Below, piece after piece: positions 1 to 64,000 of a DNA stretch of 64,000 nucleotides. The notes beneath the pieces were generated by a model that saw only the letters and a program-made list of their open reading frames with translations, was not told the DNA's origin and searched no databases. The stretch covers positions 1,488,001-1,552,000 of the forward strand of contig NZ_JABMLE010000001.1 of the NCBI RefSeq assembly GCF_013205025.1, read 5' to 3'. A program made the position numbers and the translations under genes. Position 1 is the first letter of the stretch, and each line of letters opens with the position of its first letter. This stretch comes from Rathayibacter sp. VKM Ac-2857 (GTDB taxonomy: Bacteria > Actinomycetota > Actinomycetes > Actinomycetales > Microbacteriaceae).

Positions 1-2638
1 CGGCCTGGTCGCCGCTCCTCCTGAACGCCTCGAACGTGATCACCGCGCCCGCCGGGACGTAGCCGTTCACGACGGCCTCGTCCCGCACCGAGTCGCCCAC
101 CTGCACCGCCGCGGTGGCCTTCGTGTGCACGTCGGGGGTGTGCACCGTGGTCGTCTCGCCGGGCGCTCCGCACTCGCCCCGGGTGAGGATCCTGCCGTCG
201 TAGGAGTGCAGCTCCTCCACCCAGTGGACGGCGCCGGGGGCGGTGAACACGATCGCGGGCGAGGTGTACGTGCCGGCCTTCTCGACGACGACCGGACGGT
301 CGGCGGTATCGGCCGCCAGTGTCGACGCGTCGCAGACCGGCTGCCCGACCGCGGCGGAGGGGCCGGTGCCGGGAGCGGCCCGGTAGGCCTTCCACGTGAG
401 GTAGGCGCCCTTCGGAGTGACCCCGGTGACGATCGCGTCGTCGGTCGCCCCCTCGTGGAGCGCACTGTCGGCCTGAGCCTTCGACGACACCTCGGGCACG
501 GTCACCCTCGTGGTCTCCCCCGGCACTCCGCACTGCCCGCGGTGGAGGACCTTCCCGCCCTTCGTGCGCAGCGTCTCCACCCAGTGATAGGTCCCGGGCT
601 CGGTGAAGCGGACCTCGCTGGACCAGTACGACTTCTTCTCGTTCCTCCCCGCGGCGACCGGGACGGGCGACGTCGAGCCGTCGTACACGCGGGAATCGAC
701 GGTGCAGGAGGCCCTGTCCCCCGTCTGCCGGTACGCCTCGAAGGTGATCACGGCACCCTCCGGCACCTCGCCGTCGACGACCGCCTCGTCCTTCGCGGTG
801 TCCGAGAGCGGCACGGAGGGAGTCGCCTTCGTGCGCACCTGGGGAGTCGTGACGCGCACGACCTCGCCCCTCGTGTTCCAGCCGTCCGCCCAGCCCGTGG
901 TGAACAGCGTCTCGGTGGTGGACCACACCCAGACGATGTGGCCGGCGGAGTCCGCCGGCGCGGTCGCAGGGTCGGACGTGTACGTCCCGGGTCCGGTGGC
1001 GACGATGCTCGAGGTCGTCAGGACCGTCGCGCTCTCAGGTCTCGTCGCCGGGACCGCTCCCGTGCCGGGGACCCAGTAGGCGGTCCCCGTGAAGGTGACG
1101 GGGACGCTCGTCCCGTCCTTCTTCAGCCACGCCCCGGTGTCCTGCACCGTGAGAGTGTCCGTGGAGGTCGCGGTGACCGGGATCTCCTCGTCCGTGACCT
1201 GAGTCGCGGCGGCGACGATCGTCGGCGAGAGGTGCGTCTCCGCGACCAGGCCGAAGCCGTCCGCCCAGGCGTAGCCGTCGGGGAGGAACGGCTTCACGCG
1301 ATCCGGCTGCGACGCCTCCTCGACCCGCCAGACCCACGTGTAGAACCCGGCCGAGGGGACCGTGATCCCCGGGGACGTGTACGTTCCCGGGCCGGTCGCC
1401 GTCAGCTCGACGCTCCCGGCGACGGGCGCGTCGGCCGGCACGGTGCCGGACGGCGCCGGCTGCTCGTCGTACGGGCCGTGGAGCGTGCCCCGGTAGACCA
1501 CGGGGACCGGCGCACCGTCGAGGGCGCGCCACTCCCCCGACCCTGGCGCGACTCCCGCCGTCACCGTGTCGGTCGCCTGCGTCCCGGCCTCCACGCGCCG
1601 CGTCGAGACCTGCGTCGATCCGATCGGCGAGAACAGGTTCGGGATCGGCGCGGACGCCGCCGTGGCGGCGGCGATCGTGAACGAGCCGTCGATCTTCTGC
1701 CCCTTCGACGCCGTCCACTGCTCGGAGGTCACGCCCGGAGCCCAGGTCGTGATGTTCCCGACGTAGCCGGAGGCGCCCGGCACCCGGATCTCGTCCGAGC
1801 GCGCCTCGACGGTGACGGTCGCGCCGGTGCTCGGGGCGACGCGGAACGTCCGCGACTCCCCGCCCTTCATCGGCGACTCCCCCGACCCGGTGTCGTCGAA
1901 CACCGCGTTCGTCAGACGCACCGTCCCCGATTGGCCGGGCGGGTCGGTCAGGGAGGTGACCCTCCCCTTGCCGGCGCTCGTGTCCATGTCGAGGCTCAGC
2001 GACGCCGACCCGGCCGTCCGTCCCGGCTGCACCGCCGTCACTCCGGCCGCCTCCGCCCGGTACTGCGTCAGCAGCCCGAGCACCGCGTCACGATTCCCGC
2101 CGGCGCGAGCGCTGTAGTAGACATCGCCCGGCATGCCGTTGCCGTTGTAGGCCGCGTTGTCCGCCACGTCCCACACGTACAGCGCGACGGCCGCCGCGGT
2201 GTTCGCGTCCTCCGTGTTCCCGTGGACGTCCATGACGTAGCTGAGCCGCGCGAGCTGATCCGGGGACAGGGAGTTCCAGTCGCTGTTCAACGACGGACCG
2301 GACGTCGGGCTGTACGGGATCGACGCCTTGATCTGCAGGCAGTACGCCAGTGTCCCGTCCGGGTGGCGATACGCGCCGAGGAAGCCCTGCCCCAGGTCGA
2401 ATCCTGCGCCGTGCGTGGCCGCCGACGCGGACAGCGGCGCGAGGAACGACGAGGTCACCGCCAGCGACGTGCCCGCGCCCCCGACCAGCCCCGCGGCCAG
2501 CACGGCGGCGGTCAGCCGTCGCCCCGGCCGCATCCGGCCGCGATGTGCCGCGGGAGGCGACATCAGCAGCCGCTTCCGGACCCGGGGCGCATCCGCGCCG
2601 TCTCGGGAGGGCTCCCCAGCCCGTCGCACTCGATTCAT
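1..2638 (-). CDS. Large secreted surface protein with Ig-like repeats (3' end beyond window)
   Basis: The reading frame is open from an ATG at 2638 (GAGGAG about 8 bases upstream) to the window edge, about 879 codons, with no stop in view. A long basic N-terminus precedes a hydrophobic segment (about residues 42-61), fitting an exported protein. Residues about 75-215 form one domain with Cys100 in YCLQ and a later VALYVWDVAD stretch. This loosely resembles the Cys...Gln/Trp layout of Gram-positive thioester adhesin domains, but I cannot confirm a thioester. The rest consists of units of roughly 110-135 residues with recurring PGTYxWVE, CGxPGETTxV and VxGxVPxGAxxTFxAYR signatures, typical of Ig-like stalk modules. 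Any cell-wall anchor would lie left of the window. Inference: surface adhesin or stalk protein. Confidence 0.75.
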   Translation of the reverse strand, partial: MNRVRRAGEPSRDGADAPRVRKRLLMSPPAAHRGRMRPGRRLTAAVLAAGLVGGAGTSLAVTSSFLAPLSASAATHGAGFDLGQGFLGAYRHPDGTLAYCLQIKASIPYSPTSGPSLNSDWNSLSPDQLARLSYVMDVHGNTEDANTAAAVALYVWDVADNAAYNGNGMPGDVYYSARAGGNRDAVLGLLTQYRAEAAGVTAVQPGRTAGSASLSLDMDTSAGKGRVTSLTDPPGQSGTVRLTNAVFDDTGSGESPMKGGESRTFRVAPSTGATVTVEARSDEIRVPGASGYVGNITTWAPGVTSEQWTASKGQKIDGSFTIAAATAASAPIPNLFSPIGSTQVSTRRVEAGTQATDTVTAGVAPGSGEWRALDGAPVPVVYRGTLHGPYDEQPAPSGTVPADAPVAGSVELTATGPGTYTSPGITVPSAGFYTWVWRVEEASQPDRVKPFLPDGYAWADGFGLVAETHLSPTIVAAATQVTDEEIPVTATSTDTLTVQDTGAWLKKDGTSVPVTFTGTAYWVPGTGAVPATRPESATVLTTSSIVATGPGTYTSDPATAPADSAGHIVWVWSTTETLFTTGWADGWNTRGEVVRVTTPQVRTKATPSVPLSDTAKDEAVVDGEVPEGAVITFEAYRQTGDRASCTVDSRVYDGSTSPVPVAAGRNEKKSYWSSEVRFTEPGTYHWVETLRTKGGKVLHRGQCGVPGETTRVTVPEVSSKAQADSALHEGATDDAIVTGVTPKGAYLTWKAYRAAPGTGPSAAVGQPVCDASTLAADTADRPVVVEKAGTYTSPAIVFTAPGAVHWVEELHSYDGRILTRGECGAPGETTTVHTPDVHTKATAAVQVGDSVRDEAVVNGYVPAGAVITFEAFRRSGDQA

Positions 2639-2848
2639 GCGGTTCTCTCCTCTTCGTCCGTCGAGGCACACGCCCCACGAGACCGCCGATGCGGTCGCGT
2701 GCCGACGAGCGAGAGGCTTGCCGACGGACACCAAGGTAACCATTCAGTGGAATCATCACACGCGTGGCGCGAATCATCGGTACTCACGGCGGTATGGCAA
2801 TACGCGCCTGCGGTATCGTTCGGCGGACCCGTGCGGGAGGATGGGGGC

Positions 2849-3232
2849 ATGCCATCGTCTGCGTCGTCCACGAGGAGCCGAGCGACCCCGGAGGAGGCCG
2901 ACCTGGCCGTCCGGGTGGTCGGCAGTGAGATCAACCGGGGGATCCTGAGATCGCTGTCCCGGGCGGCGCGTCCCGAGCAGGGTCTGCTCTTCGGCGAGCT
3001 CGTGGAGGCGATCGGTCCGGAGCTGCCGACCGGCCGCGCCACGACGACGAGCCTCTACCGGCACCTCATCGAGCTGGAGGACGCCGGAGTGGTCCTCGGC
3101 AACCTCCCGCGCGAGCAGCGCCGCGGCCGCTCGGTGCAGTACCGCATCGTCGCGTCCCGCCTCGAGGAGATCTACGCGCGCAGCCTGGCCTACGCGCTCG
3201 GCGAGATCGACCGCGACGACGTCTCCCGGTAG
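2849..3232 (+). CDS. Small winged-helix transcriptional regulator
   Basis: This 127-residue protein starts at an ATG preceded by GGGAGGATGGGGGC. After a Ser/Thr/Arg-rich tail, residues about 18-110 read as a winged helix of ArsR/PadR-like layout: a first helix (ADLAVRVVGSEINRGIL), a recognition region (TTTSLYRHLIELEDAGVV) and a basic wing (EQRRGRSVQYRI). No metal-binding Cys/His cluster is visible, so metal sensing is unlikely. It is divergent from the surface protein at 2638, with 210 bp between them, and may regulate that gene. The intergenic stretch has short GTAT...ATAC repeats near 2790-2815 that could be an operator, but the evidence is thin. Confidence 0.75.
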   Translation: MPSSASSTRSRATPEEADLAVRVVGSEINRGILRSLSRAARPEQGLLFGELVEAIGPELPTGRATTTSLYRHLIELEDAGVVLGNLPREQRRGRSVQYRIVASRLEEIYARSLAYALGEIDRDDVSR

Positions 3233-3268
3233 AGCGCCCGGCGCGCGGGCCGCCACTCGGCTGGCGAC

Positions 3269-3311
3269 GGTGGGTCTCGATACACCCCTGCGGGGCTACT
3301 CGACCAGCATG
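3269..3311 (-). repeat. REP-like palindromic element, single copy
   Basis: This is one copy of the window's most frequent intergenic repeat, in the orientation GGGTCTCGATAC...GGGGCTACTCGACCAGCATG. The core CCCCTGCGGGG is palindromic and the outer CGAGTA/TATCGAG parts pair imperfectly. It lies in the 231-bp gap downstream of the regulator gene; the rest of that gap shows nothing I can assign. Confidence 0.8.
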
Positions 3312-3463
3312 GGCGCGGACCCGGCCGCAGTGCTCCACCGCAGGTGCGTGCGCACCGCGGAATCGCGTGCCAAGCGATTCCGCGCAGCGGACGCAAGACG
3401 CTCTGCGGAACTCGACCGCCTCAGGAAGCCGACCGCGGGGAGGAGCGACGCAGTCGCACCGAC

Positions 3464-3766
3464 CTAGTGAGCACCGTCCTGCTCGTCGAGGTCGGCGATC
3501 TCGGCCTCGTCCGGCTTGAAGGTCAGCGAGAACATCGCGATGGCGACGAGCACGACGATGAACGCGACGCCGAAGCCGATGAGGGCGACGACGAACTCGC
3601 GGGTCGACATCAGGACGACGAGGCCGACGAAGGCGGCCATCACGGCGGAGAGGCCGATCAGCTCGAGCGGGCGCAGGCGGTCCTTGCGGGTGGGGCGGAA
3701 GGTGCGCGGCGCGAAGTCGTCGTCGGAGGGCGACGGCTCGGAGGAGGCGGGGTCGGGGGCGGTCAT
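3464..3766 (-). CDS. Small two-helix membrane protein
   Basis: This 100-residue protein has a Pro/Ser/Asp-rich N-terminus. A basic stretch with RPTRKDRLRPLE follows, then two hydrophobic helices (about 39-57 and 62-83), then an acidic C-terminus (DEAEIADLDEQDGAH). The start ATG overlaps the stop of the upstream gene (TGATG), so the two are translationally coupled. CCGGAGGAGACCG supplies the ribosome site. No enzymatic motif is seen. It most likely acts with, or is co-produced with, the upstream HdeD-like protein. Function is not recognised. Confidence 0.7.
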   Translation of the reverse strand: MTAPDPASSEPSPSDDDFAPRTFRPTRKDRLRPLELIGLSAVMAAFVGLVVLMSTREFVVALIGFGVAFIVVLVAIAMFSLTFKPDEAEIADLDEQDGAH

Positions 3767-4341
3767 CGGTCTCCTCCGGTGGTGGGGGTGGAGGGTGCGG
3801 CGGCATCGGCGCCGGCGGCCCACTTGAGCGAGAACGCGGCGATCGCGAGGAAGACGGCGAGCATCACGGCGTAGGCGCCGAGGAGCCCGACCGAGACGAC
3901 GGGGTGCGGCGGCAGGAGGGCGAAGACCGCTCCGAGGAGCGCCGTGCCGAGGCCGACGATCACGGCGTCGCGAGCGGCGAGGCCGGTGCCGCGGCGGCCG
4001 CTGGAGAACTCGAGGGAGCCGGAGACGAGCGCCCAGCCGGCGACCAGCGCGATGAAGGGCAGCAGCGCCGCGACCGGCAGCGCGACGAGCGCGAGCACCC
4101 CGGCGGCGAGGGTGACCCCGGCGGAGGCGAGGGCGAGCGTGCGGCCGCGCCCGGCGAGGGTGCGCAGGCCGATCACGAGCGCGACGGCCCCGCTGAGGAT
4201 CGCGAACCCGGCGAAGACGGCGAAGCCGAAGGCGGGTCCGTGGTCGGGCGAGAAGGTGATCACCACCCCGGCGACGGCCGCGACGGCGGCTCGGGCGAGG
4301 TGCAGGGTCCACAGTCGGCTGGCGGTGTCGGCTTCGGCCAC
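3763..4341 (-). CDS. HdeD/DUF308-like integral membrane protein
   Basis: This 192-residue protein consists almost entirely of about six hydrophobic helices with short Gly/Arg loops (GRGRTLA, SSGRRGTG). That size and layout match the HdeD (DUF308) family, named for E. coli acid-resistance HdeD; in actinobacteria the role is unknown. I chose the GTG at 4341 because AGAGAGG lies 8 bases upstream. A longer frame from an ATG at 4434 would add an unlikely Pro/Arg-rich tail. Its stop overlaps the ATG of the next gene, giving a two-gene operon. Confidence 0.65.
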   Translation of the reverse strand: MAEADTASRLWTLHLARAAVAAVAGVVITFSPDHGPAFGFAVFAGFAILSGAVALVIGLRTLAGRGRTLALASAGVTLAAGVLALVALPVAALLPFIALVAGWALVSGSLEFSSGRRGTGLAARDAVIVGLGTALLGAVFALLPPHPVVSVGLLGAYAVMLAVFLAIAAFSLKWAAGADAAAPSTPTTGGDR

Positions 4342-4795
4342 GGTCGAGCCTCTCTGGTGGTGCGGGCGGGTCGGGGTCGCGCGAGGGCGGGGACCGAGCG
4401 GCGTCGCCGGGTCCGTCGGTGCGGTGTCCCGCACGATCCGGAGGACGCGCCGGCCCGGCGACGGGCGGCCGCCTCCGCGGACCCTGCGATTTTACGCTCC
4501 CGCGGACGCTCCCGGCACCGGAGGGCGGCCCCGGTACCGGATGCTCGGCCACCGTGCAGGTGAGCACCCCCGTTCTGAGCGCGCTCCGAAGCACGCGCGC
4601 CGAGCGCACAGCGTGTTTCCGCGCGGTAAACACCGCGGTTCCGATCCGCACGGACTCGTGGCGCACAGGAGGCTCTCGCTATCGTGGTCCCATCCCGCGC
4701 GCCTCACCCCCGGGCGCGACCACCACACCCCCCCCAGGCTCAGGACGTCCACACCCCCGCCGTCCGGCCCGCCGTACATCCCTGGAGTTGATGCC
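4342..4795. other. Divergent intergenic region between the HdeD-like gene and the polysaccharide locus
   Basis: No credible gene lies in these 454 bp. The most distinctive signal is the GTGTTT...AAACAC inverted repeat at 4613-4633, annotated separately. Further right, CTCTCGCTATCGTGG near 4674-4688 resembles the CCTCACTATCGTGGG upstream of the 7101 glycosyltransferase. TATCGT in both is a plausible -10 box for the rightward polysaccharide genes. Confidence 0.4.
4613..4633. promoter_or_regulatory. Imperfect palindrome GTGTTT-N9-AAACAC, possible operator
   Basis: The 21-bp stretch is an inverted repeat of six matched bases either side of a GC-rich centre. It is conspicuously AT-containing for this genome and lies about 165 bp upstream of the acyltransferase start, in the gap between two divergent units. 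It may bind a dimeric regulator. This is seen in sequence only; no binding protein is identified. Confidence 0.3.
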
Positions 4796-5359
4796 TTGAA
4801 CGGACTGGATCTCGCGATCCTCGCGCAGCGAGCACGCGATCTGGCCTTCAGCAAGCTGGTCGCCGGCGGTTTCCACCGCTTCGGCGCGGGTTCCCGGATC
4901 TGCCTGCCCTTCCGGATCGGACCCGGGCAGGGCAAGCGGATCTCCATCGGCGAGAACGTGCTGATCAGCGCGAACTGCATGCTGATGGTCCCGGCCGACG
5001 ACGCGCCCACGCCCGCCCTGATCATCGGCGACCGCGTGCGGATGAACATGACGGCCATCAGCGCCGTGCAGAGCGTGATCATCGAGGAGGGCGTCGGCAT
5101 CGCCCGCGGCGTCTACATCTCGGACCACTCGCACGGCTTCAAGGACCCGACGCGGTTCATCCGCGACCAGGGCGTCGACCGGATCGCCCCGGTCCGCATC
5201 GGCCGCGGCGCCTGGCTCGGCGAGAACGCCGTGATCATGCCCGGCGTGACGGTCGGCCGCGGTGCCGTGATCGGCGCGAACGCCGTCGTCCGCGAGGACG
5301 TCCCCGACTACTCCGTCGCCGTCGGCGTGCCCGCGCGCGTCATCAGGACCTTCGCGTGA
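4796..5359 (+). CDS. Left-handed beta-helix acyltransferase (hexapeptide, WcaF/maltose-acetyltransferase type)
   Basis: A 187-residue hexapeptide-repeat transferase, predicted to O-acetylate a sugar in polysaccharide assembly. Isoleucine-patch repeats run through most of the chain (IGENVLISANC, IGDRVRMN, IEEGVGIARGV, IGRGAWLGENAVIMPGVTVGRGAVIGANAVV). YISDHSHGF supplies the usual catalytic His region, and the terminal VPARVIRTFA is standard for the family. The start is taken as TTG at 4796 with GGAG 8 bases upstream; no ATG or GTG fits as well. Its TGA overlaps the GTG of the following glycosyltransferase. Substrate sugar unknown. Confidence 0.85.
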   Translation: MNGLDLAILAQRARDLAFSKLVAGGFHRFGAGSRICLPFRIGPGQGKRISIGENVLISANCMLMVPADDAPTPALIIGDRVRMNMTAISAVQSVIIEEGVGIARGVYISDHSHGFKDPTRFIRDQGVDRIAPVRIGRGAWLGENAVIMPGVTVGRGAVIGANAVVREDVPDYSVAVGVPARVIRTFA

Positions 5360-6618
5360 GGAACACCGTGCCCGAATCGACAGCGCCCGAGCCCTCCGCG
5401 AGCGAGCCGACGGCGGACGGAGTCGTCCGCGACGTCGTCTTCACCTTCTCCTACGAGACCTACACGGACGCGGCCCGCCGCGGCATGATGCGCCCGCCGG
5501 ACCGCATCCTGCACTCGCTGATGGAGAGCCCGCAGGTCGGCCGCCTGATCGTGGCCAACCCGTACCGCTTCCTGCCGACGACGCTCGTCCGCGGGGCGCT
5601 GGGCCGCGAGGTCGAGTTCCCGTCGACGCCGCAGCGCGTCCTGCACACCCCGCTGCGCCTGCGCCGCTCCGACCCGACCGACATCGCCGGTCTCGAGAAG
5701 GAGTACCGCGCCTACGACCAGGGGATCGCGAAGCTGGCCGACGAGATGGAGCTCGTGCGCCCCGTCGTCGTCACGACCAGTCCCGTCGTCGCCGGCTTCT
5801 CGCCGTTCGAGTGGGCCGAGCACGTGATGTTCTTCGCCCGCGACGACTGGACGACGTCGACCCGCTGGAAGGGCCACTGGCCCGCGTTCCAGGAGGCCTA
5901 CCGCCGGGTCGCCACCAGCGGCCGCTCGGTGACCGCCGTCTCGCAGGAGATCATCGACCGCATCGCGCCGACCGGACCGCACGCCGTCGTCCCGAACGGC
6001 GTGACGCCCGAGGAGTGGACCGGCCCCGTGCCCGACGCTCCCGAGTGGCTCAGCCGCATCCCCGGCCCGCGCGCCCTGCACGTCGGCACGCTGGACGACC
6101 GGCTCGACGTCGAGGGGATCGTCGCGGTCGCGACCGCGCACCCCGAGCTGCAGATCGTGCTGATGGGCCCGCAGCCCGACCCCGGCTACCTGGCTCCGCT
6201 CGCCCCGTTCGCGAACGTGCACCTGCACCACTCCGTCGGCCGCCGCGAGCTGGTGGCGACGATGCGCAACGTCGAGCTCTGCCTCCTCGCGCACCGCCGC
6301 ACCCCGCTGACCGAGGCGATGAGCCCGCTCAAGCTCTACGAGTACGTGGCGAGCGGCTGCCCGGTGATCTCGGTCGATCTGCCACCGATCCACGGCATCA
6401 GCGACCGGATCCGCATCGTCCCGACCATGGCGGAGTTCGCCGCGGTCGTCGACGACGCGCTCGCCGACGGCCCTGCCACCGAGGACGAGCGCCTCGGCTG
6501 GATCCACGCGAACTCCTGGGCCGCCCGGCACGAGACGGTGCTCGACATCCTGCTCGACCGGAACGGCGGCCGCGCCCGCTCGGGCGGCTCCGCCCCGTCG
6601 GCGCTGCGGGCGGGCTAG
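5356..6618 (+). CDS. Glycosyltransferase, GT4-like (GT-B fold)
   Basis: A 420-residue cytoplasmic glycosyltransferase, translationally coupled to the acetyltransferase gene (GTGA overlap). The C-terminal half has the GT-B nucleotide-sugar half: PGPRALHVGTLDDRLDVEGI, then LCLLAHRRTPLTEAMSPLKL followed by YEYVASGCPVIS, where the E of the EX7E-type region sits before LKLYEYVASG. The N-terminal half (DVVFTFSYETYTDAA...) is the acceptor domain, with a VTAVSQEIIDRI segment as in many family-4 enzymes. A GTG at 5368 is an alternative start. It probably adds one sugar of the repeat unit; donor and linkage cannot be read from sequence. Confidence 0.85.
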   Translation: MRNTVPESTAPEPSASEPTADGVVRDVVFTFSYETYTDAARRGMMRPPDRILHSLMESPQVGRLIVANPYRFLPTTLVRGALGREVEFPSTPQRVLHTPLRLRRSDPTDIAGLEKEYRAYDQGIAKLADEMELVRPVVVTTSPVVAGFSPFEWAEHVMFFARDDWTTSTRWKGHWPAFQEAYRRVATSGRSVTAVSQEIIDRIAPTGPHAVVPNGVTPEEWTGPVPDAPEWLSRIPGPRALHVGTLDDRLDVEGIVAVATAHPELQIVLMGPQPDPGYLAPLAPFANVHLHHSVGRRELVATMRNVELCLLAHRRTPLTEAMSPLKLYEYVASGCPVISVDLPPIHGISDRIRIVPTMAEFAAVVDDALADGPATEDERLGWIHANSWAARHETVLDILLDRNGGRARSGGSAPSALRAG

Positions 6619-7100
6619 GTCAATCCCCCTTACCGGGTCCGTCTCCCGAGTAGCCAGGGACCGGGTGCCTCACTATCGTGGGGGTGGCACCGCGGCCCGT
6701 TCCGCTGTGCCCACGTCCTCGGACGGCGAGCAGTCGCCCGGGCGCAGGAGCGGATCCCGCCGTGCCGGCACCGCGTCGCACCCGACGTCACGATCCACCC
6801 GCCCGAGCACCACCCGACCGACCAGGACCACGATGCAGCGCAGGCTCCCCGCCCCACCCCGCGTTCGCCTCCCTGAGCGTCGACCCGCCGATGCCCGGGA
6901 CGCCTCCACGTCCTGACGCACTCCGGGAGGGCGCGGTCACGACGCCGCCGGATCTCCCCCACGGGGCCGCTCCTGCACGGAGCGGGGCTCCCGCCCGGCT
7001 CCACGCCGCCCCCGCATCATTCAGCCCTGCACCACCGCCTCAGTCAGCTTCCGCCGGAGGACGAGCTCCAGAGCTCCCCCCGGACGCGAGAAGGGTCGCC
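6619..7100. other. 482-bp gap before the PssD/PssE-like gene
   Basis: I find no convincing gene. A frame continuous with the downstream gene is open here, but it encodes only low-complexity Pro/Arg/Ala sequence. I read it as a long leader region. CCTCACTATCGTGGG near 6668-6683 matches the motif upstream of the 4796 gene and may be the -10 region of a promoter, giving a leader of about 400 bases. Confidence 0.4.
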
Positions 7101-8129
7101 ATGTCACAGTTCCTGTTCGTCTGCTCCGGTGGAGGGCATCTGAAGCAGCTGTTCACGCTGTCCTCCCGCTTCGGGATCGATCCCGCCGACCAGCACTGGG
7201 TCACCTTCGACAACGGCCTCAGCCGCTCCCTCCTCGAGGGCCGCAGGGTCACCTACAGCCGCTTCGCCGCCCCGCGCGACGCCCGGCCGATCGTGCAGAA
7301 CGCGCTGATCGCGCACCGCCTGCTGGCCAAGGGCGACTACTCCGCCGTCTTCAGCACCGGCTCGAGCCCGGCCGTGTCGTTCATGCCCGAGGCGTCGCTG
7401 CGCGGCATCGAGTGCCACTACGTCGAGAGCGCCGCGCGCGCCGACGGCCCCTCGATCACCGGCAAGATCATGGCGCGCCTGCCCGGCGTCAACACCTACA
7501 CGCAGTACCCGGTCTGGGCGGACGAGCGCTGGCTCTTCGGCGGCTCGATCTTCGACGCCTACACGACAGGCCCCGACAAGCCCGTCTCCGCGATCCGCCG
7601 CGCGGTGATCTCCGTCGGCACCCAGGACCTCTACCCCTTCGACAGGCTGATCGCCGCGTCCGTTCCGCTGCTGAAGGGCGCCGAGGTGCTCTGGCAGACC
7701 GGCCTCGCCGACGTCTCGCCCTACGGCATCGAGGGGCGCGCGAGCGTCCCGCACCACGAGCTGCAGGAGGCCGTGAAGGAGGCGGACGTCGTCATCGCCC
7801 ACGCGGGCACCGGGGCCGCCATCACGGCCATCGAGAACGGCAAGGTCCCGATCCTGGTCCCGCGCCTCGTCGCGCGCGGCGAGCACATCGACGACCACCA
7901 GATCCAGATCGCCCGCGAGCTCGACCAGCGCGGGCTGGCCATCGCCGCCGCGCCGGACGAGCTGACCGAGGAGCTGCTGCTGCGCGCCGCGAGCCGCACC
8001 GCCGCGCTGGCTCCGACCGTGCCGTCGTTCCGCTTCAGCCCGTCCCGCGCGCGCTCGCGCCGCCGCGCCTCGTCCGCCGTCCCCTCCTGGCGCGCCGAGC
8101 GCGGCGACACCCGCTTCGAGGCCGTCTGA
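7101..8129 (+). CDS. Two-domain glycosyltransferase, fused PssD/Alg14-like and PssE/Alg13-like
   Basis: A 342-residue protein joining two halves that are separate genes in many bacteria. Residues 1-160 resemble PssD/Alg14, the membrane-recruiting half (FLFVCSGGGHLKQLFTL; SAVFSTGSSPAVSF; CHYVESAARADGPS). Residues about 165-300 resemble PssE/Alg13 (GT28 C-terminal fold), the catalytic half: AVISVGTQDLYPFDRLI and VVIAHAGTGAAITAIENGKVPILVPR, followed by GEHIDDHQ. Known pairs transfer GlcA or GlcNAc to a lipid-linked sugar, so an early step of repeat-unit assembly is likely. The basic, low-complexity C-terminus (SPSRARSRRR) may bind membrane. The start ATG follows AGAAGGG. Confidence 0.85.
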   Translation: MSQFLFVCSGGGHLKQLFTLSSRFGIDPADQHWVTFDNGLSRSLLEGRRVTYSRFAAPRDARPIVQNALIAHRLLAKGDYSAVFSTGSSPAVSFMPEASLRGIECHYVESAARADGPSITGKIMARLPGVNTYTQYPVWADERWLFGGSIFDAYTTGPDKPVSAIRRAVISVGTQDLYPFDRLIAASVPLLKGAEVLWQTGLADVSPYGIEGRASVPHHELQEAVKEADVVIAHAGTGAAITAIENGKVPILVPRLVARGEHIDDHQIQIARELDQRGLAIAAAPDELTEELLLRAASRTAALAPTVPSFRFSPSRARSRRRASSAVPSWRAERGDTRFEAV

Positions 8130-8154
8130 CCCGAGGGCCGCTGCGCCCTCGACC

Positions 8155-8215
8155 TCGCCGGCCCGCCTCCGGCACGCTGAACCACCTCCGGCTCGCTGAA
8201 CCACCTCCGGCTCGC
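8155..8215 (+). repeat. Repeat family B (CCTCCGGCTCGCTGAACCA units)
   Basis: Three consecutive units of about 20 bp of the form CCTCCGGC(A/T)CGC followed by TGAACCA. Related units (CTCCGGCACGCGGAAC and the inverse GTTCCGCGAGCCGGA) recur at 32876-33012 and 37556-37760. All three loci are gaps between genes. No protein is encoded. Confidence 0.65.
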
Positions 8216-8290
8216 AGCGGGCCCACGTCAGCACGCCCCGCGCACGCACGCACCTGGCGCTGCGCACCACCCGGCGCTGCGCACGCAGAA

Positions 8291-8318
8291 GGGCGGAGGA
8301 GCCGCAGCTCCCCCGCCC
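8291..8318. terminator. Hairpin terminator between convergent genes
   Basis: GGGCGGAGGAGC, a 4-base loop, then GCTCCCCCGCCC: 12-bp arms with one mismatch. It lies between the converging glycosyltransferase (ends 8129) and SGNH hydrolase (ends 8363) genes. No long T tract follows, as is common in actinobacteria, so it is a candidate bidirectional terminator. Confidence 0.6.
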
Positions 8319-8362
8319 TCGCGTTCGTCCCGCAGCCGCCCTCTGGCGGCCCGCTCAGCGCC

Positions 8363-9238
8363 TCAGGAGGCGTTGGCGAGCAGCGCCGTCCAGGCGATGT
8401 CCGCGAGCTTCGCCTGCCCCGCCAGCGACGGGTGGAAGTGGTCGACGTCGGAGATGTCGTCCGAGGTGACGTCGAAGTCGTGCAGGGCGCCCTGGTCGTA
8501 GACGCAGTTCGCGGTCGCGCCGCAGACGTCGGCGAGGACGTCGTTGTAGGCGTCGATCGTCGTCGAGACGTTGTCGCGGCGGGCCTGCGCCTCCGCGTCG
8601 TCCGAGGTGGGCTCGTAGAGGAGCGAGTTGCAGTTGGAGCTGCCGGCCCAGCGCGAGACGGCCTCGGAGTCGCCGCGCTCGGTCTCGAAGAAGTCGAGCA
8701 GGTTCGGCACGGAGGAGACGAAGATCGTCGCCTCGGGAGCGCCGGTGGAGAGCGTCGTGAGGGCGGTCGTCACGTTGCTGCGGAAGGCGTCCGGCGTGGT
8801 GATGTCGGCGCTGTTCTTCCGGCAGACGTCGTTCGCGCCGATCAGGATCGTGACGAGATCCGGGGCGGCGGCGACCGCCTTCTCGGCCTGGCGCGGCAGC
8901 TCGGCCGAGGTCGCGCCCTTGGAGGCGACGTTCTCGATCTCGGGCACGGCGCCGACCGACTCGCCGGCGCGGCGGGCGATCGAGTCGACCGTCTCGTCCT
9001 CGCCGGTGGTCCAGGACGCGCTCGGGCAGGGCTTGTTCTGCCCGCAGGCGGCGACGCCGACCGAGATCGAGTCGCCCATCGCGGCGATCGAGCCGGCCGC
9101 GAAGGGCAGCTCGCCCGACGCGGCGGGCTCGGTCGTCTCGGCGGGCGCCGGGGCGGAGGTGCAGCCGGCCAGCAGCGCGGCGGCGACGGCCACGACGGCG
9201 AGGACGCCGGCACGACGGGAGCGTGTGGAGCGGATCAT
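8363..9238 (-). CDS. SGNH/GDSL-family hydrolase lipoprotein
   Basis: A 291-residue secreted esterase-like protein. Residues 1-26 are a lipoprotein signal with lipobox LLAGC, so it should be tethered to the outer face of the membrane. SGNH blocks are in order: block I AAMGDSISVG (nucleophile Ser), block II around VASKGATSAE, block III ILIGANDVC, and block V DVDHFHPSLAGQAKLA (Asp and His). Several Cys residues (NKPC, DVCRKN, SSNCN, DVCGATANC) suggest extracellular disulfides. It is the last gene of the leftward polysaccharide operon and overlaps the flippase stop (ATGA). Inference: it trims or remodels acyl groups on the exported polysaccharide. Confidence 0.85.
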   Translation of the reverse strand: MIRSTRSRRAGVLAVVAVAAALLAGCTSAPAPAETTEPAASGELPFAAGSIAAMGDSISVGVAACGQNKPCPSASWTTGEDETVDSIARRAGESVGAVPEIENVASKGATSAELPRQAEKAVAAAPDLVTILIGANDVCRKNSADITTPDAFRSNVTTALTTLSTGAPEATIFVSSVPNLLDFFETERGDSEAVSRWAGSSNCNSLLYEPTSDDAEAQARRDNVSTTIDAYNDVLADVCGATANCVYDQGALHDFDVTSDDISDVDHFHPSLAGQAKLADIAWTALLANAS

Positions 9239-10950
9239 GCGGTGCCTCCCTCGGCGGCCGGGGTGGTCTGCGACGCGGGCGCGGCGGGCGTCGCCGGGCC
9301 CTTGGGCTTGGGCTTCCGGACCTGCTTCACGAACGCGAGGATCTGGTTCATGTCGCGGCGGTAGGCCGGGATCGCCATCGCGAGCGCCAGCGGCACCAGC
9401 GAGGCGAGTCCGCCGACGAGCAGGTGCACGATCGCGGGCAGATCGGTGTACGCGCCGACGGCCCAGGCCGCGCCGAACATGAACGGCACGACGAGCGCGG
9501 GGCGCAGGACGGGCACGATCACGTCGGAGCCGCGGACGAAGGTGCCGCGGATCGCCAGCCAGAAGCCGGGCACCAGCAGCGCCAGGGTGGTGAGGCCGTA
9601 GAGGAGCGCGAGGCCCTCGACGCCGTTCCACCACAGGCCCACGAAGAACGAGCCGATGACGAGCGGGCGGGTGACCACGTAGTAGACGAGCTGGCGGTGC
9701 ACGCGGCCGAGCGAGATGTAGATCCAGCCCTGCACGTTGCCGATGCCCTGCGCGATGCCCGCGATGGACAGCAGCGACAGGATCGTCGCGGAGGACGACC
9801 ACTGCGGGCCGAGCAGCAGCTCGACGAGCGGTCCGGCCAGTGCCGCGAGGACGCCGAAGGTCGGCAGCGTGAGGTAGCCGATCACGAGCAGCGCGCCGCG
9901 GACGTAGCGGCGGTAGCGCTCGCCGTCGTCCTGGAGCGAGGAGAGCACGGGCAGCGCGACGCGGCCGAGCGGTCCGTTCAGCTGCTGCAGCGGGAGCAGG
10001 AAGAGCGAGTAGGCGCGGGTGTACTGACCGAGCACGCCCGTGCCGAGCTGCGCGCCGATGAGCACGTTGTCGACGTTGCGGGCGAAGTAGTTGAGCAGCT
10101 GGACGCCGAAGATGCTGCCGCCGGTGGTGACCAGCGGGATGACCTCGCGCGAGATCTGCGGGCGGCCGAAGGTGGGGCGCGCCGCGACCCAGAGCGCGAT
10201 GAACCGGTAGATCAGCGCACCGCCCTGCAGCACGACGAGCGACCAGACGCCCCAGCCGAGGAAGGCGGCGATGATCGAGCCGATCACGCCGACGAGCATC
10301 GACACCACGTCGATCTGCGCCATCAGGCCGAACTTCATCTCCTTCTGCACGCGCGCCTGGAGCGGCATGCAGAGGCTGTTGATGAAGAGCGTCGGGGCGA
10401 CGGCGAGCGTCAGGACGACCAGCGCCTGCTCGTTGTAGATGCCGGCGATGAGCCAGGCGGAGGCGCCGATCACGATCGTGCCGACCACGCCGAGCGCGAC
10501 CGACAGCCAGAGCACGGACCGCCAGACGGTCTCGCTCATCTTCTTGGCCTGGATGATCGCGCCGGTCAGACCGAAGTCGCGGACCAGGTCCGCGACACCG
10601 ACGATCGCCGTGACGGCCGCGAGCAGGCCGAAGTCGCTCGGCGAGAGCAGGCGCGCCAGCACGATCGTGGAGATCAGCTGGATCGCGGTCTTGCCCCACA
10701 GGCCGCCCAGGGTCTGGATGACTCCGCGGCTCGCCTTGTGCCCGAGGTCGGACTTCGGCGGCAGGTTCGGCCCGTCCCCCACGGTCGGCGACTGCGCGAT
10801 CGCGTCGGTCGCCAGCGTCTCGGTGGTGTGCGCGGTGTCGTCGATCGCCGCCTCGATCTGGGCGTCGCTCGCCGTGGTGCCGTGGCGGGCGGAGGAGCCG
10901 CCCGCGGGGGTCGACCCCGTCACGCGCGCGTCGTCTCGTCGCGGTTCCAT
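9235..10950 (-). CDS. Wzx-type oligosaccharide flippase (MOP superfamily)
   Basis: A 571-residue polytopic protein. A hydrophilic N-terminus of about 75 residues precedes about 12-14 helices beginning ASRGVIQTLGGLWGKTAIQLISTIVLARLLSPSDFGLLA, the characteristic opening of bacterial polysaccharide flippases. FARNVDNVLIGAQLGTGVLGQYTRAYSLFLLP and the central PVLSSLQDD segment also fit the family. It should move lipid-linked repeat units across the membrane. The start ATG has AGGAGG 9 bases upstream and lies inside the 3' end of the preceding glycosyltransferase (31-bp overlap). The Pro/Lys/Ala-rich tail is cytoplasmic. Confidence 0.9.
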   Translation of the reverse strand: MEPRRDDARVTGSTPAGGSSARHGTTASDAQIEAAIDDTAHTTETLATDAIAQSPTVGDGPNLPPKSDLGHKASRGVIQTLGGLWGKTAIQLISTIVLARLLSPSDFGLLAAVTAIVGVADLVRDFGLTGAIIQAKKMSETVWRSVLWLSVALGVVGTIVIGASAWLIAGIYNEQALVVLTLAVAPTLFINSLCMPLQARVQKEMKFGLMAQIDVVSMLVGVIGSIIAAFLGWGVWSLVVLQGGALIYRFIALWVAARPTFGRPQISREVIPLVTTGGSIFGVQLLNYFARNVDNVLIGAQLGTGVLGQYTRAYSLFLLPLQQLNGPLGRVALPVLSSLQDDGERYRRYVRGALLVIGYLTLPTFGVLAALAGPLVELLLGPQWSSSATILSLLSIAGIAQGIGNVQGWIYISLGRVHRQLVYYVVTRPLVIGSFFVGLWWNGVEGLALLYGLTTLALLVPGFWLAIRGTFVRGSDVIVPVLRPALVVPFMFGAAWAVGAYTDLPAIVHLLVGGLASLVPLALAMAIPAYRRDMNQILAFVKQVRKPKPKGPATPAAPASQTTPAAEGGTA

Positions 10951-11777
10951 TCGGGTACGCCTCCTCGAGCGATGATCGACCGCGCCTCGAGGCGGGGTCG
11001 CAGATAGCCGTAGCAGTAGATCGGGAAGGCCGGCCACAGGGAGGGCCGGCGCAGGACGCGCTTCAGCAGAGCGAGCGGGCCGCCGCCGGCGGTCCCGGCC
11101 TGGTCCGGCACGAGACCGGAGGCCGCGAGCTGGGCGTTGCCGATCGCGATGCGGACCGTGCGCTTGATCTGGTTGCGCATCCGGCGCGGCGCCTTCACGG
11201 AGAAGGACCGGCCGGGGAGCGTCAGCCGCTCCTCGGGGGTGAAGAGCTGCTGGACGAAGCGGTCGTCGGCGATGATCTCGGGGAAGGCGCCGAAGCGGCT
11301 CCGCCCCTCGGCCGACAGGCCGTAGATCCCGGAGCCCACCAGGCCGGGGGCCCGGTAGTCGGAGAGCTCCCAGATCGAGTAGTGCGCCCGGACGGGCCAG
11401 GAGGCCCCCCGGGTGTCGACGCGGAACTCCGGCGCCGCCGCGAGCGGGCCGCCGGGGCGGGCCAGCTCGTCGCCGACCGCCAGGAGCGTCTCGGCCGAGA
11501 CCGACACGTCCGCGTCCACGTAGATCCTCGGGAGGACCGTCGCGAGCTCGTCGGCCGCGTTCAGGCCGGCGATCTTCGAGGCCCGGGGCGTCTCCGCCAC
11601 CAGGATCCGAGGATCGACGGCCCGCGCCACCGCGGCGGTGTCGTCGGTGCAGCCGTTCGCACCGACCACGATCTCGAGCCGGCCCTCCGGGTCCCCGGCC
11701 ACCAGGGCGCCGAGGAGCCGGGCGATCACCGCCCCCTCGTCGTGCGCGGGGATGACGACGCTGACGCGCGCGCTCAC
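10920..11777 (-). CDS. Family 2 glycosyltransferase
   Basis: A 285-residue GT-A enzyme. It opens with SARVSVVIPAHDEGAVIARLL and has GANGCTDDTAAVA and the metal-binding DXD as YVDADVSVS; acceptor/catalytic features follow around SGIYGLSAEGRSRFG and IIADDRFVQQLF. Asp-Asp-Arg replaces the more usual ED motif. The GTG start overlaps the stop of the upstream polymerase gene (GTGA). No transmembrane helices are obvious, so it acts on the cytoplasmic face, probably adding a repeat-unit sugar before flipping. Confidence 0.85.
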   Translation of the reverse strand: MSARVSVVIPAHDEGAVIARLLGALVAGDPEGRLEIVVGANGCTDDTAAVARAVDPRILVAETPRASKIAGLNAADELATVLPRIYVDADVSVSAETLLAVGDELARPGGPLAAAPEFRVDTRGASWPVRAHYSIWELSDYRAPGLVGSGIYGLSAEGRSRFGAFPEIIADDRFVQQLFTPEERLTLPGRSFSVKAPRRMRNQIKRTVRIAIGNAQLAASGLVPDQAGTAGGGPLALLKRVLRRPSLWPAFPIYCYGYLRPRLEARSIIARGGVPEWNRDETTRA

Positions 11778-13444
11778 GACTCGATCGGAGCCGGCTTGCG
11801 GACGACGTGAGCGCCGACGTGCGAGCCGAGGGCGGGCTGGCTGCCCGGGAGGTGGGGGCCCCCGCGGGTGAAGGCGGAGACGTGCCCCGCCTCCTCCGGC
11901 GACAGGCGCCGGCGGGTCGACTTCCGTGGCGCCTCCGTGAGCACCCAGGCACCGACGGCCAGGAGGATCCAGAACAGCATGAAGGACTGGAAGAAACCGA
12001 AGGCGTCGTAGAAGTACGCGGCGACCGTGTAGCCGAGCAGCAGGACCGCGATCGCGAACGCGAGGCTCGCGTACTGCGGCGTGGTGGTGCTCTTGAACGA
12101 GTAGCGCAGCAGCATCACGATCGGGACGAGGAACAGCACGGCCAGGCCGATGACGCCCACGGCGCCGCCGTCGAGCAGCGTGCCCAGCCACTGGTTGTCG
12201 AGGATGAACGCGTTCTTGTCCTCGCCCACCACGATGCGGCTGCCGACTCCCGTTCCGAAGAAGGGGTGCTCGCGCACGATCGCCATGGCCGGCTCGAGGT
12301 CGGCCAGGCGCCCGGCGCCCGCCATGCCCGCGGAGGTGTACTGCGAGGCGATGAGCGCGTCGGGGTCGAGGAACGACCCGATCATGTCCGTGAGGATCTT
12401 CGGGATGAAGACGAAGCCGAGGCCGAGCACCGGGACCATGCCCAGGAGCAGGTAGCCGCCGATCTTCGGGCGCAGGATGACCGTGAGCAGGAACATCACG
12501 CCGAGCGTGACGATCGCCGTGCGCGACACCGCGGTGACCACGCCGAGCAGCAGGGCGAGGATCGTGCCGTAGTAGATGATCCGGCGGTTGATCTCGTTGA
12601 AGGGCCAGCGCGCGTACTTCGAGAGGTAGATCGCGATCGGGATCATCATGGTGAACATGACGGCCAGCGCGATCGGGTGCTGCGACGAGCCGAACGAGCG
12701 GTAGCCGCCGGCGCGGTAGGCCTCCTGCTCGGCGCCGAGGCGCTCGAGCGGCAGGAACTTGTCGAGCATGGTGAAGACGTTCTGCTGCGTCGCGCGCTCG
12801 AGGACCGCGAAGAAGGCGACGACGACGGCCGACCAGACCAGGAAGGTCAGGAAGGCCTCGACGAGCTTCTCGTTGCGCATCACGAGCCGGGCGACGAAGT
12901 AGACCGAGAGCATCAGCAGATCGTTGACGATCGCGCCGAGGACACCGCTGCCGAGGCCGCCCTCGGAGATGAACTGCACGTTCGCGGCGATCGAGAGCAG
13001 GCTCGAGGCCACCCAGATGCCCAGCGGCCAGCCGAACGCGGCGGGGCGCCAGACGAAGGTCGGGTCGATCATCAGCGCGACGATCGCCGCGACGACCATC
13101 ATCACGATGACGAGCCGGTACGGCTCCAGCGCGAAGCCGAGCGGGATCGGCAGCGCGTAGTAGCGCACCGGGATGAACATGATGACGGCGAGCAGGACGA
13201 TGAACGCCCCGGTCCAGTTGAAGACGAGCTTGCGCGTCAGGTACAGGAACGAGATCCCGAAAAGGATCGCCCCCGCGTACAGCGGATTGAGGTAGTAGAC
13301 CGCTGCCACGGCGACGGCCGCGAGCAGGACGGTCGACAGGACCGCGCGGACCGTGAAGGTCCGGCGGACGAGGATCTCACCCGCGTACGGGTCGTCGTTC
13401 CCGGGGACCCCGAGCGGGGTCCCCTTCAGCGTCGGCGTGCTCAT
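11774..13444 (-). CDS. O-antigen ligase/Wzy-polymerase family membrane protein
   Basis: A 556-residue integral membrane protein with 10-12 helices. A large loop before the last helices contains the O-antigen-ligase (Wzy_C) signature region: ADLEPAMAIVREHPFFGTGVGSRIV, followed by AFILDNQWLGTLLDGGAVG. HPFFGTGVG corresponds to the conserved H/PxxGxGxG loop of the family. Between a chain-length protein and a flippase, it is most simply the Wzy-type polymerase of this polysaccharide. Start ATG at 13444, 14 bases after the end of the Wzz-like gene; its stop overlaps the next gene. Confidence 0.87.
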   Translation of the reverse strand: MSTPTLKGTPLGVPGNDDPYAGEILVRRTFTVRAVLSTVLLAAVAVAAVYYLNPLYAGAILFGISFLYLTRKLVFNWTGAFIVLLAVIMFIPVRYYALPIPLGFALEPYRLVIVMMVVAAIVALMIDPTFVWRPAAFGWPLGIWVASSLLSIAANVQFISEGGLGSGVLGAIVNDLLMLSVYFVARLVMRNEKLVEAFLTFLVWSAVVVAFFAVLERATQQNVFTMLDKFLPLERLGAEQEAYRAGGYRSFGSSQHPIALAVMFTMMIPIAIYLSKYARWPFNEINRRIIYYGTILALLLGVVTAVSRTAIVTLGVMFLLTVILRPKIGGYLLLGMVPVLGLGFVFIPKILTDMIGSFLDPDALIASQYTSAGMAGAGRLADLEPAMAIVREHPFFGTGVGSRIVVGEDKNAFILDNQWLGTLLDGGAVGVIGLAVLFLVPIVMLLRYSFKSTTTPQYASLAFAIAVLLLGYTVAAYFYDAFGFFQSFMLFWILLAVGAWVLTEAPRKSTRRRLSPEEAGHVSAFTRGGPHLPGSQPALGSHVGAHVVRKPAPIES

Positions 13445-13458
13445 CTGCTGCGACCGGC

Positions 13459-14328
13459 TCAGGTGGCGCTGCGCTTCCCGGAGGAGGCCAGCTCACCCGG
13501 CCCGGCGGGGTTCTCGGGGGCGGTGCCGATCGCGGCGGGGCGCTGGCCGTTCTCCGCGGCGGAGCCGGTCAGGGCCGGGCCGCGGCGGAAGGACTCGCCG
13601 CGGCGCTGGTTGCCGCGGTTGGCGGTGACGCGCTCCCGCGAGATGCGGACGTTGTAGAGGATGAAGGCGAGGGCGATGAAGGCGAGGAAGACGCCGAGAC
13701 CGGTGATCGCGATCGGGATGATCGGGTTCGACCCCTCCTGCTCGACGGCCGCACCCTGGTCGGTGACCTGGAGGGTGACGCGGAGCTCGGGGGCGACGCC
13801 CTGGGCCTCCTGCTGCGAGGTGATGTAGGTCTGGAAGATCTGGGTCGCGGTCTGCGAGATCAGGACGGCGCGGGCCGGGTCGGTCGACTCGCCGACGATC
13901 GAGAGGATCGGGAGGCTGAAGCGGCCCGGGTTCTGCTCGGTGCCGGCCGGCTGGGTGGTGCGGCGCACGGCGCTCAGGGCCTCGGTGGGCGAGAACCCGC
14001 CGATGGCGGCCTCGACCTGGGTGCGGATCTCGGAGCCGCTGACGAGGTAGGCGTAGATGACCGCGGTGTTCGTCAGGTCGTTCTGCTGGGCCTCGGACGT
14101 GCCCTCGGTGAGGGCCTGGCCGGGCTCGACCGCCTGGAGGGGGTTCCGCGAGCCGCCGCCGAGCAGGATCGTGGTGTCGGAGCGGTACGCCGACTCCGCA
14201 CGGGAGACGACCTCACCGTCCTTGAGGGTGTAGCCGGCGACCATGGCGGCCAGCACGGCGACCACGAGGCCGACCGCGAGGAGCCATTTGTAGCTCCAGA
14301 GCACTCGAAGGTAAAGGGGAACGGACAT
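13459..14328 (-). CDS. Wzz/YveK-type polysaccharide chain-length protein
   Basis: A 289-residue protein with the two-helix Wzz plan: helix 1 about residues 13-32 (KWLLAVGLVVAVLAAMVAGY), an extracytoplasmic region of about 180 residues, and helix 2 near 208-232 (PIIPIAITGLGVFLAFIALAFILY). Pro-rich motifs normally found before helix 2 are weak. A basic cytoplasmic tail follows (RGNQRRGESFRRGP). It probably sets polymer length with the adjacent Wzy-like protein. No tyrosine-kinase domain is fused or adjacent. Start ATG at 14328 (GAGACCGAG upstream); a longer frame to 14421 lacks family similarity. First gene of the leftward operon. Confidence 0.8.
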   Translation of the reverse strand: MSVPLYLRVLWSYKWLLAVGLVVAVLAAMVAGYTLKDGEVVSRAESAYRSDTTILLGGGSRNPLQAVEPGQALTEGTSEAQQNDLTNTAVIYAYLVSGSEIRTQVEAAIGGFSPTEALSAVRRTTQPAGTEQNPGRFSLPILSIVGESTDPARAVLISQTATQIFQTYITSQQEAQGVAPELRVTLQVTDQGAAVEQEGSNPIIPIAITGLGVFLAFIALAFILYNVRISRERVTANRGNQRRGESFRRGPALTGSAAENGQRPAAIGTAPENPAGPGELASSGKRSAT

Positions 14329-14781
14329 CTCGGTCTCGACTTCCAGACGGCGAGGTGTAGGACCTCGGGGCGACGCGCCGCGTGCTCGGAGGTTGCACTG
14401 CTGCTGCAATCGTTGGAGCAACGCCTCCGTCCATCACGGCGGTGATGGCGGAACGGGGTTTGCGGCTGTCGAGGATGACGACGGAGCCAGGTGCGGAGGG
14501 CGGGCGGTACGGAGTGGTTCTGCGCTGTGCTCCACCGGTCTTCGGGCATGCCGCGAAGGGGCCGGAACGAGCACAGAACCGGGACCCCACGAGTGCGGTG
14601 CCCCGACACACTCATTGTGACCATAACCCACGGCATGCGGATGCCGGAAGTATTGCGGCTGTGTTAAGTCTGCGGGACCGACGACTCGCCGAGCCGGGAG
14701 TGGACTTGCGTTCCTCTCAGGAGGTCGAGGATGGTGGCTAGTGTTCATTCCTGAGCGCGCCGCCCTCACGACAGGAGACGC
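14329..14781. other. Divergent promoter region of the two polysaccharide operons
   Basis: This 453-bp gap separates the leftward wzz-like operon from the rightward glycosyltransferase operon. No gene is apparent. It is relatively AT-rich around 14600-14670, where leftward CACAAT/TATGGT and rightward TTAAGT-like boxes lie close together, so both promoters are probably here. The leftward unit would then have a leader of about 280 bases. Confidence 0.4.
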
Positions 14782-16200
14782 ATGGATGATGAGCACCAGT
14801 GCTCCACCACTGCCGCAGACCCACCCGACCGCACCGACAGCACTGAACGCGACCTCGATCGCGACCACGACGCCCGTCCTCTGACGGCCGTCCCGTCGGG
14901 CGCGCCCGCGGACGCTCCGCTGTCGATCCTCTACTCGTTCCCGCACGGCATCGGCTCGCCGGGTATCGGCTGGACCGCGCTGCACCAGGTGCGCTCGCTG
15001 GTCGCCGCGGGCCACCGCGTGACCGTCGTCGCCGCCTCGATCACCGAGCCGCTCGGCCCGGTCGCCCGCGCCGTGACGACCCTCACGGTCGGCGGCGTCC
15101 GCCTCCCGCACCGCCTCTTCGGCCGCAGCCGCTCCATCGCCCACCACGACCGCGTCACCGCGCGGATCCTCGCCGAGGGCGACTACGACGTCGTGCACGG
15201 CTGGCCCTGGGGCTCGGCCCGCACCTTCGACGAGGCCGCCCGCCAGGGCGTGCCCGCCGTGCGCGAGGCTCCGAACACCCACACCGCGCACGCCTTCGAG
15301 GTCGTCGCGGAGGAGTACGAGCGGCTCGGCATCACGCCGCCGGTCGGCTCGCCGCACACCTACAACGCGGTGCGGCTGCGCCGCGAGGAGCGCGAGTGGG
15401 CCGCCGCGACCGCGATCCTGGTGCCGTCCGCGTCGGTCGAGCAGACCTTCCTCGAGAAGGGCTTCTCGCCGCGGAAGCTCCTCCGCCACCGCTACGGCGC
15501 CCTGGTCGACACGACCCGCAGCTTCGATCCCGACCCGCGCGACGCGGCCGACCACGTCTTCACCGCGGTCTTCGTCGGCCGGATCGAGCCGCGCAAGGGC
15601 CTGCTCTACGCGCTGCAGGCCTGGCAGCAGTCGAAGGCGAGCAGCACCGGCCGCTTCCTGGTCTACGGCGACTTCACCCCGGGCTACCAGGAGCGCCTCG
15701 CCGGGCTGCTCGAGCAGCCGAGCGTCGAGCTGCGCGGCTTCACGGCCGACGTCGCCGAGGTCTTCGCGAACGCCGACGTGCTGATCCTGCCGACCATCGA
15801 GGAGGGCAGCGCCCTGGTCACCTCGGAGGCGCAGGCCGCCGGCTGCGTGCCGCTGGTCTCCTCCGCCGCGGGGGCCAACCTCGAGGACGGCGTGCAGGGG
15901 CTCGTGCACGAGCCGCGCGACGTCGAGACGCTCACCGCGCAGATCGACCTGGTCTCCTCCGACCGCGCCCTGCTCGCGCGGATGCGCCGGGCCGCCCTCG
16001 ACAACCGCGACAACCTGACCTGGGAGCGCGCGAGCGTCGACCTCGTCGCCGCGTACCGCGCCGCGATGGCGCTCGTGCGCGAGGACCTGGCGGGCACGGG
16101 CTCAGCGGGCACGGGCTCAGCCGGCACGGGCTCAGCAGGTGCGGGTTCAGCCGCCGACTCCGACGACCGCTCCGACCAGCCGAGGAACGACCAGCCGTGA
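14782..16200 (+). CDS. Glycosyltransferase family 4
   Basis: A 472-residue GT-B enzyme. After an acidic, low-complexity leader (to about residue 50) come ILYSFPHGIGSPGIGWTALHQVRSLVAAGHRVTVVA (acceptor domain), VFVGRIEPRKGLLYALQAW (start of the donor half), then LILPTIEEGSALVTSEAQAAGCVPLVSS, a clear EX7E motif region. The C-terminus carries a run of GTGSA units encoded by about 15-bp tandem repeats at 16091-16155, probably disordered and length-variable. SD AGGAG upstream of ATG. Its stop overlaps the next GTG (GTGA), beginning a tightly coupled six-gene rightward operon. Confidence 0.88.
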   Translation: MDDEHQCSTTAADPPDRTDSTERDLDRDHDARPLTAVPSGAPADAPLSILYSFPHGIGSPGIGWTALHQVRSLVAAGHRVTVVAASITEPLGPVARAVTTLTVGGVRLPHRLFGRSRSIAHHDRVTARILAEGDYDVVHGWPWGSARTFDEAARQGVPAVREAPNTHTAHAFEVVAEEYERLGITPPVGSPHTYNAVRLRREEREWAAATAILVPSASVEQTFLEKGFSPRKLLRHRYGALVDTTRSFDPDPRDAADHVFTAVFVGRIEPRKGLLYALQAWQQSKASSTGRFLVYGDFTPGYQERLAGLLEQPSVELRGFTADVAEVFANADVLILPTIEEGSALVTSEAQAAGCVPLVSSAAGANLEDGVQGLVHEPRDVETLTAQIDLVSSDRALLARMRRAALDNRDNLTWERASVDLVAAYRAAMALVREDLAGTGSAGTGSAGTGSAGAGSAADSDDRSDQPRNDQP

Positions 16201-17192
16201 ACCCCTCAGTCCTCAGCCCCAGTGACGTCTCGATCGTCCTCTGCACCCGCGAGCGTCCCGACATGCTGCGGGAGGCCCTCGCGGCGGTCGCGGCCGGCAC
16301 CGACCCCGCGGTCGAGGTGATCGTCGTCGACTCCGCGTCGACCGACTCCCGCACGCGCGAGGTCGCCCTCGCCGCGGGTGTGCGCTACGTGCGCACCGAC
16401 ACCAAGGGCCTCTCGATCGCGCGGAACCTCGGGCTGGACTCGAGCGACCGGCCGATCGTGGTCTACACGGACGACGACTGCTCGCCGACGCCCGGCTGGA
16501 TCGAGGCGCTGCTGCGCGCGTTCGAGGAGGAGCGGGTCACCGTGGCGACCGGGCGGATGCTCGACCACACCCTCGTCGACACCGACGTGCCGCCCACCGA
16601 CCGCATCGTCTACCGCTCCGCCGTCCGCGGTCTCGACGCGGGCCACGGCGCGGTGATGGCGTTCCGCCGCGACGTGCTGCAGACCCTCGGCGGCTTCGAC
16701 GACACCCTCGGAGCCGGCCGCTACCTCGCCGGCGCCGAGGACCTCGACATCTTCTGCCGCGCGCTCGCCGCGGGCGGCACCGCCGTCTTCGTCCCCGACA
16801 GCGTCGTGCTGCACGTCAACACCCGCAACCCCGTGGCCTACCGCCGCCTGATGCGCGGCTACGGGCTCGGGCTCGGCGCGCTCGTCGGCAAGTGGTGGCG
16901 CCTGTCGCCCAAGGTCGGCGCGCGGCTGACAGCGACCCTCGCCGTCCGCAGCGGCCGGCGCCTGGTGCGCTCGGCCAAGCGTCGGGGCCGCGGCGCGAAG
17001 GACGAGCTCGCGATGGTCGAGGGGATCCTCCGCGGCTACCTGCGCTCGCGCCACCTCCGCCTCTCCGGCTCGACCTTCGTCGACGAGTACCCGCCGACGC
17101 CGATCCGCCTGCCCACGGACACGACGCCCGCGGACACCACGCCCGCCGGCACGCAGCCCGCCTCGCCGGCGCCCGCCGGCACCCCGAGCTGA
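16197..17192 (+). CDS. Family 2 glycosyltransferase
   Basis: A 331-residue GT-A enzyme: [44 protein letters not shown], metal-binding DDD in [16 protein letters not shown], and [26 protein letters not shown] containing the catalytic ED. It lacks membrane helices. The Thr/Pro/Ala C-terminal tail ([18 protein letters not shown]) comes from imperfect tandem repeats at about 17113-17180. It starts with GTG overlapping the upstream stop. Predicted to extend the repeat unit; donor unknown. Confidence 0.88.
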
Positions 17193-17230
17193 CCGCTCCC
17201 CTCCGCCGCCTCCGACCAGGGAGCACCGCC

Positions 17231-18628
17231 ATGACCCGACACCCTCGCCGCACCGGGCGACCGCACGCCGAGCCGCTGCGCACCCTCGACGAGAAGTTCG
17301 TCTCGAACGCCGTCGTCTACGAGGTCGCCCGGCCGACCGGCTCGATGATCGTCGACGATGCGCCGTTCCGCCGCGCGGACGGCTCGCTCGACCGCGACCT
17401 CGTCTACTCCGCCTGGGAGGCGTTCATCCGCACCTCCCCCGCGGTGCGGCAGCGGCTCGCGCGCGCGCCGCTCGGCCTGTTCACGCCCTCGTGGGTGTCG
17501 GTCGACGAGATCGACGTCCGCGACCACGTGCGCTTCCACCCGGGCGTCGTCGAGTGGGACCCGCGCCACGTCGAGCTGCTCACCGGCGCCTTCAACGGGC
17601 CGATGGACCCGAAGGGCCCGCTCTGGGACATCCTCGTGGTCGAGCTCTCGACCGGTCAGCTGGGCTTCGCGGTGCGGATCCACCACGCGCTCGGCGACGG
17701 CATGTTCGGCCTCGTGCTGATCCAGGCCTTCTCGTCGGGCGAGCCGATCGAGTTCGCGCCGTACAGCCGCGCGCCGATGCGCTTCCCCGACGACCCGCGA
17801 CCGCCGCGCGGCCCGCTCTCGCTGACGCTCGCCGCGCGCCGCCAGATCGCCTCGACCCACGCCTCGCTCGCAGACGAGTGGACCGAGTGGAAGCGCAAGC
17901 CGCTGAAGAAGCGGATCACCCGCGTCGGCGGCCGCAACATCCGCGCCGCCCGCGACTGGTGGATCCGCCGCTCGGGACTGCTCGAGCGCAGCATCAAGCC
18001 GCGCGACGCCGCGATCCTCACCGCCGACCTCAAGACCGCGAAGGCGGCGGCCCGCGCGGCCGGCGGCTCGGTCGCCGACCTGACCGTCGCCCTCGCCCTG
18101 CACGCCTTCGCCGCCCTGCACCCCGAGCGCGAGGAGATCGCGACGCTCGTGCCCGTGTCGCCGCGCCGCGACAAGAACGAGGTCAAGCGCAACCACGTGT
18201 CGATGGTGCGGGTGGCCGTCCCGGTGTCGCTCGGGCTCGCCGAGACGGTGGCGAGCGTGCGCGAGCAGGTGCAGCTCGCCGTCGAGACCGGCGAGAGCGG
18301 GATCACCCGCGGCCGGAAGGACTGGCAGGGCTACGCGTCCTACCTCCCCGTCTTCCTGCGCCCGCGCTGGTTCGGCACCGCCGAGCTGGCCTCGATGACC
18401 CTCTGGCCCGTGACCGAGCCGGACGACGAGGCCGCGGTCTTCGCGAGCTCGTTCACCAAGCGGCTCGACATCGCGATCTCGGTGCGGTCGGACCTCGACG
18501 CCGACCTGTTCATCGACTCCATCGCCGCCTCGCTGACCGAGATCGGCGCGCCGGTGATCGATCCGCTCGCCGAGCAGACCCCCGCCGGATCGCCGGACGA
18601 CCACGAACCGAACGGAGCCGGCCGATGA
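17231..18628 (+). CDS. WS/DGAT (wax-ester synthase/acyl-CoA acyltransferase) family protein
   Basis: A 465-residue condensation-fold acyltransferase. The catalytic HHxxxDG motif is intact as HHALGDG (His151, His152, Asp156). Other family landmarks are [18 protein letters not shown] before it, [13 protein letters not shown] and [14 protein letters not shown] in the second half, and the C-terminal [17 protein letters not shown] region. Classical members make wax esters or triacylglycerol; mycobacterial relatives of this fold acylate sugars. Here it lies between glycosyltransferases and overlaps the next acyltransferase gene (ATGA), so I infer acylation of a sugar or glycolipid in this pathway. 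That assignment is context only. Confidence 0.85.
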
Positions 18629-19158
18629 GCCAGGGCGGCGGACCGCTGCGCACCCTCACCAAGGTGCGCACCTACCTGCAGGCCGTGCGCCTGCTGCACT
18701 TCCACGCGTACAGCCACGCGGACCAGGTGCCGCGCCTCACCCGCGGCGCCGACGTCTCGTTCGCGCCGAACGTGTCGTTCCGGAACGCGGAGCGGATCAC
18801 GCTCGGCGCCGGCACCCACATCGGCGAGAACTCGCTGCTCTGGGCCGGCAACAGCACCGGACGGATCACCCTCGGCGCGAAGTGCCTGCTGGCGCCGAAC
18901 GTCACGATCACCGCCTCGAACTACGGCATCGTCCAGGGCACGCCCGTGATGGACCAGCCGAAGATCGAGAAGGACATCGTGATCGGCCGGGACGTCTGGC
19001 TCGGCGCGAACGTGGTCGTCGTCGCGGGCGTCACCATCGGCGACGGCGCGATCGTCGGCGCGGGGGCCGTGGTCACCAAGGACCTGCCCGCGAACTGCAT
19101 CGCCGGCGGCGTGCCCGCCAAGGTGATCGGGCAGCGACCGGAGGCCGATCGTGCCTGA
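18625..19158 (+). CDS. Left-handed beta-helix acyltransferase (hexapeptide family)
   Basis: A 177-residue hexapeptide transferase: [32 protein letters not shown], then [52 protein letters not shown]. The final part is typical of serine/maltose-type O-acetyltransferases. The usual HxxH-like active-site loop is represented by [10 protein letters not shown] rather than a clear His, so the catalytic base is uncertain. It is coupled to the WS/DGAT gene upstream (ATGA) and overlaps the next glycosyltransferase by 8 bp. Presumed O-acetyltransferase for a sugar of the repeat unit. Confidence 0.82.
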
Positions 19159-20155
19159 GGCCGTGGACACCAGCCTGGCGATCGTCGTCGTCAGCTACAA
19201 CACCCGAGAGAAGACGCTGGCCTGCCTCGCGTCGATCCCGCTCGGCGACGCGCCGACGCCCCCGCACGTGATCGTGGTCGACAACGGCTCCGAGGACGGC
19301 AGCGCGGAGGCGATCCGCGCCGCGCACCCCGAGGCGACCGTGATCGAGGCGGGCGACAACCTCGGCTTCGCCCGCGGCGTGAACCGCGGCGTCGCGGCGG
19401 CGACCGAGCGCTTCGTGCTGCTGCTGAACCCCGACACGCTCGTGCTCGAGGGCTCGTTCCGCGCGCTGCTGGAGTTCGCCGTCGCGAACCCGCGCTACGG
19501 CGTCTACGGCGGGCGCACCCTCCGGCCCGACGGCTCGGTCGACCCCTCGTCCTGCTGGGGCGCGCCGAGCCTGTGGTCGCTGCTGACCTACGCGACGATG
19601 CTCTCCACCGCGTTCCGCGGCAATCCGCTGCTCGACCCGGAGTCGCTCGGCCGCTGGCAGCGCGACAGCGTGCGCGAGGTGCCGATCATCACCGGCTGCC
19701 TGCTGCTGATGCCGCGCGAGGAGTACGAGCGGGTCGGCCGGCTCGACGAGCGCTTCTTCCTCTACGGCGAGGACGCCGAGTTCTCGATCCGCGCCCGCCG
19801 CGCGGGACTGCGCCCGGTGATCGTGCCGACCGCCGTGATCGTGCACGACGTCGGCGCCTCCACCCGCGACGCGGCGACCGCCGGCAACTCCGGCCGCAAG
19901 ATGTGCATGGTGATGGCGGGCAAGGCCACGATGATCCGCCTGGCCTGGAAGCCGCTGCCGGCCCGGATCGGCATCGCGCTGCTCCAGGCCGGTGCGCTCG
20001 TGCGCACGGTGCTCGAGACCGCGACCCGCCGTAAGCGCCGCGCCTGGACCGAGGTCTGGCAGCGCCGGGCCGACTGGCGCGTGGGCTACCCGGAGGCCGA
20101 GCGCACGCTCTTCGGCCGGGTGCCCGGCACCGGCGCGGCGGAGGTCGCCCGATGA
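19151..20155 (+). CDS. Family 2 glycosyltransferase, rhamnosyltransferase-like
   Basis: A 334-residue GT-A enzyme of the WbbL/RfbN type: [57 protein letters not shown], the metal motif as [13 protein letters not shown], and [28 protein letters not shown] and the FFLYGED acceptor block are characteristic of dTDP-rhamnosyltransferases, so rhamnose is a reasonable donor guess. A hydrophobic C-terminal stretch ([17 protein letters not shown]) may associate with membrane. The GTG start lies 8 bp inside the previous gene; its end overlaps the next ATG. Confidence 0.85.
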
Positions 20156-21306
20156 TCGCGGGCGGGACCCGCACCCTGCGCGGCCGCCTGCGCACGCGCC
20201 TGCGCGGACTGCTCTCCGGCGAGGACGCCCGGAGCCGCCGCCTGCGCGTCGAGGCCGAGCCGGCCTTCCGCACCCGCTACGCGAACCCGTACAACGCGCG
20301 GCTCTACACGGCGATGACCGCGGAGGGCGTGCTCGTGCGCGACCTCTCCTGGGCGCGCCTGCTGCTCGCGAAGGTCGACGTCGTGCACCTGCACTGGCCG
20401 GATCTGACCTTCCTCAGCGGCGTCCGCCGCTACCGGATCGTCGCGCGGCTGGTCTTCTTCTTCGCGTTCCTCCGCGTCGCGCGCCTGCGCGGCACCCGGC
20501 TGATCTGGACCGCGCACAACGTCACCTCGCACGAGGAGCGCGGCACCCCGTTCCTGCGCAACTGGTACCGCCGGCTGCTGACCGAGAACCTCGACGCGAT
20601 CGTCTGCCTCTCGGAGGAGGGTGTGACCGCGATGCGGCGCTCCTACCCCGAGCTCGCGGCGGTGCCCGCGTTCGTGACTCCGCACGGGCACTACCGGCAG
20701 GACTACGACTTCTCGGCGAGTCGCGCCGAGGCGCGCGCCGAGCTCGGTCTGGACCCGGACGCGCGGCTCGTCGTGTCGGTCGGCCAGATCCGGCCGTACA
20801 AGAACGTGCCGACCCTGATCGAGCGCTTCCGCGACCGCGAGGACGACGGCACGCTGCTCGCGATCGCCGGCAATCCGGCTCGAGGACCGCTGCGCGGCGT
20901 GATCGAGGAGGCGGCGGCGGGTGACGAGCGCATCCGGCTCGAGCTGTCCTTCCTCAGCGACGAGCGGATGGCGCTCTGGCTGCGCGCGAGCGACCTGGTC
21001 GTGCTGCCCTACTCGGCGATCCAGAACTCCGGCTCGGCGATCCTCGCGGTCTCGGCCGACCGGCCCGTGCTGGTGCCCGACCTCGGCGCGATGCACGAGC
21101 TGGCCGCGCTGGTCGGCCCGGACTGGGTGCGGCTCTACGACGGCGCCTTCGACACCGCGGCGCTCGACGGCGCCCTCGCCTGGCTCGACGAGCGCACCGT
21201 CGCGGACGACGCCTCGGCCGACCTCTCCGCACTGGAGTGGGACGCGATCGCCCGCGCCACGATCGCGGTCTACCGCGACGTGCTGCGGGCCCCGCGCCCG
21301 CGCTGA
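20152..21306 (+). CDS. Glycosyltransferase, GT-B (GT4-like)
   Basis: A 384-residue GT-B enzyme. N-terminal acceptor half: VDVVHLHWPDLTFLSG, LIWTAHNVTSHEERG, AIVCLSEEGVTAM. Donor half: RLVVSVGQIRPYKNVPTLIERF, LWLRASDLVVLPYSAIQNSGSAILAVSADRPVLVPDLG. The SGSAILA segment occupies the EX7E position but is altered, as in several mannosyl/glucosyl-transferase relatives of GumH and PssH. A hydrophobic patch (LVFFFAFLRVARL) may dock on membrane. Last gene of the rightward operon; a repeat island follows instead of another gene. Confidence 0.85.
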   Translation: MIAGGTRTLRGRLRTRLRGLLSGEDARSRRLRVEAEPAFRTRYANPYNARLYTAMTAEGVLVRDLSWARLLLAKVDVVHLHWPDLTFLSGVRRYRIVARLVFFFAFLRVARLRGTRLIWTAHNVTSHEERGTPFLRNWYRRLLTENLDAIVCLSEEGVTAMRRSYPELAAVPAFVTPHGHYRQDYDFSASRAEARAELGLDPDARLVVSVGQIRPYKNVPTLIERFRDREDDGTLLAIAGNPARGPLRGVIEEAAAGDERIRLELSFLSDERMALWLRASDLVVLPYSAIQNSGSAILAVSADRPVLVPDLGAMHELAALVGPDWVRLYDGAFDTAALDGALAWLDERTVADDASADLSALEWDAIARATIAVYRDVLRAPRPR

Positions 21307-21314
21307 CCTGCGCC

Positions 21315-21534
21315 CATGCTGATCGAGTAGCCCGCGCAGCGGGCGTATCGAGATCCACCCCCATCAGCAGCCGCGCCTGCGAAGGCGGGTCTCGATACGC
21401 CCCTCCGGGGCTACTCGACCAGCATGTTCCGCCAGCAGCCCGCCCTGTGGGCGACCCATGCTGATCGGAAGCCCGCCCTGTGGGCGACCCATGCTGATCG
21501 AGTAGCCCGCGCAGCGGGCGTATCGAGATCCGCC
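21315..21534. repeat. REP-like repeat island downstream of the polysaccharide operon
   Basis: Three REP-like copies lie here: 21315-21360 and 21490-21534 in one orientation, 21385-21425 inverted. Between the last two is a direct duplication with a 33-bp period (21437-21467 and 21470-21500, AGCCCGCCCTGTGGGCGACC then CATGCTGATCG), itself containing the palindrome GCCC...GGGC. The elements could form hairpins that end or protect the polysaccharide transcript. The remaining gap to 21743 contains TAGCTT at 21611-21616, a possible -10 box for the protease gene. Confidence 0.8.
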
Positions 21535-21743
21535 ATGATCAACACCCCCGCCCCCAGAATCCGCCCGCTGAAAAATCTCGAAGAGTAGTGCGCCGGAAAC
21601 CTGGGGCGGCTAGCTTTGGCTCCTGATCCCCCTTGCACTCCTCCGCCGGTCGCCCGCAGCATCCGGTGGTCGTCGGTCACCCCTGCCCGCCGAGCCCGCA
21701 CGGTCACCCCGCCCCGCCCGCCGCACAGAAACTCAGGACCTTC

Positions 21744-23609
21744 GTGATCCCTCGCTCCACCTCGTCGCGCCGCCCCGCCGGTCGTCTCCGCCGCTTCCTG
21801 GCCGCGACCGCCACCGCAGCCGTCGTCACCGCCGGTCTCGTCGGCGCCGCCGCGCTTCCCGCGCAGGCCGCCGATGCCGCCCGGACCGGCACCACGCAGA
21901 CCGGTGCCACGCAGACCGGCGCCGGCCGCTACGTCGTCACCGTCGACTCGAAGGCGGTCTCGACGACGCTCGCGAGCGCCCTCGGCCTCTCGCTCGACGC
22001 GTCCTACGGTGGAGGCGTCTCCGGCTTCACCGCGACCCTGACCGCCCGTCAGCACGCGATCCTCGCAGCGGACAGCCGTGTCCTCGGCCTCTCGCCCGCC
22101 GACCAGGTGGTCGAGGGCCAGGCGCAGACCATGCCCTCCCACGTCCTGACCGCGGAGGCCGACAAGGCCCCGGTCACCGCCGGCGACGGCGTCACCAACT
22201 GGACCGGGCCCGCCGTCGCGGTCATCGACTCCGGCGTGAGCGCGCACCCCGACTACAACCTGGCCAAGCAGGTCAACTGCTTCGGCTCCGGCACCGCCGA
22301 GGACGCCAACGGCCACGGCACCGGCGTCTCCGGCTACATGACCGCGCTCGACAACGGCTCCGGCACCGTCGGCATCGCCCCGGGTGCGCCGATCTACTCG
22401 GTCCGCGCGCTCGACGCCAACAACAAGGGCAGCATCTCGACCCTGATGTGCGCGCTCGACTGGGTGTCGCAGAACGCCGCGACCTACAACATCAAGGTCG
22501 TCAACATGTCGCTCGCCACGAACGGCGTCGACGACAACAACTGCGGACGCACCAACGGCGACACCATCCACCAGGCGGTCTGCGACCTCGTCGCGAAGGG
22601 CGTGACCGTGGTCTCGGCCGCCGGCAACTCCGCTGCGGACCTGTCGAAGTACATCCCGGCCGCCTACGACGAGGTCCTCGCCGTCACGAACTTCGCGAAC
22701 TACGACGGCAAGCCGGGCTCGCTCGCGGCCGTCCCGTGCTCGAACGTGACCACCAAGGACGACAACTACACGCTGAACAGCAACTTCGCGTCGGCCGCCG
22801 ACGCCGGTCACACCATCGCCGCGCCCGGCACCTGCCCCTACACCACCAAGAAGGGCAACACCTACGCGTACATCCAGACCGGCACCAGCATGTCGACGGC
22901 CGCCGCCTCCGGTGTCGTCCTCGACTGCCTCGCGGCCGGCGGATCCTGCGTGGGCAAGAGCCCCGCGCAGGTCATCGCCCAGGTGATCGCCCAGGCCAAG
23001 TCGGCCACGCTCGACCGCGGGCGCACCTTCGTCGGCGACCCGACCAGCCCCGTCTCCGGCCGCTACTACGGCTACGGCGTGAGCACGATCCCGGTCGGGA
23101 CGGTCGTCACCCCGACGCCGACCCCCACCGCGACGCCGACCGCGACCGCGACGCCCACCGCCACGCCGACTCCGACCGCGACGCCCACGGCGACCGCGAC
23201 CCCGAAGCCGACGGCCACTCCGACCGCGACGCCGACCCCGACCGCGACGCCCACCGCGACCGCGACCCCGAAGCCGACCGCGACTCCCACCGCCACCCCG
23301 ACGCCGACCTCCGGCGCCGACACGGTAAAGCCGCAGGCCAAGATCGTCTCGCCCGCCAGCCAGACGACCGTGACCGGCACCGTGACCCTCGTCGCGAACG
23401 CGAGCGACAACGTCGCAGTCACCAGCGTCGCCTTCTGGTCCGGCTCGACCAAGCTCGGCGACGGCGTCAAGCAGGCCGACGGCACCTGGTCGCTGACCGC
23501 GAACAGCAAGAACTGGCCGAACGCGACCTACGTCGTGGTCGCCAAGGCCACGGACGCCGCGGGCAACGTGGGGTCCAGCGCCTCTATCACGCTGGTGATC
23601 AAGAACTGA
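21744..23609 (+). CDS. Secreted S8 (subtilisin-like) serine protease with Ig-like C-terminal domain
   Basis: A 621-residue exported protease. Signal peptide residues 1-42 (RRFLA...AALPAQA), then an I9-type prodomain ([12 protein letters not shown]...[11 protein letters not shown], about 50-125). The catalytic domain has Asp162 (AVIDSG), His191 (NGHGTGVSG), Asn of SAAGNSAAD and Ser382 (GTSMS), so the triad is complete. A Pro-Thr-Ala-Thr linker (about 455-530) leads to a C-terminal Ig-like domain of about 90 residues ([20 protein letters not shown]...[13 protein letters not shown]). The same linker-domain pair ends the beta-helix protein at 34901. GTG start with AGGA 7 bases upstream. Its position after the polysaccharide locus suggests a surface or matrix role; substrate unknown. 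Confidence 0.9.
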
Positions 23610-23637
23610 TCCGCTCCCCCTGATCCGTCCCGCCTGA

Positions 23638-23673
23638 ACGGCCCGGCTCCCTCCTCGGAAGGAGCCGGGCCGT
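23638..23673 (+). terminator. Intrinsic-type terminator of the protease gene
   Basis: A perfect 13-bp stem (ACGGCCCGGCTCC / GGAGCCGGGCCGT) with a 10-base loop, starting 29 bases after the protease stop codon. It is followed by a short TCGCGTT rather than a T tract. Confidence 0.85.
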
Positions 23674-23779
23674 TCGCGTTCCCACGGCGCGGTCGCCGCG
23701 TCAAGGGCGGGTGCGGCGGCGGCGCGGTCCGTAGCGTCGGAGTCGCGCGGTCGACCCCCGGCGGCGCGGAGAGGCAGTC

Positions 23780-23992
23780 ATGAGCGACACAGAGCAGAAC
23801 GGCCCCGTCATGGACGGCGCCGAGGACGCGAGCAACGACGACAAGCTGAGCGGCCTGATCGAGCAGGTCGACCACGACCACGGCGACGAGGGCGCGGGCG
23901 CCATGGCCGACGCGCTCCGCGACCGCGCCGACGAGACCGACACCGAGATCACCTCCTCCGACGAGACGGAGACCCGCACCGAGACGGAGTAG
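23780..23992 (+). CDS. Small acidic hypothetical protein
   Basis: A 70-residue, strongly acidic protein (SDTEQNG...EQVDHDHGDEGAGAMADALRDRADETDTEITSSDETETRTETE). It has no hydrophobic segment and a predicted helical centre. The ATG follows GGAGAGG at a good spacing, and codon use is like its neighbours, so I regard it as real. It stands alone between the protease terminator and a repeat island. No family recognised. Confidence 0.6.
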   Translation: MSDTEQNGPVMDGAEDASNDDKLSGLIEQVDHDHGDEGAGAMADALRDRADETDTEITSSDETETRTETE

Positions 23993-24002
23993 CGCCGGGC
24001 GC

Positions 24003-24470
24003 CGGTCGCGTATCGAGCGGCGCCGTCGCTTCGCGTCTCGATGTTGAGGCGGAGGACACGGCGGCGGCCCTTCATGCTCGTCGAGTAGCCCCGCAGGGGC
24101 GTATCGAGCGGGGAAGCCGCTTCGCGTCTCGGTGGTGAGGGAGAGGACGCGGCTGCGCCGCAACATGTTGGTCGAGTAGCCCCGCAGGGGCGTATCGAGA
24201 CCCGCCGTCATCAGCAGGGCGGGTCTGCAGACTTCTGTTCTGACGGTGGTGGATCTCGATACGCCCGCTCCGCGGGCTACTCGATCAGCATGAGGCCGCC
24301 CGCCCCTCGAGCAGCCGCCCCAGGCGGCCCCGCACGCTGGTCGAGCAGCAGCCCTTTGGCGGTACTTGCACGCGGGCCGAGTGGCCGAAGGGCATATCGA
24401 GCACCAACCCCGGTCGGGGGGCGGTCCATGCTGGTCGAGTAGCCCGAAGGGCGTATCGAGACCCACCACC
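24003..24470. repeat. REP-like repeat island, left of HNH gene 1 (contains ~220-bp direct repeat, left copy)
   Basis: Intergenic DNA made of REP-like palindromes: copies at 24073-24110, 24164-24206 and 24427-24466 in one orientation and 24246-24292 inverted, plus decayed pieces at 24327-24400. Segment 24073-24292 (220 bp) is repeated with scattered mismatches at 25922-26142 on the other side of the HNH gene. Shared inner sequence includes GAAGCCGCTTCGCG, GAGGACGCGGCTGCGCCGC and GGGTCTGCAGACT. No gene is present. Confidence 0.85.
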
Positions 24471-24580
24471 GCCGAGACATCCGGCAGCAAGCCTCCTCCC
24501 CAACCCCGTATTTGACCCCACTCTCCCCGATCGGCCCGCGATCCCACTCCGGTGTCGGTGGTCCCTGATTCAATACGCGT

Positions 24581-25885
24581 ATGTCAGATGATGAGGATGC
24601 AGCGGCACTCGCGGAGGTGCGCGACTGCTTCGACGACTCCGCCGCCGCCGAGCGCGCCGCGTCCCCGACGCGCCTTCGGGCCGCGGAACGGATGCACCGC
24701 GGCTACCGAAAAGCGCTCACCGTCCCCGAGTCGTTCGCCCGCGGCGCGACCCGCAGCGAGACCCGCGACCTGGTCGAGCGCTCCCTCCGCGCCGAGCTGG
24801 CGGTGGCGTACGGTGAGTCGGAGCAAGAGGTCTCCCGCCGTCTCGAGACCGCGCAGCTCCTGATGGAGCACCTGCCGCTCACCCGCGCCCTGCTCCGCGA
24901 CGGTCGGATCCTCTGGAAGGTCGGCGAGGCGATCTGCAGAACCGCCGGCAGCCTCCCCGAAGCGTCCCGCGCGGCGCTCGACGAGCGCGCCGCCGACGCC
25001 GCCCTCACGATGACCACCACGCAGCTGCGCCGAGCCCTCGGCCGCTGGCGCGAGGAGCTGCACGAGGATCCCCTCGCCCAGCGCCACGCCCGAGCCCGTC
25101 AGGACCGCGCCGTGTGGGTGACCCCGGACGTCGATGGGATGGCGACGCTCTGCGTGTACGGGTCGGCGCCTGCCGTCTCCAGCGCCTACGACCGCCTGCG
25201 TCGCATCGCCCGCACCCTCCGCGACGAAGGCGCCCCCCGCACTCTCCAGCAGCTCAGCGCCGACGCCGCGATCGACCTGCTCTGCGACGGAGACATCGCC
25301 GGCACCACGCCCAACGCCGAGCATCGACCCGACCCGACCTTCGTCCCCGGCGTCCGCGCCGAGGTGCGACTCACCCTCGCAGCCTCCACCGCCGTCGGTC
25401 TCGACGACGCGCCCGCGGACCTCGACGGCTACGGCCCGGTCCCCGCGGAGAACGCCCGCGAACTGATCCGCACCGCCGCATCCTTCACCCGAGTCCTCGT
25501 CGACCCGGACACCGGCGCCGTCAACTCGGTCGGCCGCACCTGGCGCGTCCCGCCGCCGCAGATGCGCCTGCACCTGCAGCTCCGGGACCAGACCTGCCGC
25601 TTCCCCGGCTGCACCCGGACTGCATCGAGGGCCGAGGCCGACCACACCATCGAGTGGCGCAACGGCGGCGAGACCTCTCTCGAGAACCTCGTCATGCTCT
25701 GCACTTCCCACCACCACGTCCGGCACGGAGAGCAGTGGAGCTACGACCGGATCGACGACCACGGGACCATCGAGTGGACGAGCCCGACCGGCCGACGGAT
25801 CAGCAACCGCCCGCCACCCCTGCCCGGCCGCCCACCCGACCCGCCGCCGGGACCGCGCTTCGACGACACCCCCGCACCGTTCTGA
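24581..25885 (+). CDS. DUF222/HNH endonuclease-signature protein, copy 1
   Basis: A 434-residue member of the actinobacterial DUF222 plus HNH family (related to the 13E12 repeat proteins of mycobacteria). Residues about 10-320 are the helical DUF222 part (LTVPESFARGATRSETRDLVERSLRAELAVAYGES...). The C-terminal HNH nuclease is intact: two Cys in TCRFPGCTR, then ADHTIEWRNGG with His355, Asn369 in SLENL, LC and the HHH cluster. Members are plausible nucleases, but their biological role is not established. A near-identical paralogue lies at 47778. No ribosome site is visible; TTCAAT ends about 6-7 bases before the ATG, suggesting leaderless expression. Repeat islands flank it on both sides. Confidence 0.9.
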   Translation: MSDDEDAAALAEVRDCFDDSAAAERAASPTRLRAAERMHRGYRKALTVPESFARGATRSETRDLVERSLRAELAVAYGESEQEVSRRLETAQLLMEHLPLTRALLRDGRILWKVGEAICRTAGSLPEASRAALDERAADAALTMTTTQLRRALGRWREELHEDPLAQRHARARQDRAVWVTPDVDGMATLCVYGSAPAVSSAYDRLRRIARTLRDEGAPRTLQQLSADAAIDLLCDGDIAGTTPNAEHRPDPTFVPGVRAEVRLTLAASTAVGLDDAPADLDGYGPVPAENARELIRTAASFTRVLVDPDTGAVNSVGRTWRVPPPQMRLHLQLRDQTCRFPGCTRTASRAEADHTIEWRNGGETSLENLVMLCTSHHHVRHGEQWSYDRIDDHGTIEWTSPTGRRISNRPPPLPGRPPDPPPGPRFDDTPAPF

Positions 25886-25893
25886 CGGTGGTG

Positions 25894-26283
25894 GATCTAC
25901 TTGGAAGAGACGCCCGCAGAACATGCTGTTCGAGTAGCCCCGCAGGGGCGTATCGAGCGGCGAAGCCGCTTCGCGACTCGGTGGCGGGGGAAAGGACGCG
26001 GCTGCGCCGCGTCATGCTGGTCGAGTAGCCCCGCAGGGGCGTATCGAGACCCACCGTCACCAGCAGGACGGGTCTGCAGACTCAGCGTCCTGACGGTGGG
26101 GGATCTCGATACGCCCACTGCGCGGGCTACTCGATCAGCATGACTTTCCCCATATGGATGAGGTGATCTTTCCTAAGAGACCCACCACCGCAGGAACGTT
26201 GCCCTCTTCCCCGCCCTGCGCCGGCGCCGAAGGCACCCCCTCCGCTCGATACGCCCGCGAAGCGAGCTACTCGATCAGCATTG
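25894..26283. repeat. REP-like repeat island, right of HNH gene 1 (direct repeat, right copy)
   Basis: REP-like copies at 25922-25960 and 26011-26055 in one orientation and 26098-26142 and 26242-26282 inverted. Segment 25922-26142 is the right copy of the direct repeat of about 220 bp described on the left side. Segment 25894-25921 (GGATCTACTTGGAAGAGACG...) reappears at 47281-47309 and segment 26179-26283 at 47345-47448, both upstream of HNH copy 2. The rest of the gap to 26443 shows nothing I can assign. Confidence 0.85.
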
Positions 26284-26443
26284 GTGCCCCGCTGGGCGGG
26301 CTGGTCGGCGAGCATGGACGCAGTGCACGCCGAGCGGACCGCCGCTGCTCGCCATATCTTCCTCACGTGAGCACGCGCTCGCACGGACCGATCCCCCGTC
26401 CGCCGCACACCGTCCACCTGCGCCACCCTCTGGAAAGGCAGCC

Positions 26444-26922
26444 GTGCCCGACGCCCTCCTCGTGCCCCTCCTGCTCGCCGCGCTCGTCACCAACGGCCTG
26501 GCGGCGGGCTTCTTCTACGCCTTCGCCTGCGCGGTGATGCCGGGCCTGGCCCGGACGGACGACCGCGCGTTCGTCAGCGCGATGACCTCGATCAACGCCG
26601 CCGTGCAGAACCCGCTGTTCGCCGTGTCGTTCGTCGGCAGCGGTCTCGCCTCCGCCGCCGCGCTGGTCGCAGCCCTCGCCGGCGGCGCCGGTGCCGCGAC
26701 GACCGCCGCGGTCGCGGGGCCCTCGCCCTCGCGGTGCTCCAGTACGTCGTCACCTTCGGGCGCAGCATCCCGCTCAACCTGCGACTGGACCGGTCCGCCG
26801 ACGGCTCGCTCCCCGACGCGCGGCGCGGGTTCGAGCGCGCCTGGATCCGCGCGAACACCGCGCGCGTGCTCGCCTCCGCCGGCTCGCTCCTCCTCCTCGG
26901 GATCGCCCTCGCGACGACCTGA
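26444..26922 (+). pseudogene. DUF1772/anthrone-oxygenase-like membrane protein, frameshifted
   Basis: The first frame (GTG at 26444, AAAGG upstream) gives PDALLVPLLLAALVTNGLAAGFFYAFACAVMPGLA and two or three helices up to about residue 90 (GAGAATTAAVAG). It then turns into Ser/Pro/Arg-rich nonsense. The family's second half continues in another frame from about 26713: LALAVLQYVVTFGRSIPLNLRLDR...RANTARVLASAGSLLLLGIALATT, ending at 26922. A single-base indel in 26700-26720, near GGGGCCC, explains both. Repaired length (about 159 residues) matches the family. It is either a true pseudogene or a sequencing error in a GC run. Confidence 0.75.
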
Positions 26923-27006
26923 CCGCCGCTCCCGTCGATCCGCGAGTCCGTCGACTCCCCGAAGACGGCAGGCTGGTCAGCACCACCCCGATCAAGGAGA
27001 CACACC

Positions 27007-27642
27007 ATGACCGCACCCCGCCGCGCCCTGATCCTCGTCGACGTCCAGCAGGAGTACTTCGCCGGGCCGCTCGAGATCCGCTACCCGCCGCACGCGTCGT
27101 CCCTGCCTGCGATCGCCGCGGCGCTCGACTCCGCCACCGCCGCCGGTCTGCCGATCGCCGCCGTCCAGCACAGCAGCGGCGAGGGGGCACCCGTCTTCGC
27201 ACCGGGCACCCCCGGCTTCGCGCTGCACCCCGAGATCGAAGGCCGCCGGACCGAAGACTGGAAGTCGATCACCAAGCGGTTCGGCACGGTCTTCGCCGGC
27301 ACCGACCTGCTCGCCTGGCTGCGCGAGCACGACGTCGACACGATCACCCTGGTCGGCTACATGACCAACAACTGCATCCTCGCCTCGGCGGCCGAAGCCG
27401 AGACGCACGGGCTGAAGGCCGAGGTGCTCTCCGACGCGACCGGCGCCATCGCGATCTCGAACGCGGCGGGCTCCGTCGACGCCGAGACCGTTCACACGAC
27501 GCTGCTCGCCCTGCTGAACTCGAACTTCGCGGCCGTCGCCGACACCGCGACCTGGACCGACGCCCTCGCCTCCGACGAGCCCCTCCCCCAGAGCGACCTC
27601 GGCAGCTCGGCCGTCGCCGGCGCCGCGCTGCCGCCGCGCTGA
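27007..27642 (+). CDS. Isochorismatase-family cysteine hydrolase
   Basis: A 211-residue cytosolic hydrolase of the isochorismatase/nicotinamidase fold. The catalytic triad is present: Asp12 in LILVDVQQEYF, Lys90 in SITKRFGTVF and Cys123 in GYMTNNCILASA. The non-proline cis-peptide region precedes the Cys. It lacks the metal-binding histidines of true nicotinamidases, so it is better called a general cysteine hydrolase. The start has AAGGAGA at proper spacing. It follows the broken DUF1772 gene by 84 bp. Substrate unknown. Confidence 0.87.
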   Translation: MTAPRRALILVDVQQEYFAGPLEIRYPPHASSLPAIAAALDSATAAGLPIAAVQHSSGEGAPVFAPGTPGFALHPEIEGRRTEDWKSITKRFGTVFAGTDLLAWLREHDVDTITLVGYMTNNCILASAAEAETHGLKAEVLSDATGAIAISNAAGSVDAETVHTTLLALLNSNFAAVADTATWTDALASDEPLPQSDLGSSAVAGAALPPR

Positions 27643-27665
27643 GACCTCGCCCAGCAGCACCTCGC

Positions 27666-27911
27666 TCAGCGCGACAGGAGCAGCTCCAGCGTCACCCTCC
27701 CCGGGTTGAAGGCGCTGGGGTGCTCGCAGTACACCGTGAACGGGACTCCGCGAGCGTCGCTCTCCGCCCAGCCGATGACCTCGAGGACGTCCCGCGCGCC
27801 GGTGATCCGGATCTCGTCGACCATCGTCTCCGTCTCGGCGAAATACACGCGGTAGACGGGCGTCGTCACCTCGGCGTCGACGTCCCGCGGATCCACGGAG
27901 CTGGTGTGCAT
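27666..27911 (-). CDS. Small hypothetical protein
   Basis: An 81-residue soluble protein (TPVYRVYFAETETMVDEIRITGARDVLEVIGWAES...CEHPSAFNPGRVTLELLLSR). The alternating pattern suggests a small alpha/beta fold. AAGGAGGG lies about 11 bases before the ATG. It converges with the hydrolase gene (23 bp apart) and lies downstream of the PucR gene on the same strand, 69 bp away, so the two may be cotranscribed. No family recognised. Confidence 0.65.
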   Translation of the reverse strand: MHTSSVDPRDVDAEVTTPVYRVYFAETETMVDEIRITGARDVLEVIGWAESDARGVPFTVYCEHPSAFNPGRVTLELLLSR

Positions 27912-27980
27912 CGTCCCGCAGCCCTCCTTCTCGTGCTGTTCAGCGTCTCAGAAGGCGCCGCGGCGGACGCCCGCAACGCG

Positions 27981-29534
27981 TCAGCGCTCCGGCGGCGGCG
28001 GGAACGGGCGGGTCGAGCGCGGGGCGGCGGGCGGCAGGGCGGCGCGGGCGCGGTGCAGGGAGACGGCGGTGAGCAGGACGCGGGTGCGGGCCGGGGAGGC
28101 GTCGAGCGGGCCGATCAGGGACTCGATGCGGGCCAGGCGGTCGTAGAGGGTCTGCCGACCGATGCCGAGGGCGGCCGCGGTGGCGGTCTTGCTCCCCCAG
28201 TGCGACGCGAACGCCTCGAGGGTCGCGAGCAGCTCCGGCCGGCCGCGGCGCAGCGGGCCGAGCACCTCCTCGACGAGGGCGTCGGCCTCGGCGTCGTCGC
28301 GGAGCGTGCTGGCGAAGCGCTCGAGCCGGTGCAGCCGCGCGTCGACGACGCCGCTCTCGGCGCGGGTCCACTCCCGCACGCCGCGCACCTCCGCGAGCTC
28401 GCGCGGCACCCGCGCGCCGTCGTCGGCACCGCTGCCGACGCAGACCAGCGCGGCCACCCCGGCAGCCGGCGGCCACTCACCGAGGAGCAGTGCCCTCGCC
28501 CGCTCCCGCGCGGCGACGTCCGGGAAGGCCAGCAGTGCGAGCAGCTCGCTGCCCGCGACGCAGAGCATCGGCTCCGCTCCGACCACCCCGAGCGCAGACC
28601 GGACCGCGCGGAGGGTGCGCTCGTCCTCGCCGACGTCCGCCCAGACGCCGAGGAAGCACTCCCGCCCGCCGATCCCGAGCCGGCCGAGGAGCGCGTCGAT
28701 CTGCAGCTCCGCGCTCTCCTCCGGCCGCCGGGCCTGCGCCGTGGCGACCGCGAAGAGCTGCGCGGTGAGCCGCTCGCGCGCGGTCGGGGGCCGACGCCGG
28801 AGCAGGGCGATCGCCAGCACGTCCGGCGCGCGGTCGAGCGCGACGGCGACCGCGTGCAGGTCGGCCTCGTCGTGGGCGCGGAGGTAGAGGGTGCCCAGCA
28901 GGGAGTCGCCGGCGCGCAGCACTCCGGAGGAGGCGCCGGCGGTGCGCGACGTGTCGACACCGCGGCCGGGGTGGGCGCGCACGATCTCCTCGCCGGCCGG
29001 CGAGACGAGCGCGGCGGAGGCGCCGGTCGCGCTCGCGACGACCCGCAGCAGTTCGTCGATCCCGGCGTCCGCGGCCGCCGCCTCGCCGAGAAGTCCGGAC
29101 AATCTGTCCGCCACCCGCAAGCTCCGGAACTTCTGCTCGGTGAGCCGGGTGTTGATGCTCTCGCAGACCTGCACGAACGGCACGCGCCGGGGCAGGGCGA
29201 GCACCGCGAGGCCGTGCTCGTCGGCGGCCGCGACGAGTGGAGCCGGCACGCTCGGCAGGCGCTCCGACAGCTCGACCGCCAGGGCGCCGACTCCCGCCGC
29301 GACCAGGGATTCCACGTAGCGGCGGCACTCCTGCGGGTCCTGGTCCGCGGCGAGGTTCACCCCCTCCATCAGCAGCAGCTCGCCGCCCAGGAGCAGCGGT
29401 GCGACGTCGAGCTGCTCGCTCGCGTGGGCCCAGCGGATCGGCACCCTCCCGGCGGCCGGACCGCCGGCGACCACGACCGGTCCTGCGGCCGCGAGCAGCG
29501 GGTCGAGGAGCGCCTCGGACAGCGGGATCACCAT
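27981..29534 (-). CDS. PucR-family transcriptional regulator
   Basis: A 517-residue regulator in the PucR layout. The N-terminal purine-catabolism domain spans about 10-135 (PIRWAHASEQLDVAPLLLGGELLLMEG...LAVLALPRRVPFVQVCESIN). A central CdaR/GGDEF-like domain follows (about 280-390). The C-terminal PucR helix-turn-helix is at about 440-500 (LLATLEAFASHWGSKTATAAALGIGRQTLYDRLARIESLIG). It is divergent from the NCS1 permease gene (176-bp gap) and very likely controls the permease-amidohydrolase unit in response to a nitrogenous-base compound. The inducer is inferred from family knowledge only. Confidence 0.9.
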   Translation of the reverse strand: MVIPLSEALLDPLLAAAGPVVVAGGPAAGRVPIRWAHASEQLDVAPLLLGGELLLMEGVNLAADQDPQECRRYVESLVAAGVGALAVELSERLPSVPAPLVAAADEHGLAVLALPRRVPFVQVCESINTRLTEQKFRSLRVADRLSGLLGEAAAADAGIDELLRVVASATGASAALVSPAGEEIVRAHPGRGVDTSRTAGASSGVLRAGDSLLGTLYLRAHDEADLHAVAVALDRAPDVLAIALLRRRPPTARERLTAQLFAVATAQARRPEESAELQIDALLGRLGIGGRECFLGVWADVGEDERTLRAVRSALGVVGAEPMLCVAGSELLALLAFPDVAARERARALLLGEWPPAAGVAALVCVGSGADDGARVPRELAEVRGVREWTRAESGVVDARLHRLERFASTLRDDAEADALVEEVLGPLRRGRPELLATLEAFASHWGSKTATAAALGIGRQTLYDRLARIESLIGPLDASPARTRVLLTAVSLHRARAALPPAAPRSTRPFPPPPER

Positions 29535-29710
29535 GCAGAACGTCCTCTCGCGTCACCGCGAATTTACACGGCGAGGCGGCCGCCGAAACCGCCCGCCGGG
29601 AGGGTGGAGCCCGACCCGACGCACTCCTCCACAGCCGCTCGTCCGCAGCGCTGTCCACCGTTCCCCGCTCCGACTCCCCGCTCCACCTCACGCTTCGAGA
29701 GGATCCACCC

Positions 29711-31183
29711 ATGAGCTCCGACACCCTGCACGGCACGACCGACACCGAGGACGCGCTGACACCGCTCCCCGACAGCCGCCGCAACGCGCGGCTCGACGGC
29801 CAGTTCTGGATCTGGGCGGGCGCGAACATCGCCCCGATCAACTGGGTCCTCGGCGCGCTCGGCGTGAACATGGGCCTCGGCCTCTGGGACACGATCACCG
29901 TCCTCGTGCTCGGCAACGTCGTCGGAATGGCCGTCTTCGGCTTCTTCGTGCTGCTCGGGCAGCGCACCGGCGCGACCGGGATGCTCGTGGGCCGCGCGGT
30001 CTTCGGCCGTCGCGGCAACTACGCGCCCGCCGTGATCCAGGCCGTGGTGGTGATCGGCTGGTGCGCGATCAACACCTGGATCGTGCTCGACCTGGTGATC
30101 GCACTGCTCGGCTCCGTCGGCCTCGTCGATCCGGAGGCGGCCAACATCGGCTGGAAGGTCGCGGTCGCCGCGGTGATCATGGCGATCCAGGTCGCGATCT
30201 CGTTCCTCGGCTACAAGGCCATCGCCGCCTTCGAGCGCTGGACGGTGCCGCCGACCCTGCTGGTGCTCGCGGTGATGTCGATCGTCGCCTGGTTCTTCCT
30301 CGACATCGACTGGTCCTACGCCGGCCCGGCCGAGGGCGCCCTCACCGGCGGCGACCGGATCGCGGCCATGTCGATCGTGATGACCGCGATCGGGATCGGC
30401 TGGGGCCTCACCTGGCTCGCCTACGCGGGCGACTACTCCCGCTTCGTCAGCCCCCGCGCCTCGCGCAGGAAGCTCTACTTCGCCAGCGTGCTCGGCCAGT
30501 TCGTCCCCGTCGTCTGGCTGGGCGTCCTCGGCGCGACGCTCGCCACGAAGAACGGCTCGGTCGACCCCGGTCAGCTGATCGTGGAGAACTTCGGCGCCCT
30601 CGCGATCCCGGTGCTGCTGCTCGTGGTGCACGGGCCGATCGCGACCAACGTGCTCAACATCTACTCGTTCGGGATGGCGACCCAGGCGCTCGACATCCGC
30701 CTCGGCCGCCGGACCCTCAGCCTGATCGTCGGCGTGCTCGCCTTCGCCGCGTCCGTCTTCTTCGTCTTCCAGGACGATCTGGCGACGACGCTGGACGCCT
30801 GGCTGGTCGGCCTGGTCGGCTGGGTCGCTCCGTGGGGCGCGATCGTGCTGGTGCACTACACGGTGTTCGAGCCGCGGGTGCGCTCGTTCGGGCACCTCTT
30901 CGCGCCGGTCGGCTCACCGCTGCTGCCGGACGTCCGCTGGCGCGCGCTGCTCTCGTTCGCGATCGGCGCGACGCTGACCTGGCTGTTCATGAACGGCTCC
31001 GTGCCCGCGCTGCAGGGGCCGGCCGCGACCGCGCTCGGCGGCGTCGACGTCTCCTGGCTCGCCGGCGGAGTCTCGGCGGGGCTCGCCTACCTGCTGCTCG
31101 GTCGCGGCGACGCCGCGTCCTGGGTGCGGAAGCGCGAGGCCCTCGAGCCGGCGGCGCGCGAGGCCGAGCCCGTCCTCGGGTAG
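29711..31183 (+). CDS. NCS1-family purine/cytosine permease
   Basis: A 490-residue transporter with about 12 helices. LDGQFWIWAGANIAPINWVLGALG is the classic first-helix region of nucleobase:cation symporter-1 proteins. GYKAIAAFERWTVPPTLLVL and LTWLAYAGDYSRFVSPRASRRK are further family landmarks. It should import a purine, pyrimidine or hydantoin-like compound. The ATG at 29711 follows GAGAGGATCC. It is transcribed away from pucR and ahead of an amidohydrolase, forming an uptake-plus-deamination unit. Confidence 0.9.
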   Translation: MSSDTLHGTTDTEDALTPLPDSRRNARLDGQFWIWAGANIAPINWVLGALGVNMGLGLWDTITVLVLGNVVGMAVFGFFVLLGQRTGATGMLVGRAVFGRRGNYAPAVIQAVVVIGWCAINTWIVLDLVIALLGSVGLVDPEAANIGWKVAVAAVIMAIQVAISFLGYKAIAAFERWTVPPTLLVLAVMSIVAWFFLDIDWSYAGPAEGALTGGDRIAAMSIVMTAIGIGWGLTWLAYAGDYSRFVSPRASRRKLYFASVLGQFVPVVWLGVLGATLATKNGSVDPGQLIVENFGALAIPVLLLVVHGPIATNVLNIYSFGMATQALDIRLGRRTLSLIVGVLAFAASVFFVFQDDLATTLDAWLVGLVGWVAPWGAIVLVHYTVFEPRVRSFGHLFAPVGSPLLPDVRWRALLSFAIGATLTWLFMNGSVPALQGPAATALGGVDVSWLAGGVSAGLAYLLLGRGDAASWVRKREALEPAAREAEPVLG

Positions 31184-31280
31184 CCGGGCCCGTCACTCCG
31201 CTCCTCTCCTCTCCTCTCCTCTCTCCTCTGCTCTCCTCGCTCCTCAGCTCCCGCACCACCGCACCACGAACGGAACCGCC

Positions 31281-32792
31281 ATGCCCCTCCTCATCACCGA
31301 CGCCGCCGTCATCACCATGGATCCCGTCTCGGGCGCCGTCCCGATCACGGCGAGCATCCGGATCGTCGACGACGTGATCACGGCGATCGGCCCGGGGCTC
31401 GTGCCCGAGCCGGGCGACGAGGTCCTCGACGGGCGCGACCGCCTCGTGACGCCGGGCTTCGTCAACGCGCACACCCACTCGTGGGAGTACCTCTACAAGG
31501 GGCGCTACGACAACCTGCCGCTCGAGCTGTGGATGCTGCTGTCGTACCCGATCCTCGGCGACAGCCGCGTCGCCCCGGATCTGATCCGGCTGCGCTCGTC
31601 GCTGTTCGCGCTCGAGTCGCTGAAGGCGGGCGTCACGACGCTCGTCGACGACGTGCTCGAGAACCCGGACCAGGACGCGGCGCAGCTGGCGGCGGTGTTC
31701 GACGCCTACGAGGAGATCGGGATCCGCGCGAACATCTCCGGGCACGTGATCAGCAAGCCGTTCTTCGAGACCATGCCGTTCCTCGAGGAGTACCTGCCGG
31801 CCGAGCTGCTCGACTCGGTCCGCGGGGCGGCCCGGCCGACCACCGAGGGCTACCTCGACTTCAGCCGCACCGCCTTCGCCACCCAGCACGGGCGCGGCGG
31901 CGGACGGCTGCGCTACATGGTCGCGCCCTCGGCTCCGCAGCGCGTGGGCGCCGACCTGCTCGTCGGGGCGACGGAGCTGGCGCTCGAGCACGACGCGGAG
32001 TGCCACATCCACGTCCTCGAGACCAAGACGCAGCTGGTGACCGGCGAGGAGTTCCACGGCTCGACGCTGGTCGAGTACATGGCCGGGATCGGCGCGCTCT
32101 CCCCCAACACGACGTTCGCGCACGGGATCTGGCTGACCGACTCCGACATGGCGGCGATCGCGGCGGCCGGCACCTCCGTCTCGCACAACCCGATCTCGAA
32201 CCTCAAGCTCGGCTCGGGCATCGCCCCGTGGCGCGCGCTGCACGACGCGGGCGTCAACCTCGGGCTCGGCACCGACGGCTGCTCCAGCAGCGACTCCCCG
32301 CGGATGCTCGACGTGATCAAGGCGGCGGCGCTGCTGCACAAGGTCACCGATCCGGACCTCGCGTCCTGGCCGACGGTCGCGGAGGTGCTGACCGCGGGCA
32401 CGATCGGCGGCGCGCGGAGCGCCGTGCTCGGCGACGTCACCGGGAGCATCGAGGTGGGCAAGCAGGCCGACCTCGTGCTGTTCGACCTGGAGACCCTGGC
32501 CTTCACGCCGCGCCAGCGCCTGGAGAACCAGCTGGTCTACTCCGAGAACGGCTCGTCGATCGACACCGTGATCGTGGCCGGGCGGATCGTCGTCGCGGGC
32601 GGCGAGTCGACGACGGTGGACGAGGCGGCGCTGCGGGCCGACCTGGCGGCGCAGCTCGGCGAGATCGTCGCGTGGCAGGACGCGCTCGACCGCTCCAACG
32701 GAGTGCTGACCGAGCCGTTCCACCGGATGTACGAGCGCGCGATGCGCCGCGACGCCCCGATCGACCGCTTCAGCGGCCGGCGCCTGGTCTGA
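31281..32792 (+). CDS. Amidohydrolase (TrzA/AtzA, cytosine/guanine-deaminase-like)
   Basis: A 503-residue metal-dependent hydrolase of the cytosine-deaminase/chlorohydrolase branch. Metal ligands: His64/His66 in GFVNAHTHSWE, His in CHIHVLETK, the FAHGIWL His and Asp in LGLGTDGCSSSD. SHNPISNLKLGSG supports the S-adenosylhomocysteine/guanine-type deaminase subgroup. It most likely deaminates the base imported by the upstream permease. The 97-bp gap to the permease is an unusual CTCCT-rich pyrimidine tract (31201-31250). A 15-bp tandem repeat begins at its stop codon. Confidence 0.88.
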   Translation: MPLLITDAAVITMDPVSGAVPITASIRIVDDVITAIGPGLVPEPGDEVLDGRDRLVTPGFVNAHTHSWEYLYKGRYDNLPLELWMLLSYPILGDSRVAPDLIRLRSSLFALESLKAGVTTLVDDVLENPDQDAAQLAAVFDAYEEIGIRANISGHVISKPFFETMPFLEEYLPAELLDSVRGAARPTTEGYLDFSRTAFATQHGRGGGRLRYMVAPSAPQRVGADLLVGATELALEHDAECHIHVLETKTQLVTGEEFHGSTLVEYMAGIGALSPNTTFAHGIWLTDSDMAAIAAAGTSVSHNPISNLKLGSGIAPWRALHDAGVNLGLGTDGCSSSDSPRMLDVIKAAALLHKVTDPDLASWPTVAEVLTAGTIGGARSAVLGDVTGSIEVGKQADLVLFDLETLAFTPRQRLENQLVYSENGSSIDTVIVAGRIVVAGGESTTVDEAALRADLAAQLGEIVAWQDALDRSNGVLTEPFHRMYERAMRRDAPIDRFSGRRLV

Positions 32793-32860
32793 CGGCACGC
32801 GGTCTGACGGCACTCGGGCTGACGGCACTCGGGCTGACGGCACTCGGGCTGACGGCGACG
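32786..32860 (+). repeat. Five 15-bp tandem repeats spanning the amidohydrolase stop codon
   Basis: Five units of GG(T/G)CTGACGGCACTC-type sequence, period 15. The first contains the true stop (TGA at 32790-32792). Because 15 is a multiple of three, each further unit repeats TGA in the same frame. This looks like replication-slippage expansion of the gene's last codons plus stop. Confidence 0.85.
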
Positions 32861-32875
32861 GGACCGACGGCATGC

Positions 32876-33012
32876 ATCTCCGGCTCGTGGAACCGGCTCC
32901 GGCACGCAGAACGTGCGCGGTTCCGCGAGCCGGACGCACTTCCGCGAGCCGAACTCGCCCGCCCCGCCGCCCGCAGCCACCTCCGGCGCGCGTCGGTTCC
33001 GCGAGCCGAACA
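32876..33012. repeat. Repeat family B cluster with inverted copies
   Basis: Units CTCCGGCTCGTGGAAC and CTCCGGCACGCAGAAC are followed by inverse units GGTTCCGCGAGCCGGAC, TTCCGCGAGCCGAAC and GGTTCCGCGAGCCGAAC. Direct and inverted copies could pair as a large hairpin. Same family as at 8155 and 37556. No gene. Confidence 0.65.
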
Positions 33013-33320
33013 TGTCTTCGCGCTCGGAGCGGCACCCGAGGCCCGCGTCACCCGTCCGGGGCGGGATCGGACGGACCGGCGGCGCGTCGAGTCGGAGCGC
33101 GCCCCCTGAACGGGAACCCCCCACCGGAGGAAGGTTCATTGCGAACGGACGTTCGAACGCCCCGCCTAGGGTCGCAGCAGAAGCGCCGGAGTCTCCCGGC
33201 CGACTTCTGAGCGACTCCCCTCCCCGCAGTGCCGCGGTCTTGACGGGAGCCGCTCCTCCGACCTCGACGCCCGGAAGGACGCCCGTGCCGACGACCCCCG
33301 CGACCGCCGCTGCGTGCCCG
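33013..33320 (+). other. Non-coding gap with orphan promoter- and start-like signals
   Basis: No gene is supported. The inverted repeat CGAAC-GGAC-GTTCG lies at 33142-33155, with TAGGGT at 33167-33172. Further on, GGAAGGACGCCC precedes a GTG near 33285 whose frame only runs antisense into the converging pyruvyl-transferase gene. This could be the remnant 5' end of a lost gene. Confidence 0.3.
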
Positions 33321-34625
33321 TCAGGCGCGCGGCAGGCCGGCGAAGTTCGCGGCGCTGAGCTCCTGCACGGCGGGCAGCTTCGCGAGGACGGCGGCCGAGA
33401 CGCTCTCGCGGTCGGAGAGGACGCGCTCGAGGGCGTCGCCCACGCGGCCGGCGAGACCGGCACCCGGCTCCACGCAGAGGTAGGGCAGCTCGAACATCGC
33501 CATCAGGCCCTCGACCTTGCCCTGGGTGGCCAGCGTGATCGCGGGGACGCCCTTCATCAGGGACATGATCGCCAGGTGCATCCGGCCGGTGACGGTGACG
33601 GTGGCGCGCTCGGTGAAGCCGCGCACCTCCGCCGGAGTGAGGACGTCCTCGACGAAGGCGACGCCGGCCGTGTCCGGCAGGGCCGCGTAGACCTTGCGGC
33701 AGGCCGCGAGGTCGTCCGGCCCGTGCTTGATCACGTGCGGGAGCAGCACGACGGCGAGGCCGCGGGCGCGCAGACCGCCGATGATCTCCACGTAGGCGCC
33801 GGTCTGGTCGGTGTCGATCAGGCCCGAGACGTTGACGATCGCGATGCCGCCGGTCGTGTCCAGTGCGGCGAGCTCGGTGCTCGCGCGGCCCTGGTCGACG
33901 GAGCGCGCCGAGAAGACGATGTCCGCCGAGGCCTTCGCGTCGAGGCCGTCGCGGCGGGCGCGCTCGACCGAGAGCGGGTCGCGGAGGAAGAGGGTCGTGC
34001 CGGCGCGGTCCGCGTCGCGGAGCTGCGCGAGGGCACCGGGGTGCGCCTTGCCGTTCCAGCTGAAGCCGAGCACGCGGGTGTCCACTCCGGCCGACGCGGC
34101 GCTGCGGGCGACGAGCGCGCGGCTCGTCGAGGCGCGGAAGTTGTAGGCGCCGTCCATGATGTCGGCGCCGACGATCGAGACCGACGCGGCGCCGGGCAGC
34201 ATGGCCCGGAAGCGGCGCAGGTCGCGGACGAAGCTCGGCAGTCCGCCGTAGAGCAGGGTGCCCAGCGAGACGATCTCGACGCGGTCGGCCTGCTCGGCCG
34301 GGATGCGGAAGTCGCCCTTGTAGCGGGTGATCACCGTGATCGGCCCGGCCACGTTCTCCAGGAACGCGCCGACCAGGGCGGCGTCGCCGATGTTGCCGGC
34401 GCCGGGGGGTGCGATGAGGATCGCGCGACCCTGAGCACCACCGGCACCACCGGCACCACCGGCATCACCGGCACCACCGGAGCGTCGGGCGCTGCGCAGT
34501 CGCGGGGCGTCGAGGAAGACGCCGCGCGCTCCGAGCGAGAGCACCGCCGGGCTCTTCAGCAGCGGGGCGGTGCGCTTGCGCAGCCCGCCCAGCACCGTCC
34601 GGACTCGCGAACCTACTCCGCTCAC
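33321..34625 (-). CDS. Polysaccharide pyruvyl transferase family protein
   Basis: A 434-residue CsaB/WcaK-like enzyme expected to add ketal-linked pyruvate to a sugar of a surface polymer. Family signs: AILIAPPGAGNIGDAALVGAFLE near residue 70, DRVEIVSLGTLLYGG, IVGADIMDGAYN, ATVTVTGRMHLAIMSLMKGVPAITLATQGKVEGLM (RxH motif) near the C-terminus. The N-terminal region has a GGAGGAGGA run from a CACCACCGGCAC-type tandem repeat at 34437-34480. GTG start at 34625. It is divergent from the secreted beta-helix gene and unlinked to the main polysaccharide locus, but may act on the same polymer. Confidence 0.85.
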   Translation of the reverse strand: MSGVGSRVRTVLGGLRKRTAPLLKSPAVLSLGARGVFLDAPRLRSARRSGGAGDAGGAGGAGGAQGRAILIAPPGAGNIGDAALVGAFLENVAGPITVITRYKGDFRIPAEQADRVEIVSLGTLLYGGLPSFVRDLRRFRAMLPGAASVSIVGADIMDGAYNFRASTSRALVARSAASAGVDTRVLGFSWNGKAHPGALAQLRDADRAGTTLFLRDPLSVERARRDGLDAKASADIVFSARSVDQGRASTELAALDTTGGIAIVNVSGLIDTDQTGAYVEIIGGLRARGLAVVLLPHVIKHGPDDLAACRKVYAALPDTAGVAFVEDVLTPAEVRGFTERATVTVTGRMHLAIMSLMKGVPAITLATQGKVEGLMAMFELPYLCVEPGAGLAGRVGDALERVLSDRESVSAAVLAKLPAVQELSAANFAGLPRA

Positions 34626-34900
34626 AACGATTCCGTTCCCGGCCCCGTCGCGGAGCCGTGCTCATCGATGGCGGAGGCGGCCCGTCGCCGCGTCCGTCCG
34701 TCTGGGCGAGAGCTCGGCGGCGGAGGCATCCGTGCTGCCCGGCCGCCGGGGACGCTCCCGCCGCGCCCAGTGTACGGAGTCGTCCCCCGTTCGCCCGGCG
34801 CGCACCGCCGAGGCCCGGCGCGGCCTCCCCTCGTCTTCTCTCCTCTCCTCTCCCAGCCCCGAGTCCCCGCTCACACCTTCCCCGATTGGACACCACGCCC

Positions 34901-36490
34901 ATGACTCGAACGCTCAGCGCGACTCTCGCCGCTCTGCTGGTCGTGATCGCCGCGTTCTTCGCGGCCGCGCCCAGCTTCGCGGCGGCGAACCGCTACGCCT
35001 CGCCCAACGGCACGGGAACGGTCTGCTCCGCAGCCGCTCCCTGCGCCCTGACCACCGCCGTCCAGAACGCGGCCGCCGGTGACACCGTCCTGCTCACCTC
35101 CGGCACCTACCCGACGACGAACCTCAAGGGCGGGAAGGCGACCGTCGCCGCTCCCGTCGTCGTCCAGCCGGCCCCGGGCGCCTCGCCCGTGCTCGGCTCG
35201 ACGAAGGTCTACACGCCGAACACGGTGTGGAACGACATCTTCTCGAAGAGCACCTTCTACACCTACGGCTCGGGCATCACGGTCAACCGGATGCACATCG
35301 ACGGCGCCGGCATCTTCGTGCGCAGCGCGAACGTCGTGGTCCGCGACTCGCTCTTCGAGAACGGCTCGTCGATCGACGGCATCCAGGTCGGCGGCACCGA
35401 CAACGGGCTGATCGAGAACAACCTGGTCCGGAACTTCGACCAGAACACCGACAACGGCCTGCACGCCGACTGCATCCAGGTGTTCGAGAGCAACCACGTC
35501 ACCCTCCGCGGGAACACGCTGATGAACTGCTACAACGCGGGCATCATCTTCTCCCCCGGCGGCGGCGACGGCATGACCGACATCACCGTCGAGTCGAACT
35601 TCGTCTCCGGCTGCATCGTGATCACCGCGGACTGCCGCGGCGGCTCGTCGGCGGACTTCCGCGAGGCCTCGGCCGACGGCATCTACATCCGCAACAACAC
35701 CTTCGAGTCGGGCGCGCTGCGGGTCGGCGGGGCGAAGAACACGGTCTTCGACCGCAACATCGTCAGCTACCTCTCCTCCTGCACCAGCCCGATGACGAAC
35801 ACGATCGTCGAGAACTGGAACACCAAGCTCTGCAAGACGCCGTCGCTGCTGAACCAGCAGGGCAACGTCCAGGGCGCTCCGGCGCTCGCCTCGGTGGCCA
35901 CCGGCGACCTGCACGTGCTGTCCGCGACCGGGACCCAGATCGCCGGCTGGGGGTCGACCACGTCGGCCCGCACCGACATCGACGGCCAGACGATGGGCTC
36001 CCGCACCGCCGGCGCCGACCAGTTCGGCGCGGTGACCGCTCCGTCGCCGACCGCGACGCCGACCGCCACGCCCACCGCGACGCCGACGCCCACCGCGACC
36101 CCGACGGCCACGCCGACCGCGACGCCCACGGCCACCCCGACCGCCACCGCCACGCCGACGCCCACCGCGACTCCGACCCCGACGGCCACGCCGGCGCCGG
36201 TCGACCGCACGGCGCCGACCATCGCGATCGTCTCGCCGGGCTCCGGCTCGTCGGTCACCGGAGTCGTCAGCCTGATGGCGACCGCCGCGGACGACACCGC
36301 CGTGACCGGAGTGACCTACTGGGTCGGCACCACCAAGCTGGGCGACGCCGTGCAGGCGTCGGACGGCAACTGGTACCTCACGGTGAACACCGCGGTGTTC
36401 CCCAAGGGCAGCTACTCGGTGACGGCGAAGGCCGTCGACGCGGCGGGCAACGCCACGACGAGCGCTCCGATCATCCTGAAGCGGGTCTGA
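34901..36490 (+). CDS. Secreted right-handed beta-helix protein with Ig-like C-terminal domain
   Basis: A 529-residue exported protein. Signal peptide 1-27 (LAALLVVIAAFFAAAPSFA). Residues about 30-385 form a pectate-lyase-like parallel beta-helix: ALTTAVQNAAAGDTVLLTSGTY, then ladders of asparagine-ending turns (SANVVVRDSLFENG, DNGLIENNLVRNF, NHVTLRGNTLMN, ITVESNFVSG, GIYIRNNTFESG). A Pro-Thr-Ala-Thr linker and an Ig-like domain of about 90 residues (IAIVSPGSGSSVTGVVSLMA) complete it, the same tail as in the S8 protease at 21744. Likely a polysaccharide lyase or depolymerase, or a binding protein; catalytic residues cannot be assigned. A CTCCT-rich pyrimidine tract precedes it (34826-34856). 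Confidence 0.87.
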   Translation: MTRTLSATLAALLVVIAAFFAAAPSFAAANRYASPNGTGTVCSAAAPCALTTAVQNAAAGDTVLLTSGTYPTTNLKGGKATVAAPVVVQPAPGASPVLGSTKVYTPNTVWNDIFSKSTFYTYGSGITVNRMHIDGAGIFVRSANVVVRDSLFENGSSIDGIQVGGTDNGLIENNLVRNFDQNTDNGLHADCIQVFESNHVTLRGNTLMNCYNAGIIFSPGGGDGMTDITVESNFVSGCIVITADCRGGSSADFREASADGIYIRNNTFESGALRVGGAKNTVFDRNIVSYLSSCTSPMTNTIVENWNTKLCKTPSLLNQQGNVQGAPALASVATGDLHVLSATGTQIAGWGSTTSARTDIDGQTMGSRTAGADQFGAVTAPSPTATPTATPTATPTPTATPTATPTATPTATPTATATPTPTATPTPTATPAPVDRTAPTIAIVSPGSGSSVTGVVSLMATAADDTAVTGVTYWVGTTKLGDAVQASDGNWYLTVNTAVFPKGSYSVTAKAVDAAGNATTSAPIILKRV

Positions 36491-36548
36491 CGCCCGGAGT
36501 GATCACCGCCTGAACGACGAAGGGCCCGAACGACGACGGGCCTGTACG

Positions 36549-36583
36549 ACGAAGGGCCCCTGTGCCGCGCAGGGGCCCTTCGT
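36549..36583 (+). terminator. Strong hairpin terminator after the beta-helix gene
   Basis: A perfect 14-bp stem ACGAAGGGCCCCTG / CAGGGGCCCTTCGT with a 7-base loop. It lies between the converging beta-helix and siderophore-interacting-protein genes, so it may serve both. Partial copies (ACGAAGGGCCC, ACGACGGGCC) immediately upstream (36516-36545) look like slippage duplicates of the left arm. Confidence 0.88.
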
Positions 36584-36607
36584 CGCCCGCGGGTGACGGA
36601 GTCGCGG

Positions 36608-37477
36608 TCAGTCGGCGAAGATCGCGCCGACCGGCTCGCGCTTCTCGGCCTGGAAGCGGTCCTCGGCGCGGCCGAGCGCCCAGTACGCCGAGAGCGAGAG
36701 CGCCACGCGCTCGACGCCCCAGTCGTCCTGGAGGATCGCGCGGAGCCGCTTCATCGCGGTCCGCTCGCCGTGGGCGAAGACCTCGACGGCATCGTTCGGG
36801 CGAGGCAGCTCGCCCACCGCGGCCGTCAGGGCGTGCCCGGCCTCCTCGTCGCCGCGGTGCAGCCAGCGCACCTCGACGCCCGCGGGGACGGTCAGCGGCA
36901 GCTCGTCCTCGGCTCCGTGCACCTCGATCAGGGCGGTGCCGCGGGCGCCGGCGGGCATCGACTCCAGTGCGGCCGCGATCGCCGGCAGCGCCGACTCGTC
37001 GCCGAGCAAGAGGTTCTCGGCGTCGGCGCTGGGCGCCCAGGCGCCGCCGGGCGCCGACATCTCGAGCCGGTCGCCGGGGCGCGCGGCGGCGGCCCAGGGG
37101 CCGGCGACCCCCTCGTCGCCGTGCAGGACGAAGTCGATCGCGAGGCTGCGGGCCTCGAGGTCGACGGAGCGGATCGTGTAGGTGCGGCGCACCGGGAGCT
37201 CCTCGGGGGCGAGACGTGCGCGCAGGGCGTCGAGGTCGTGCGGCGGCTCGAGCGCGACGCCGGGCGGGGCGAGCAGCAGCTTGACGTAGCGGTCGGTCGC
37301 GGCCAGGCGCTCGGGATCCGCGGCCTCGACGAAGGCGTCGAAGCCCTCGCCGCCCAGGTGCACGCGCACGAAGTGCTCGGTGAGCCGCTCGGTGCGCAGG
37401 ACGGTCAGGACGAGCTGCGGGCGGGGCGGGCGGGCGCGGCGCTCGGACGGCGCTGCGGGCGTGGTGGCGTCGGTCAT
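36608..37477 (-). CDS. Siderophore-interacting protein (ViuB-type FAD-dependent ferric reductase)
   Basis: A 289-residue cytosolic flavoprotein-like reductase that would release iron from imported ferric siderophores. N-terminal FAD-binding domain: FVRVHLGG, YVKLLLAPPG, VRRTYTIRSVDLEARSLAIDFVLHGDEGVAGPWA (RxYTxR and the GxAGPWA block of this family). C-terminal SIP domain: LLLGDESALPAIAAALESMP, EVFAHGERTAMKRLRAIL, ALSLSAYWALGRAEDRFQAEK. The ATG at 37477 has GGAGGG almost touching it, so start spacing is odd. No siderophore transporter genes lie nearby. Confidence 0.88.
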   Translation of the reverse strand: MTDATTPAAPSERRARPPRPQLVLTVLRTERLTEHFVRVHLGGEGFDAFVEAADPERLAATDRYVKLLLAPPGVALEPPHDLDALRARLAPEELPVRRTYTIRSVDLEARSLAIDFVLHGDEGVAGPWAAAARPGDRLEMSAPGGAWAPSADAENLLLGDESALPAIAAALESMPAGARGTALIEVHGAEDELPLTVPAGVEVRWLHRGDEEAGHALTAAVGELPRPNDAVEVFAHGERTAMKRLRAILQDDWGVERVALSLSAYWALGRAEDRFQAEKREPVGAIFAD

Positions 37478-37555
37478 CCCTCCAGCATGCCGCCCGCGCC
37501 CGCCCGGCGCGCGCGATCGGCCCGGGCTCGCAGGAACCTCATCACCCCGCCGCAG

Positions 37556-37760
37556 TGCCGGCTCGCCGGGGCACCTCCGGCATGCCGAACCGTCTCCGGC
37601 ACGCGAGAACTGCCGGATCCGACGAGCCGAGCCGCGATTCACGTGCCGGAGGTGCGAGGGGAGCGGACGCGCTCGGCCGACAGGTGACTCCGGCACGCGA
37701 GAACACCTCCGGCACGCGGAACCCGCCGAATTCGACGAGCCGGACCGCGTTTCGCGAGCC
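37556..37760. repeat. Repeat family B cluster (CTCCGGCACGCGGAAC)
   Basis: At least five units: CTCCGGCATGCCGAAC, CTCCGGCACGCGAGAAC (twice), CTCCGGCACGCGGAAC, and inverse forms ACGAGCCGGACC and TTTCGCGAGCC. They fill most of the 399-bp gap between the divergent siderophore-interacting-protein and membrane-protein genes. No gene lies in the gap. Confidence 0.65.
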
Positions 37761-37876
37761 CGAGGCGCTGCGGGCCGAGCCAGGGACGCACCGCGAGCGT
37801 CGCGTGGCGCGAGGTGGGGGCGACCGGGCGCGCGACGGCGCACGGGCGCGGGTGGCCACGCCGTAGCCTCTCCCCC

Positions 37877-38947
37877 ATGGATGCGACCACGACCGTCTCG
37901 CGCGCCGCCCCGACCGCCCCGCGGCTGCAGCCGGACCGGGTGCTCGTGCCCGACGTCCTGCGCGGGGTCGCGATCGTGGCGATGCTGATCGCGCACGCAC
38001 TGCCGCTCGTGCCGAGCCTGCGCGGCGGAGCGATCGGGTTCGCGGCGGCGAACGTCAACGACCTCGCGTCGCCCCTGTTCGCGCTGGTGATGGGGATGTC
38101 CGCCGCGCTGGTGCTCGCGCGGCCCGGCGCCTCCGGCGGGCGCGTCGTCGTGCAGAACCTGATCCGCGGGGCGGTGCTCGTCGCGCTCGGCGTCTGGCTG
38201 GGCGGCTGGGGCAGCTGGATCGCGATCGTGCTGCCGCACCTCGGGCTCACGCTCGCGCTCGGGACGCCGATCCTGCTCCTGCGCAGCCGCCTGGTCGCGG
38301 CCGCCGCCGCCGTGGTGCTGGTGGCGGGCGCCCCGCTGAACGCGGCGGTCGCGGCCGGCGCGGACCCGACGGTGCTCTACGCCCGGACGCCCGTCGGCTT
38401 CCTGCTGCAGTGGAGCTTCGTCGATCCGCACTACCGGCTGACGAATCTGCTCCCCTTCTTCCTCCTCGGCGCGCTGCTGCTGCGGCACGGCTTCCGGCGC
38501 GACCGACTGCTCGCCGTGCTGGGCGTCGTCGCCGTGCTCGCGTACCCGGTGCGGCCGGCGCTCGAGCGGCTGATCGGCCTGGACTCCGTGTCGGGCAGCT
38601 ACCCGGACACGCTGCACGACCTCGGGCTGGTGCTCGCCGCGTACGTCGCCGTGGTGCTGCTCGCGACGGTCCGGCGGCGACCGGCGAGCACGGTGATCGC
38701 AGCGGTGCTCACGCCGTTCCGCGCGGTCGGCTCGCTCGCGCTCTCGGTGTACGTGCTGCAGGTGGCGGTCGTCGCCGCCTTCGCGGCCCAGGGCCTCGGC
38801 TACCTCGTCGACACTCCCGGCGCCGCCCTCCTCCTGGTGCTGGGAGTCTGGGCGGTCGCGGTGCTGTGGTGGCGCTTCATCGGTATCGGACCGCTGGAGT
38901 GGCTGATCGGCCGGCTGACCCGGCTCGTGCCGGCGCCGCGGCGCTGA
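37877..38947 (+). CDS. Polytopic membrane protein, DUF418/heparan-acetyltransferase-like
   Basis: A 356-residue membrane protein with about 10 helices. The opening RVLVPDVLRGVAIVAMLIAHALPLVPS has the DxxRGxAIxxMxxxH signature shared by acyltransferase-3, DUF1624 and DUF418 proteins. It is followed by LFALVMGMSAALVLARPG and the C-terminal RAVGSLALSVYVLQVAV and RFIGIGPLEWLIGRLTRL, which fit the DUF418-type end (GPLEWLxR). Such proteins are putative membrane acyl transferases of unknown substrate. It stands alone; no ribosome site is clear. Confidence 0.75.
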   Translation: MDATTTVSRAAPTAPRLQPDRVLVPDVLRGVAIVAMLIAHALPLVPSLRGGAIGFAAANVNDLASPLFALVMGMSAALVLARPGASGGRVVVQNLIRGAVLVALGVWLGGWGSWIAIVLPHLGLTLALGTPILLLRSRLVAAAAAVVLVAGAPLNAAVAAGADPTVLYARTPVGFLLQWSFVDPHYRLTNLLPFFLLGALLLRHGFRRDRLLAVLGVVAVLAYPVRPALERLIGLDSVSGSYPDTLHDLGLVLAAYVAVVLLATVRRRPASTVIAAVLTPFRAVGSLALSVYVLQVAVVAAFAAQGLGYLVDTPGAALLLVLGVWAVAVLWWRFIGIGPLEWLIGRLTRLVPAPRR

Positions 38948-38973
38948 GCGGCCCGGCCGATCGCCGACGCTCG

Positions 38974-39759
38974 TCAGCTCTCGACGACCGGCAGCTCGGC
39001 GACCGCGACGGCTCCGCCGCTCTCGTCGGTGATCTCGATCGAGGCGACGGAGGCGCGCAGCACGGCCGCGTTCATCGCGCAGTCGAGTGAGGCCTCGCTC
39101 CCCAGGAACGAGCCGGAGGGCAGGCGGACGCCGGTCTCGGTGACGAGGACGACCTCGTAGCTCTCGCCGACGGCGAAGCCGCTGCCGCGCAGGATCGTCT
39201 CGGTGCCCCAGGTGTGCGCGACGAGCTCGGCGTCGATCTCGAGGGCCGAGTCCTCGGCGAACGCGATCGGCTCGACCGCGCCGAGCGTGCCCGGTCCGCC
39301 CGCGGGCGGTCGGTCGCCGAGCGCCTGCAGGGCGAGACCGCCGAACGCCCCGAGCGCCACGCAGGCGGCGGCCGCCGTCACCGCGAGCGCGATCCGGCGA
39401 CCGCGCGCGGGCCGAGCCGACGCATGCCGGACCTCCTCCCCCTGGGCACTCGGGACCGCCGTCAGCGCCGGGCCGGCGAGCGCCGCCACCCGCGCGCGCA
39501 GGTCCGCCGAGGGCTCCGGCTCCTCCCAGCGGCCGACGCCGCCCAGTCCGGACAGCACGGCGCCGAAGGAGGTCAGCTCCTCGTCGACGCTCGGGTCGTC
39601 CGCCCGCAGCCGGTCGAGCTCGGCGGCCTCCTCGGCCGACAGCTCGCCGGCGAGGGCCGCGGCGATCAGCTCCTCGCGGCGCCCGCCCACGTCCGGCCCG
39701 CCGTCGCCGGGTCCACCGTCGCCGGGTCCACCGTCGCCGGGTCCGCCAGTGCTGGTCAC
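38974..39759 (-). CDS. Anti-sigma factor (RskA-like)
   Basis: A 261-residue single-pass protein. The cytoplasmic half carries a zinc-less anti-sigma domain (RREELIAAALAGELSAEEAAELDRLRADDPSVDEEL). One helix follows (about 122-143, IALAVTAAAACVALGAFGGLALQAL), then an extracytoplasmic domain with the RskA-type fold (ELVAHTWGTETILRGSGFAVGESYEVVLVTETG). GTG start overlapping the sigma-factor stop (GTGA), the usual sigma/anti-sigma arrangement. The N-terminus is GGPGDGG units from 15-bp tandem repeats at 39709-39750. It should hold the adjacent ECF sigma factor inactive until proteolysis. Confidence 0.87.
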   Translation of the reverse strand: MTSTGGPGDGGPGDGGPGDGGPDVGGRREELIAAALAGELSAEEAAELDRLRADDPSVDEELTSFGAVLSGLGGVGRWEEPEPSADLRARVAALAGPALTAVPSAQGEEVRHASARPARGRRIALAVTAAAACVALGAFGGLALQALGDRPPAGGPGTLGAVEPIAFAEDSALEIDAELVAHTWGTETILRGSGFAVGESYEVVLVTETGVRLPSGSFLGSEASLDCAMNAAVLRASVASIEITDESGGAVAVAELPVVES

Positions 39760-40394
39760 GATCGGTCCTCCGGAGTCGAGTCGGGCCCCGCGAGATGGGT
39801 GCGGAGCGCCTTGAGAGCGTAGAACGTGCGGGTCCGGAGCGTCGCGACCGCGACTCCGGTCGCCGCGGAGACCTCGGCGTAGCTCTCGCCGCGGAGGTGG
39901 ATCGCCACGACCACCTGCCGGTGCTCGGGCGAGAGCCGGGCGAGCGCCTCGACCATCATCAGCGGCTCGAGCGGATCGACGTCGTCGCCGGGGACGTCGT
40001 CGAGCACCTCGGCCGGCACGATCCGCGGCAGCCGCTGCACGGAGCGGTGCGCGTCGACGATCACGTTGCGGGCGATCGCGAACAGCCAGGTGCGCGGACT
40101 CGCGCGCTCCGCGGCGTAGCGCTCGCGCGAGCGCCAGGCCCGGAGGAAGGTCTCCTGGACGCAGTCCTCGGCGAGACCGCGGTCGCGCAGCGCGTTGACG
40201 GCGAAGCCCAGCAGGGCGGACCCGTGCTCGTCGAACGCGGCGACCAGGTCGAGGTCGCCGACGGCTCGGGCCCTCGGGGCCGACGGGGAGTCGGGCTGCG
40301 TCATCGCGGTGCGGTCCCCTCGTCGCGTAGTGGTCGCCGGCCTGGTGGTCGCCGACAGCATCGTCGCCGGCAGAGTCATCGCCGCGAGTGCCAT
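39756..40394 (-). CDS. ECF-type RNA polymerase sigma factor (SigK-like)
   Basis: Sigma-70 region 2: DLVAAFDEHGSALLGFAVNALRDRGLAEDCVQETFLRAWRSRERY, RTWLFAIARNVIVDAHRS. Region 4: LMMVEALARLSPEHRQVVVAIHLRGESYAEVSAATGVAVATLRTRTFYALKALRTHL. I chose the ATG at 40394 because AGGAGG sits 6 bases upstream, giving 212 residues; an internal ATG at 40304 (182 residues) is closer to typical family length but has a poor ribosome site. Paired with the overlapping anti-sigma gene. By family it would respond to an envelope or redox signal. Confidence 0.88.
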   Translation of the reverse strand: MALAAMTLPATMLSATTRPATTTRRGDRTAMTQPDSPSAPRARAVGDLDLVAAFDEHGSALLGFAVNALRDRGLAEDCVQETFLRAWRSRERYAAERASPRTWLFAIARNVIVDAHRSVQRLPRIVPAEVLDDVPGDDVDPLEPLMMVEALARLSPEHRQVVVAIHLRGESYAEVSAATGVAVATLRTRTFYALKALRTHLAGPDSTPEDRS

Positions 40395-40521
40395 CGGCGC
40401 CTCCTGTCCCGACCGGCCGGGCGGCCCGTCACAGGGGGTACGGACCGGAGGAGCGAGACGTTCATCCGGCACTGCGGTCGAGTCTATGAGAAGGATCTCA
40501 GACAGCGAGGAACGGGCGCGC

Positions 40522-41109
40522 TCAGCTCCTCGGCGCTCGACTCCTCGGCGCTCGACTCCTCGGCGCTCGACTCTTCGGCGCGAAGCCGCCGAGGGCGTAG
40601 GCGAGCAGGAGCAGCGCCATCGCGACTCCGGACGCCACCGCCGCCAGCACGGCCGCCGGGCCGCTGCCGACGAGCAGGCCGAGGCCGCCGAGCACGACCA
40701 GCGCGCCGCCGAGCAGCGCGAACATCCGCTCGGAGAACGCCCACGCGAACGGGAGGAAGTGCAGCCCGACCACGAGCGCGATGAGCGCCGGGCGCAGCTC
40801 GCCGCGGCCCGCCGCCTCGAGCGCGAGGCTGCCGACGGCGATCAGCGCGAACTCGGCGACGACGCAGGCGCCGTAGACGGCGAGCCGCGCGGGCCTCGGC
40901 GGCGCGAAGGGCCCGAGCGGGCGCGGACGGACGAAGAGGAACCAGAGCGCGGCGGCGACCGTCGCGGCGACCAGGACCCGCGCGACGATCGCGACGGGCG
41001 CCGCGGGCGAGTACGAGAACGCGAAGACGACGGCGCCGGCCAGGCCGACGACCGCGCCGAGTCGTCGCGGGTCGGCGAAGACCGGCGGGCCGCTCTGCTC
41101 CGATGCCAT
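40522..41109 (-). CDS. Hypothetical integral membrane protein
   Basis: A 195-residue protein with about six helices (VVGLAGAVVFAFS, VAIVARVLVAATVAAALWFLFV, LAVYGACVVAEFALIAVGSLAL, LIALVVGLHFLPFAWAF, LLGGALVVLGGLGLLVG, AVASGVAMALLLLAYAL). The LHFLPFA segment recalls small actinobacterial membrane proteins of unknown function. The C-terminus ends KSRAPRSRAPRSRAPRS, encoded by 15-bp tandem repeats (40526-40575), so the tail length may vary between strains. It lies downstream of the MFS gene on the same strand. Confidence 0.7.
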   Translation of the reverse strand: MASEQSGPPVFADPRRLGAVVGLAGAVVFAFSYSPAAPVAIVARVLVAATVAAALWFLFVRPRPLGPFAPPRPARLAVYGACVVAEFALIAVGSLALEAAGRGELRPALIALVVGLHFLPFAWAFSERMFALLGGALVVLGGLGLLVGSGPAAVLAAVASGVAMALLLLAYALGGFAPKSRAPRSRAPRSRAPRS

Positions 41110-41198
41110 CCGGGCAGCCTCGCAGATCCCGGACGGCAGCGACAGCCGCCGGCGTCCCGGGCGAGCACCGGCGGACGCGCCGAGCGACCGCGGCGCGG

Positions 41199-42701
41199 TC
41201 AGGAAGCGGTCCCGAGCTCCTCGATGTCGTCGACGCCGGCGGCCGCGGCGTCGCGGCGTCGCGCGCGCAGGGACGGCGCGAGTAGCGCGGCGACGATCGC
41301 GAGCGCTCCGACTCCGGCCGACGCCCAGAAGCCGACGGTGAACGCCTCGTCCGTCGGGGCGCCCTGCGGAGTGACGCTGGAGGAGATCAGCGCGGCGATG
41401 ACCGCGGTGCCGATGCTGCTGCCGATGGTGCGCAGGACGGTGTTCGCGCTGATGGCCTCGCCGGTCTGGGCGGCGGGGACGCTCTCGACGATCGCGTTCG
41501 AGGTGGCCGCGAGGGCCATGCCGATGCCGATGCCGGTGAGCACGCCGGAGACGAGGATCTGCCACTCCTCGCCGTGTCCGAGCGCGGGGAGGACGAACGC
41601 GATCGCGACGGCGACGCCGCCGGTGATCATCGGGATCTTCGGTCCGACGCGGCGGATCATCGCCCCCGCGACGACGCCGGAGACGACCATGGCGACGACC
41701 GTCGGCAGCAGGAACAGGCCCGCCTCGCTGACCGACTTGCCGAAGCCGTAGCCCAGCACCGTGGGCAGCTGCAGCAGCGTCGGCACGAGGATGAAGGTGC
41801 CGAACATCGCGAAGCCGAAGGCGAGCGCGACGATGTGCGCGGTCCACACCCCGCGGTGCCGGAAGAGGCGGACGTCGATCAGCGGCTCGGAGACGCGCAG
41901 CTCGACCAGCACGAAAGCGACGAGGGCGACCGCACCGAGCACGAGCAGGCCGATCGTCTTCGCGTCGCCCCAGCCCCAGTTCTGGCCCTCGCTGATGGCG
42001 AGCAGGAGCGCGACGAGGCCGATCGAGAGGATCGCCGTGCCGACGAGGTCGAGCTTGCCCGGCGTGCGCACGGGCGACTCCGGCATCCCGAAGATCGCTC
42101 CGAGGAGGGCGACGGCGACCAGCACGGCGGGCAGCCAGAACAGCCAGTGCCAGGAGAGCGCCTCGACGATCGGGCCGGCGGCGACGATGCCGACTCCGGC
42201 GCCGATGCCGAAGATGGCGGACAGCAGCCCGATGGTGACGCTGACGCGCTCCCGGGGCAGCTCGTCGCGGACGATGCCGATCGACAGCGGCATCACCGCA
42301 CCGGCCGCGCCCTGCAGGACGCGTCCGACGATGAGGATGCCGAGGTTCGGCGCGATCGCGGCGACGACCGTGCCGACCAGCAGCAGCGACAGCACCACGA
42401 TCAGGACCTTGCGCTTGCCGACCATGTCGCCGAGGCGACCGAGGATCGGCGTGAGCACCGAGGCGGAGAGCAGATAGGCCGTCAGCACCCAGCTCGCGTC
42501 GCTCGTGGCCACGCCGAGGTCCTGCCCGATCGTGCCCAGGGCGGGCGCGACCAGCGACTGCAGGACGGCGAACGAGAGACCGCCGAGCGAGAGGTAGAGC
42601 ACGATCGCGGTGCCGCGCGGCTTCCGCTGCGGCGCAGCGCTCTCGGGCGGGACTCCGGTCGGCACCGAGCCCGTCGCGGCGGGCTGGCTGGTGGTGGACA
42701 T
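41199..42701 (-). CDS. MFS drug-efflux transporter, DHA2 (EmrB/QacA) family
   Basis: A 500-residue transporter with 14 predicted helices. Motif A-like GRLGDMVGKRKVLI, the DHA2 opening VLQSLVAPALGTIGQDLGVATSDASWVLTAYLLSASV and the antiporter motif C region GAGVGIVAAGPIVEALSWHWLFWLPA are all present. It should export toxic hydrophobic compounds by proton antiport. GAGGAG lies close to the ATG. It is divergent from the TetR gene at 42824 and its promoter overlaps TetR-type operators (see 42728-42788), so drug-induced derepression is likely. Confidence 0.92.
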   Translation of the reverse strand: MSTTSQPAATGSVPTGVPPESAAPQRKPRGTAIVLYLSLGGLSFAVLQSLVAPALGTIGQDLGVATSDASWVLTAYLLSASVLTPILGRLGDMVGKRKVLIVVLSLLLVGTVVAAIAPNLGILIVGRVLQGAAGAVMPLSIGIVRDELPRERVSVTIGLLSAIFGIGAGVGIVAAGPIVEALSWHWLFWLPAVLVAVALLGAIFGMPESPVRTPGKLDLVGTAILSIGLVALLLAISEGQNWGWGDAKTIGLLVLGAVALVAFVLVELRVSEPLIDVRLFRHRGVWTAHIVALAFGFAMFGTFILVPTLLQLPTVLGYGFGKSVSEAGLFLLPTVVAMVVSGVVAGAMIRRVGPKIPMITGGVAVAIAFVLPALGHGEEWQILVSGVLTGIGIGMALAATSNAIVESVPAAQTGEAISANTVLRTIGSSIGTAVIAALISSSVTPQGAPTDEAFTVGFWASAGVGALAIVAALLAPSLRARRRDAAAAGVDDIEELGTAS

Positions 42702-42727
42702 GCGTCTCCTCGGCTGGTCAAAGTCTT

Positions 42728-42788
42728 GTAAACAGATGCTGACTTGTCGAGTGTAGCGAGCGGGGCACGTCTGTCAACACGTGTTTAC
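42728..42788 (-). promoter_or_regulatory. MFS promoter bracketed by two TetR operator copies
   Basis: For the leftward MFS gene: -35 TTGACA (42772-42777 on the complement), a 16-base spacer, -10 TACACT (42750-42755). Operator 1, GTCAACACGTGTTTAC at 42773-42788, is a near-perfect 16-bp palindrome covering the -35. Operator 2 at 42728-42743 reads GTCAGCATCTGTTTAC on the complement, matching 13 of 16 positions. The two lie 45 bp apart on either side of the -10 box. Confidence 0.75.
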
Positions 42789-42823
42789 TTGTCCTCGGCT
42801 AGGTTGGTCGACGGGAGTGGGAC

Positions 42824-43522
42824 ATGAGCACTGACAGCGAGGACACCGGCGCAGCGGTCTCGGGGGCGGCGGTCGCCGGGACAGCGGTCGCCGGTCGCGA
42901 CGCCGACGACGAGCTCGTCCGCCCGGGCCGGGACGCGGAGGCGACGAAGCGCGCGCTGATCCGAGCGGCACGGCGGCGATTCGCGACCGACGGCTACCGC
43001 GCGACGACGGTGCGGCACATCGCGGCCGACGCCGGAGTGAACGTGGCCCTGATCAACCGCTACTTCGTCTCGAAGGACGGTCTCTTCGAGGCCTGCATGC
43101 GCCGCACCTCGGACGAGCTGGAGTCCGAGACCCCGGGCGGACCCGCGGATCTCGACGCGATCGTCCAGCGGCTGATCGGCCACGTCCTCCGCGCGCCGAA
43201 CAACGACGACCCGCTGCAGCTCCTCCTCCTGCTGCGCTCCTCCGGCGACGCGAACGCGGACCGGATCCGCCGGGAGACCCTCGAGGAGTTCACCCGCCGG
43301 CTCGCCGTCGCGGCGGGCTGGCGCCCGGACGACCCGCGGACCGCCCCGGTGCTGGTCCGAGCCCAGCTCGCCATCGCCACGATGATGGGCGTCACCGTGA
43401 TGCGCACCTCCGCCGCCGTGGAGCCGATCGCCTCCGCCGCCGACGAGGACCTCCGCGAGCCGCTGGACCGGATGTTCCGCGTCCTCCTCGGCGCGGAGTC
43501 CGCGACGACCGAGCCGTGCTGA
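42824..43522 (+). CDS. TetR-family repressor
   Basis: A 232-residue regulator. A disordered Ala/Gly/Asp leader of about 30 residues precedes the helix-turn-helix (EATKRALIRAARRRFATDGYRATTVRHIAADAGVNVALINRYFVSKDGLFEACM). The ligand-binding domain (about 85-225) is poorly conserved, as usual, with an RLIGHVLRAPNNDDPLQLLLLLRSS segment of the kind seen in TetR proteins next to efflux pumps. It is divergent from the DHA2 pump gene and very probably its repressor, binding the operators described at 42728-42788. GGGAGTGGGAC precedes the ATG. Confidence 0.88.
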   Translation: MSTDSEDTGAAVSGAAVAGTAVAGRDADDELVRPGRDAEATKRALIRAARRRFATDGYRATTVRHIAADAGVNVALINRYFVSKDGLFEACMRRTSDELESETPGGPADLDAIVQRLIGHVLRAPNNDDPLQLLLLLRSSGDANADRIRRETLEEFTRRLAVAAGWRPDDPRTAPVLVRAQLAIATMMGVTVMRTSAAVEPIASAADEDLREPLDRMFRVLLGAESATTEPC

Positions 43523-43653
43523 TCCGGATCGGAGTCGTGGCCGCCCCACTCGGGGGGCGCACCGGCACTGCGCGGCGGGGCGTGTCGCCTGCCAGGATCC
43601 CTCGTGGGCACCTCTCCCCCGGGAGCCCCTCCCCCGCCGCACGAGAGGCCGCC

Positions 43654-44193
43654 ATGAACGACGTCCGCACCCCCGCCGGCCGCCCCGCCGGCCGCCCCGC
43701 CGGCCGCCCCGCCCCTCGCGGCGTCTCCCGCCGGGCGCTCACCACCGCCGCCGCCTGGACCGTGCCCGTCGTGGCCGTCGTCGTCGGCACCCCCGCGGCC
43801 GCCGCGTCCGGCCTCGACGTGGGAGCCTTCGTCCTGAACGGCAGCTGCGGCAGTCCCGGGATTCTCGGCCCCGGCTTCACGCTCACCGCCGGCTCCGCCG
43901 ACCTGCCGGTCGAGACCACGATCCTGATCGTCGGCAGCCTCGTCGCGAACATCGGCGTGTTCACGGCCACCCCGAGCATCGCGACGATCACTTCTCCGAG
44001 CAGCACCACCCGCCTGGTCACCCTCACAGCTCCGCTGCCCGCGGGCTCCACCCTCGGCCTGCGCACCACCCTCTCGATCACCAGCGCCTTCACCCTGAAC
44101 GCGACGACGACCCTCCCCGAGGGCTCCGTCGGCACCGGAGCGAAGAGCACGGCGTCGGTCAGGTCCGACCGGCTGTTCTGCACGGGCGACTGA
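43654..44193 (+). CDS. Tat-type secreted hypothetical protein
   Basis: A 179-residue exported protein. The N-terminus is RPAGRPAGRPA from a 12-bp tandem repeat (43673-43712). It then reads SRRALTTAAAWTVPVVAVVVGTPAAAAS, a twin-arginine signal. The mature part is Thr/Ser/Leu-rich beta sequence (GPGFTLTAGSADLPVETTILIVGSL) with two Cys (GSCGSP, LFCTGD). The signal resembles that of the protein at 45547 (RRTLVGAAWAAPVIALAVSAPSAAAS), so both belong to one secreted family on either side of the ATPase gene. The last 16 bp, stop included, are duplicated at 44194-44209. Function unknown. Confidence 0.7.
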   Translation: MNDVRTPAGRPAGRPAGRPAPRGVSRRALTTAAAWTVPVVAVVVGTPAAAASGLDVGAFVLNGSCGSPGILGPGFTLTAGSADLPVETTILIVGSLVANIGVFTATPSIATITSPSSTTRLVTLTAPLPAGSTLGLRTTLSITSAFTLNATTTLPEGSVGTGAKSTASVRSDRLFCTGD

Positions 44194-44244
44194 CTGCACG
44201 GGCGACTGACGGGAAGCGGAGCTTCGAGCGGCGACTCCGGCGCG

Positions 44245-45444
44245 TCAGTTCCCGGTAGTGCGGCCGTCGTCGAGCTCCTCGCGGTGCCGTTCGACGTAGC
44301 CCGCCATGCCGGGGACGGTGAACGCGATCTGTCCGTGCTCGGGCGAGTAGATCAGACCCTTGCTGATCAGAGCGGCCCGATAGGGCCCGACGCTGCTGGT
44401 CTGCACGCCCATCCGCTGGGCGACGAGCGCCGTCGAGCACGGGCCCTCTCCGTCGACGGCCATGGCGAGCAGCATCCGCCGCTCCGATCGGGTCGCTCGC
44501 TGCCACCGGGAGCGGAAGAATCCGGCGTCGAGCTGCTCCGTGCCGTACTGGACGGCGGCGATCGCGTCGGACCGGTCGATCAGGCGGTCCGAGGCGAGAT
44601 TCCACGCCGCCTGCCCGTACTCCTGGAGGAAGTACGGGTAGCCGCCCGCGGCCTCGAGGAGCGTCGCCAAGGCGTCCGCCGCGTACTCGGCGCCGAGACG
44701 CTCGGCGGGTTCGCGGAGCGCGTGCGCCGCATCGATCGGAGCGAGCGTGCCGATCCGCCGGTAGTTGAAGAGCCGCTCGGCGTACGACCGCGTCTCGGTG
44801 AGGACGCGCGGCAGGTCCGGGAGGCCGGCGGCGATGACGTAGAAGGGCCACTCCCTCTGGTTCGCTGCGTGCTGGGCCGCGAGGAGAGCACCCATCGTCT
44901 CGGGATCGAGATCCTGCATCTCGTCGATGAACACCGCGAAGGCACGTCGCTGCTCGCCGAGCGCGGTCGAGACGTCCTCGACGAGTTCGAGGAGGTCGAC
45001 CTCGGCGTCGCCGGAATCGGCACGGCCCTGGCTCAGGGAGACGCCCAGCTCGATACCTGTCGCGCCGACCTTCGCGTTGAACGAGGAGATCGTGCCGAGC
45101 GCCTCGCGCATCAGCGACGACAGCTTCGTGCGGGAGAGCTTCCGGGCGGACATCACCAGCCCGCGAGCCAGCGCTCGTCGTACCGCATGCACTCCCGCCT
45201 CGTCCCGCCGGGCCTCGATGCGGACCGTCAGCCACTCGGACTGCTCCGCGAGTCGGTGCATCTCGTTGAGGAGCACTGTCTTGCCGACCCCGCGGAGCCC
45301 GGTGAGGACGATGCCCCGATCTCCGAGCCCGTGGCCGACGCGCGCACGGAGCGTCTCGAAGGCTTCCAGCTCACCGCCGCGGCCGACGAGTTCGGGCGGA
45401 CGACGGCCCGACCCCGGGCTGTAGGGGTTCTGGTCGGGCTGCAT
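44245..45444 (-). CDS. Orc1/Cdc6-like AAA ATPase with C-terminal winged helix
   Basis: A 399-residue P-loop protein. Walker A GLRGVGKT at 49-56, Walker B FAVFIDEMQD near 168-178, sensor-like VIAAGLPDLPRVL, arginine-containing PIDAAHALREPAERLG, then a winged-helix end (ERRMLLAMAVDGEGPCSTALVAQRMGVQTSSVGPYRAALISKGLIY). The fold matches archaeal Orc1/Cdc6-like and AAA_16 ATPases, which in actinobacteria are usually not the replication initiator. TATCAT lies 7 bases before the ATG with no ribosome site, so the mRNA is probably leaderless. A perfect palindrome covers the -35 region, suggesting self-regulation. Partner and function unknown. Confidence 0.8.
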   Translation of the reverse strand: MQPDQNPYSPGSGRRPPELVGRGGELEAFETLRARVGHGLGDRGIVLTGLRGVGKTVLLNEMHRLAEQSEWLTVRIEARRDEAGVHAVRRALARGLVMSARKLSRTKLSSLMREALGTISSFNAKVGATGIELGVSLSQGRADSGDAEVDLLELVEDVSTALGEQRRAFAVFIDEMQDLDPETMGALLAAQHAANQREWPFYVIAAGLPDLPRVLTETRSYAERLFNYRRIGTLAPIDAAHALREPAERLGAEYAADALATLLEAAGGYPYFLQEYGQAAWNLASDRLIDRSDAIAAVQYGTEQLDAGFFRSRWQRATRSERRMLLAMAVDGEGPCSTALVAQRMGVQTSSVGPYRAALISKGLIYSPEHGQIAFTVPGMAGYVERHREELDDGRTTGN

Positions 45445-45451
45445 GTAGGGA

Positions 45452-45480
45452 ATGATAGCCCCGAATTAGGAATTCCTAAT
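45452..45480 (-). promoter_or_regulatory. ATPase-gene promoter with perfect 16-bp palindrome
   Basis: The palindrome ATTAGGAATTCCTAAT at 45465-45480 is perfect and strikingly AT-rich for this genome. On the complement, TATCAT (45457 to 45452) follows 7 bp after it and ends 7 bases before the ATPase ATG. The palindrome therefore covers the expected -35 box, a good position for a dimeric regulator of the ATPase gene. Confidence 0.65.
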
Positions 45481-45546
45481 CTTGTGCAATCGATGGCAAT
45501 CGTCGCTCCGGGGGCGGACGTGCGGCGGCGGACGTGCGGCGGCGGA

Positions 45547-46044
45547 TCAGTACGGGACCGTCAGCGACAGCACCGCGACGTCGAAGCCCGGCGCGGAGAG
45601 GACCAGGTCCGCCACGGGGACCGGACTCTGGGTGCGGTCGTCGCTGGCGATCAGCAGCAGCAGGATGCCGGACTCCTCGCCCGCTGCGAGCGCCGGGTCG
45701 TAGCGGAGGGCGACGCGTCCCTCCGGGAACCCGTCGGCGTAGCTCCACTGCTGTCCGTTGAAGCCGGCGAACGAGTAGCCGTTGCCCGGATCCTGGAGGA
45801 CGGCGATCACGGACCCGCCCTCGAGCAGGGTGGAGCCGGTGTTGGTCGCGTAGACGCGATACGCCGTCGAGGCCGACGCGGCGTCCTCGGCGGGGCCCTC
45901 GGCGCGAGCACCGAGCGGAGGGAGCGTGCCGCTCGCCGCGGCGGACGGTGCGGAGACGGCGAGCGCGATCACGGGAGCGGCCCAGGCCGCTCCGACGAGG
46001 GTGCGGCGCGCGATCGGCGCAGGGGGAGCGGTCGGGTCGGGCAC
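45547..46044 (-). CDS. Tat-type secreted hypothetical protein, related to the 43654 protein
   Basis: A 165-residue exported protein with signal ARRTLVGAAWAAPVIALAVSAPSAAAS. The mature part reads YRVYATNTGSTLLEGGSVIAVLQDPGNGYSFAGFNGQQWSY...RVALRYDPALAAGEESGILLLLIAS, a beta-sandwich-like pattern reminiscent of secreted DUF11-type domains (my impression only). Its GTG start (46044) is supported by the signal peptide. It converges on neither neighbour and lies upstream of the palindrome and ATPase gene. Function unknown. Confidence 0.65.
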   Translation of the reverse strand: MPDPTAPPAPIARRTLVGAAWAAPVIALAVSAPSAAASGTLPPLGARAEGPAEDAASASTAYRVYATNTGSTLLEGGSVIAVLQDPGNGYSFAGFNGQQWSYADGFPEGRVALRYDPALAAGEESGILLLLIASDDRTQSPVPVADLVLSAPGFDVAVLSLTVPY

Positions 46045-46129
46045 GGCGGGGTCCTCTCGGCGGGGGGGGGTCAGGGCCGAGCGTAGATCGGGGCGGCACC
46101 GCCGGGGAAGCGGATCCGGGCGCCGGGCC

Positions 46130-47116
46130 CTACTCGGGGGCGGGTGCGTCGCGGGTGGAGGGGTGAGGGACGAGTCGCGGGACCAGCCGCACCAGCACGA
46201 CCATGCCGACCAGCTCGACCAGGGTCTGCGTCACGACGACGACGGGGGCGAGCGCCAGCGGTGCGGGCAGCGCGAGCGCGAGGGGCAGCACCACGAGGGA
46301 GTTGCGCGTCGCGCCGCTGAACACGAGCGCGCGCGACACGGGGACGTCCAGCCGGAAGAGCCGGGCGACGACGAGTCCGGCTGCGACCATCACCGCGAGG
46401 AACACGGTGTAAAGGGGGACGAGGACGAGCAGCCTCCCGGCGGCGGCACCGACGGCCCCGATCTGCGAGGCGACGACGACGAGCAGGGTCGCCGCCATCA
46501 GCGGGACCATCAGGCCGAGCATCGTCGACTCGACGACCCGCCCCGCCCGGTGCCGGCGGCCGAGCGCCTGCACGAGCGCGGCGGCGGCGAGCGGCAGCAC
46601 GATCAGCAGCAGGAACGCCCGCGCGAACGGGGCGATCTCGACGACGGCCACGCCCTCCGGGCCGAGGACGAGCAGCAGGTAGAGAGGCAGGAGCAGGAGC
46701 TGAGCGAGCATCAGCAGCGGCGCCGCGGCGAGCAGCCGGTCGGACGCGCCGCCCGCGAGACCGGCGAAGACGATCACGTAGTCGACGCAGGGCGTCAGCA
46801 GCACCAGCAGCACGCCGAAGAGGAGCGCCGGACTCTCCGCGACGAAGCGCGACAGGCCGAACGCGACGACCGGCACGACGACGAAGTTCAGCAAGCCCAC
46901 CGCGGCGAGGAAGCGGACGTCGCGCAGCGAGCGGACGAGCGCCGCGAACGGGACGCCGAGGAACGTCGCGAACAGCAGCAGCCCGAGCACCGGCTCGATC
47001 GCGCCCTCCAGCTGCCGCGCGGCGGGCAGCAGCAGGCCGAGCGCGGCGCCGGCGACGATCGCACCGAGGTGGACGGCGACCTGCCGGCGCTCGAGCCGCT
47101 CGACGAGCGCGCTCAC
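46130..47116 (-). CDS. ACR3-like arsenite/bile-acid:sodium-symporter family transporter
   Basis: A 328-residue carrier with about 10 helices. VLLVLLTPCVDYVIVFAGLAGGASDRLLAAAPLLMLAQLLLLPLYL matches the Cys-containing helix of ACR3 arsenite exporters, and SRALVFSGATRNSLVVLPLALALP matches the second conserved helix. I therefore favour metalloid (arsenite) export, although no arsR or arsC lies nearby. Start uncertain: GTG at 47116 gives a normal length; a TTG at 47152 preceded by TAGCGT is possible. An even longer frame runs into repeat DNA and is unlikely. Confidence 0.78.
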   Translation of the reverse strand: MSALVERLERRQVAVHLGAIVAGAALGLLLPAARQLEGAIEPVLGLLLFATFLGVPFAALVRSLRDVRFLAAVGLLNFVVVPVVAFGLSRFVAESPALLFGVLLVLLTPCVDYVIVFAGLAGGASDRLLAAAPLLMLAQLLLLPLYLLLVLGPEGVAVVEIAPFARAFLLLIVLPLAAAALVQALGRRHRAGRVVESTMLGLMVPLMAATLLVVVASQIGAVGAAAGRLLVLVPLYTVFLAVMVAAGLVVARLFRLDVPVSRALVFSGATRNSLVVLPLALALPAPLALAPVVVVTQTLVELVGMVVLVRLVPRLVPHPSTRDAPAPE

Positions 47117-47196
47117 GGGCGGGGGCGGGTCGGGCGGAGGGGCATACGGCAACGCTAGGGGCTCGGCAGTGAGCGAGACCCGGCGGCCGCCCTCCC

Positions 47197-47663
47197 TGCT
47201 GGTCGAGCAGCCCCGCAGGGGCGTGTCGAGACCCGGCGTCGTCCGCGGGGCAGGTCTGCAGACTCCTGTTCTCACGGGGTGGATCTACTTGGAAGAGACG
47301 CCCGCAGAACATGCTGGTCGAGTAGCCCCGCAGGGGCGTATCGAGACCCACCACCGCAAGGACGTCGGTCTCTTCCCCGCCCTGCGCTGGCGCCGGAGGC
47401 GCCCCCTCCGCTCGATACGCCCGCTGGGCGGGCTACTCGATCAGCATGAGCGGCGTGCACCGCGCGTCGGCGGTGGTGCGTGCCCATGCTGGTCGAGCAG
47501 CCGCCCCCGGCGACCCTCGCATGCTGGTCGAGCAGCCGCCCCCGGCGACCCTCGCATGCTGGTCGAGCAGCCGCCCCCGGCGACCCTCGCATGCTGGTCG
47601 AGCAGCCGCCCCCGGCGGCCCTTGCATGCTGGTCGAGTAGCCCGAAGGGCGTATCGAGACCCA
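47197..47663. repeat. REP-like repeat island, left of HNH gene 2
   Basis: REP-like copies: 47197-47234 (variant), 47310-47352, 47625-47663 in one orientation and 47408-47448 inverted. Block 47281-47448 is a mosaic of segments found separately right of HNH gene 1 (25894-25960 and 26179-26283). A 35-bp tandem array (47485-47624) is inserted between copies. From 47625 on, the sequence matches the DNA upstream of HNH gene 1 (24427 on), marking the left edge of a duplicated cassette. Confidence 0.85.
47485..47624 (+). repeat. Four 35-bp tandem repeats derived from the REP-like element
   Basis: Units start CATGCTGGTCGAGCAGCCGC and continue with a CCCCGG-rich stretch ending near CCTCG. They begin at 47485, 47520, 47555 and 47590, exactly 35 bp apart, and are identical except near the end of the fourth. 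The next CATGCTGGTCGAG (47625) runs on into an ordinary REP-like copy. There are no unique spacers, so this is not CRISPR. Confidence 0.92.
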
Positions 47664-47777
47664 CCACCGCCGAGCATCCGGGAGCGAGCCTCCTCCCCAA
47701 CCCCTGATCCCACCGATCTCTCCCCGATCAGCCCGCATCCCCGCTCCGATGTCGGTGGTCCCTGCTTGAATACGCGT

Positions 47778-49070
47778 ATGACAGAGGACGAGACGGCAGC
47801 GACACTGGCGGAGGTGCGCGACTGCTTCGACGGCGCCGCAGCCGACGAGCGCGCCACCTCGCCGACACGCCTGAGGGCGGCGGAACGCCTGCACCGCGGC
47901 TACCGACTCGCACTCACCGTCCCCGAGGCGTTCGCCCGCGGCGCGTCCCGCAGTCAGACCCGCGACCTCGTCGAGCGCTCCCTCCGCGCCGAGCTCGCGG
48001 TGGCGTTCGGCCTGTCCGAGCGGGACGTCTCCCGCCGCCTCGAGACCGCGCAGACGCTGATGGAGCACCTCCCCCTCACCCGCGCCCTGCTCCGCGACGC
48101 GCGGATCCTCTGGGAGGTCGGCGAGGCGATCTGCGCCACCGCGAACAGCCTCCCTGAAAGCTCCCGCGCCGCCCTCGACGAGCGCGCCGCCGACGCCGCC
48201 CTCATGATGACGACCACGCAGCTGCGCCGCGCCCTCAGCCGCTGGCGCGAGGAGCTGCACGAGCAGCCCCTCGCCGAGCGCCACACCCGCGCGAAAGAGG
48301 ACCGCGCCGTCTGGGTCACCCCGGACGTCGACGGGATGGCGACACTCTGCGTCTACGCTCCTGCGCCGGTCGTCTCCGGCGCGTACGACCGGCTTCGCCG
48401 CATCGCCCGATCGCTCCGAGACCAGGGTGACCCGCGCCCTCTCCAGCAGCTGAGCGCCGACGCCGCGGTCGACATCCTCTGCGACGGCGACATCGCCGGC
48501 ACGACTCCCGACGCCGAGCGCCGCCCCGACCCGACCTTCGTCCCCGGCGTCCGCGCCGAGGTGCGACTCACGCTGGCCGCCTCCACCGCCGTCGGTCTCG
48601 ACGACGCTCCGGCAGACCTCGACGGCTACGGACCCGTCTCCGCCGAGATCGCCCGCGAGCTGATCCGGACCGCTGCGTCCTTCACCCGGGTGCTCACGGA
48701 CACCGACACCGGAGCCGTCGTCTCGGTCGGCCGGACCTGGCGCGTCCCGCCGCCGCAGATGCGCCTGCACCTGCAGCTGCGGGACCAGACCTGCCGCTTC
48801 CCCGGCTGCACCCGCAGCGCGTCGACCAGCGAGGCCGACCACACGATCGAGTGGCGCAACGGCGGGGAGACCTCGCTCGAGAACCTGGTCTCGCTCTGCA
48901 CCAGCCACCACCACCTCCGGCACGGCGACCAGTGGACCTACGCCAAGGGCGACCACGGCGCGATCGTCTGGACGACGCCGACCGGGCGGCGGATCGGCAA
49001 CCGGCCGCCACCGCTTCCCGGGCGGCCACCGCCGAGACCCCGCTTCGACGATGCACCGCCGCCGTTCTGA
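47778..49070 (+). CDS. DUF222/HNH endonuclease-signature protein, copy 2
   Basis: A 430-residue paralogue of the 24581 protein, nearly collinear with it: the DUF222 part from LTVPEAFARGASRSQTRDLVERSLRAELAVAFGLSE, then the intact HNH domain (TCRFPGCTR, ADHTIEWRNGG, SLENLVSLCTSHHHLRHGDQW). Differences are spread as conservative substitutions, so the duplication is not recent or the copies are under selection. The upstream DNA is also shared, including GTCGGTGGTCCCTG and TTGAAT 6 bases before the ATG with no ribosome site (leaderless). Flanked by repeat islands. Role unknown; nuclease activity is inferred from motif only. Confidence 0.9.
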   Translation: MTEDETAATLAEVRDCFDGAAADERATSPTRLRAAERLHRGYRLALTVPEAFARGASRSQTRDLVERSLRAELAVAFGLSERDVSRRLETAQTLMEHLPLTRALLRDARILWEVGEAICATANSLPESSRAALDERAADAALMMTTTQLRRALSRWREELHEQPLAERHTRAKEDRAVWVTPDVDGMATLCVYAPAPVVSGAYDRLRRIARSLRDQGDPRPLQQLSADAAVDILCDGDIAGTTPDAERRPDPTFVPGVRAEVRLTLAASTAVGLDDAPADLDGYGPVSAEIARELIRTAASFTRVLTDTDTGAVVSVGRTWRVPPPQMRLHLQLRDQTCRFPGCTRSASTSEADHTIEWRNGGETSLENLVSLCTSHHHLRHGDQWTYAKGDHGAIVWTTPTGRRIGNRPPPLPGRPPPRPRFDDAPPPF

Positions 49071-49073
49071 CGG

Positions 49074-49197
49074 TGGGCGGATCTCGATACGCCCGCTCCG
49101 CGGGCTACTCGATCAGCATGAAGCGTGCGCTGACACATCGGCGTGCGCCACAGGACATGCTGGTCGAGTAGCGCGCAGCGCGTATCGAGGCCCGCCG
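49074..49197. repeat. REP-like copies right of HNH gene 2
   Basis: One inverted copy at 49074-49120 (starting within bases of the HNH stop codon) and one direct copy at 49156-49197, the latter with a shortened core (GCGCGCAGCGCG). The same CTGACGGTGG...GGATCTCGATACG junction also occurs at 24240-24262 and 26088-26112. Confidence 0.85.
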
Positions 49198-49243
49198 TGA
49201 CCAGCCGCACAGCGCCGCGTGCACCGGCACCGCCCGGCACGCT

Positions 49244-49271
49244 ACGCTCATTACTCAGCCAGCTGACTAAT
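49244..49271 (+). promoter_or_regulatory. Promoter and operator of the TspO-like gene
   Basis: TACGCT at 49244-49249 is a plausible -10 box. Immediately after it, ATTACTCAGC-CA-GCTGACTAAT (49250-49271) is a palindrome with 10-bp arms and one mismatch, covering the probable transcription start. This suits a MarR- or TetR-type repressor. No matching regulator gene is adjacent on the left. Confidence 0.6.
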
Positions 49272-49282
49272 CGAGGAGCGAC

Positions 49283-50110
49283 ATGACCGCCACGACACCC
49301 CCCACCCGCGCGGATCGCCTCCGGCAGACGACCGTCGCCGTCAGCGCCGTGCTCGCGGTGGTCGGCTCGTTCATCGGCTCGGGAGCAGCGGGCGGCACGC
49401 AGATCCAGGACGCCGCCGGCGGCGCGCTGTCCGCCTCCTCGACGCCGGTCGCGCCCGACGGACCCGCGTTCGCGATCTGGAGCGTCATCTACGCCGGACT
49501 CCTCGGCCACGCGGTCTGGCAGTTCCTCCCGTCGCAGGCCACCCGCACCCGCCACCGCCGCCTCGGCTACTGGGCCGCCGCGAGCCTGCTGCTGAACGCC
49601 GCGTGGATCCTGGTCGTCCAGGCCGGACTGCTCGCGCTCAGCGTCGTGGTGATCGCCCTGCTCCTCGCCGTGCTCGCTCGGATCTTCGTGCTCCTGCGCA
49701 GCACCCGCACCGGCGGCGTCGTCGACGCGGTCCTCACCGACGGCACCTTCGGCCTCTACCTCGGCTGGGTCTGCGTCGCGACCGTCGCCAACGTCACAGC
49801 CGGCCTCGTCGGCGCGGGCATCGGCAGCGCCGACGGACCCGGCGCCGCACCCTGGGCGGTCGTCGTCCTGCTCGTCGCCGCGGCGGTCGGACTGCTGATC
49901 GCCGTCACCGGCCGCGGCCGGATCGCGCCGATGCTCTCGCTCTGCTGGGGCCTGGTCTGGGTCGCGGTCGGCCGCTTCTCCGGCGAGCTCGTCTCGGTGC
50001 CCGCCGGCACCGCCGCGCTGATCGCCGGTGCCGTCGTGCTCGTCGCGACGCTCCTGCTCCGCGTCACCGCCACCCGTCGCACCGGCACCGCGCGCGTCGC
50101 CACGGCCTGA
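49283..50110 (+). CDS. TspO/MBR-family-like membrane protein
   Basis: A 275-residue membrane protein with about seven to eight helices. APDGPAFAIWSVIYAGLLGHAVWQFLPSQA, LGYWAAASLLLNAAWILVVQAGLLALSV and GTFGLYLGWVCVATVANVTA are the extended TspO (tryptophan-rich sensory protein) landmarks: P-x-FxIWxxIY, NxAW and the GWxxVAxxAN helix. Length exceeds the classic 160-residue TspO and matches the longer subfamily. Tetrapyrrole or stress-related transport is the family theme; the ligand here is unknown. GAGGAG precedes the ATG. Confidence 0.78.
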   Translation: MTATTPPTRADRLRQTTVAVSAVLAVVGSFIGSGAAGGTQIQDAAGGALSASSTPVAPDGPAFAIWSVIYAGLLGHAVWQFLPSQATRTRHRRLGYWAAASLLLNAAWILVVQAGLLALSVVVIALLLAVLARIFVLLRSTRTGGVVDAVLTDGTFGLYLGWVCVATVANVTAGLVGAGIGSADGPGAAPWAVVVLLVAAAVGLLIAVTGRGRIAPMLSLCWGLVWVAVGRFSGELVSVPAGTAALIAGAVVLVATLLLRVTATRRTGTARVATA

Positions 50111-50118
50111 CGCCCCGC

Positions 50119-50715
50119 TCAGGCCGGCGGGAACGCGCGGCCGACCGCCTGGCGCAGCAGCGCCCGCCGGCGGTCGTGCTCCGACGCCGCCTCCTCGGCC
50201 GTGGCGGCGTAGACGTTGCTCACCGGCGACCAGGCCATCGACATCGCGATGACGAGCGCCATCACGTCGAACGGGTCGGCCGCGACGCCGATCGTGCCAT
50301 CGGCCTGCGCCGAGCGGATCGCCTCGAGCTTGCCCTCCTCGCGCACGCGCGCCTCGTCGTCGGCGACGAGATGCCCGGCCGGGCGGCGCTCGAGGCGCGC
50401 CCAGGTCGCGAGGCGGATGAGGTCGGGGCGGCGCAGGTACTCGTCGTAGAGCCGCACCGCCCAGTCACCGAGGTCGGAGGGGTCGATCGGCACGACGTCG
50501 ACGATCCGGTCGAGCGACGCCTCGAAGACCGCGTCGAAGAGCAGCTCCTTGCTGGTGAAGTAGGAGTACAGCTGCGCCTTGTTGCTGCGGGCCTCGGCCG
50601 CGATCCGGTCCACGCGCGCGCCGGCGATCCCGTAGCGGGCGAACTCCGCCGTCGCCGCCGCCATGATCCGCGCGCGCGTCGCCTCGCCCTTGCCGGTGGC
50701 CGGTGTCGTCCCCAT
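50119..50715 (-). CDS. TetR/AcrR-family repressor
   Basis: A 198-residue regulator: GEATRARIMAAATAEFARYGIAGARVDRIAAEARSNKAQLYSYFTSKELLFDAVFE is a clear TetR helix-turn-helix. The C-terminal ligand domain resembles the AcrR_C type (YDEYLRRPDLIRLATWARLERRPAG). It is divergent from the zinc alcohol dehydrogenase gene, and the 87-bp gap has two operator-like sites, so it probably represses both itself and the dehydrogenase. Confidence 0.88.
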   Translation of the reverse strand: MGTTPATGKGEATRARIMAAATAEFARYGIAGARVDRIAAEARSNKAQLYSYFTSKELLFDAVFEASLDRIVDVVPIDPSDLGDWAVRLYDEYLRRPDLIRLATWARLERRPAGHLVADDEARVREEGKLEAIRSAQADGTIGVAADPFDVMALVIAMSMAWSPVSNVYAATAEEAASEHDRRRALLRQAVGRAFPPA

Positions 50716-50724
50716 CCCTCGAGA

Positions 50725-50789
50725 CTACCGACCGGTCTGTTCTCCGACGCCCACGAGTGTTAGCGTTAATAAAACAAACCGGTTAGTAG
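50725..50789. promoter_or_regulatory. Twin TetR operators between tetR and alcohol dehydrogenase genes
   Basis: Site 1, 50725-50742, CTACCGACCGGTCTGTTC. Site 2, 50772-50789, reads CTACTAACCGGTTTGTTT on the complement; 14 of 18 positions agree, and both centre on the palindrome ACCGGT. They are 47 bp apart in inverted orientation. GTTAATAAAAC adjoining site 2 (50765-50775) probably contains the rightward -10 box, so repressor at site 2 would block the dehydrogenase gene. Confidence 0.72.
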
Positions 50790-50802
50790 AGAAGAGCGCG
50801 CC

Positions 50803-51858
50803 ATGACCAGCACACCCGCCTACGCGGCCACCGCCGAGGGCGGCCTCGCCCCCGCCGTCATCGAGCGGCGCGCGCTCCGCCCCGACGACCTCGCCGTCCG
50901 TGTCGACTACTGCGGCGTCTGCCACAGCGATCTGCACGCCCTCCGGACGCACGCCGCCGACGCCGCCGACACCGGATCGCTCGTCCCGGGTCACGAATTC
51001 GTCGGCACGGTGCTCTCGGTCGGCTCCGCCGTCACGGCCTTCTCGGTCGGCGACCCGGTCGCGATCGGGAACATCGTCGACTCCTGCGGCGCCTGCGACA
51101 TGTGCCTCGCGGAGCAGGAGAACTTCTGCCGCGAGTTCCCGACCCTCACCTACGGCGGCACGGACCGGCAGGACGGCAGCACCACCCTCGGCGCGTTCTC
51201 GCGCGAGTATGTGGTCCGCGACCGCTTCGCCTACCCGCTGCCCGCCGGCCTCGACCCGGCGGCCGTCGCTCCCCTGCTCTGCGCGGGCGTCACCGTCTGG
51301 GAGCCGCTGCGCGCGCACTCCGTCGGCCGCGGCTCGCGCGTCGGCGTCGTCGGCCTGGGCGGTCTCGGCCACCTCGCTGTGAAGCTGGCCCGCGCGCTCG
51401 GCGCCGAGGTGACCGTCTTCACCACCTCCGCGGCGAAGACCGCCGACGCCCTCGCGCTGGGTGCCTCCCGGGTCGTCGTCTCCCGCGACGAGGAGGCGAT
51501 GGCCGCGCAGCGCGGATGCTTCGACCTCGTCCTCGACACGGTCTCGGCCCCGCACGATCTGGCGCCGTACCTGCACGTCCTCGCGCTCGACGGCGCACTG
51601 AGCGTCCTCGGGATGCTCGCGCCGGTCACCGTGGACGTGACCGACCTGCTGATCGGCCGCAAGAGCCTCACCTCCGGCGGCAGCGGCGGCACCCGCAGCA
51701 CGCGCGAACTGCTCGCCTTCTGCGGCGAGCACGGCATCACGGCGGACGTCGAGGTGCTGCCCTCCGCGCAGGTGAGCACCGCACTGGAGCGTCTCGCGGC
51801 GAACGACGTCCGCTACCGCTTCGTCCTCGACCTCGCGGACCTCGACGGAGCCGACTGA
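50803..51858 (+). CDS. Zinc-dependent alcohol/aldehyde dehydrogenase (YahK/cinnamyl-alcohol type)
   Basis: A 351-residue medium-chain dehydrogenase, predicted to reduce aldehydes with NADPH. Catalytic zinc site: Cys and His in CGVCHSDLH and the PGHEFVG His. Structural zinc: four Cys in SCGACDMCLAEQENFC. The Rossmann glycine motif is GVVGLGGLGHLAVKLARALG, followed by TTSAAKTADALALGA; the Ser/Lys region fits NADP preference. IGRKSLTSGGSGGTRSTRELLAFCGEHGI closes the family pattern. It is under the adjacent TetR, as in many aldehyde-detoxification modules. Confidence 0.9.
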   Translation: MTSTPAYAATAEGGLAPAVIERRALRPDDLAVRVDYCGVCHSDLHALRTHAADAADTGSLVPGHEFVGTVLSVGSAVTAFSVGDPVAIGNIVDSCGACDMCLAEQENFCREFPTLTYGGTDRQDGSTTLGAFSREYVVRDRFAYPLPAGLDPAAVAPLLCAGVTVWEPLRAHSVGRGSRVGVVGLGGLGHLAVKLARALGAEVTVFTTSAAKTADALALGASRVVVSRDEEAMAAQRGCFDLVLDTVSAPHDLAPYLHVLALDGALSVLGMLAPVTVDVTDLLIGRKSLTSGGSGGTRSTRELLAFCGEHGITADVEVLPSAQVSTALERLAANDVRYRFVLDLADLDGAD

Positions 51859-52073
51859 CCGCCACCCGCCGAACGACCCTGGAAGCGCCATCTTCTTGAG
51901 GAGACGAACTCAGCCCTCGAGGATCGGCGGATGCCCCTCGGTCATCGCACGCGCAGCGCTCGCACCCCGTTAACGGTGATCGCCCCGGCGCGCCGACGCT
52001 CTCGCGTCCCGTCCGGGGCATACGTGGAGAACCGTACCAGGATCCCGAGATCCGCTCCGGCTCCGGACGCCGG

Positions 52074-52745
52074 TTGACGCCCGTCGACCCGGCGACTCTG
52101 CCGAACCTCTCCACCGTCATCGGGAGCGATCGCCTGGGCCCGTACCTCGCCTCCACCGGCGACCTGGCCGCCGCGCTCCGGCTCTACAGCTGGAACATCG
52201 AGGCGAGCGCTGCGATCCTCGGAGCGAGTTCCGCCCTCGACGTCGGTGTCCGGAACGCGATGCACCGCGCACTCACGGCGCACTGTGGCCGGCAGTCGTG
52301 GTGGGACGTCCCACCGCTGCGGGCGAACGAAAGCGATCAGGTCCGCGACGCGATCCACTTCCTCGACCGGCGTCGCGGCTCGGGACAGTGGTCGGCCGGC
52401 CATGTCGTCGCCGAGCTGAGAGCGTCGTTCTGGGAGGGGTTGCTGGTGAACCGCTACCACCGCGCGCTCTGGGAGCCCGCACTCATGCACGCGTTCCCCT
52501 CCTTCACCGGTCGTCGAGGCGACCTGCACGCACGCCTGGAGAGACTGCGACTGCTGCGCAATCGAGCCGCACACCACGAGCCGGTGCACGCTCGGGACCT
52601 GATGGTCGACCACCGGTACCTGTGCGAGCTGGCGCAGTACATCGACGACGACCTCGCCGCCTGGATCCGGAGCCACTCCCGGCTGCCCGACGTCGTCGCC
52701 GCGCGCGCCGACACCGTCACGGGCCGGCGGCCCACCCGGTTCTGA
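52074..52745 (+). CDS. Abi-like HEPN-domain protein (possible abortive-infection factor)
   Basis: A 223-residue soluble helical protein of the Abi-like (Abi_2/AbiD-F related) type. LYSWNIEASAAILGASSALDVGVRNAMHRAL, ASFWEGLLVNRYHRALWEPALMHAF and RLRLLRNRAAHHEPV are the family's successive blocks. The last contains the HEPN RNase motif R-x4-H (RNRAAH). Start taken as TTG at 52074; no better start exists upstream in frame. It is a single gene with no antitoxin-like partner visible. The 215-bp gap before it contains nothing assignable beyond GTTAACGG. Role in phage defence is family inference. Confidence 0.72.
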   Translation: MTPVDPATLPNLSTVIGSDRLGPYLASTGDLAAALRLYSWNIEASAAILGASSALDVGVRNAMHRALTAHCGRQSWWDVPPLRANESDQVRDAIHFLDRRRGSGQWSAGHVVAELRASFWEGLLVNRYHRALWEPALMHAFPSFTGRRGDLHARLERLRLLRNRAAHHEPVHARDLMVDHRYLCELAQYIDDDLAAWIRSHSRLPDVVAARADTVTGRRPTRF

Positions 52746-52802
52746 GGGGAATGAGCACTCCGTCGCGCGTCCACTCGGAGCCGCCTCGAGCGCGGCCCCG
52801 CG

Positions 52803-54227
52803 TCAGGCCCGGGCCGACGCCACCGCGCGCGCCAGCGCCGGGCCGTGCGCCGCCAGCACCAGGTCGCGCACCGCCGTCACCGGCAGTGACGCGGCGCCGG
52901 TCGGCAGCAGGTCCGCGTCCGAGGTCAGAACCAGCGGGGTGTCCGCCGCCGACACCGGCAGGCGACCGTGGGTGCCGCGCACCAGCGACGCGTCCAGCGG
53001 CACGAGGTTCATCGCGTAGCGGAGGCCCAGGGCCTTCTTCGCGAGGTTGCCGGCGGCCTTCGCCTTCACCAGCCGGTCGACCGGGTCGAAGAACAGCTCG
53101 GCGGGGTCGTAGCCGGGCTTGCGGTGGATGTCGACGCCGCGCGCGAAGTCCGGCGCGCGATCGTCGTCGAGCCAGTAGTAGTAGGTGAACCACGCACCCG
53201 GCCGCGCCACCAGCACCAGCTCGCCCGAGCGCTCGTGGTCGAGGCCGTACCGCGCCTGCGCCTCGCGGTCGAGCACCTCGTCCACCCCGTCCAGCGCCTC
53301 GAGCAGCGCGCGCACCCGCGGCAGGTCCGCGGCGTCCGGCACGTAGACGTGCGCGATCTGGTGGTCCGCGACCGCGAAGGCGCGCGAGGTCCACGGGTCC
53401 AGCTGCTCGCGGCCGTCCTGCACGTAGACCTCGAGCAGGCCCGCGCGCCGCAGCGCCCGGTTGACGTCCACGGGGGTGTCCGCCGCCGCGATCCCGTACT
53501 CCGCCACCACGACGACCGACGCGCCGAGCGCCTCCGCGTCGTCGAGCAGCGGCGCGAGCACCACATCCAGCTCCGACGCCGCCCGCCGCGCCTCGGGCGA
53601 GTCCGGCCCGAAGCGCTGCAGGTCGTAGTCGAGGTGCGGCAGGTACGCCGTGGTCAGCTGCGGCGGGCCGGAGCCGTCGCCCGCGAGCACGTGCCGGGTC
53701 GCGTCCACCATCCACTGCGTGGAGCGCAGCGACGCGGTCGGCCCCCAGTACTGGAACAGCGGGAAGGCGCCCAGCTTCCCGACCAGCTCGTCGTGCAGCG
53801 CCGGCGGGCGGACGTAGGCGTCCGGCGACTTGCGGCCGTCGGCGTGGTAGATCGGCCGCGGCGTCACGGTGACGTCGGTCGTCGCTCCCATCGCGTACCA
53901 CCAGCCGATGTTGGCGGCGCGGTAGGGCTCGCCGTCGGACAGTCGGCGGGCCGTCTCCCAGACCTTCTCCCCCGTCACCAGGCGGTTGTGCTGGCGCCAG
54001 AGGTGCACCTCGCCGAGGTCGCGGAAGTACCAGCCGTTGCCGACGATCCCGTGCTGCGCGGGCATCGTGCCGGTGAGCATCGACGACTGCACGCTGCAGG
54101 TGACGGCCGGCAGGATCGTGTCCAGCGGCAGCTGCCCGCCGGCCCGGGCGAGCCGGGACAGCCGTGGCATGTCGGCGAGCGCCGTCGCGGTGAGGCCGAC
54201 CACGTCGAGCAGCAGCACCGGCGTCAC
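52803..54227 (-). CDS. eboF: EboF-like alkaline phosphatase/nucleotide pyrophosphatase family protein
   Basis: A 474-residue alkaline-phosphatase-superfamily hydrolase. PVLLLDVVGLTATAL gives the first metal Asp. TILPAVTCSVQSSMLTGTMPAQHGIVGNGWYFRD gives the nucleophile region (Thr/Ser after PAVT). YLPHLDYDLQRFGPDS, VVVVAEYGI and ADHQIAHVYV supply further metal His/Asp positions. It has no signal peptide, so it acts in the cytoplasm. In Ebo clusters this position is held by EboF. GTG start overlaps the EboE stop (GTGA); last gene of the operon. Substrate unknown, probably a phosphorylated intermediate of the cluster's product. Confidence 0.82.
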   Translation of the reverse strand: MTPVLLLDVVGLTATALADMPRLSRLARAGGQLPLDTILPAVTCSVQSSMLTGTMPAQHGIVGNGWYFRDLGEVHLWRQHNRLVTGEKVWETARRLSDGEPYRAANIGWWYAMGATTDVTVTPRPIYHADGRKSPDAYVRPPALHDELVGKLGAFPLFQYWGPTASLRSTQWMVDATRHVLAGDGSGPPQLTTAYLPHLDYDLQRFGPDSPEARRAASELDVVLAPLLDDAEALGASVVVVAEYGIAAADTPVDVNRALRRAGLLEVYVQDGREQLDPWTSRAFAVADHQIAHVYVPDAADLPRVRALLEALDGVDEVLDREAQARYGLDHERSGELVLVARPGAWFTYYYWLDDDRAPDFARGVDIHRKPGYDPAELFFDPVDRLVKAKAAGNLAKKALGLRYAMNLVPLDASLVRGTHGRLPVSAADTPLVLTSDADLLPTGAASLPVTAVRDLVLAAHGPALARAVASARA

Positions 54228-55411
54228 AGCGCGACCTCCTCGGCGAGAAGGGCAGCGACCGGGACCGGCGCGGCACCCTGCTCCAGCACCGCGGCACGTG
54301 CCTGCGGCGTCAGCAGGTGCTCCGCCGCCCAGGCCAGCTCGGCGCCGATGCCGACCGACAGATCGCTCGGCGCGTCCGCGAGCACCGCCCAGGTGTAGGT
54401 CTCCACATCGAGGTGGATCTCGTCGTACGGCCAGGCCGCGTCGACCGCAGAGACCGCCTCGGCCAGCACCGCGGTGGTCGCCGACAGCGGCGCGGCCGGC
54501 CGGTGGTGCAGCGGCACGTGGAAGTGCACACGCCACGGCCCGGCACCGGGCAGCGTGTCGAGCGCCTCGGGCAGATCGTCGACGCGGAGCACTCCGCCAG
54601 CCCCGTTCTCGCGGGTCTGGTGCAGGTAGCGCTTCTCCACGAACGCCCCGACGGCGGCGCGGGCGGCCGGGTCCGCCGGGTCCTCGACGTGCAGCGCGGC
54701 CGAGGCCTGCACCTTCACCACGCGCAGTCCCGCGTCGCGGATCCGCCGGACGGCCGCGGCGGGGTCGGCGAACGACACCGCGAGGTGGCAGGTGTCGAGG
54801 CAGACGCCGACGTAGGCGGGGTCGACCAGGCCGATCCGCGGGTGCAGCCAGGCGACGACGTCGTCGACCGTGTCCAGGATGCAGCCCGGCTCGGGCTCGA
54901 TCGCCAGGCGGATCGCGTGCCCGGTCGAGCGCCGCAGTTCGCGCAGCTCGTCGACCAGCCGCGCGAGCTGCCGGACGGCCGCCGCGTCCTGCTCCGCGCC
55001 CCAGCCCTCGCGCCAGCCCAGCGGCAGCGTCGAGATGCTGCCGTCGGCGCCGGCGGGCAGCAGATCGGCGAGGATCCGCGCGCAGTCGATCGTGTAGGCG
55101 AGGCGCTCGGGCGTGGTCCAGTCGGGCCGGTAGACGTCGAGCTTCACCACCTCGGCGTGGAAGGCGGCGTAGGGGAACGCGTTCAGCGTCCGCACCTCGA
55201 GGCCGTTGCGCTCGAGCGCGGCGCGCAGCACGGCGCGGTCCTCGCGGCTGGCGACCAGCCGGGCGGCGAGATCGCGCGGGATCCACAGCCCCACTCCCAC
55301 GGTCTCGAGCCCCGCGGCGACGCGGGCGGGCCCGGCGTAGACGTCGAGTTGGCGCACGACGCCGTCGAGGTCCTCGGCCGGGTGGACGTTGGTGCAGTAG
55401 GAGAGGTGCAT
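54224..55411 (-). CDS. eboE: EboE, TIM-barrel 'metabolite traffic' protein
   Basis: A 395-residue xylose-isomerase-like TIM barrel. The start MHLSYCTNVHPAEDLDGVVRQLD is a signature of EboE. VRTLNAFPYAAFHAEVVKLDVYRPDWTTPERLAYT, IRLAIEPEPGCILDTVDDVV, VCLDTCHLAVSF, VVKVQASAALHV, WRVHFHVPLH and IHLDVETYTW follow, giving Glu, Asp/His and His metal-ligand positions of the fold. The ATG shares one base with the TatD-gene stop (TGATG). In studied clusters EboE is needed for moving a precursor out of the cytoplasm, by an unknown mechanism. Confidence 0.87.
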   Translation of the reverse strand: MHLSYCTNVHPAEDLDGVVRQLDVYAGPARVAAGLETVGVGLWIPRDLAARLVASREDRAVLRAALERNGLEVRTLNAFPYAAFHAEVVKLDVYRPDWTTPERLAYTIDCARILADLLPAGADGSISTLPLGWREGWGAEQDAAAVRQLARLVDELRELRRSTGHAIRLAIEPEPGCILDTVDDVVAWLHPRIGLVDPAYVGVCLDTCHLAVSFADPAAAVRRIRDAGLRVVKVQASAALHVEDPADPAARAAVGAFVEKRYLHQTRENGAGGVLRVDDLPEALDTLPGAGPWRVHFHVPLHHRPAAPLSATTAVLAEAVSAVDAAWPYDEIHLDVETYTWAVLADAPSDLSVGIGAELAWAAEHLLTPQARAAVLEQGAAPVPVAALLAEEVAL

Positions 55412-56298
55412 CAGACGACCTCCGCCACGCGCGGCGCGCCCCGAAGGATCGAGTTGCCCTCGAAGCTGCGCCCCATCGCATCGACCGCGTCGAAGCCCGG
55501 GATCGGGTCGAGGTTCAGCCGTCCGCTCTGCCCGTAGAAGTCGATCGGATTCTGCCAGAGCAGCCGGTCGACCTCGGCGGCGCTGAAGCCGGCGACGAGC
55601 AGCAGGTGCCCGGTCTTCGCGGTGGTCAGTGGATCGGAGCGGCCCCAGTCGGCGGCGGAGTTGACCAGCACGCGGTCCAGGCCGATCCGCTCGACGAGGG
55701 TCACCAGGCGGGTCTCGTCCATCTTCGTGTCCGGGTAGATCGAGAAGCCCAGCCAGCAGCCGGAGCCGAGGACGAGGTCGACGGTCGTCTCGTTGAGGTG
55801 GTCGACGACGACGAGGCCGGCGTCGATCCCGGACTCGGCGACGACGTCGAGCGTCTGCTGCGTGCCGGCCGCCTTGTCGCGGTGCGGGGTGTGCACGAGC
55901 ACGGGCAGGCCGTGGTCCTTTGCGAGCTCGAGCTGGTGGCGGAAGACGGCGTCCTCCTCCGCGGTCAGCGAGTCGTAGCCGGTCTCGCCGACCGCGACGA
56001 CGCCGTCCTTGGCGAGGTAGCGGTCGAGCTCGGGCAGCACCTCGCGGCAGCGCGGGTCGTTGGCCTCCTTGGGGTTGAGGCCGATGGTGCAGTGGTGCCG
56101 GATGCCGTACTGCGCGGCGCGGAAGCGCTCCCAGCCGATCAGGGCGTCGAAGTAGTCGGTGAAGGAGCCGACGCTGGTGCGCGGCTGGCCGAGCCAGAAC
56201 GACGGCTCGACCACGGCGCGGACCCCGGCGTCGTGCATCGCCTGGTAGTCGTCGGTGGTGCGGGAGGTCATGTGGATGTGCGGGTCGAAGATGCGCAT
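55411..56298 (-). CDS. eboB: EboB, TatD-family metal-dependent hydrolase
   Basis: A 295-residue TIM-barrel hydrolase: MRIFDPHIHMTSRTTDDYQAM (first metal HxH), VVAVGETGYDSLTAEED (Glu), HGLPVLVHTPHRDKAAGTQQTLD (His), VVVDHLNETTVDLVL (His), VLVNSAADWGRSDPLTTAKTGHLLL (Asp). All metal positions are occupied, so it should be active as a hydrolase or nuclease. RxTDDYxAM at the start is typical of the Ebo-cluster branch. 75 bp separate it from the isomerase-EboA gene, the only sizeable gap in the operon. Confidence 0.87.
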   Translation of the reverse strand: MRIFDPHIHMTSRTTDDYQAMHDAGVRAVVEPSFWLGQPRTSVGSFTDYFDALIGWERFRAAQYGIRHHCTIGLNPKEANDPRCREVLPELDRYLAKDGVVAVGETGYDSLTAEEDAVFRHQLELAKDHGLPVLVHTPHRDKAAGTQQTLDVVAESGIDAGLVVVDHLNETTVDLVLGSGCWLGFSIYPDTKMDETRLVTLVERIGLDRVLVNSAADWGRSDPLTTAKTGHLLLVAGFSAAEVDRLLWQNPIDFYGQSGRLNLDPIPGFDAVDAMGRSFEGNSILRGAPRVAEVV

Positions 56299-56373
56299 CG
56301 TCGCGCCTTTCTCGTGAGGGGTCGTGATGGTGTGCGGGGCCGGCGGTCGTGTCGAGGGACGCGCCGGGGTCCC

Positions 56374-57867
56374 TCAGCTCGGCAGGAGCACCGCCAGGTC
56401 GTCCGGCACCCCGCGGCCGGCGGCGCGGCGCTCGTCGGCGAAGCGGCCGGCCATCGCGGCGAGCTCGGGGTCGCTCCGCCGCTCGAGACCGGAGACGGCC
56501 GCGAGCGGGATCCCGCAGAAGACGAGCTTGAGCACGCCGTGCCGCCAGGCGTGCGCGTCGAGGTGCTCCTCGGCGAAGCGGCCCATCGCCGCCGCGACGA
56601 GGCGGGTGTCGTTGGCGCGCAACGCGTCCGCGATCAGCTCGCGACCGGCCGCGGCGACCGGCTCCCCCGCGCGGCCGGCGGCGGTGAGCGCGTGCAGCCC
56701 GACCAGCACGCCGCGGCGCTCGGCGTCGTCGCCGCCGCGGTAGAGGCGGAGGAGCAGCGCGGCGAGGTCCTCGTCGTCGAGCGCGGAGGCCGCGGCCGCG
56801 ATCAGCGCCGAGCGCGCCGCGTCGTCCTCGGTGCCGTGCACGAGTCCCTGCGGATCCGCGTCGGGGCGGAGCGGCGCGCGACCGGCCTCCCGCCCGGCGG
56901 CCGGGAAGTAGCGCTCGATCCGCCGCGGCTGCTCGCGCAGGACGGCGCAGGCGCCGGCGGTCCACGGGTGCTGCGGCGACTCCGCCCGCCCGCCGGCTGC
57001 TCCGATCGCCGCCCGCATCGCCGCGAGACTCGCGACGGCCAGGCGCGGCGCGTCGTGCGAGTGCCGTGGCAGCTCCACCGCGGCGACCCCGCGGTAGCCG
57101 ATCTCCTCGAGCGTCGCGAAGGCGGCCGCGAGATCGAGCACGCCGGCGCCGAGCTCGAGGTGCTCGTGCCGCTCGGGCCGCATGTCGTCGACCTGCACGT
57201 TCACCAGCAGGCCGGCGGCACTGCGGAGGGCGCCGACGACGCCGTCCGGCTCGACGACCACGCAGTGGCCGAGGTCGACGGTGAGGCCGAACGACTCCGG
57301 GTCGCCGAGCTCGCGCCGCAGCAGCAGCGCGTCCGCGACGGTCTCGACGAGCATGCCGGGCTCCGGCTCGAAGCCGAGCCGCACGCCGTAGCGCTCCGCC
57401 TCGGTGACGACGCCGCGCATCCGCTCGACCAGGAGCCGCCAGCCGCGGGCGCGCTCCATCCCCTCGGGCAGCACGCCCGACCAGAGCGAGACGGCGTCGG
57501 CGCCGAGCAGCGCGGCGATCTCGATCGCGCGGTGCAGGAAGGCCAGCCGCGGGCCGGCCTCCTCGTCGACCAGGGTCGGCCGGTGCTTCGCGAACGGGTC
57601 GAGGAGGTAGCGGGCGCCGGTCTCGATCACCACGCGGAAGCCCAGCTCGTCGAGCCGCCTGCGCAGGGCGAGGCTGCGCTCGCGGATGTCGTCGGCGAAC
57701 GGATCGAGGTGCGGGTTCCCGAGGGTCAGCGCCACCGCCCGGTAGCCGGCGGCGTGCAGCACGGTCAGGGCGTCGTCGAGGGTGTGGTCGGCGAAGCCGT
57801 TGGTGCCGTAGCCCAGGACGGGGCCGACGCTGAGGACGGGGCCAGCAGTCGTGTGCAGGTCGCTCAT
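56374..57867 (-). CDS. Fusion of sugar-phosphate isomerase/epimerase-like TIM barrel with EboA
   Basis: A 497-residue two-domain protein. Residues about 15-275 are an AP-endonuclease-2/xylose-isomerase-like barrel: GYGTNGFADHTLDDALTVLHAAGYRAVAL, GADAVSLWSGVLPEG, VRLGFEPEPGMLVETV, TVDLGHCVVVEPDG, VQVDDMRPERHEHLELGAG, GYRGVAAVELPRHSHDA, with Glu, Asp/His and His ligands kept. Residues about 300-497 are an EboA domain (RYFPAAGREAGRAPL, DDEDLAALLLRLYRGGDDAERRGVLVGLHAL, HAWRHGVLKLVFCGIPLAAVSGLERR). EboA is normally a separate protein. ATG overlaps the prenyltransferase stop (ATGA). Fusion suggests the two act on the same intermediate. Confidence 0.85.
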   Translation of the reverse strand: MSDLHTTAGPVLSVGPVLGYGTNGFADHTLDDALTVLHAAGYRAVALTLGNPHLDPFADDIRERSLALRRRLDELGFRVVIETGARYLLDPFAKHRPTLVDEEAGPRLAFLHRAIEIAALLGADAVSLWSGVLPEGMERARGWRLLVERMRGVVTEAERYGVRLGFEPEPGMLVETVADALLLRRELGDPESFGLTVDLGHCVVVEPDGVVGALRSAAGLLVNVQVDDMRPERHEHLELGAGVLDLAAAFATLEEIGYRGVAAVELPRHSHDAPRLAVASLAAMRAAIGAAGGRAESPQHPWTAGACAVLREQPRRIERYFPAAGREAGRAPLRPDADPQGLVHGTEDDAARSALIAAAASALDDEDLAALLLRLYRGGDDAERRGVLVGLHALTAAGRAGEPVAAAGRELIADALRANDTRLVAAAMGRFAEEHLDAHAWRHGVLKLVFCGIPLAAVSGLERRSDPELAAMAGRFADERRAAGRGVPDDLAVLLPS

Positions 57868-58745
57868 GTGATGTCCGCCGAGACCCTCGGGCGCCGCAGC
57901 ACGACGGCCCCGAGCGCGTCGAGCCCCAGCAGGGCCGCGCCGAGCTCGGGCCGCCGCAGCCCGGCGAGCGCCGCCTGCAGCGGGACCATCCCCGCGATGC
58001 CCGAGCGGGTGGCCGTCCGGGCCGAGGCCGCATCGGGCGTCCGCACCGCCCGCAGCTGCGGCATCAGCACGAGCGCGATCCAGCGGGCGATCGCGACTCC
58101 GACGACCGCCCCGATCGCCGGCCCGCCCTTCGCGCGGACCGCCCCGACGCCCAGGGCGAGGGCGAGCGCGGCCGTGCCGGTCGCCGCCGCACCCGCGATC
58201 ACCGGGCGGGTGCCGTGCACCTCACCGCGCGAGAGCACGGTCACGCCGAGGGTGTGCGCCGCGACCGCTGCCGAGGCCGGCGCCGCCGCGCGCACGCCGG
58301 ACGCTCCCGCGCCGAGCAGCACGTCGAGCCCGCGGCAGGCCGCCATCACGACCGGCCCGAGCGGAGTCGGCTTGGCCAGCAGGTCGTACGACCAGATGCT
58401 CGCCGCGAGCGGCACGCTCAGCAGGAGCGAGCGACGCCCGTCGACCAGTGCCGCGACCGCGATCCCCGCGCCGGTCAGCCCGGCGGCCAGCCCGAGCGCC
58501 GCTCCGCGCCGGATCCGCCCCGACGGGATCGGCCGCTCCGGCCGCTCCACCGCATCGAGCTCGGCGTCGGCGTAGTCGTTCAGCGCCATGCCCGCGGAGT
58601 AGAGGAGCGCGGACGCCAGCGGCAGCGCGACGGTGCGCGGGCCGGGCGCCCGGCCCGCCCACGCCGCTCCGGCCACCGTGTCGCCGAGCACCGAGAGCGC
58701 CGCCTTGGCGCGCACGAGCTCGAGCCAGTCGCGCAGCTCAGCCAT
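57864..58745 (-). CDS. eboC: UbiA-family prenyltransferase (EboC-like, SCO3242 type)
   Basis: A 293-residue integral membrane prenyltransferase with about eight helices. The first Asp-rich motif is NDYADAELDAVERPERPIPSGRI, an intact NDxxDxxxD followed by the RPIPSG signature. The second Asp motif position is weak (SYDLLAKPTPLGPVVMAACRGLDVLLG has YDxxxKPTPLGP...RGLDVLLG). It should attach an isoprenoid chain to a small polar acceptor at the membrane. The start ATG (58745) lies 8 bp inside the upstream cyclase gene; its stop overlaps the isomerase-EboA ATG. This is the family called SCO3242-type prenyltransferases in actinobacteria. Confidence 0.86.
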   Translation of the reverse strand: MAELRDWLELVRAKAALSVLGDTVAGAAWAGRAPGPRTVALPLASALLYSAGMALNDYADAELDAVERPERPIPSGRIRRGAALGLAAGLTGAGIAVAALVDGRRSLLLSVPLAASIWSYDLLAKPTPLGPVVMAACRGLDVLLGAGASGVRAAAPASAAVAAHTLGVTVLSRGEVHGTRPVIAGAAATGTAALALALGVGAVRAKGGPAIGAVVGVAIARWIALVLMPQLRAVRTPDAASARTATRSGIAGMVPLQAALAGLRRPELGAALLGLDALGAVVLRRPRVSADIT

Positions 58746-59997
58746 GGCGGATCGGTCCGCCCGCCACGAGCGAGCGCTGGGCGACGGCCGCCCCGGTGCG
58801 CGCCGACCAGGCGACCAGCTCGGCGGTCTGCTCCGCGAAGCCGTGCACGTCGCTCCCCCATGGGTCCTTGAAGAAGAAGCCCAGCTCGGCGACCGGGCCC
58901 GAGACACCGGCCGCGTCGGCGAGCGACATCAGTCGCGCCAGGTCCAGGATCAGCGGCGCGGCGAGTGCCGAGTCGTACGCCGACCAGATGGTCTGCACGG
59001 TGATCCGCGAGCCGAGGAACCCCTCCGCGTGCACGTGGTCCCACGCCGTCTTCACGTCGCCGAGGTCCGGCACGTTGTCGATGTGCAGCGGAGTGACGAC
59101 CTCGTCGCCGAGCAGGCTTCGCAGTCCGCGGTTCTTCGAGACCAGCTTCGAGCGGACGGCCTCCGGGTCGGCGAGGGTCTGCCCGTCGCCGCCGCCGAGC
59201 AGGTTCGCGCCCGCCCAGGACAGCACGCGCATCCCGCGCGCCGTGAACATCGGCGCGAGCACGCTGCGGAGCAGGGTCTCGCCGGTCTTGCCGTCCTGTC
59301 CCGCGATCGGGACGCCCGCCTCCGCGGCCCACTCCTCGAGCGCGGGCAGCGCCAGCGCGGTGGAGGGGGTGAAGCAGACGTAGGGCGAGCCTGCGGTCAC
59401 CGCGGCGAGCGCGCTGATCGAGCTCGGCGGCAGGACCGTCTCGCCGGGCCGGGCGAGCGCGGCGCGCAGGGCGGCCAGGTCGTGGAACTCGGGGCGGTCC
59501 TTCGGCAGAACCTCGGTCGAGGCGACGTCGATCACGACGACCCGGGCGAGCGCGTGCCGCTCGCGGAACTCGACGATGTCGGCCGCCTGGCGGTCGATCT
59601 CGTCCTGCTGCGAGCCGCCCTCGACGCCGAAGGAGCGGCGGATCTCGCCGTCGGTCGCGTCGAGCCGGTCGGCGACCTCGGCGACGACGGAGGTCGGGAA
59701 CATCCCGCCGGCCGCCAGGCCCATCGCCTTCTCGAGCAGCGGGGTCGACGAGACGTCGTGCCCGCCGATCACGATCGCGTCGAAGCCGGCGAGCGGCACG
59801 TCCTCGAAGGCGGGGGTCGCGGTGGCGCAGCCGTTGCTGGGCGCCGCTCCCGAGGCGATGGCGTGCAGGCCGACGGCGGCCGTGGTGGCGACGCTGCCCC
59901 GGGCTCCGATCAGCCAGAGGCCGATGCGCTCCTGCTGCGGGGCGCGGTCGGCGGTGGGGGTGGTGCCGGTGGTGCCGGTGGTGGTGGACGAGGTCAT
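58738..59997 (-). CDS. Inositol-3-phosphate-synthase-like sugar-phosphate cyclase
   Basis: A 419-residue member of the myo-inositol-1-phosphate synthase family. NAD-binding GLWLIGARGSVATTAAVG near 26-43, FTPSTALALPALEEWA, AGQDGKTGETLLRSVLAPMF, LSWAGANLLGGGDGQTLA, SKNRGLRSLLG, TAWDHVHAEGFLGSRITVQTIWSAYDSALAAPLILDLARL. Lys of GQDGKTGET and the SKNRG region correspond to active-site parts. It heads the operon (AGGAGAG before the ATG), where canonical Ebo clusters use the AroB-like EboD. Inference: it makes a cyclitol phosphate that the prenyltransferase or EboA/EboE proteins use. Housekeeping inositol synthesis is the alternative. Confidence 0.83.
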   Translation of the reverse strand: MTSSTTTGTTGTTPTADRAPQQERIGLWLIGARGSVATTAAVGLHAIASGAAPSNGCATATPAFEDVPLAGFDAIVIGGHDVSSTPLLEKAMGLAAGGMFPTSVVAEVADRLDATDGEIRRSFGVEGGSQQDEIDRQAADIVEFRERHALARVVVIDVASTEVLPKDRPEFHDLAALRAALARPGETVLPPSSISALAAVTAGSPYVCFTPSTALALPALEEWAAEAGVPIAGQDGKTGETLLRSVLAPMFTARGMRVLSWAGANLLGGGDGQTLADPEAVRSKLVSKNRGLRSLLGDEVVTPLHIDNVPDLGDVKTAWDHVHAEGFLGSRITVQTIWSAYDSALAAPLILDLARLMSLADAAGVSGPVAELGFFFKDPWGSDVHGFAEQTAELVAWSARTGAAVAQRSLVAGGPIRHG

Positions 59998-60032
59998 CGT
60001 TCTCTCCTGTCTGTGGGGGTCGTTCGTGGATG

Positions 60033-60059
60033 CGTCATTCGGGGGGACGTCATTCGGGG
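60033..60059 (-). promoter_or_regulatory. Direct repeats upstream of the Ebo-type operon
   Basis: CGTCATTCGGGG occurs at 60033-60044 and again at 60048-60059, 15 bp apart. A third TGACG lies in TTGCGTCACC near 60079. They sit between the divergent cyclase and ROK-regulator genes, 36-62 bp upstream of the cyclase ATG, and may be the regulator's binding sites. Confidence 0.4.
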
Positions 60060-60176
60060 TCTCCTCGCGCGTCGAGATTGCGTCACCTCGCGGCGACTGC
60101 TTTCCTCAGGTGTGCCGAGCCGCGACCCGTCCTCCCGAGCAGTCGCCTGCGACATCCGAGCGGGCGGGCGCTGAGC

Positions 60177-61370
60177 GTGGGCGTGCGGGCCGGCTCGCAG
60201 ACCGGCGACCTGCTGCGGCTCTTCGCCGACGGCCGTCCGCGGACCCGCGCGGAGCTGGTCGAGGAGACGGGACTCGCTCGCACGGCGGTGATGACGCGGC
60301 TCGACCTGTTCTTCGAGCTCGGCCTGATCACGCACCTCGACCGCGCGCCGTCGACCGGCGGCCGCCCGTCGGCACGGCTGGTCTTCGACCCGTCGGTCCG
60401 CGCGTTCCTGACCATCGACCTCGGCGCGACGCACTCGACGATCGCGCTGACCGACTTCGACGGCCGCATCGTCGTCGAGCGGCGCGAGGAGCTCGACATC
60501 GCGCAGGGCCCGATCCGGGTGCTCGACCACGCGCTCGACGTCTGCGACGAGATCCTCGCCGACGCCCACCTGGCGCCCGAGGCGCTGGCCGGCTTCGGGC
60601 TCGGCGTCCCGGGGCCGGTCGAGCACGCGAGCGGCCGCCCGGTGCGCCCGCCGATCATGCCCGGCTGGGACGGCTTCGACATCCCGAGCTACATCCGGCG
60701 CCGCGTCGACACGACGGTGCTCGTCGACAACGACGTGAACCTGCTGGCCCTGGGCGAGCGCGCCTCGCGCTTCCCGCACGCGCAGGACCTGATCTTCGTG
60801 AAGATCAGCACCGGCATCGGCTCGGGCATCGTCTCGGGCGGGGTCCTGCAGCGCGGTGCGCTCGGCGCGGCCGGCGACCTCGGTCACGTCCAGATGCCGC
60901 GCACCGCCCCGGAGGCGGCGGACGGCCGCGACGGCGACCTCGAGGCGCTCGCGAGCGGCGGGGCGCTGGTGCGCGCGCTCGCCGAGGCGGGCCGCGACGT
61001 GCACTCGGTCCGCGATCTGCTGGCGCTGCTGCGCGACCGCGACCCCGAGGCGATCGAGGCGGCGCGCATCGCTGGCCTGCAGATCGGCGAGGTCCTCGCC
61101 ACCTGCGTGAGTCTGCTGAACCCGTCGGTGATCGTGCTCGGCGGCAGCATCGCACTCGCCGCCCCGGAGATCCTGGCCGGGGTGCGCGAGGTCGTCGACC
61201 GGCGCTCCCTGCCGCTGGCGACCCAGCGCCTGCACGTCGTGACCGCCGAGCTCGGCGGCAGCGGCGGCGTGCGCGGCGCCGCGCTGATGCTGCGGCAGCA
61301 CCTCCTCGGCCCGAGCAACGTCGACGCGTTCCTCGAGCAGCTCCGCGCGCAGAGCCTCGCCGAGCGCTGA
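60177..61370 (+). CDS. ROK-family transcriptional repressor
   Basis: A 397-residue regulator. N-terminal winged helix: SQTGDLLRLFADGRPRTRAELVEETGLARTAVMTRLDLFFELGLI. Then the ROK sugar-kinase-like fold: AFLTIDLGATHSTIALTDFDGRIV, GLGVPGPVEHASGRPVRPPIMPGWDG, VLVDNDVNLLALGERASRF, IFVKISTGIGSGIVSGGVL, GAAGDLGHVQMP; the zinc-site region after GH is degenerate. Such proteins sense sugars or sugar phosphates. GTG at 60177 (or 60183) gives a normal length; an in-frame ATG at 60030 adds an unlikely Arg/Ser-rich leader. It is divergent from the Ebo-type operon and probably controls it. Confidence 0.82.
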   Translation: MGVRAGSQTGDLLRLFADGRPRTRAELVEETGLARTAVMTRLDLFFELGLITHLDRAPSTGGRPSARLVFDPSVRAFLTIDLGATHSTIALTDFDGRIVVERREELDIAQGPIRVLDHALDVCDEILADAHLAPEALAGFGLGVPGPVEHASGRPVRPPIMPGWDGFDIPSYIRRRVDTTVLVDNDVNLLALGERASRFPHAQDLIFVKISTGIGSGIVSGGVLQRGALGAAGDLGHVQMPRTAPEAADGRDGDLEALASGGALVRALAEAGRDVHSVRDLLALLRDRDPEAIEAARIAGLQIGEVLATCVSLLNPSVIVLGGSIALAAPEILAGVREVVDRRSLPLATQRLHVVTAELGGSGGVRGAALMLRQHLLGPSNVDAFLEQLRAQSLAER

Positions 61371-61390
61371 CGCCCCGGCGACGACGGAGG

Positions 61391-62587
61391 TCAGGAGCGC
61401 ACCCCCGCACGGTCGGAGGCGGACGGGTCGGACGCTGCCGGGTCGGACGCTGCAGGGTCGGTCGTCTCCCGCGAGATGCCACTTGTGAGCTCGACACGCC
61501 GTGAATCCTCGTCAGAAGTGGCATCTCGCGGAGTGGCAGAGGCGCCGGCCACCGCGGCGGCGACCGCGGCGTCGATCCGCCTCTGCTCGCCCGCGGCGCG
61601 GCGGCGGCGGCGCACGACCGCCAGCACGATCAGCCCGGCGAGCAGCGCCAGCAGCACCAGAGCGCTCCACGGCACGGCCGCGGTCGAGGCCTCGGACGAG
61701 ACGGCGGCGACCTCGGGCACGGCGGCCGGGTCGGCGGCCTGGCCCGCGAAGTCGGCGGTGACGACGGTGCCGGTCAGCGCGATCCGGGCGGTCGCGACGA
61801 AGAGCGGCCATACCCCGGCGACGGTGACGCTCCGGCTGGTCGAGCTGCCCGGGAGCAGCTCGGGCAGCGGCTCCGGATCGGTCGCGGCGACGCTGCCGAG
61901 GCCGAAGAGACCGGAGACCGCGAGCTCGGCGCCCGGGGCGAGGCGGGTGTTGCCCGCGTTGGTGACCGTGTAGTCGATGGTGGTCGTGCCGGGAGCGAAG
62001 GGGTTCCACTCGCCCTGGTACGAGACGGCGAGGCCGTCGACCGAGAGGCGCGGGGCGAGGTCGCCGCCGACGCGGAGGTACATCCGCGAGCCGAGGCGGC
62101 GGTCGACCGAGACCCCGGTCTCGCCCTGGACGAGGATCGACGAGACGACCCCGGCGGCGTAGTCGCCCGGCACGGCGTCGGCCGGCACCTCGAGCTGGAA
62201 CGGGATCTGCACGCTCTCGCCCGCGGGGACGACGACGTCCGGGGCCTCGAAGGAGATCCAGCTGCCCAGCTGGGTGGACGGCTCGGCGGCCGGCAGGAGA
62301 TCGAGCTGCCCCGCCTCCGTGAGGAAGCCGTCGGAGCCGTAGACGCGGAAGGTCTGGTCCTCGTCGTCGTAGTTGGAGACGATCAGCGCGTCGCTCAGCT
62401 GCCCGCCCGGCTCGAGCGCGTAGGCGTAGTTCGGCCGGTCGCTGCCCTGCTCGGTGTCGGCGGGCCGCACCCCCCAGGTCACGGCCGAGGTCGCCGTCTC
62501 CGCGAGGGCCTGCGCCGGCAGCGCAGCGGCCCCGAGCCCGACGACGAGCAGGACACCGAGCGAGCGGAGTGTGGAGCGGAACATCAT
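61391..62587 (-). CDS. DUF916 (WxL-interacting protein-like) membrane-anchored surface protein
   Basis: A 398-residue exported protein. Signal 1-29 ([20 protein letters not shown]). The mature part begins TSAVTWGVRPADTEQGSDRPNYAYALEPGGQLSDALIVSNYDDEDQTFRVY, the usual DUF916 opening, followed by a second beta domain (APRLSVDGLAVSYQGEWNPFAPGTTTIDYTVTNAGNTRLAPG). One helix near 305-327 and an Arg-rich stop-transfer place the C-terminal tail inside. The tail (about 352-372) is encoded by a 63-bp palindromic element, then DPAASDPAASD-type repeats. In Firmicutes such proteins bind WxL proteins and peptidoglycan; here it directly follows a WxL-like gene. Confidence 0.83.
   Translation of the reverse strand: MMFRSTLRSLGVLLVVGLGAAALPAQALAETATSAVTWGVRPADTEQGSDRPNYAYALEPGGQLSDALIVSNYDDEDQTFRVYGSDGFLTEAGQLDLLPAAEPSTQLGSWISFEAPDVVVPAGESVQIPFQLEVPADAVPGDYAAGVVSSILVQGETGVSVDRRLGSRMYLRVGGDLAPRLSVDGLAVSYQGEWNPFAPGTTTIDYTVTNAGNTRLAPGAELAVSGLFGLGSVAATDPEPLPELLPGSSTSRSVTVAGVWPLFVATARIALTGTVVTADFAGQAADPAAVPEVAAVSSEASTAAVPWSALVLLALLAGLIVLAVVRRRRRAAGEQRRIDAAVAAAVAGASATPRDATSDEDSRRVELTSGISRETTDPAASDPAASDPSASDRAGVRS
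61469..61531. repeat. 63-bp palindromic element, copy 1 (inside coding sequence)
   Basis: Ends are perfect 16-bp inverted repeats (CCGCGAGATGCCACTT / AAGTGGCATCTCGCGG) around a 31-bp centre containing CGACACGCCGTGAA. The whole element lies in frame in the 3' part of the DUF916 gene and encodes about 21 residues of its cytoplasmic tail. A second copy of equal length is at 62618-62680. Confidence 0.92.
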
Positions 62588-62617
62588 CGTCCAGCCTTTC
62601 GGGCGGGTGGGGTCCCC

Positions 62618-62680
62618 CCGCGAGATGCCACTTGTGCACGCGACACGCCGTGAAAAGCGGTCATAAGTGGCATCTCGCGG
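62618..62680. repeat. 63-bp palindromic element, copy 2 (upstream of the DUF916 gene)
   Basis: Same 63-bp length, identical 16-bp inverted ends and a related centre (CGACACGCCGTGAA shared, neighbouring bases changed) as at 61469-61531. It lies in the 156-bp gap between the WxL-like gene stop and the DUF916 start, 31 bp upstream of the ATG. In the transcript it would fold into a strong hairpin between the two cistrons. Confidence 0.92.
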
Positions 62681-62743
62681 AGGGGAGGAGAGAGGGAGGG
62701 AGGAGGCGACCGGCCGCCGTGAGGAGGCCGGTCGCCAGGGTGG

Positions 62744-64000
62744 CTAGCCGAGCGCCGTGAGCGTCAGCGTCGCCGTGTAGGTGCCGGTTCCGACCGACAG
62801 CGGGAGCTGCAGGTCGAGGTCGGCGCCGAGGACCGAGGATCCGGTCGGGTGCCCGGCCGCGGCGGAGCCGAGGACGCGAGCGGTGGCGAGGCCCTCACCC
62901 GAGACGAACCCGGAGACGACGGGGGCGCCGGCGACGGCACCGCCCTCGTTCTCCAGGACCTCCGGGGTCCAGCCGAGGTACTTGCCCGAGACCGTCTGCG
63001 TTCCGGCGCGGAACTCGCTGATCTGAGCCGAGACCGACCAGGCCGGCGCGGCCAGGCGCGAGTCGGTCACGCGGACCGGCACGAGCTCGCCCGAGGCGGC
63101 GAAGTGGTCGCCCTTCTCCTCCGCGACACCGAGGTTCACCAGGTTGCTGGTGCCCTCGAGGCTCCAGGTGAGCTCGCCCTCGCGGGCCTCGGGCACGATG
63201 ACCGCGACGGCCTGGTCGCCCTGCGCCGCAGCGCCGGCGGCCGTGCCGGTGAAGTCCCCGTCGACCCCGGCGGCGGTGTTGCCCGCGCCGAAGTTGACCG
63301 CCGGAGCGTTCTCGGCCAGCGTGATCCGCCCGCCGACCGTCGAGCCCGCGAGCTGGACGTTGCCGGAGTTGCCCGAGAGCACCAGATTCCCGCCGACGGT
63401 GTTGCCGAGCGCGGCCGCGGAGCCGTCCTCGTTCGCGCCGAGGAGCACGCCGCGCGAGGATCCGCTGACCGTGAGCGAGCCGCCGACGATCGCGCCGCCG
63501 ACGCTCACGCCGAAGTCGCTGCCGGCGAAGGTCGCGTCGCCGCCGACGCTGGTGCGCGCCACGTCGACGTAGTTCGCCGCGTCGGTGCTGACCGAGCCGT
63601 CGACCGAGACGTCGCTGAACTCGACGTCGATGCCGCCCGCCTCGACCATGCCCGCGACGGTGAGGTCGCGGAGGTAGAGGAAGCCGGCGCGCGAGCCCTC
63701 GGAGAACGACACGACGTCGCCCCCGACGCTGGTGCCGTCGATCGAGATGCCGTACGCGTCCGTGCCGATGACGTCGCCCTCGATCGTCGCCGAGGTGGCG
63801 TCGAGCCAGGCGTCGTCGCCGACGGTGATCGAGCCCTGCACGACGACGTTGCCCAGCACGCAGGTCTCGCCGGCGGCGACGTTCAGGTCGCCCGCGATCG
63901 TCGTGTTGCCGAGCTCGGTCGTGCAGTCGGTCGTCGCCGCGAAGGCGGACGGCGCGGCGACCATCGCGAGGGAGGCGGCCGCGAGGACCGCCGTGGGCGT
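62744..64000 (-). CDS. WxL-domain-like secreted protein with beta-helix-like repeats (5' end beyond window)
   Basis: Open to the window edge; at least 418 codons are visible. The visible start is the end of a signal peptide (AVLAAASLAMVAAPSAFAA). Residues to about 240 are stacked short repeats (NTTIAGDLNVAAGETCVLGNVVVQGSITVGDDAWL, TSVGGDVVSF, NTVGGNLVLSG, STVGGRITLAEN), suggesting a beta-helix or bactofilin-like stack. The C-terminal about 150 residues look like a WxL domain: APAWSVSAQISEF and GKYLGWTPEVLE carry the two W motifs and the end is a typical TGTYTATLTLTALG. It lies directly upstream of the DUF916 gene, as expected for a WxL pair. Likely peptidoglycan-associated. Confidence 0.75.
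   Translation of the reverse strand, partial: TPTAVLAAASLAMVAAPSAFAATTDCTTELGNTTIAGDLNVAAGETCVLGNVVVQGSITVGDDAWLDATSATIEGDVIGTDAYGISIDGTSVGGDVVSFSEGSRAGFLYLRDLTVAGMVEAGGIDVEFSDVSVDGSVSTDAANYVDVARTSVGGDATFAGSDFGVSVGGAIVGGSLTVSGSSRGVLLGANEDGSAAALGNTVGGNLVLSGNSGNVQLAGSTVGGRITLAENAPAVNFGAGNTAAGVDGDFTGTAAGAAAQGDQAVAVIVPEAREGELTWSLEGTSNLVNLGVAEEKGDHFAASGELVPVRVTDSRLAAPAWSVSAQISEFRAGTQTVSGKYLGWTPEVLENEGGAVAGAPVVSGFVSGEGLATARVLGSAAAGHPTGSSVLGADLDLQLPLSVGTGTYTATLTLTALG

Follow-up and report, generated by a model that had tools for sequence, protein, structure and literature searches.

In this study we show that the window, a stretch of 64,000 nucleotides from Rathayibacter sp. VKM Ac-2857, carries an ebo operon with an Ino1-type cyclase gene and no gene for EboD. 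We consider it probable, at roughly 60%, that Ino1 stands in the place of EboD and feeds a pathway towards a prenylated cyclitol, the product and its purpose being what we infer. The operon consists of six coupled open reading frames on the minus strand at positions 52803-59997, in the order Ino1, UbiA, TIM+EboA, TatD, EboE and EboF, and has a divergent gene next to its first gene:

58738..59997, minus strand: Ino1-type NAD-dependent cyclase (inositol-3-phosphate synthase, A. fulgidus-like), first operon gene; 419 aa; PF07994/PF01658
57864..58745, minus strand: UbiA-superfamily prenyltransferase, EboC counterpart (SCO3242 family); 293 aa; NF045897
56374..57867, minus strand: TIM+EboA fusion, whole gene; 497 aa
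57010..57762, minus strand: xylose-isomerase-like TIM barrel, N-terminus of the fusion; PF01261 124.8 bits, residues 36-286
56389..56826, minus strand: EboA domain, C-terminus of the fusion; NF035938 141 bits, residues 348-493
55411..56298, minus strand: TatD-like metal hydrolase, EboB counterpart; 295 aa; PF01026 67.2 bits
54224..55411, minus strand: EboE, TIM-barrel 'metabolite traffic protein'; 395 aa; NF035939 417.9 bits
52803..54227, minus strand: EboF, alkaline-phosphatase-superfamily phosphodiesterase-like protein; 474 aa; PF01663 207.7 bits
60030..61370, plus strand: divergent ROK-family protein, start codon uncertain; PF00480 169.5 bits

Overlaps of 1-8 bases join adjacent operon genes, apart from a 75-base gap before TatD, and EboF begins with a GTG that overlaps the stop codon of EboE. 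The scores of EboE and of the EboA domain lie above their cut-offs of 250 and 50 bits, and the full EboA_family model NF035937 gives 47.4 bits against a cut-off of 320. EboB (as the TatD-like protein) and EboF are both there and coupled within the operon; the TatD protein is 61-72% identical to that of 13 other ebo loci and 98% identical to that of one locus from the same genus. An earlier note on this DNA had described six coupled ebo-type genes without EboD, headed by an Ino1-like protein, and the reading-frame coordinates and family profiles bear this out.

We found no EboD in the operon or elsewhere in the genome using the EboD profile and a PF01761 search. PF01761 (DHQ synthase) has a single match in the genome, on a different contig, which reaches 143.8 bits on the EboD profile, where a true EboD scores 606, so that an intact EboD elsewhere in this genome could be ruled out. 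Among 94 other actinobacterial ebo clusters Ino1 was present in 88 (85/91 without three loci that had been picked for their Ino1), EboD in none and the gene order of the window in 83. The Ino1 form is thus the usual form of the ebo operon in Actinomycetota; the operon, called a variant in the earlier note, is neither rare nor peculiar to this genome. Among the matches listed for public EboE loci (80 named, 78 of them from other phyla), EboD was found in 63 and Ino1 in none; neither cyclase was seen in the remaining 17, several of which are lone EboE genes or contig ends. The local profiles were built from few sequences (Ino1 from three actinobacterial, EboD from five plasmid ones). No locus among the 94 actinobacterial and 80 listed public ones carried both cyclases. 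When 80 genomes were searched with the EboD profile, one metagenome-assembled genome gave 606 bits and the other 79 gave at most 198. Exclusion at the level of whole genomes is not absolute, since the metagenome-assembled genome G762 has EboD on one contig and Ino1-UbiA-TIM on another, unless that bin is mixed. The two contigs are not halves of one locus, as their ends do not overlap and they carry two different UbiA fragments. Both cyclases are missing at L050 and L107, which are second clusters in two genomes, and at L144. At two further cyclase-less clusters, L198 and L214, visual inspection of the neighbours, as roughly predicted, showed no cyclase of a third kind. Upstream of L198 a sugar ABC transporter and a Gfo/Idh-like oxidoreductase were read by eye.

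The Ino1 of the window has both domains of myo-inositol-phosphate synthases (PF07994, 156.5 bits; PF01658, 102.1 bits) together with their catalytic Asp/Lys set. D235, K237, K284, K288, K316, D342 and K377 are invariant in all 85 aligned cluster copies from actinobacteria; in variant A. fulgidus chains Ala stands in for two of these lysines, and we take the catalytic roles of these residues to be those given in the literature on these synthases. An Ino1-like cyclase need not make inositol phosphate, as Ari2 in aristeromycin synthesis makes a five-membered cyclitol phosphate. A solved synthase of that kind, 6k96, is distantly related to the window protein (41.2 bits), but the best match in the PDB, the A. 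fulgidus enzyme 1u1i, is far closer at 220.7 bits, and with all checked catalytic residues kept a five-membered product seems very unlikely. The M. tuberculosis enzyme 1gr0 scored 46.1 bits, and the mycothiol-type equivalog TIGR03450 43.2 bits against a cut-off of 638.

It might also be that this Ino1 is a housekeeping source of inositol for mycothiol or phosphatidylinositol that sits in the operon by chance, as it is the sole PF01658 match in the window genome and a search for the second, housekeeping copy envisaged earlier found none. However, in a tree of 53 out of 125 Ino1 sequences, which included 33 of the 85 cluster copies, the sampled cluster copies formed one clade (97/99) apart from the other Ino1 proteins of the family, with haloarchaeal Ino1 adjacent (87/87) and the mycothiol type far away. 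This copy, the only one, does not group with the mycothiol-type enzymes; an only copy that did so would, according to the earlier note, have counted against its proposal. No MshA was found at cut-off in the window genome (best match 263.4 bits against 462.5), Ino1 is missing altogether from 115 of 150 genomes of the family, and two genomes, G305 and Terrabacter sp. Root85 (G763), hold an Ino1 with a longer domain match in addition to the cluster copy. From the Ino1 tree, the MshA search and the genome counts we therefore discarded a housekeeping role as extremely unlikely. Since most genomes of the family lack Ino1 and MshA is below cut-off, a single copy fits a dedicated enzyme, and the cluster Ino1 is apparently a dedicated, catalytically complete inositol-phosphate synthase.

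Outside actinobacteria, Ino1 is also the cyclase in two Gemmatimonadota clusters and in three ebo-like haloarchaeal plasmid clusters, the latter without EboA and without full EboE. Trees of the other proteins were calculated on subsets (EboF 52/164, EboE 69/180, TatD 61/165, UbiA 45/150), those of EboE and TatD by a quick method, with a flag on the TatD tree for adjoining long branches. In Gemmatirosa, which has Ino1, EboE and EboF group with their counterparts from a Gemmatimonadota contig carrying EboD, suggesting that the switch also took place within the Gemmatimonadota lineage. Unlike EboE and EboF, the Gemmatimonadota UbiA proteins, the EboD-linked one included, group with actinobacterial UbiA (99/94), and the history is hence not that of one simple block. 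Motif residues of UbiA and EboF are alike in Ino1 and EboD clusters, and the EboF motif is found in haloarchaeal homologues as well. Because the two cyclases exclude each other at every surveyed locus, the cluster Ino1 copies share one clade and these motif residues are common to both types, the replacement of EboD by Ino1, as read from sequence comparison, is well supported; the swap proposed in the earlier note would also agree with the 79 of 80 genomes without an EboD-grade protein.

A second TIM-barrel gene accompanies Ino1 in 84 of 88 clusters and was matched in one of 68 EboD-type loci, the lone match (L183) having itself entered the TIM profile. This suggests that the counterpart of EboD is Ino1 together with the TIM protein. 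Ino1 and EboD have different folds. Their presumed substrates differ too, glucose 6-phosphate for Ino1 and, as proposed in PMC5133447, sedoheptulose 7-phosphate for EboD. Together with the extra TIM gene and with some neighbours nearly limited to the Ino1 form (see below), this might mean that Ino1 adds a different head group instead of performing EboD's step, so that shared prenylation and traffic proteins would handle different compounds. We regard this as possible but doubtful, given that UbiA and EboF keep their motif residues whatever the cluster type or domain of life, and that in Gemmatimonadota the EboE/EboF lineages are found alongside Ino1 as well as alongside EboD. The fusion of the TIM barrel to EboA is real, as noted earlier, and appears to be a local joining of two adjacent genes. 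It occurs in the window and in 6 of the 94 actinobacterial loci and is not a general feature; being rare and local, it says little about a coupling of two steps, which had been read into it.

The UbiA protein exceeds the cut-off of the SCO3242 family prenyltransferase model NF045897 (314 bits, cut-off 260), and with Ino1 before it and TIM and EboA after it the cluster has the SCO3242-type pattern. It stays below the EboC equivalog NF035940 (139.6 bits, cut-off 250), and its nearest solved chain by sequence is the DGGGP synthase 6m31 (31.9 bits). Two points speak against a cyclitol as its acceptor. The usual acceptors of UbiA enzymes are aromatic. A Bacteroidota EboC homologue is reported in PMC9235831 to farnesylate quinolines in vitro. 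Returning to Ino1 in the place of EboD, family and active site suggest that the cyclase would use NAD+ to form inositol 3-phosphate from glucose 6-phosphate. TatD/EboB and the TIM-barrel proteins, among them the additional one as partner of Ino1, might then modify this cyclitol, the EboC-like UbiA enzyme would prenylate it at the membrane and EboF would act on it, in a putative order and with putative chemistry. The product would be expected to be small and prenylated, either a cyclitol or a compound derived from one, and to act at or outside the membrane.

The window locus and about half of its relatives are tied to secreted sugar oxidation through a GSDH-like (glucose/sorbosone dehydrogenase) protein, a secreted TIM protein and a sugar transporter. 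New here is the GSDH-like gene near 48 of the 94 actinobacterial loci; such genes also lie near 12 of 68 EboD-type loci, with about 0.8 and 0.7 loci, respectively, expected from genome-wide density. In the window genome a secreted GSDH-like gene starts ~5 kb upstream of the cluster, beyond the window edge. PQQ was rejected as the cofactor of this neighbour, since PqqE is mostly below cut-off in Ino1-type genomes (above it in 1/20, and in 10/27 EboD-type genomes), though PQQ may be taken up; at 56.2 bits against a cut-off of 381, the window genome itself probably makes no PQQ. A polyprenyl synthase lies near five clusters of four families by BLAST clustering (one representative checked in Pfam), and by profile at 9/94 actinobacterial and 0/68 EboD-type loci. 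Almost only the Ino1 form has polyprenyl synthase, ThuA and 3-keto-disaccharide hydrolase genes as neighbours, which points to some functional difference between the forms. ROK genes flank 10 of the 94 related clusters by neighbour clustering, and the ROK protein is possibly a sugar-responsive regulator of the operon. A bolder idea, which we hold to be unlikely, is that both ebo types, in bacteria and haloarchaea, make one and the same ring compound, built up from a cyclitol and prenylated, via EboD or via Ino1 and one TIM-barrel enzyme, and that secreted beta-propeller oxidoreductases (GSDH-like, ScyD/ScyE) would use it as a cofactor, an electron carrier or a carrier lipid. The ring might possibly be aromatised to a quinol by TIM-barrel dehydratase-like proteins, and the substrate of EboD would then be a hexose phosphate like glucose 6-phosphate and not sedoheptulose 7-phosphate.

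The ebo cluster is widespread, and the cyclase swap narrows the candidates for its product. The usual substrate and product of the Ino1 family are known, which makes the first pathway step testable, with inositol as a possible precursor, and cross-complementation between the two cyclase forms could tell same from different products. The tie to secreted sugar-oxidising proteins is a physiological lead independent of scytonemin. The word 'inositol' was absent from the main texts of a small set of ebo-related papers.

Compared with the known ebo operon (eustigmatophyte and bacterial, including the scytonemin-associated one of Nostoc punctiforme and the Pseudomonas EDB cluster), the window shares the EboA domain, TatD/EboB, an EboC-like UbiA, EboE, EboF and tight coupling, but has Ino1 for EboD, an extra TIM-barrel gene fused to EboA and an EboC below the equivalog cut-off. 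The A. fulgidus-type myo-inositol-1-phosphate synthase (1u1i, 3qvs), compared as a protein, is the best match of solved structure and has the same catalytic lysines; the copy in the window is part of an ebo operon. The haloarchaeal TatD-TIM-UbiA-TIM and Ino1-EboF clusters (L269, L271, L278) likewise have Ino1 as the sole cyclase seen, next to UbiA, TatD, EboF and TIM-barrel genes, but differ in having no EboA, no full-length EboE match and another gene order. For S. coelicolor, PMC3610822 lists SCO3242 and SCO3243 together with the CDA cluster. The S. camelliae plasmid cluster (L185, SCO3242-family) has the identical order Ino1-UbiA-TIM-EboA-TatD-EboE-EboF, with TIM and EboA as separate genes and with neighbours unlike those of the window.

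An inositol-phosphate synthase (MIPS; here Ino1) instead of EboD, a DHQ-synthase-like cyclase, defines a real, widespread and apparently undescribed form of the known ebo cluster. In the window, the six operon genes are all minus-strand and at the place given in the earlier note; from first to last they are Ino1, UbiA (the prenyltransferase counterpart of EboC), TIM+EboA, TatD, EboE and EboF. Domain searches matched both MIPS Pfam domains in Ino1, a TatD domain, PF01663 in EboF and, in the fusion protein, a PF01261 TIM barrel followed by an EboA domain at residues 348-493; EboE was above its model cut-off. UbiA scored 314 bits against the NCBI model of the SCO3242 prenyltransferase family (NF045897, cut-off 260) and fell below the cut-off of the EboC model. 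The domain search also found a neighbour of the operon:

60030-61370, divergent from the operon, ROK-family gene

In the window genome, the operon copy is the one Ino1 gene, there is one DHQ synthase (143.8 bits against the EboD profile), and no MshA was above cut-off. Across the window's family, Ino1 was present in 35 of 150 genomes at 36 places, where its Pfam domain match spans 327-330 bases (32 places) or 315 bases (four, window included); genome G305 has one of each length.

The EboA domain was found at 12 places in 11 genomes, the window's among them, out of 246 of the phylum, and EboE in 98 of 394 genomes of the class, 90 of them above cut-off. Besides the window we fetched 99 loci (14 + 85, three of the 14 picked via Ino1), keeping five further loci with shortened EboE out of the count. 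Local profiles were then run against the six-frame ORFs of each locus, with 60 bits as the lowest score accepted. EboE was the sole ebo gene in 5 of the 99. Ino1 was found in 88 of 94 actinobacterial clusters (window not counted) and EboD in none, so the co-occurrence count bears out the exchange of cyclases proposed earlier. The full order Ino1-UbiA-TIM-EboA-TatD-EboE-EboF recurs in 83 of the 94. A TIM gene accompanies 84 of the 88 Ino1-bearing clusters, and TIM and EboA share a single frame at six loci (L055, L060, L106, L142, L162, L172) as well as in the window. Among clusters lacking Ino1, three abut contig ends (L115, L149, L150), two are second clusters in genomes whose other cluster has it (L050, L107), and for the last (L144) no Ino1 was seen along its 15 kb. 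In L144, a Gfo/Idh oxidoreductase gene (8728-9903) ends up in Ino1's place, ~14 bases upstream of UbiA. EboE-like genes standing alone, the rest of the ebo set being absent from the stretch, were also seen (L131, L160, L163, L174, L175, L229, L231, L210, L248); the seven of them included in the EboE tree (all but L163 and L175) form their own clade (100 SH-aLRT). Five loci of family f82 (L176-L180) carry a shortened homologue matching the first 242 model positions only, and no further ebo genes were detected around it.

Outside Actinobacteria, a public scan with an EboE alignment, which is no census, gave EboD in 63 of the best 80 of 578 confirmed loci, neither cyclase in 17 and Ino1 in none of these 80, 78 of which are non-actinobacterial by title. 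On plasmids of Deinococcus, Azospirillum, Ketogulonicigenium, Roseivivax and Aureibacter the cluster has the EboD form, with 3-dehydroquinate synthase as the annotation; Streptomyces plasmids carry the Ino1 form, labelled by NCBI's names. When 80 whole genomes, nearly all with Ino1-type clusters, were searched with the EboD profile (14 of the 94 genomes not included), 79 gave at most 198 bits, and the metagenome-assembled genome G762 alone held an EboD-grade protein (606 bits). A second, separate contig of G762 carries UbiA-Ino1-TIM, and this coexistence may be a binning error.

In a tree of 53 rows, the actinobacterial cluster Ino1s (33 of 85 copies) form a single clade (97/99), far from the other Ino1s of the window's family; haloarchaeal Ino1 joins them (87/87), and Gemmatirosa Ino1 lies outside that pair. 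With this separate clade and the cluster counts, the cyclase swap is well supported; the prenylated cyclitol product suggested with it stays a prediction. By sequence, the nearest solved enzyme to the window Ino1 is A. fulgidus MIPS. Since D235, K237, K284, K288, K316, D342 and K377 (window numbering) are unchanged in 85/85 cluster copies, and likewise in four haloarchaeal copies and Gemmatirosa, the cluster Ino1 should, judging from these residues, work as a cyclitol phosphate synthase, with a substrate specificity that we infer. Within the haloarchaeal group, Halomarina Ino1 (L270) adjoins glycosyltransferases, with no ebo-like cluster there. Another Ino1 branch belongs to a different cluster of Ino1, YcaO-like protein, Gfo/Idh oxidoreductase and TIM isomerase (L272 Roseomonas, L275 Hymenobacter), to which Roseomonas adds a methyltransferase, an MBL-fold protein and a glycosyltransferase; in unannotated L273 (Methylobacterium), Ino1 and a TIM gene alone were detected.

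EboE was present in 3 of 150 Gemmatimonadota genomes. Gemmatirosa kalamazoonensis plasmid 2 (L184) and genome G836 (L291) carry TatD-EboF-UbiA-Ino1-TIM with a divergent EboE and no EboD in either stretch. Genome G845, with EboE at 76419-77588 of contig 4, nearly the coordinates on the L184 plasmid (76407-77591), is probably the same organism, and the EboD profile found no EboD-grade protein in it. In the EboF tree (100/99) and the quick-method EboE tree (95), the partner of Gemmatirosa is L190, a contig from the same phylum with EboD; in the quick-method TatD tree it is EboD-type Deinococcus L181 (95, with a warning about long branches). The Gemmatimonadota UbiAs, that of L190 among them, join the actinobacterial proteins in their tree (99/94). 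The simplest reading is that the cyclase switched a second time within the Gemmatimonadota lineage and that UbiA has a mixed history. Plasmids of Halobaculum, Halocatena and Natronococcus hold TatD-TIM-UbiA-TIM plus Ino1-EboF, and Haladaptatus the same set with Ino1 not detected. Because neither EboA nor full EboE was detected in these four, we call them ebo-like only; Halobaculum UbiA is below both cut-offs (EboC 177.7, SCO3242 169.9).

Residues of the shared proteins were compared between an Ino1 group (all actinobacterial loci plus Gemmatirosa) and an EboD group (all other bacterial loci). UbiA N56, D57, D60, D64, Y120 and R138 occur in all 84 Ino1-type, 59 EboD-type/other and 4 haloarchaeal sequences, and R68, K125 and E175 in nearly all. 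EboF T43, D200, E243, Y244, D288, H289 and H293 occur in at least 98% of 96, 64 and 4, respectively. Aligned with phosphonoacetate hydrolase, EboF has E-Y in place of D-H and Q in place of H, a difference that points to an altered metal site in both cluster types. Among solved structures, the one closest in sequence to UbiA is DGGGP synthase (31.9 bits), an enzyme that prenylates a non-aromatic alcohol adjacent to a phosphate. A Bacteroidota EboC homologue farnesylated quinolines in vitro, as the available part of PMC9235831 reports. It is possible that the cluster UbiA acceptor is of either type, non-aromatic alcohol or quinoline.

A literature search gave, among the matches listed, no paper placing inositol-phosphate synthase within an ebo cluster, and 'inositol' is absent from the main texts of PMC5133447, PMC6282210, PMC9235831, PMC6092422 and PMC6529634. 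The available part of PMC5133447 describes operons without EboD and operons without EboA, and the Ino1 form was not met there; in that of PMC3610822, SCO3242 and the myo-inositol phosphate synthase SCO3243 are listed alongside the CDA cluster. Because NCBI model names show that curators knew SCO3242 proteins, the gene set had already been seen, though undiscussed within the literature searched.

The freshest lead on the cluster is a link to secreted sugar oxidation. When genes flanking the 94 clusters were grouped by BLAST, one group took in 55 proteins from 54 clusters, spread over 9 of 13 families and 16 of 29 genera; 39 of these proteins are encoded upstream of their cluster in the same orientation. 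The representative of the group has glucose/sorbosone dehydrogenase-like (GSDH), PKD, CBM6, ThuA and 3-keto-disaccharide-hydrolase domains and, by eye, a signal peptide. With profiles at 40 bits, GSDH was found in 48/94 actinobacterial versus 12/68 EboD-type loci (three of the 12 within the cluster span, seven on the opposite strand), ThuA in 28/94 versus 0/68 and 3-keto-disaccharide hydrolase in 37/94 versus 1/68. PF07995 matches numbered 119 in 19 actinobacterial genomes (125.7 Mb) and 121 in 27 EboD-type genomes (136.5 Mb), with sizes rounded, a detection rule unlike that of the locus counts and all 12 positives in the EboD-type sample. Over the sequence outside core genes (0.82 Mb actinobacterial, 0.84 Mb EboD-type), ~0.8 and ~0.7 GSDH would be expected by density versus 48 and 12 observed, related genomes being non-independent. 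A further group, from 29 loci, consists of secreted-type TIM proteins (PF01261). Past the window end, in window coordinates, we found:

64083-65096, Tat-type secreted TIM protein, just past the end
65167-68613, secreted GSDH-PKD-Big protein, 1148 aa

Genes for a sugar-binding protein, a sugar ABC ATPase and a Gfo/Idh-like protein lie beyond. The secreted and sugar genes (64083-74251, L292) come after the ebo operon and its ROK gene, and together they look like one sugar-oxidation locus. Two exported-looking proteins (61391-62587, 62744-63964) lie between the ROK gene and the secreted genes; one has a WxL-interacting-protein match below threshold, and the other is repeat-rich and matches no Pfam family. 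In S. camelliae, a ScyD/ScyE-family protein (243 bits) stands immediately upstream of Ino1, and ScyE-like matches occur in 3/94 actinobacterial and 2/68 EboD-type loci. Both ebo cluster types are thus tied to secreted oxidoreductase-like proteins. In the available part of the mBio 2018 study (PMC6282210), where a sorbosone dehydrogenase is mentioned as a periplasmic marker, ScyE is periplasmic and ebo mutants keep the scytonemin monomer in the cytoplasm.
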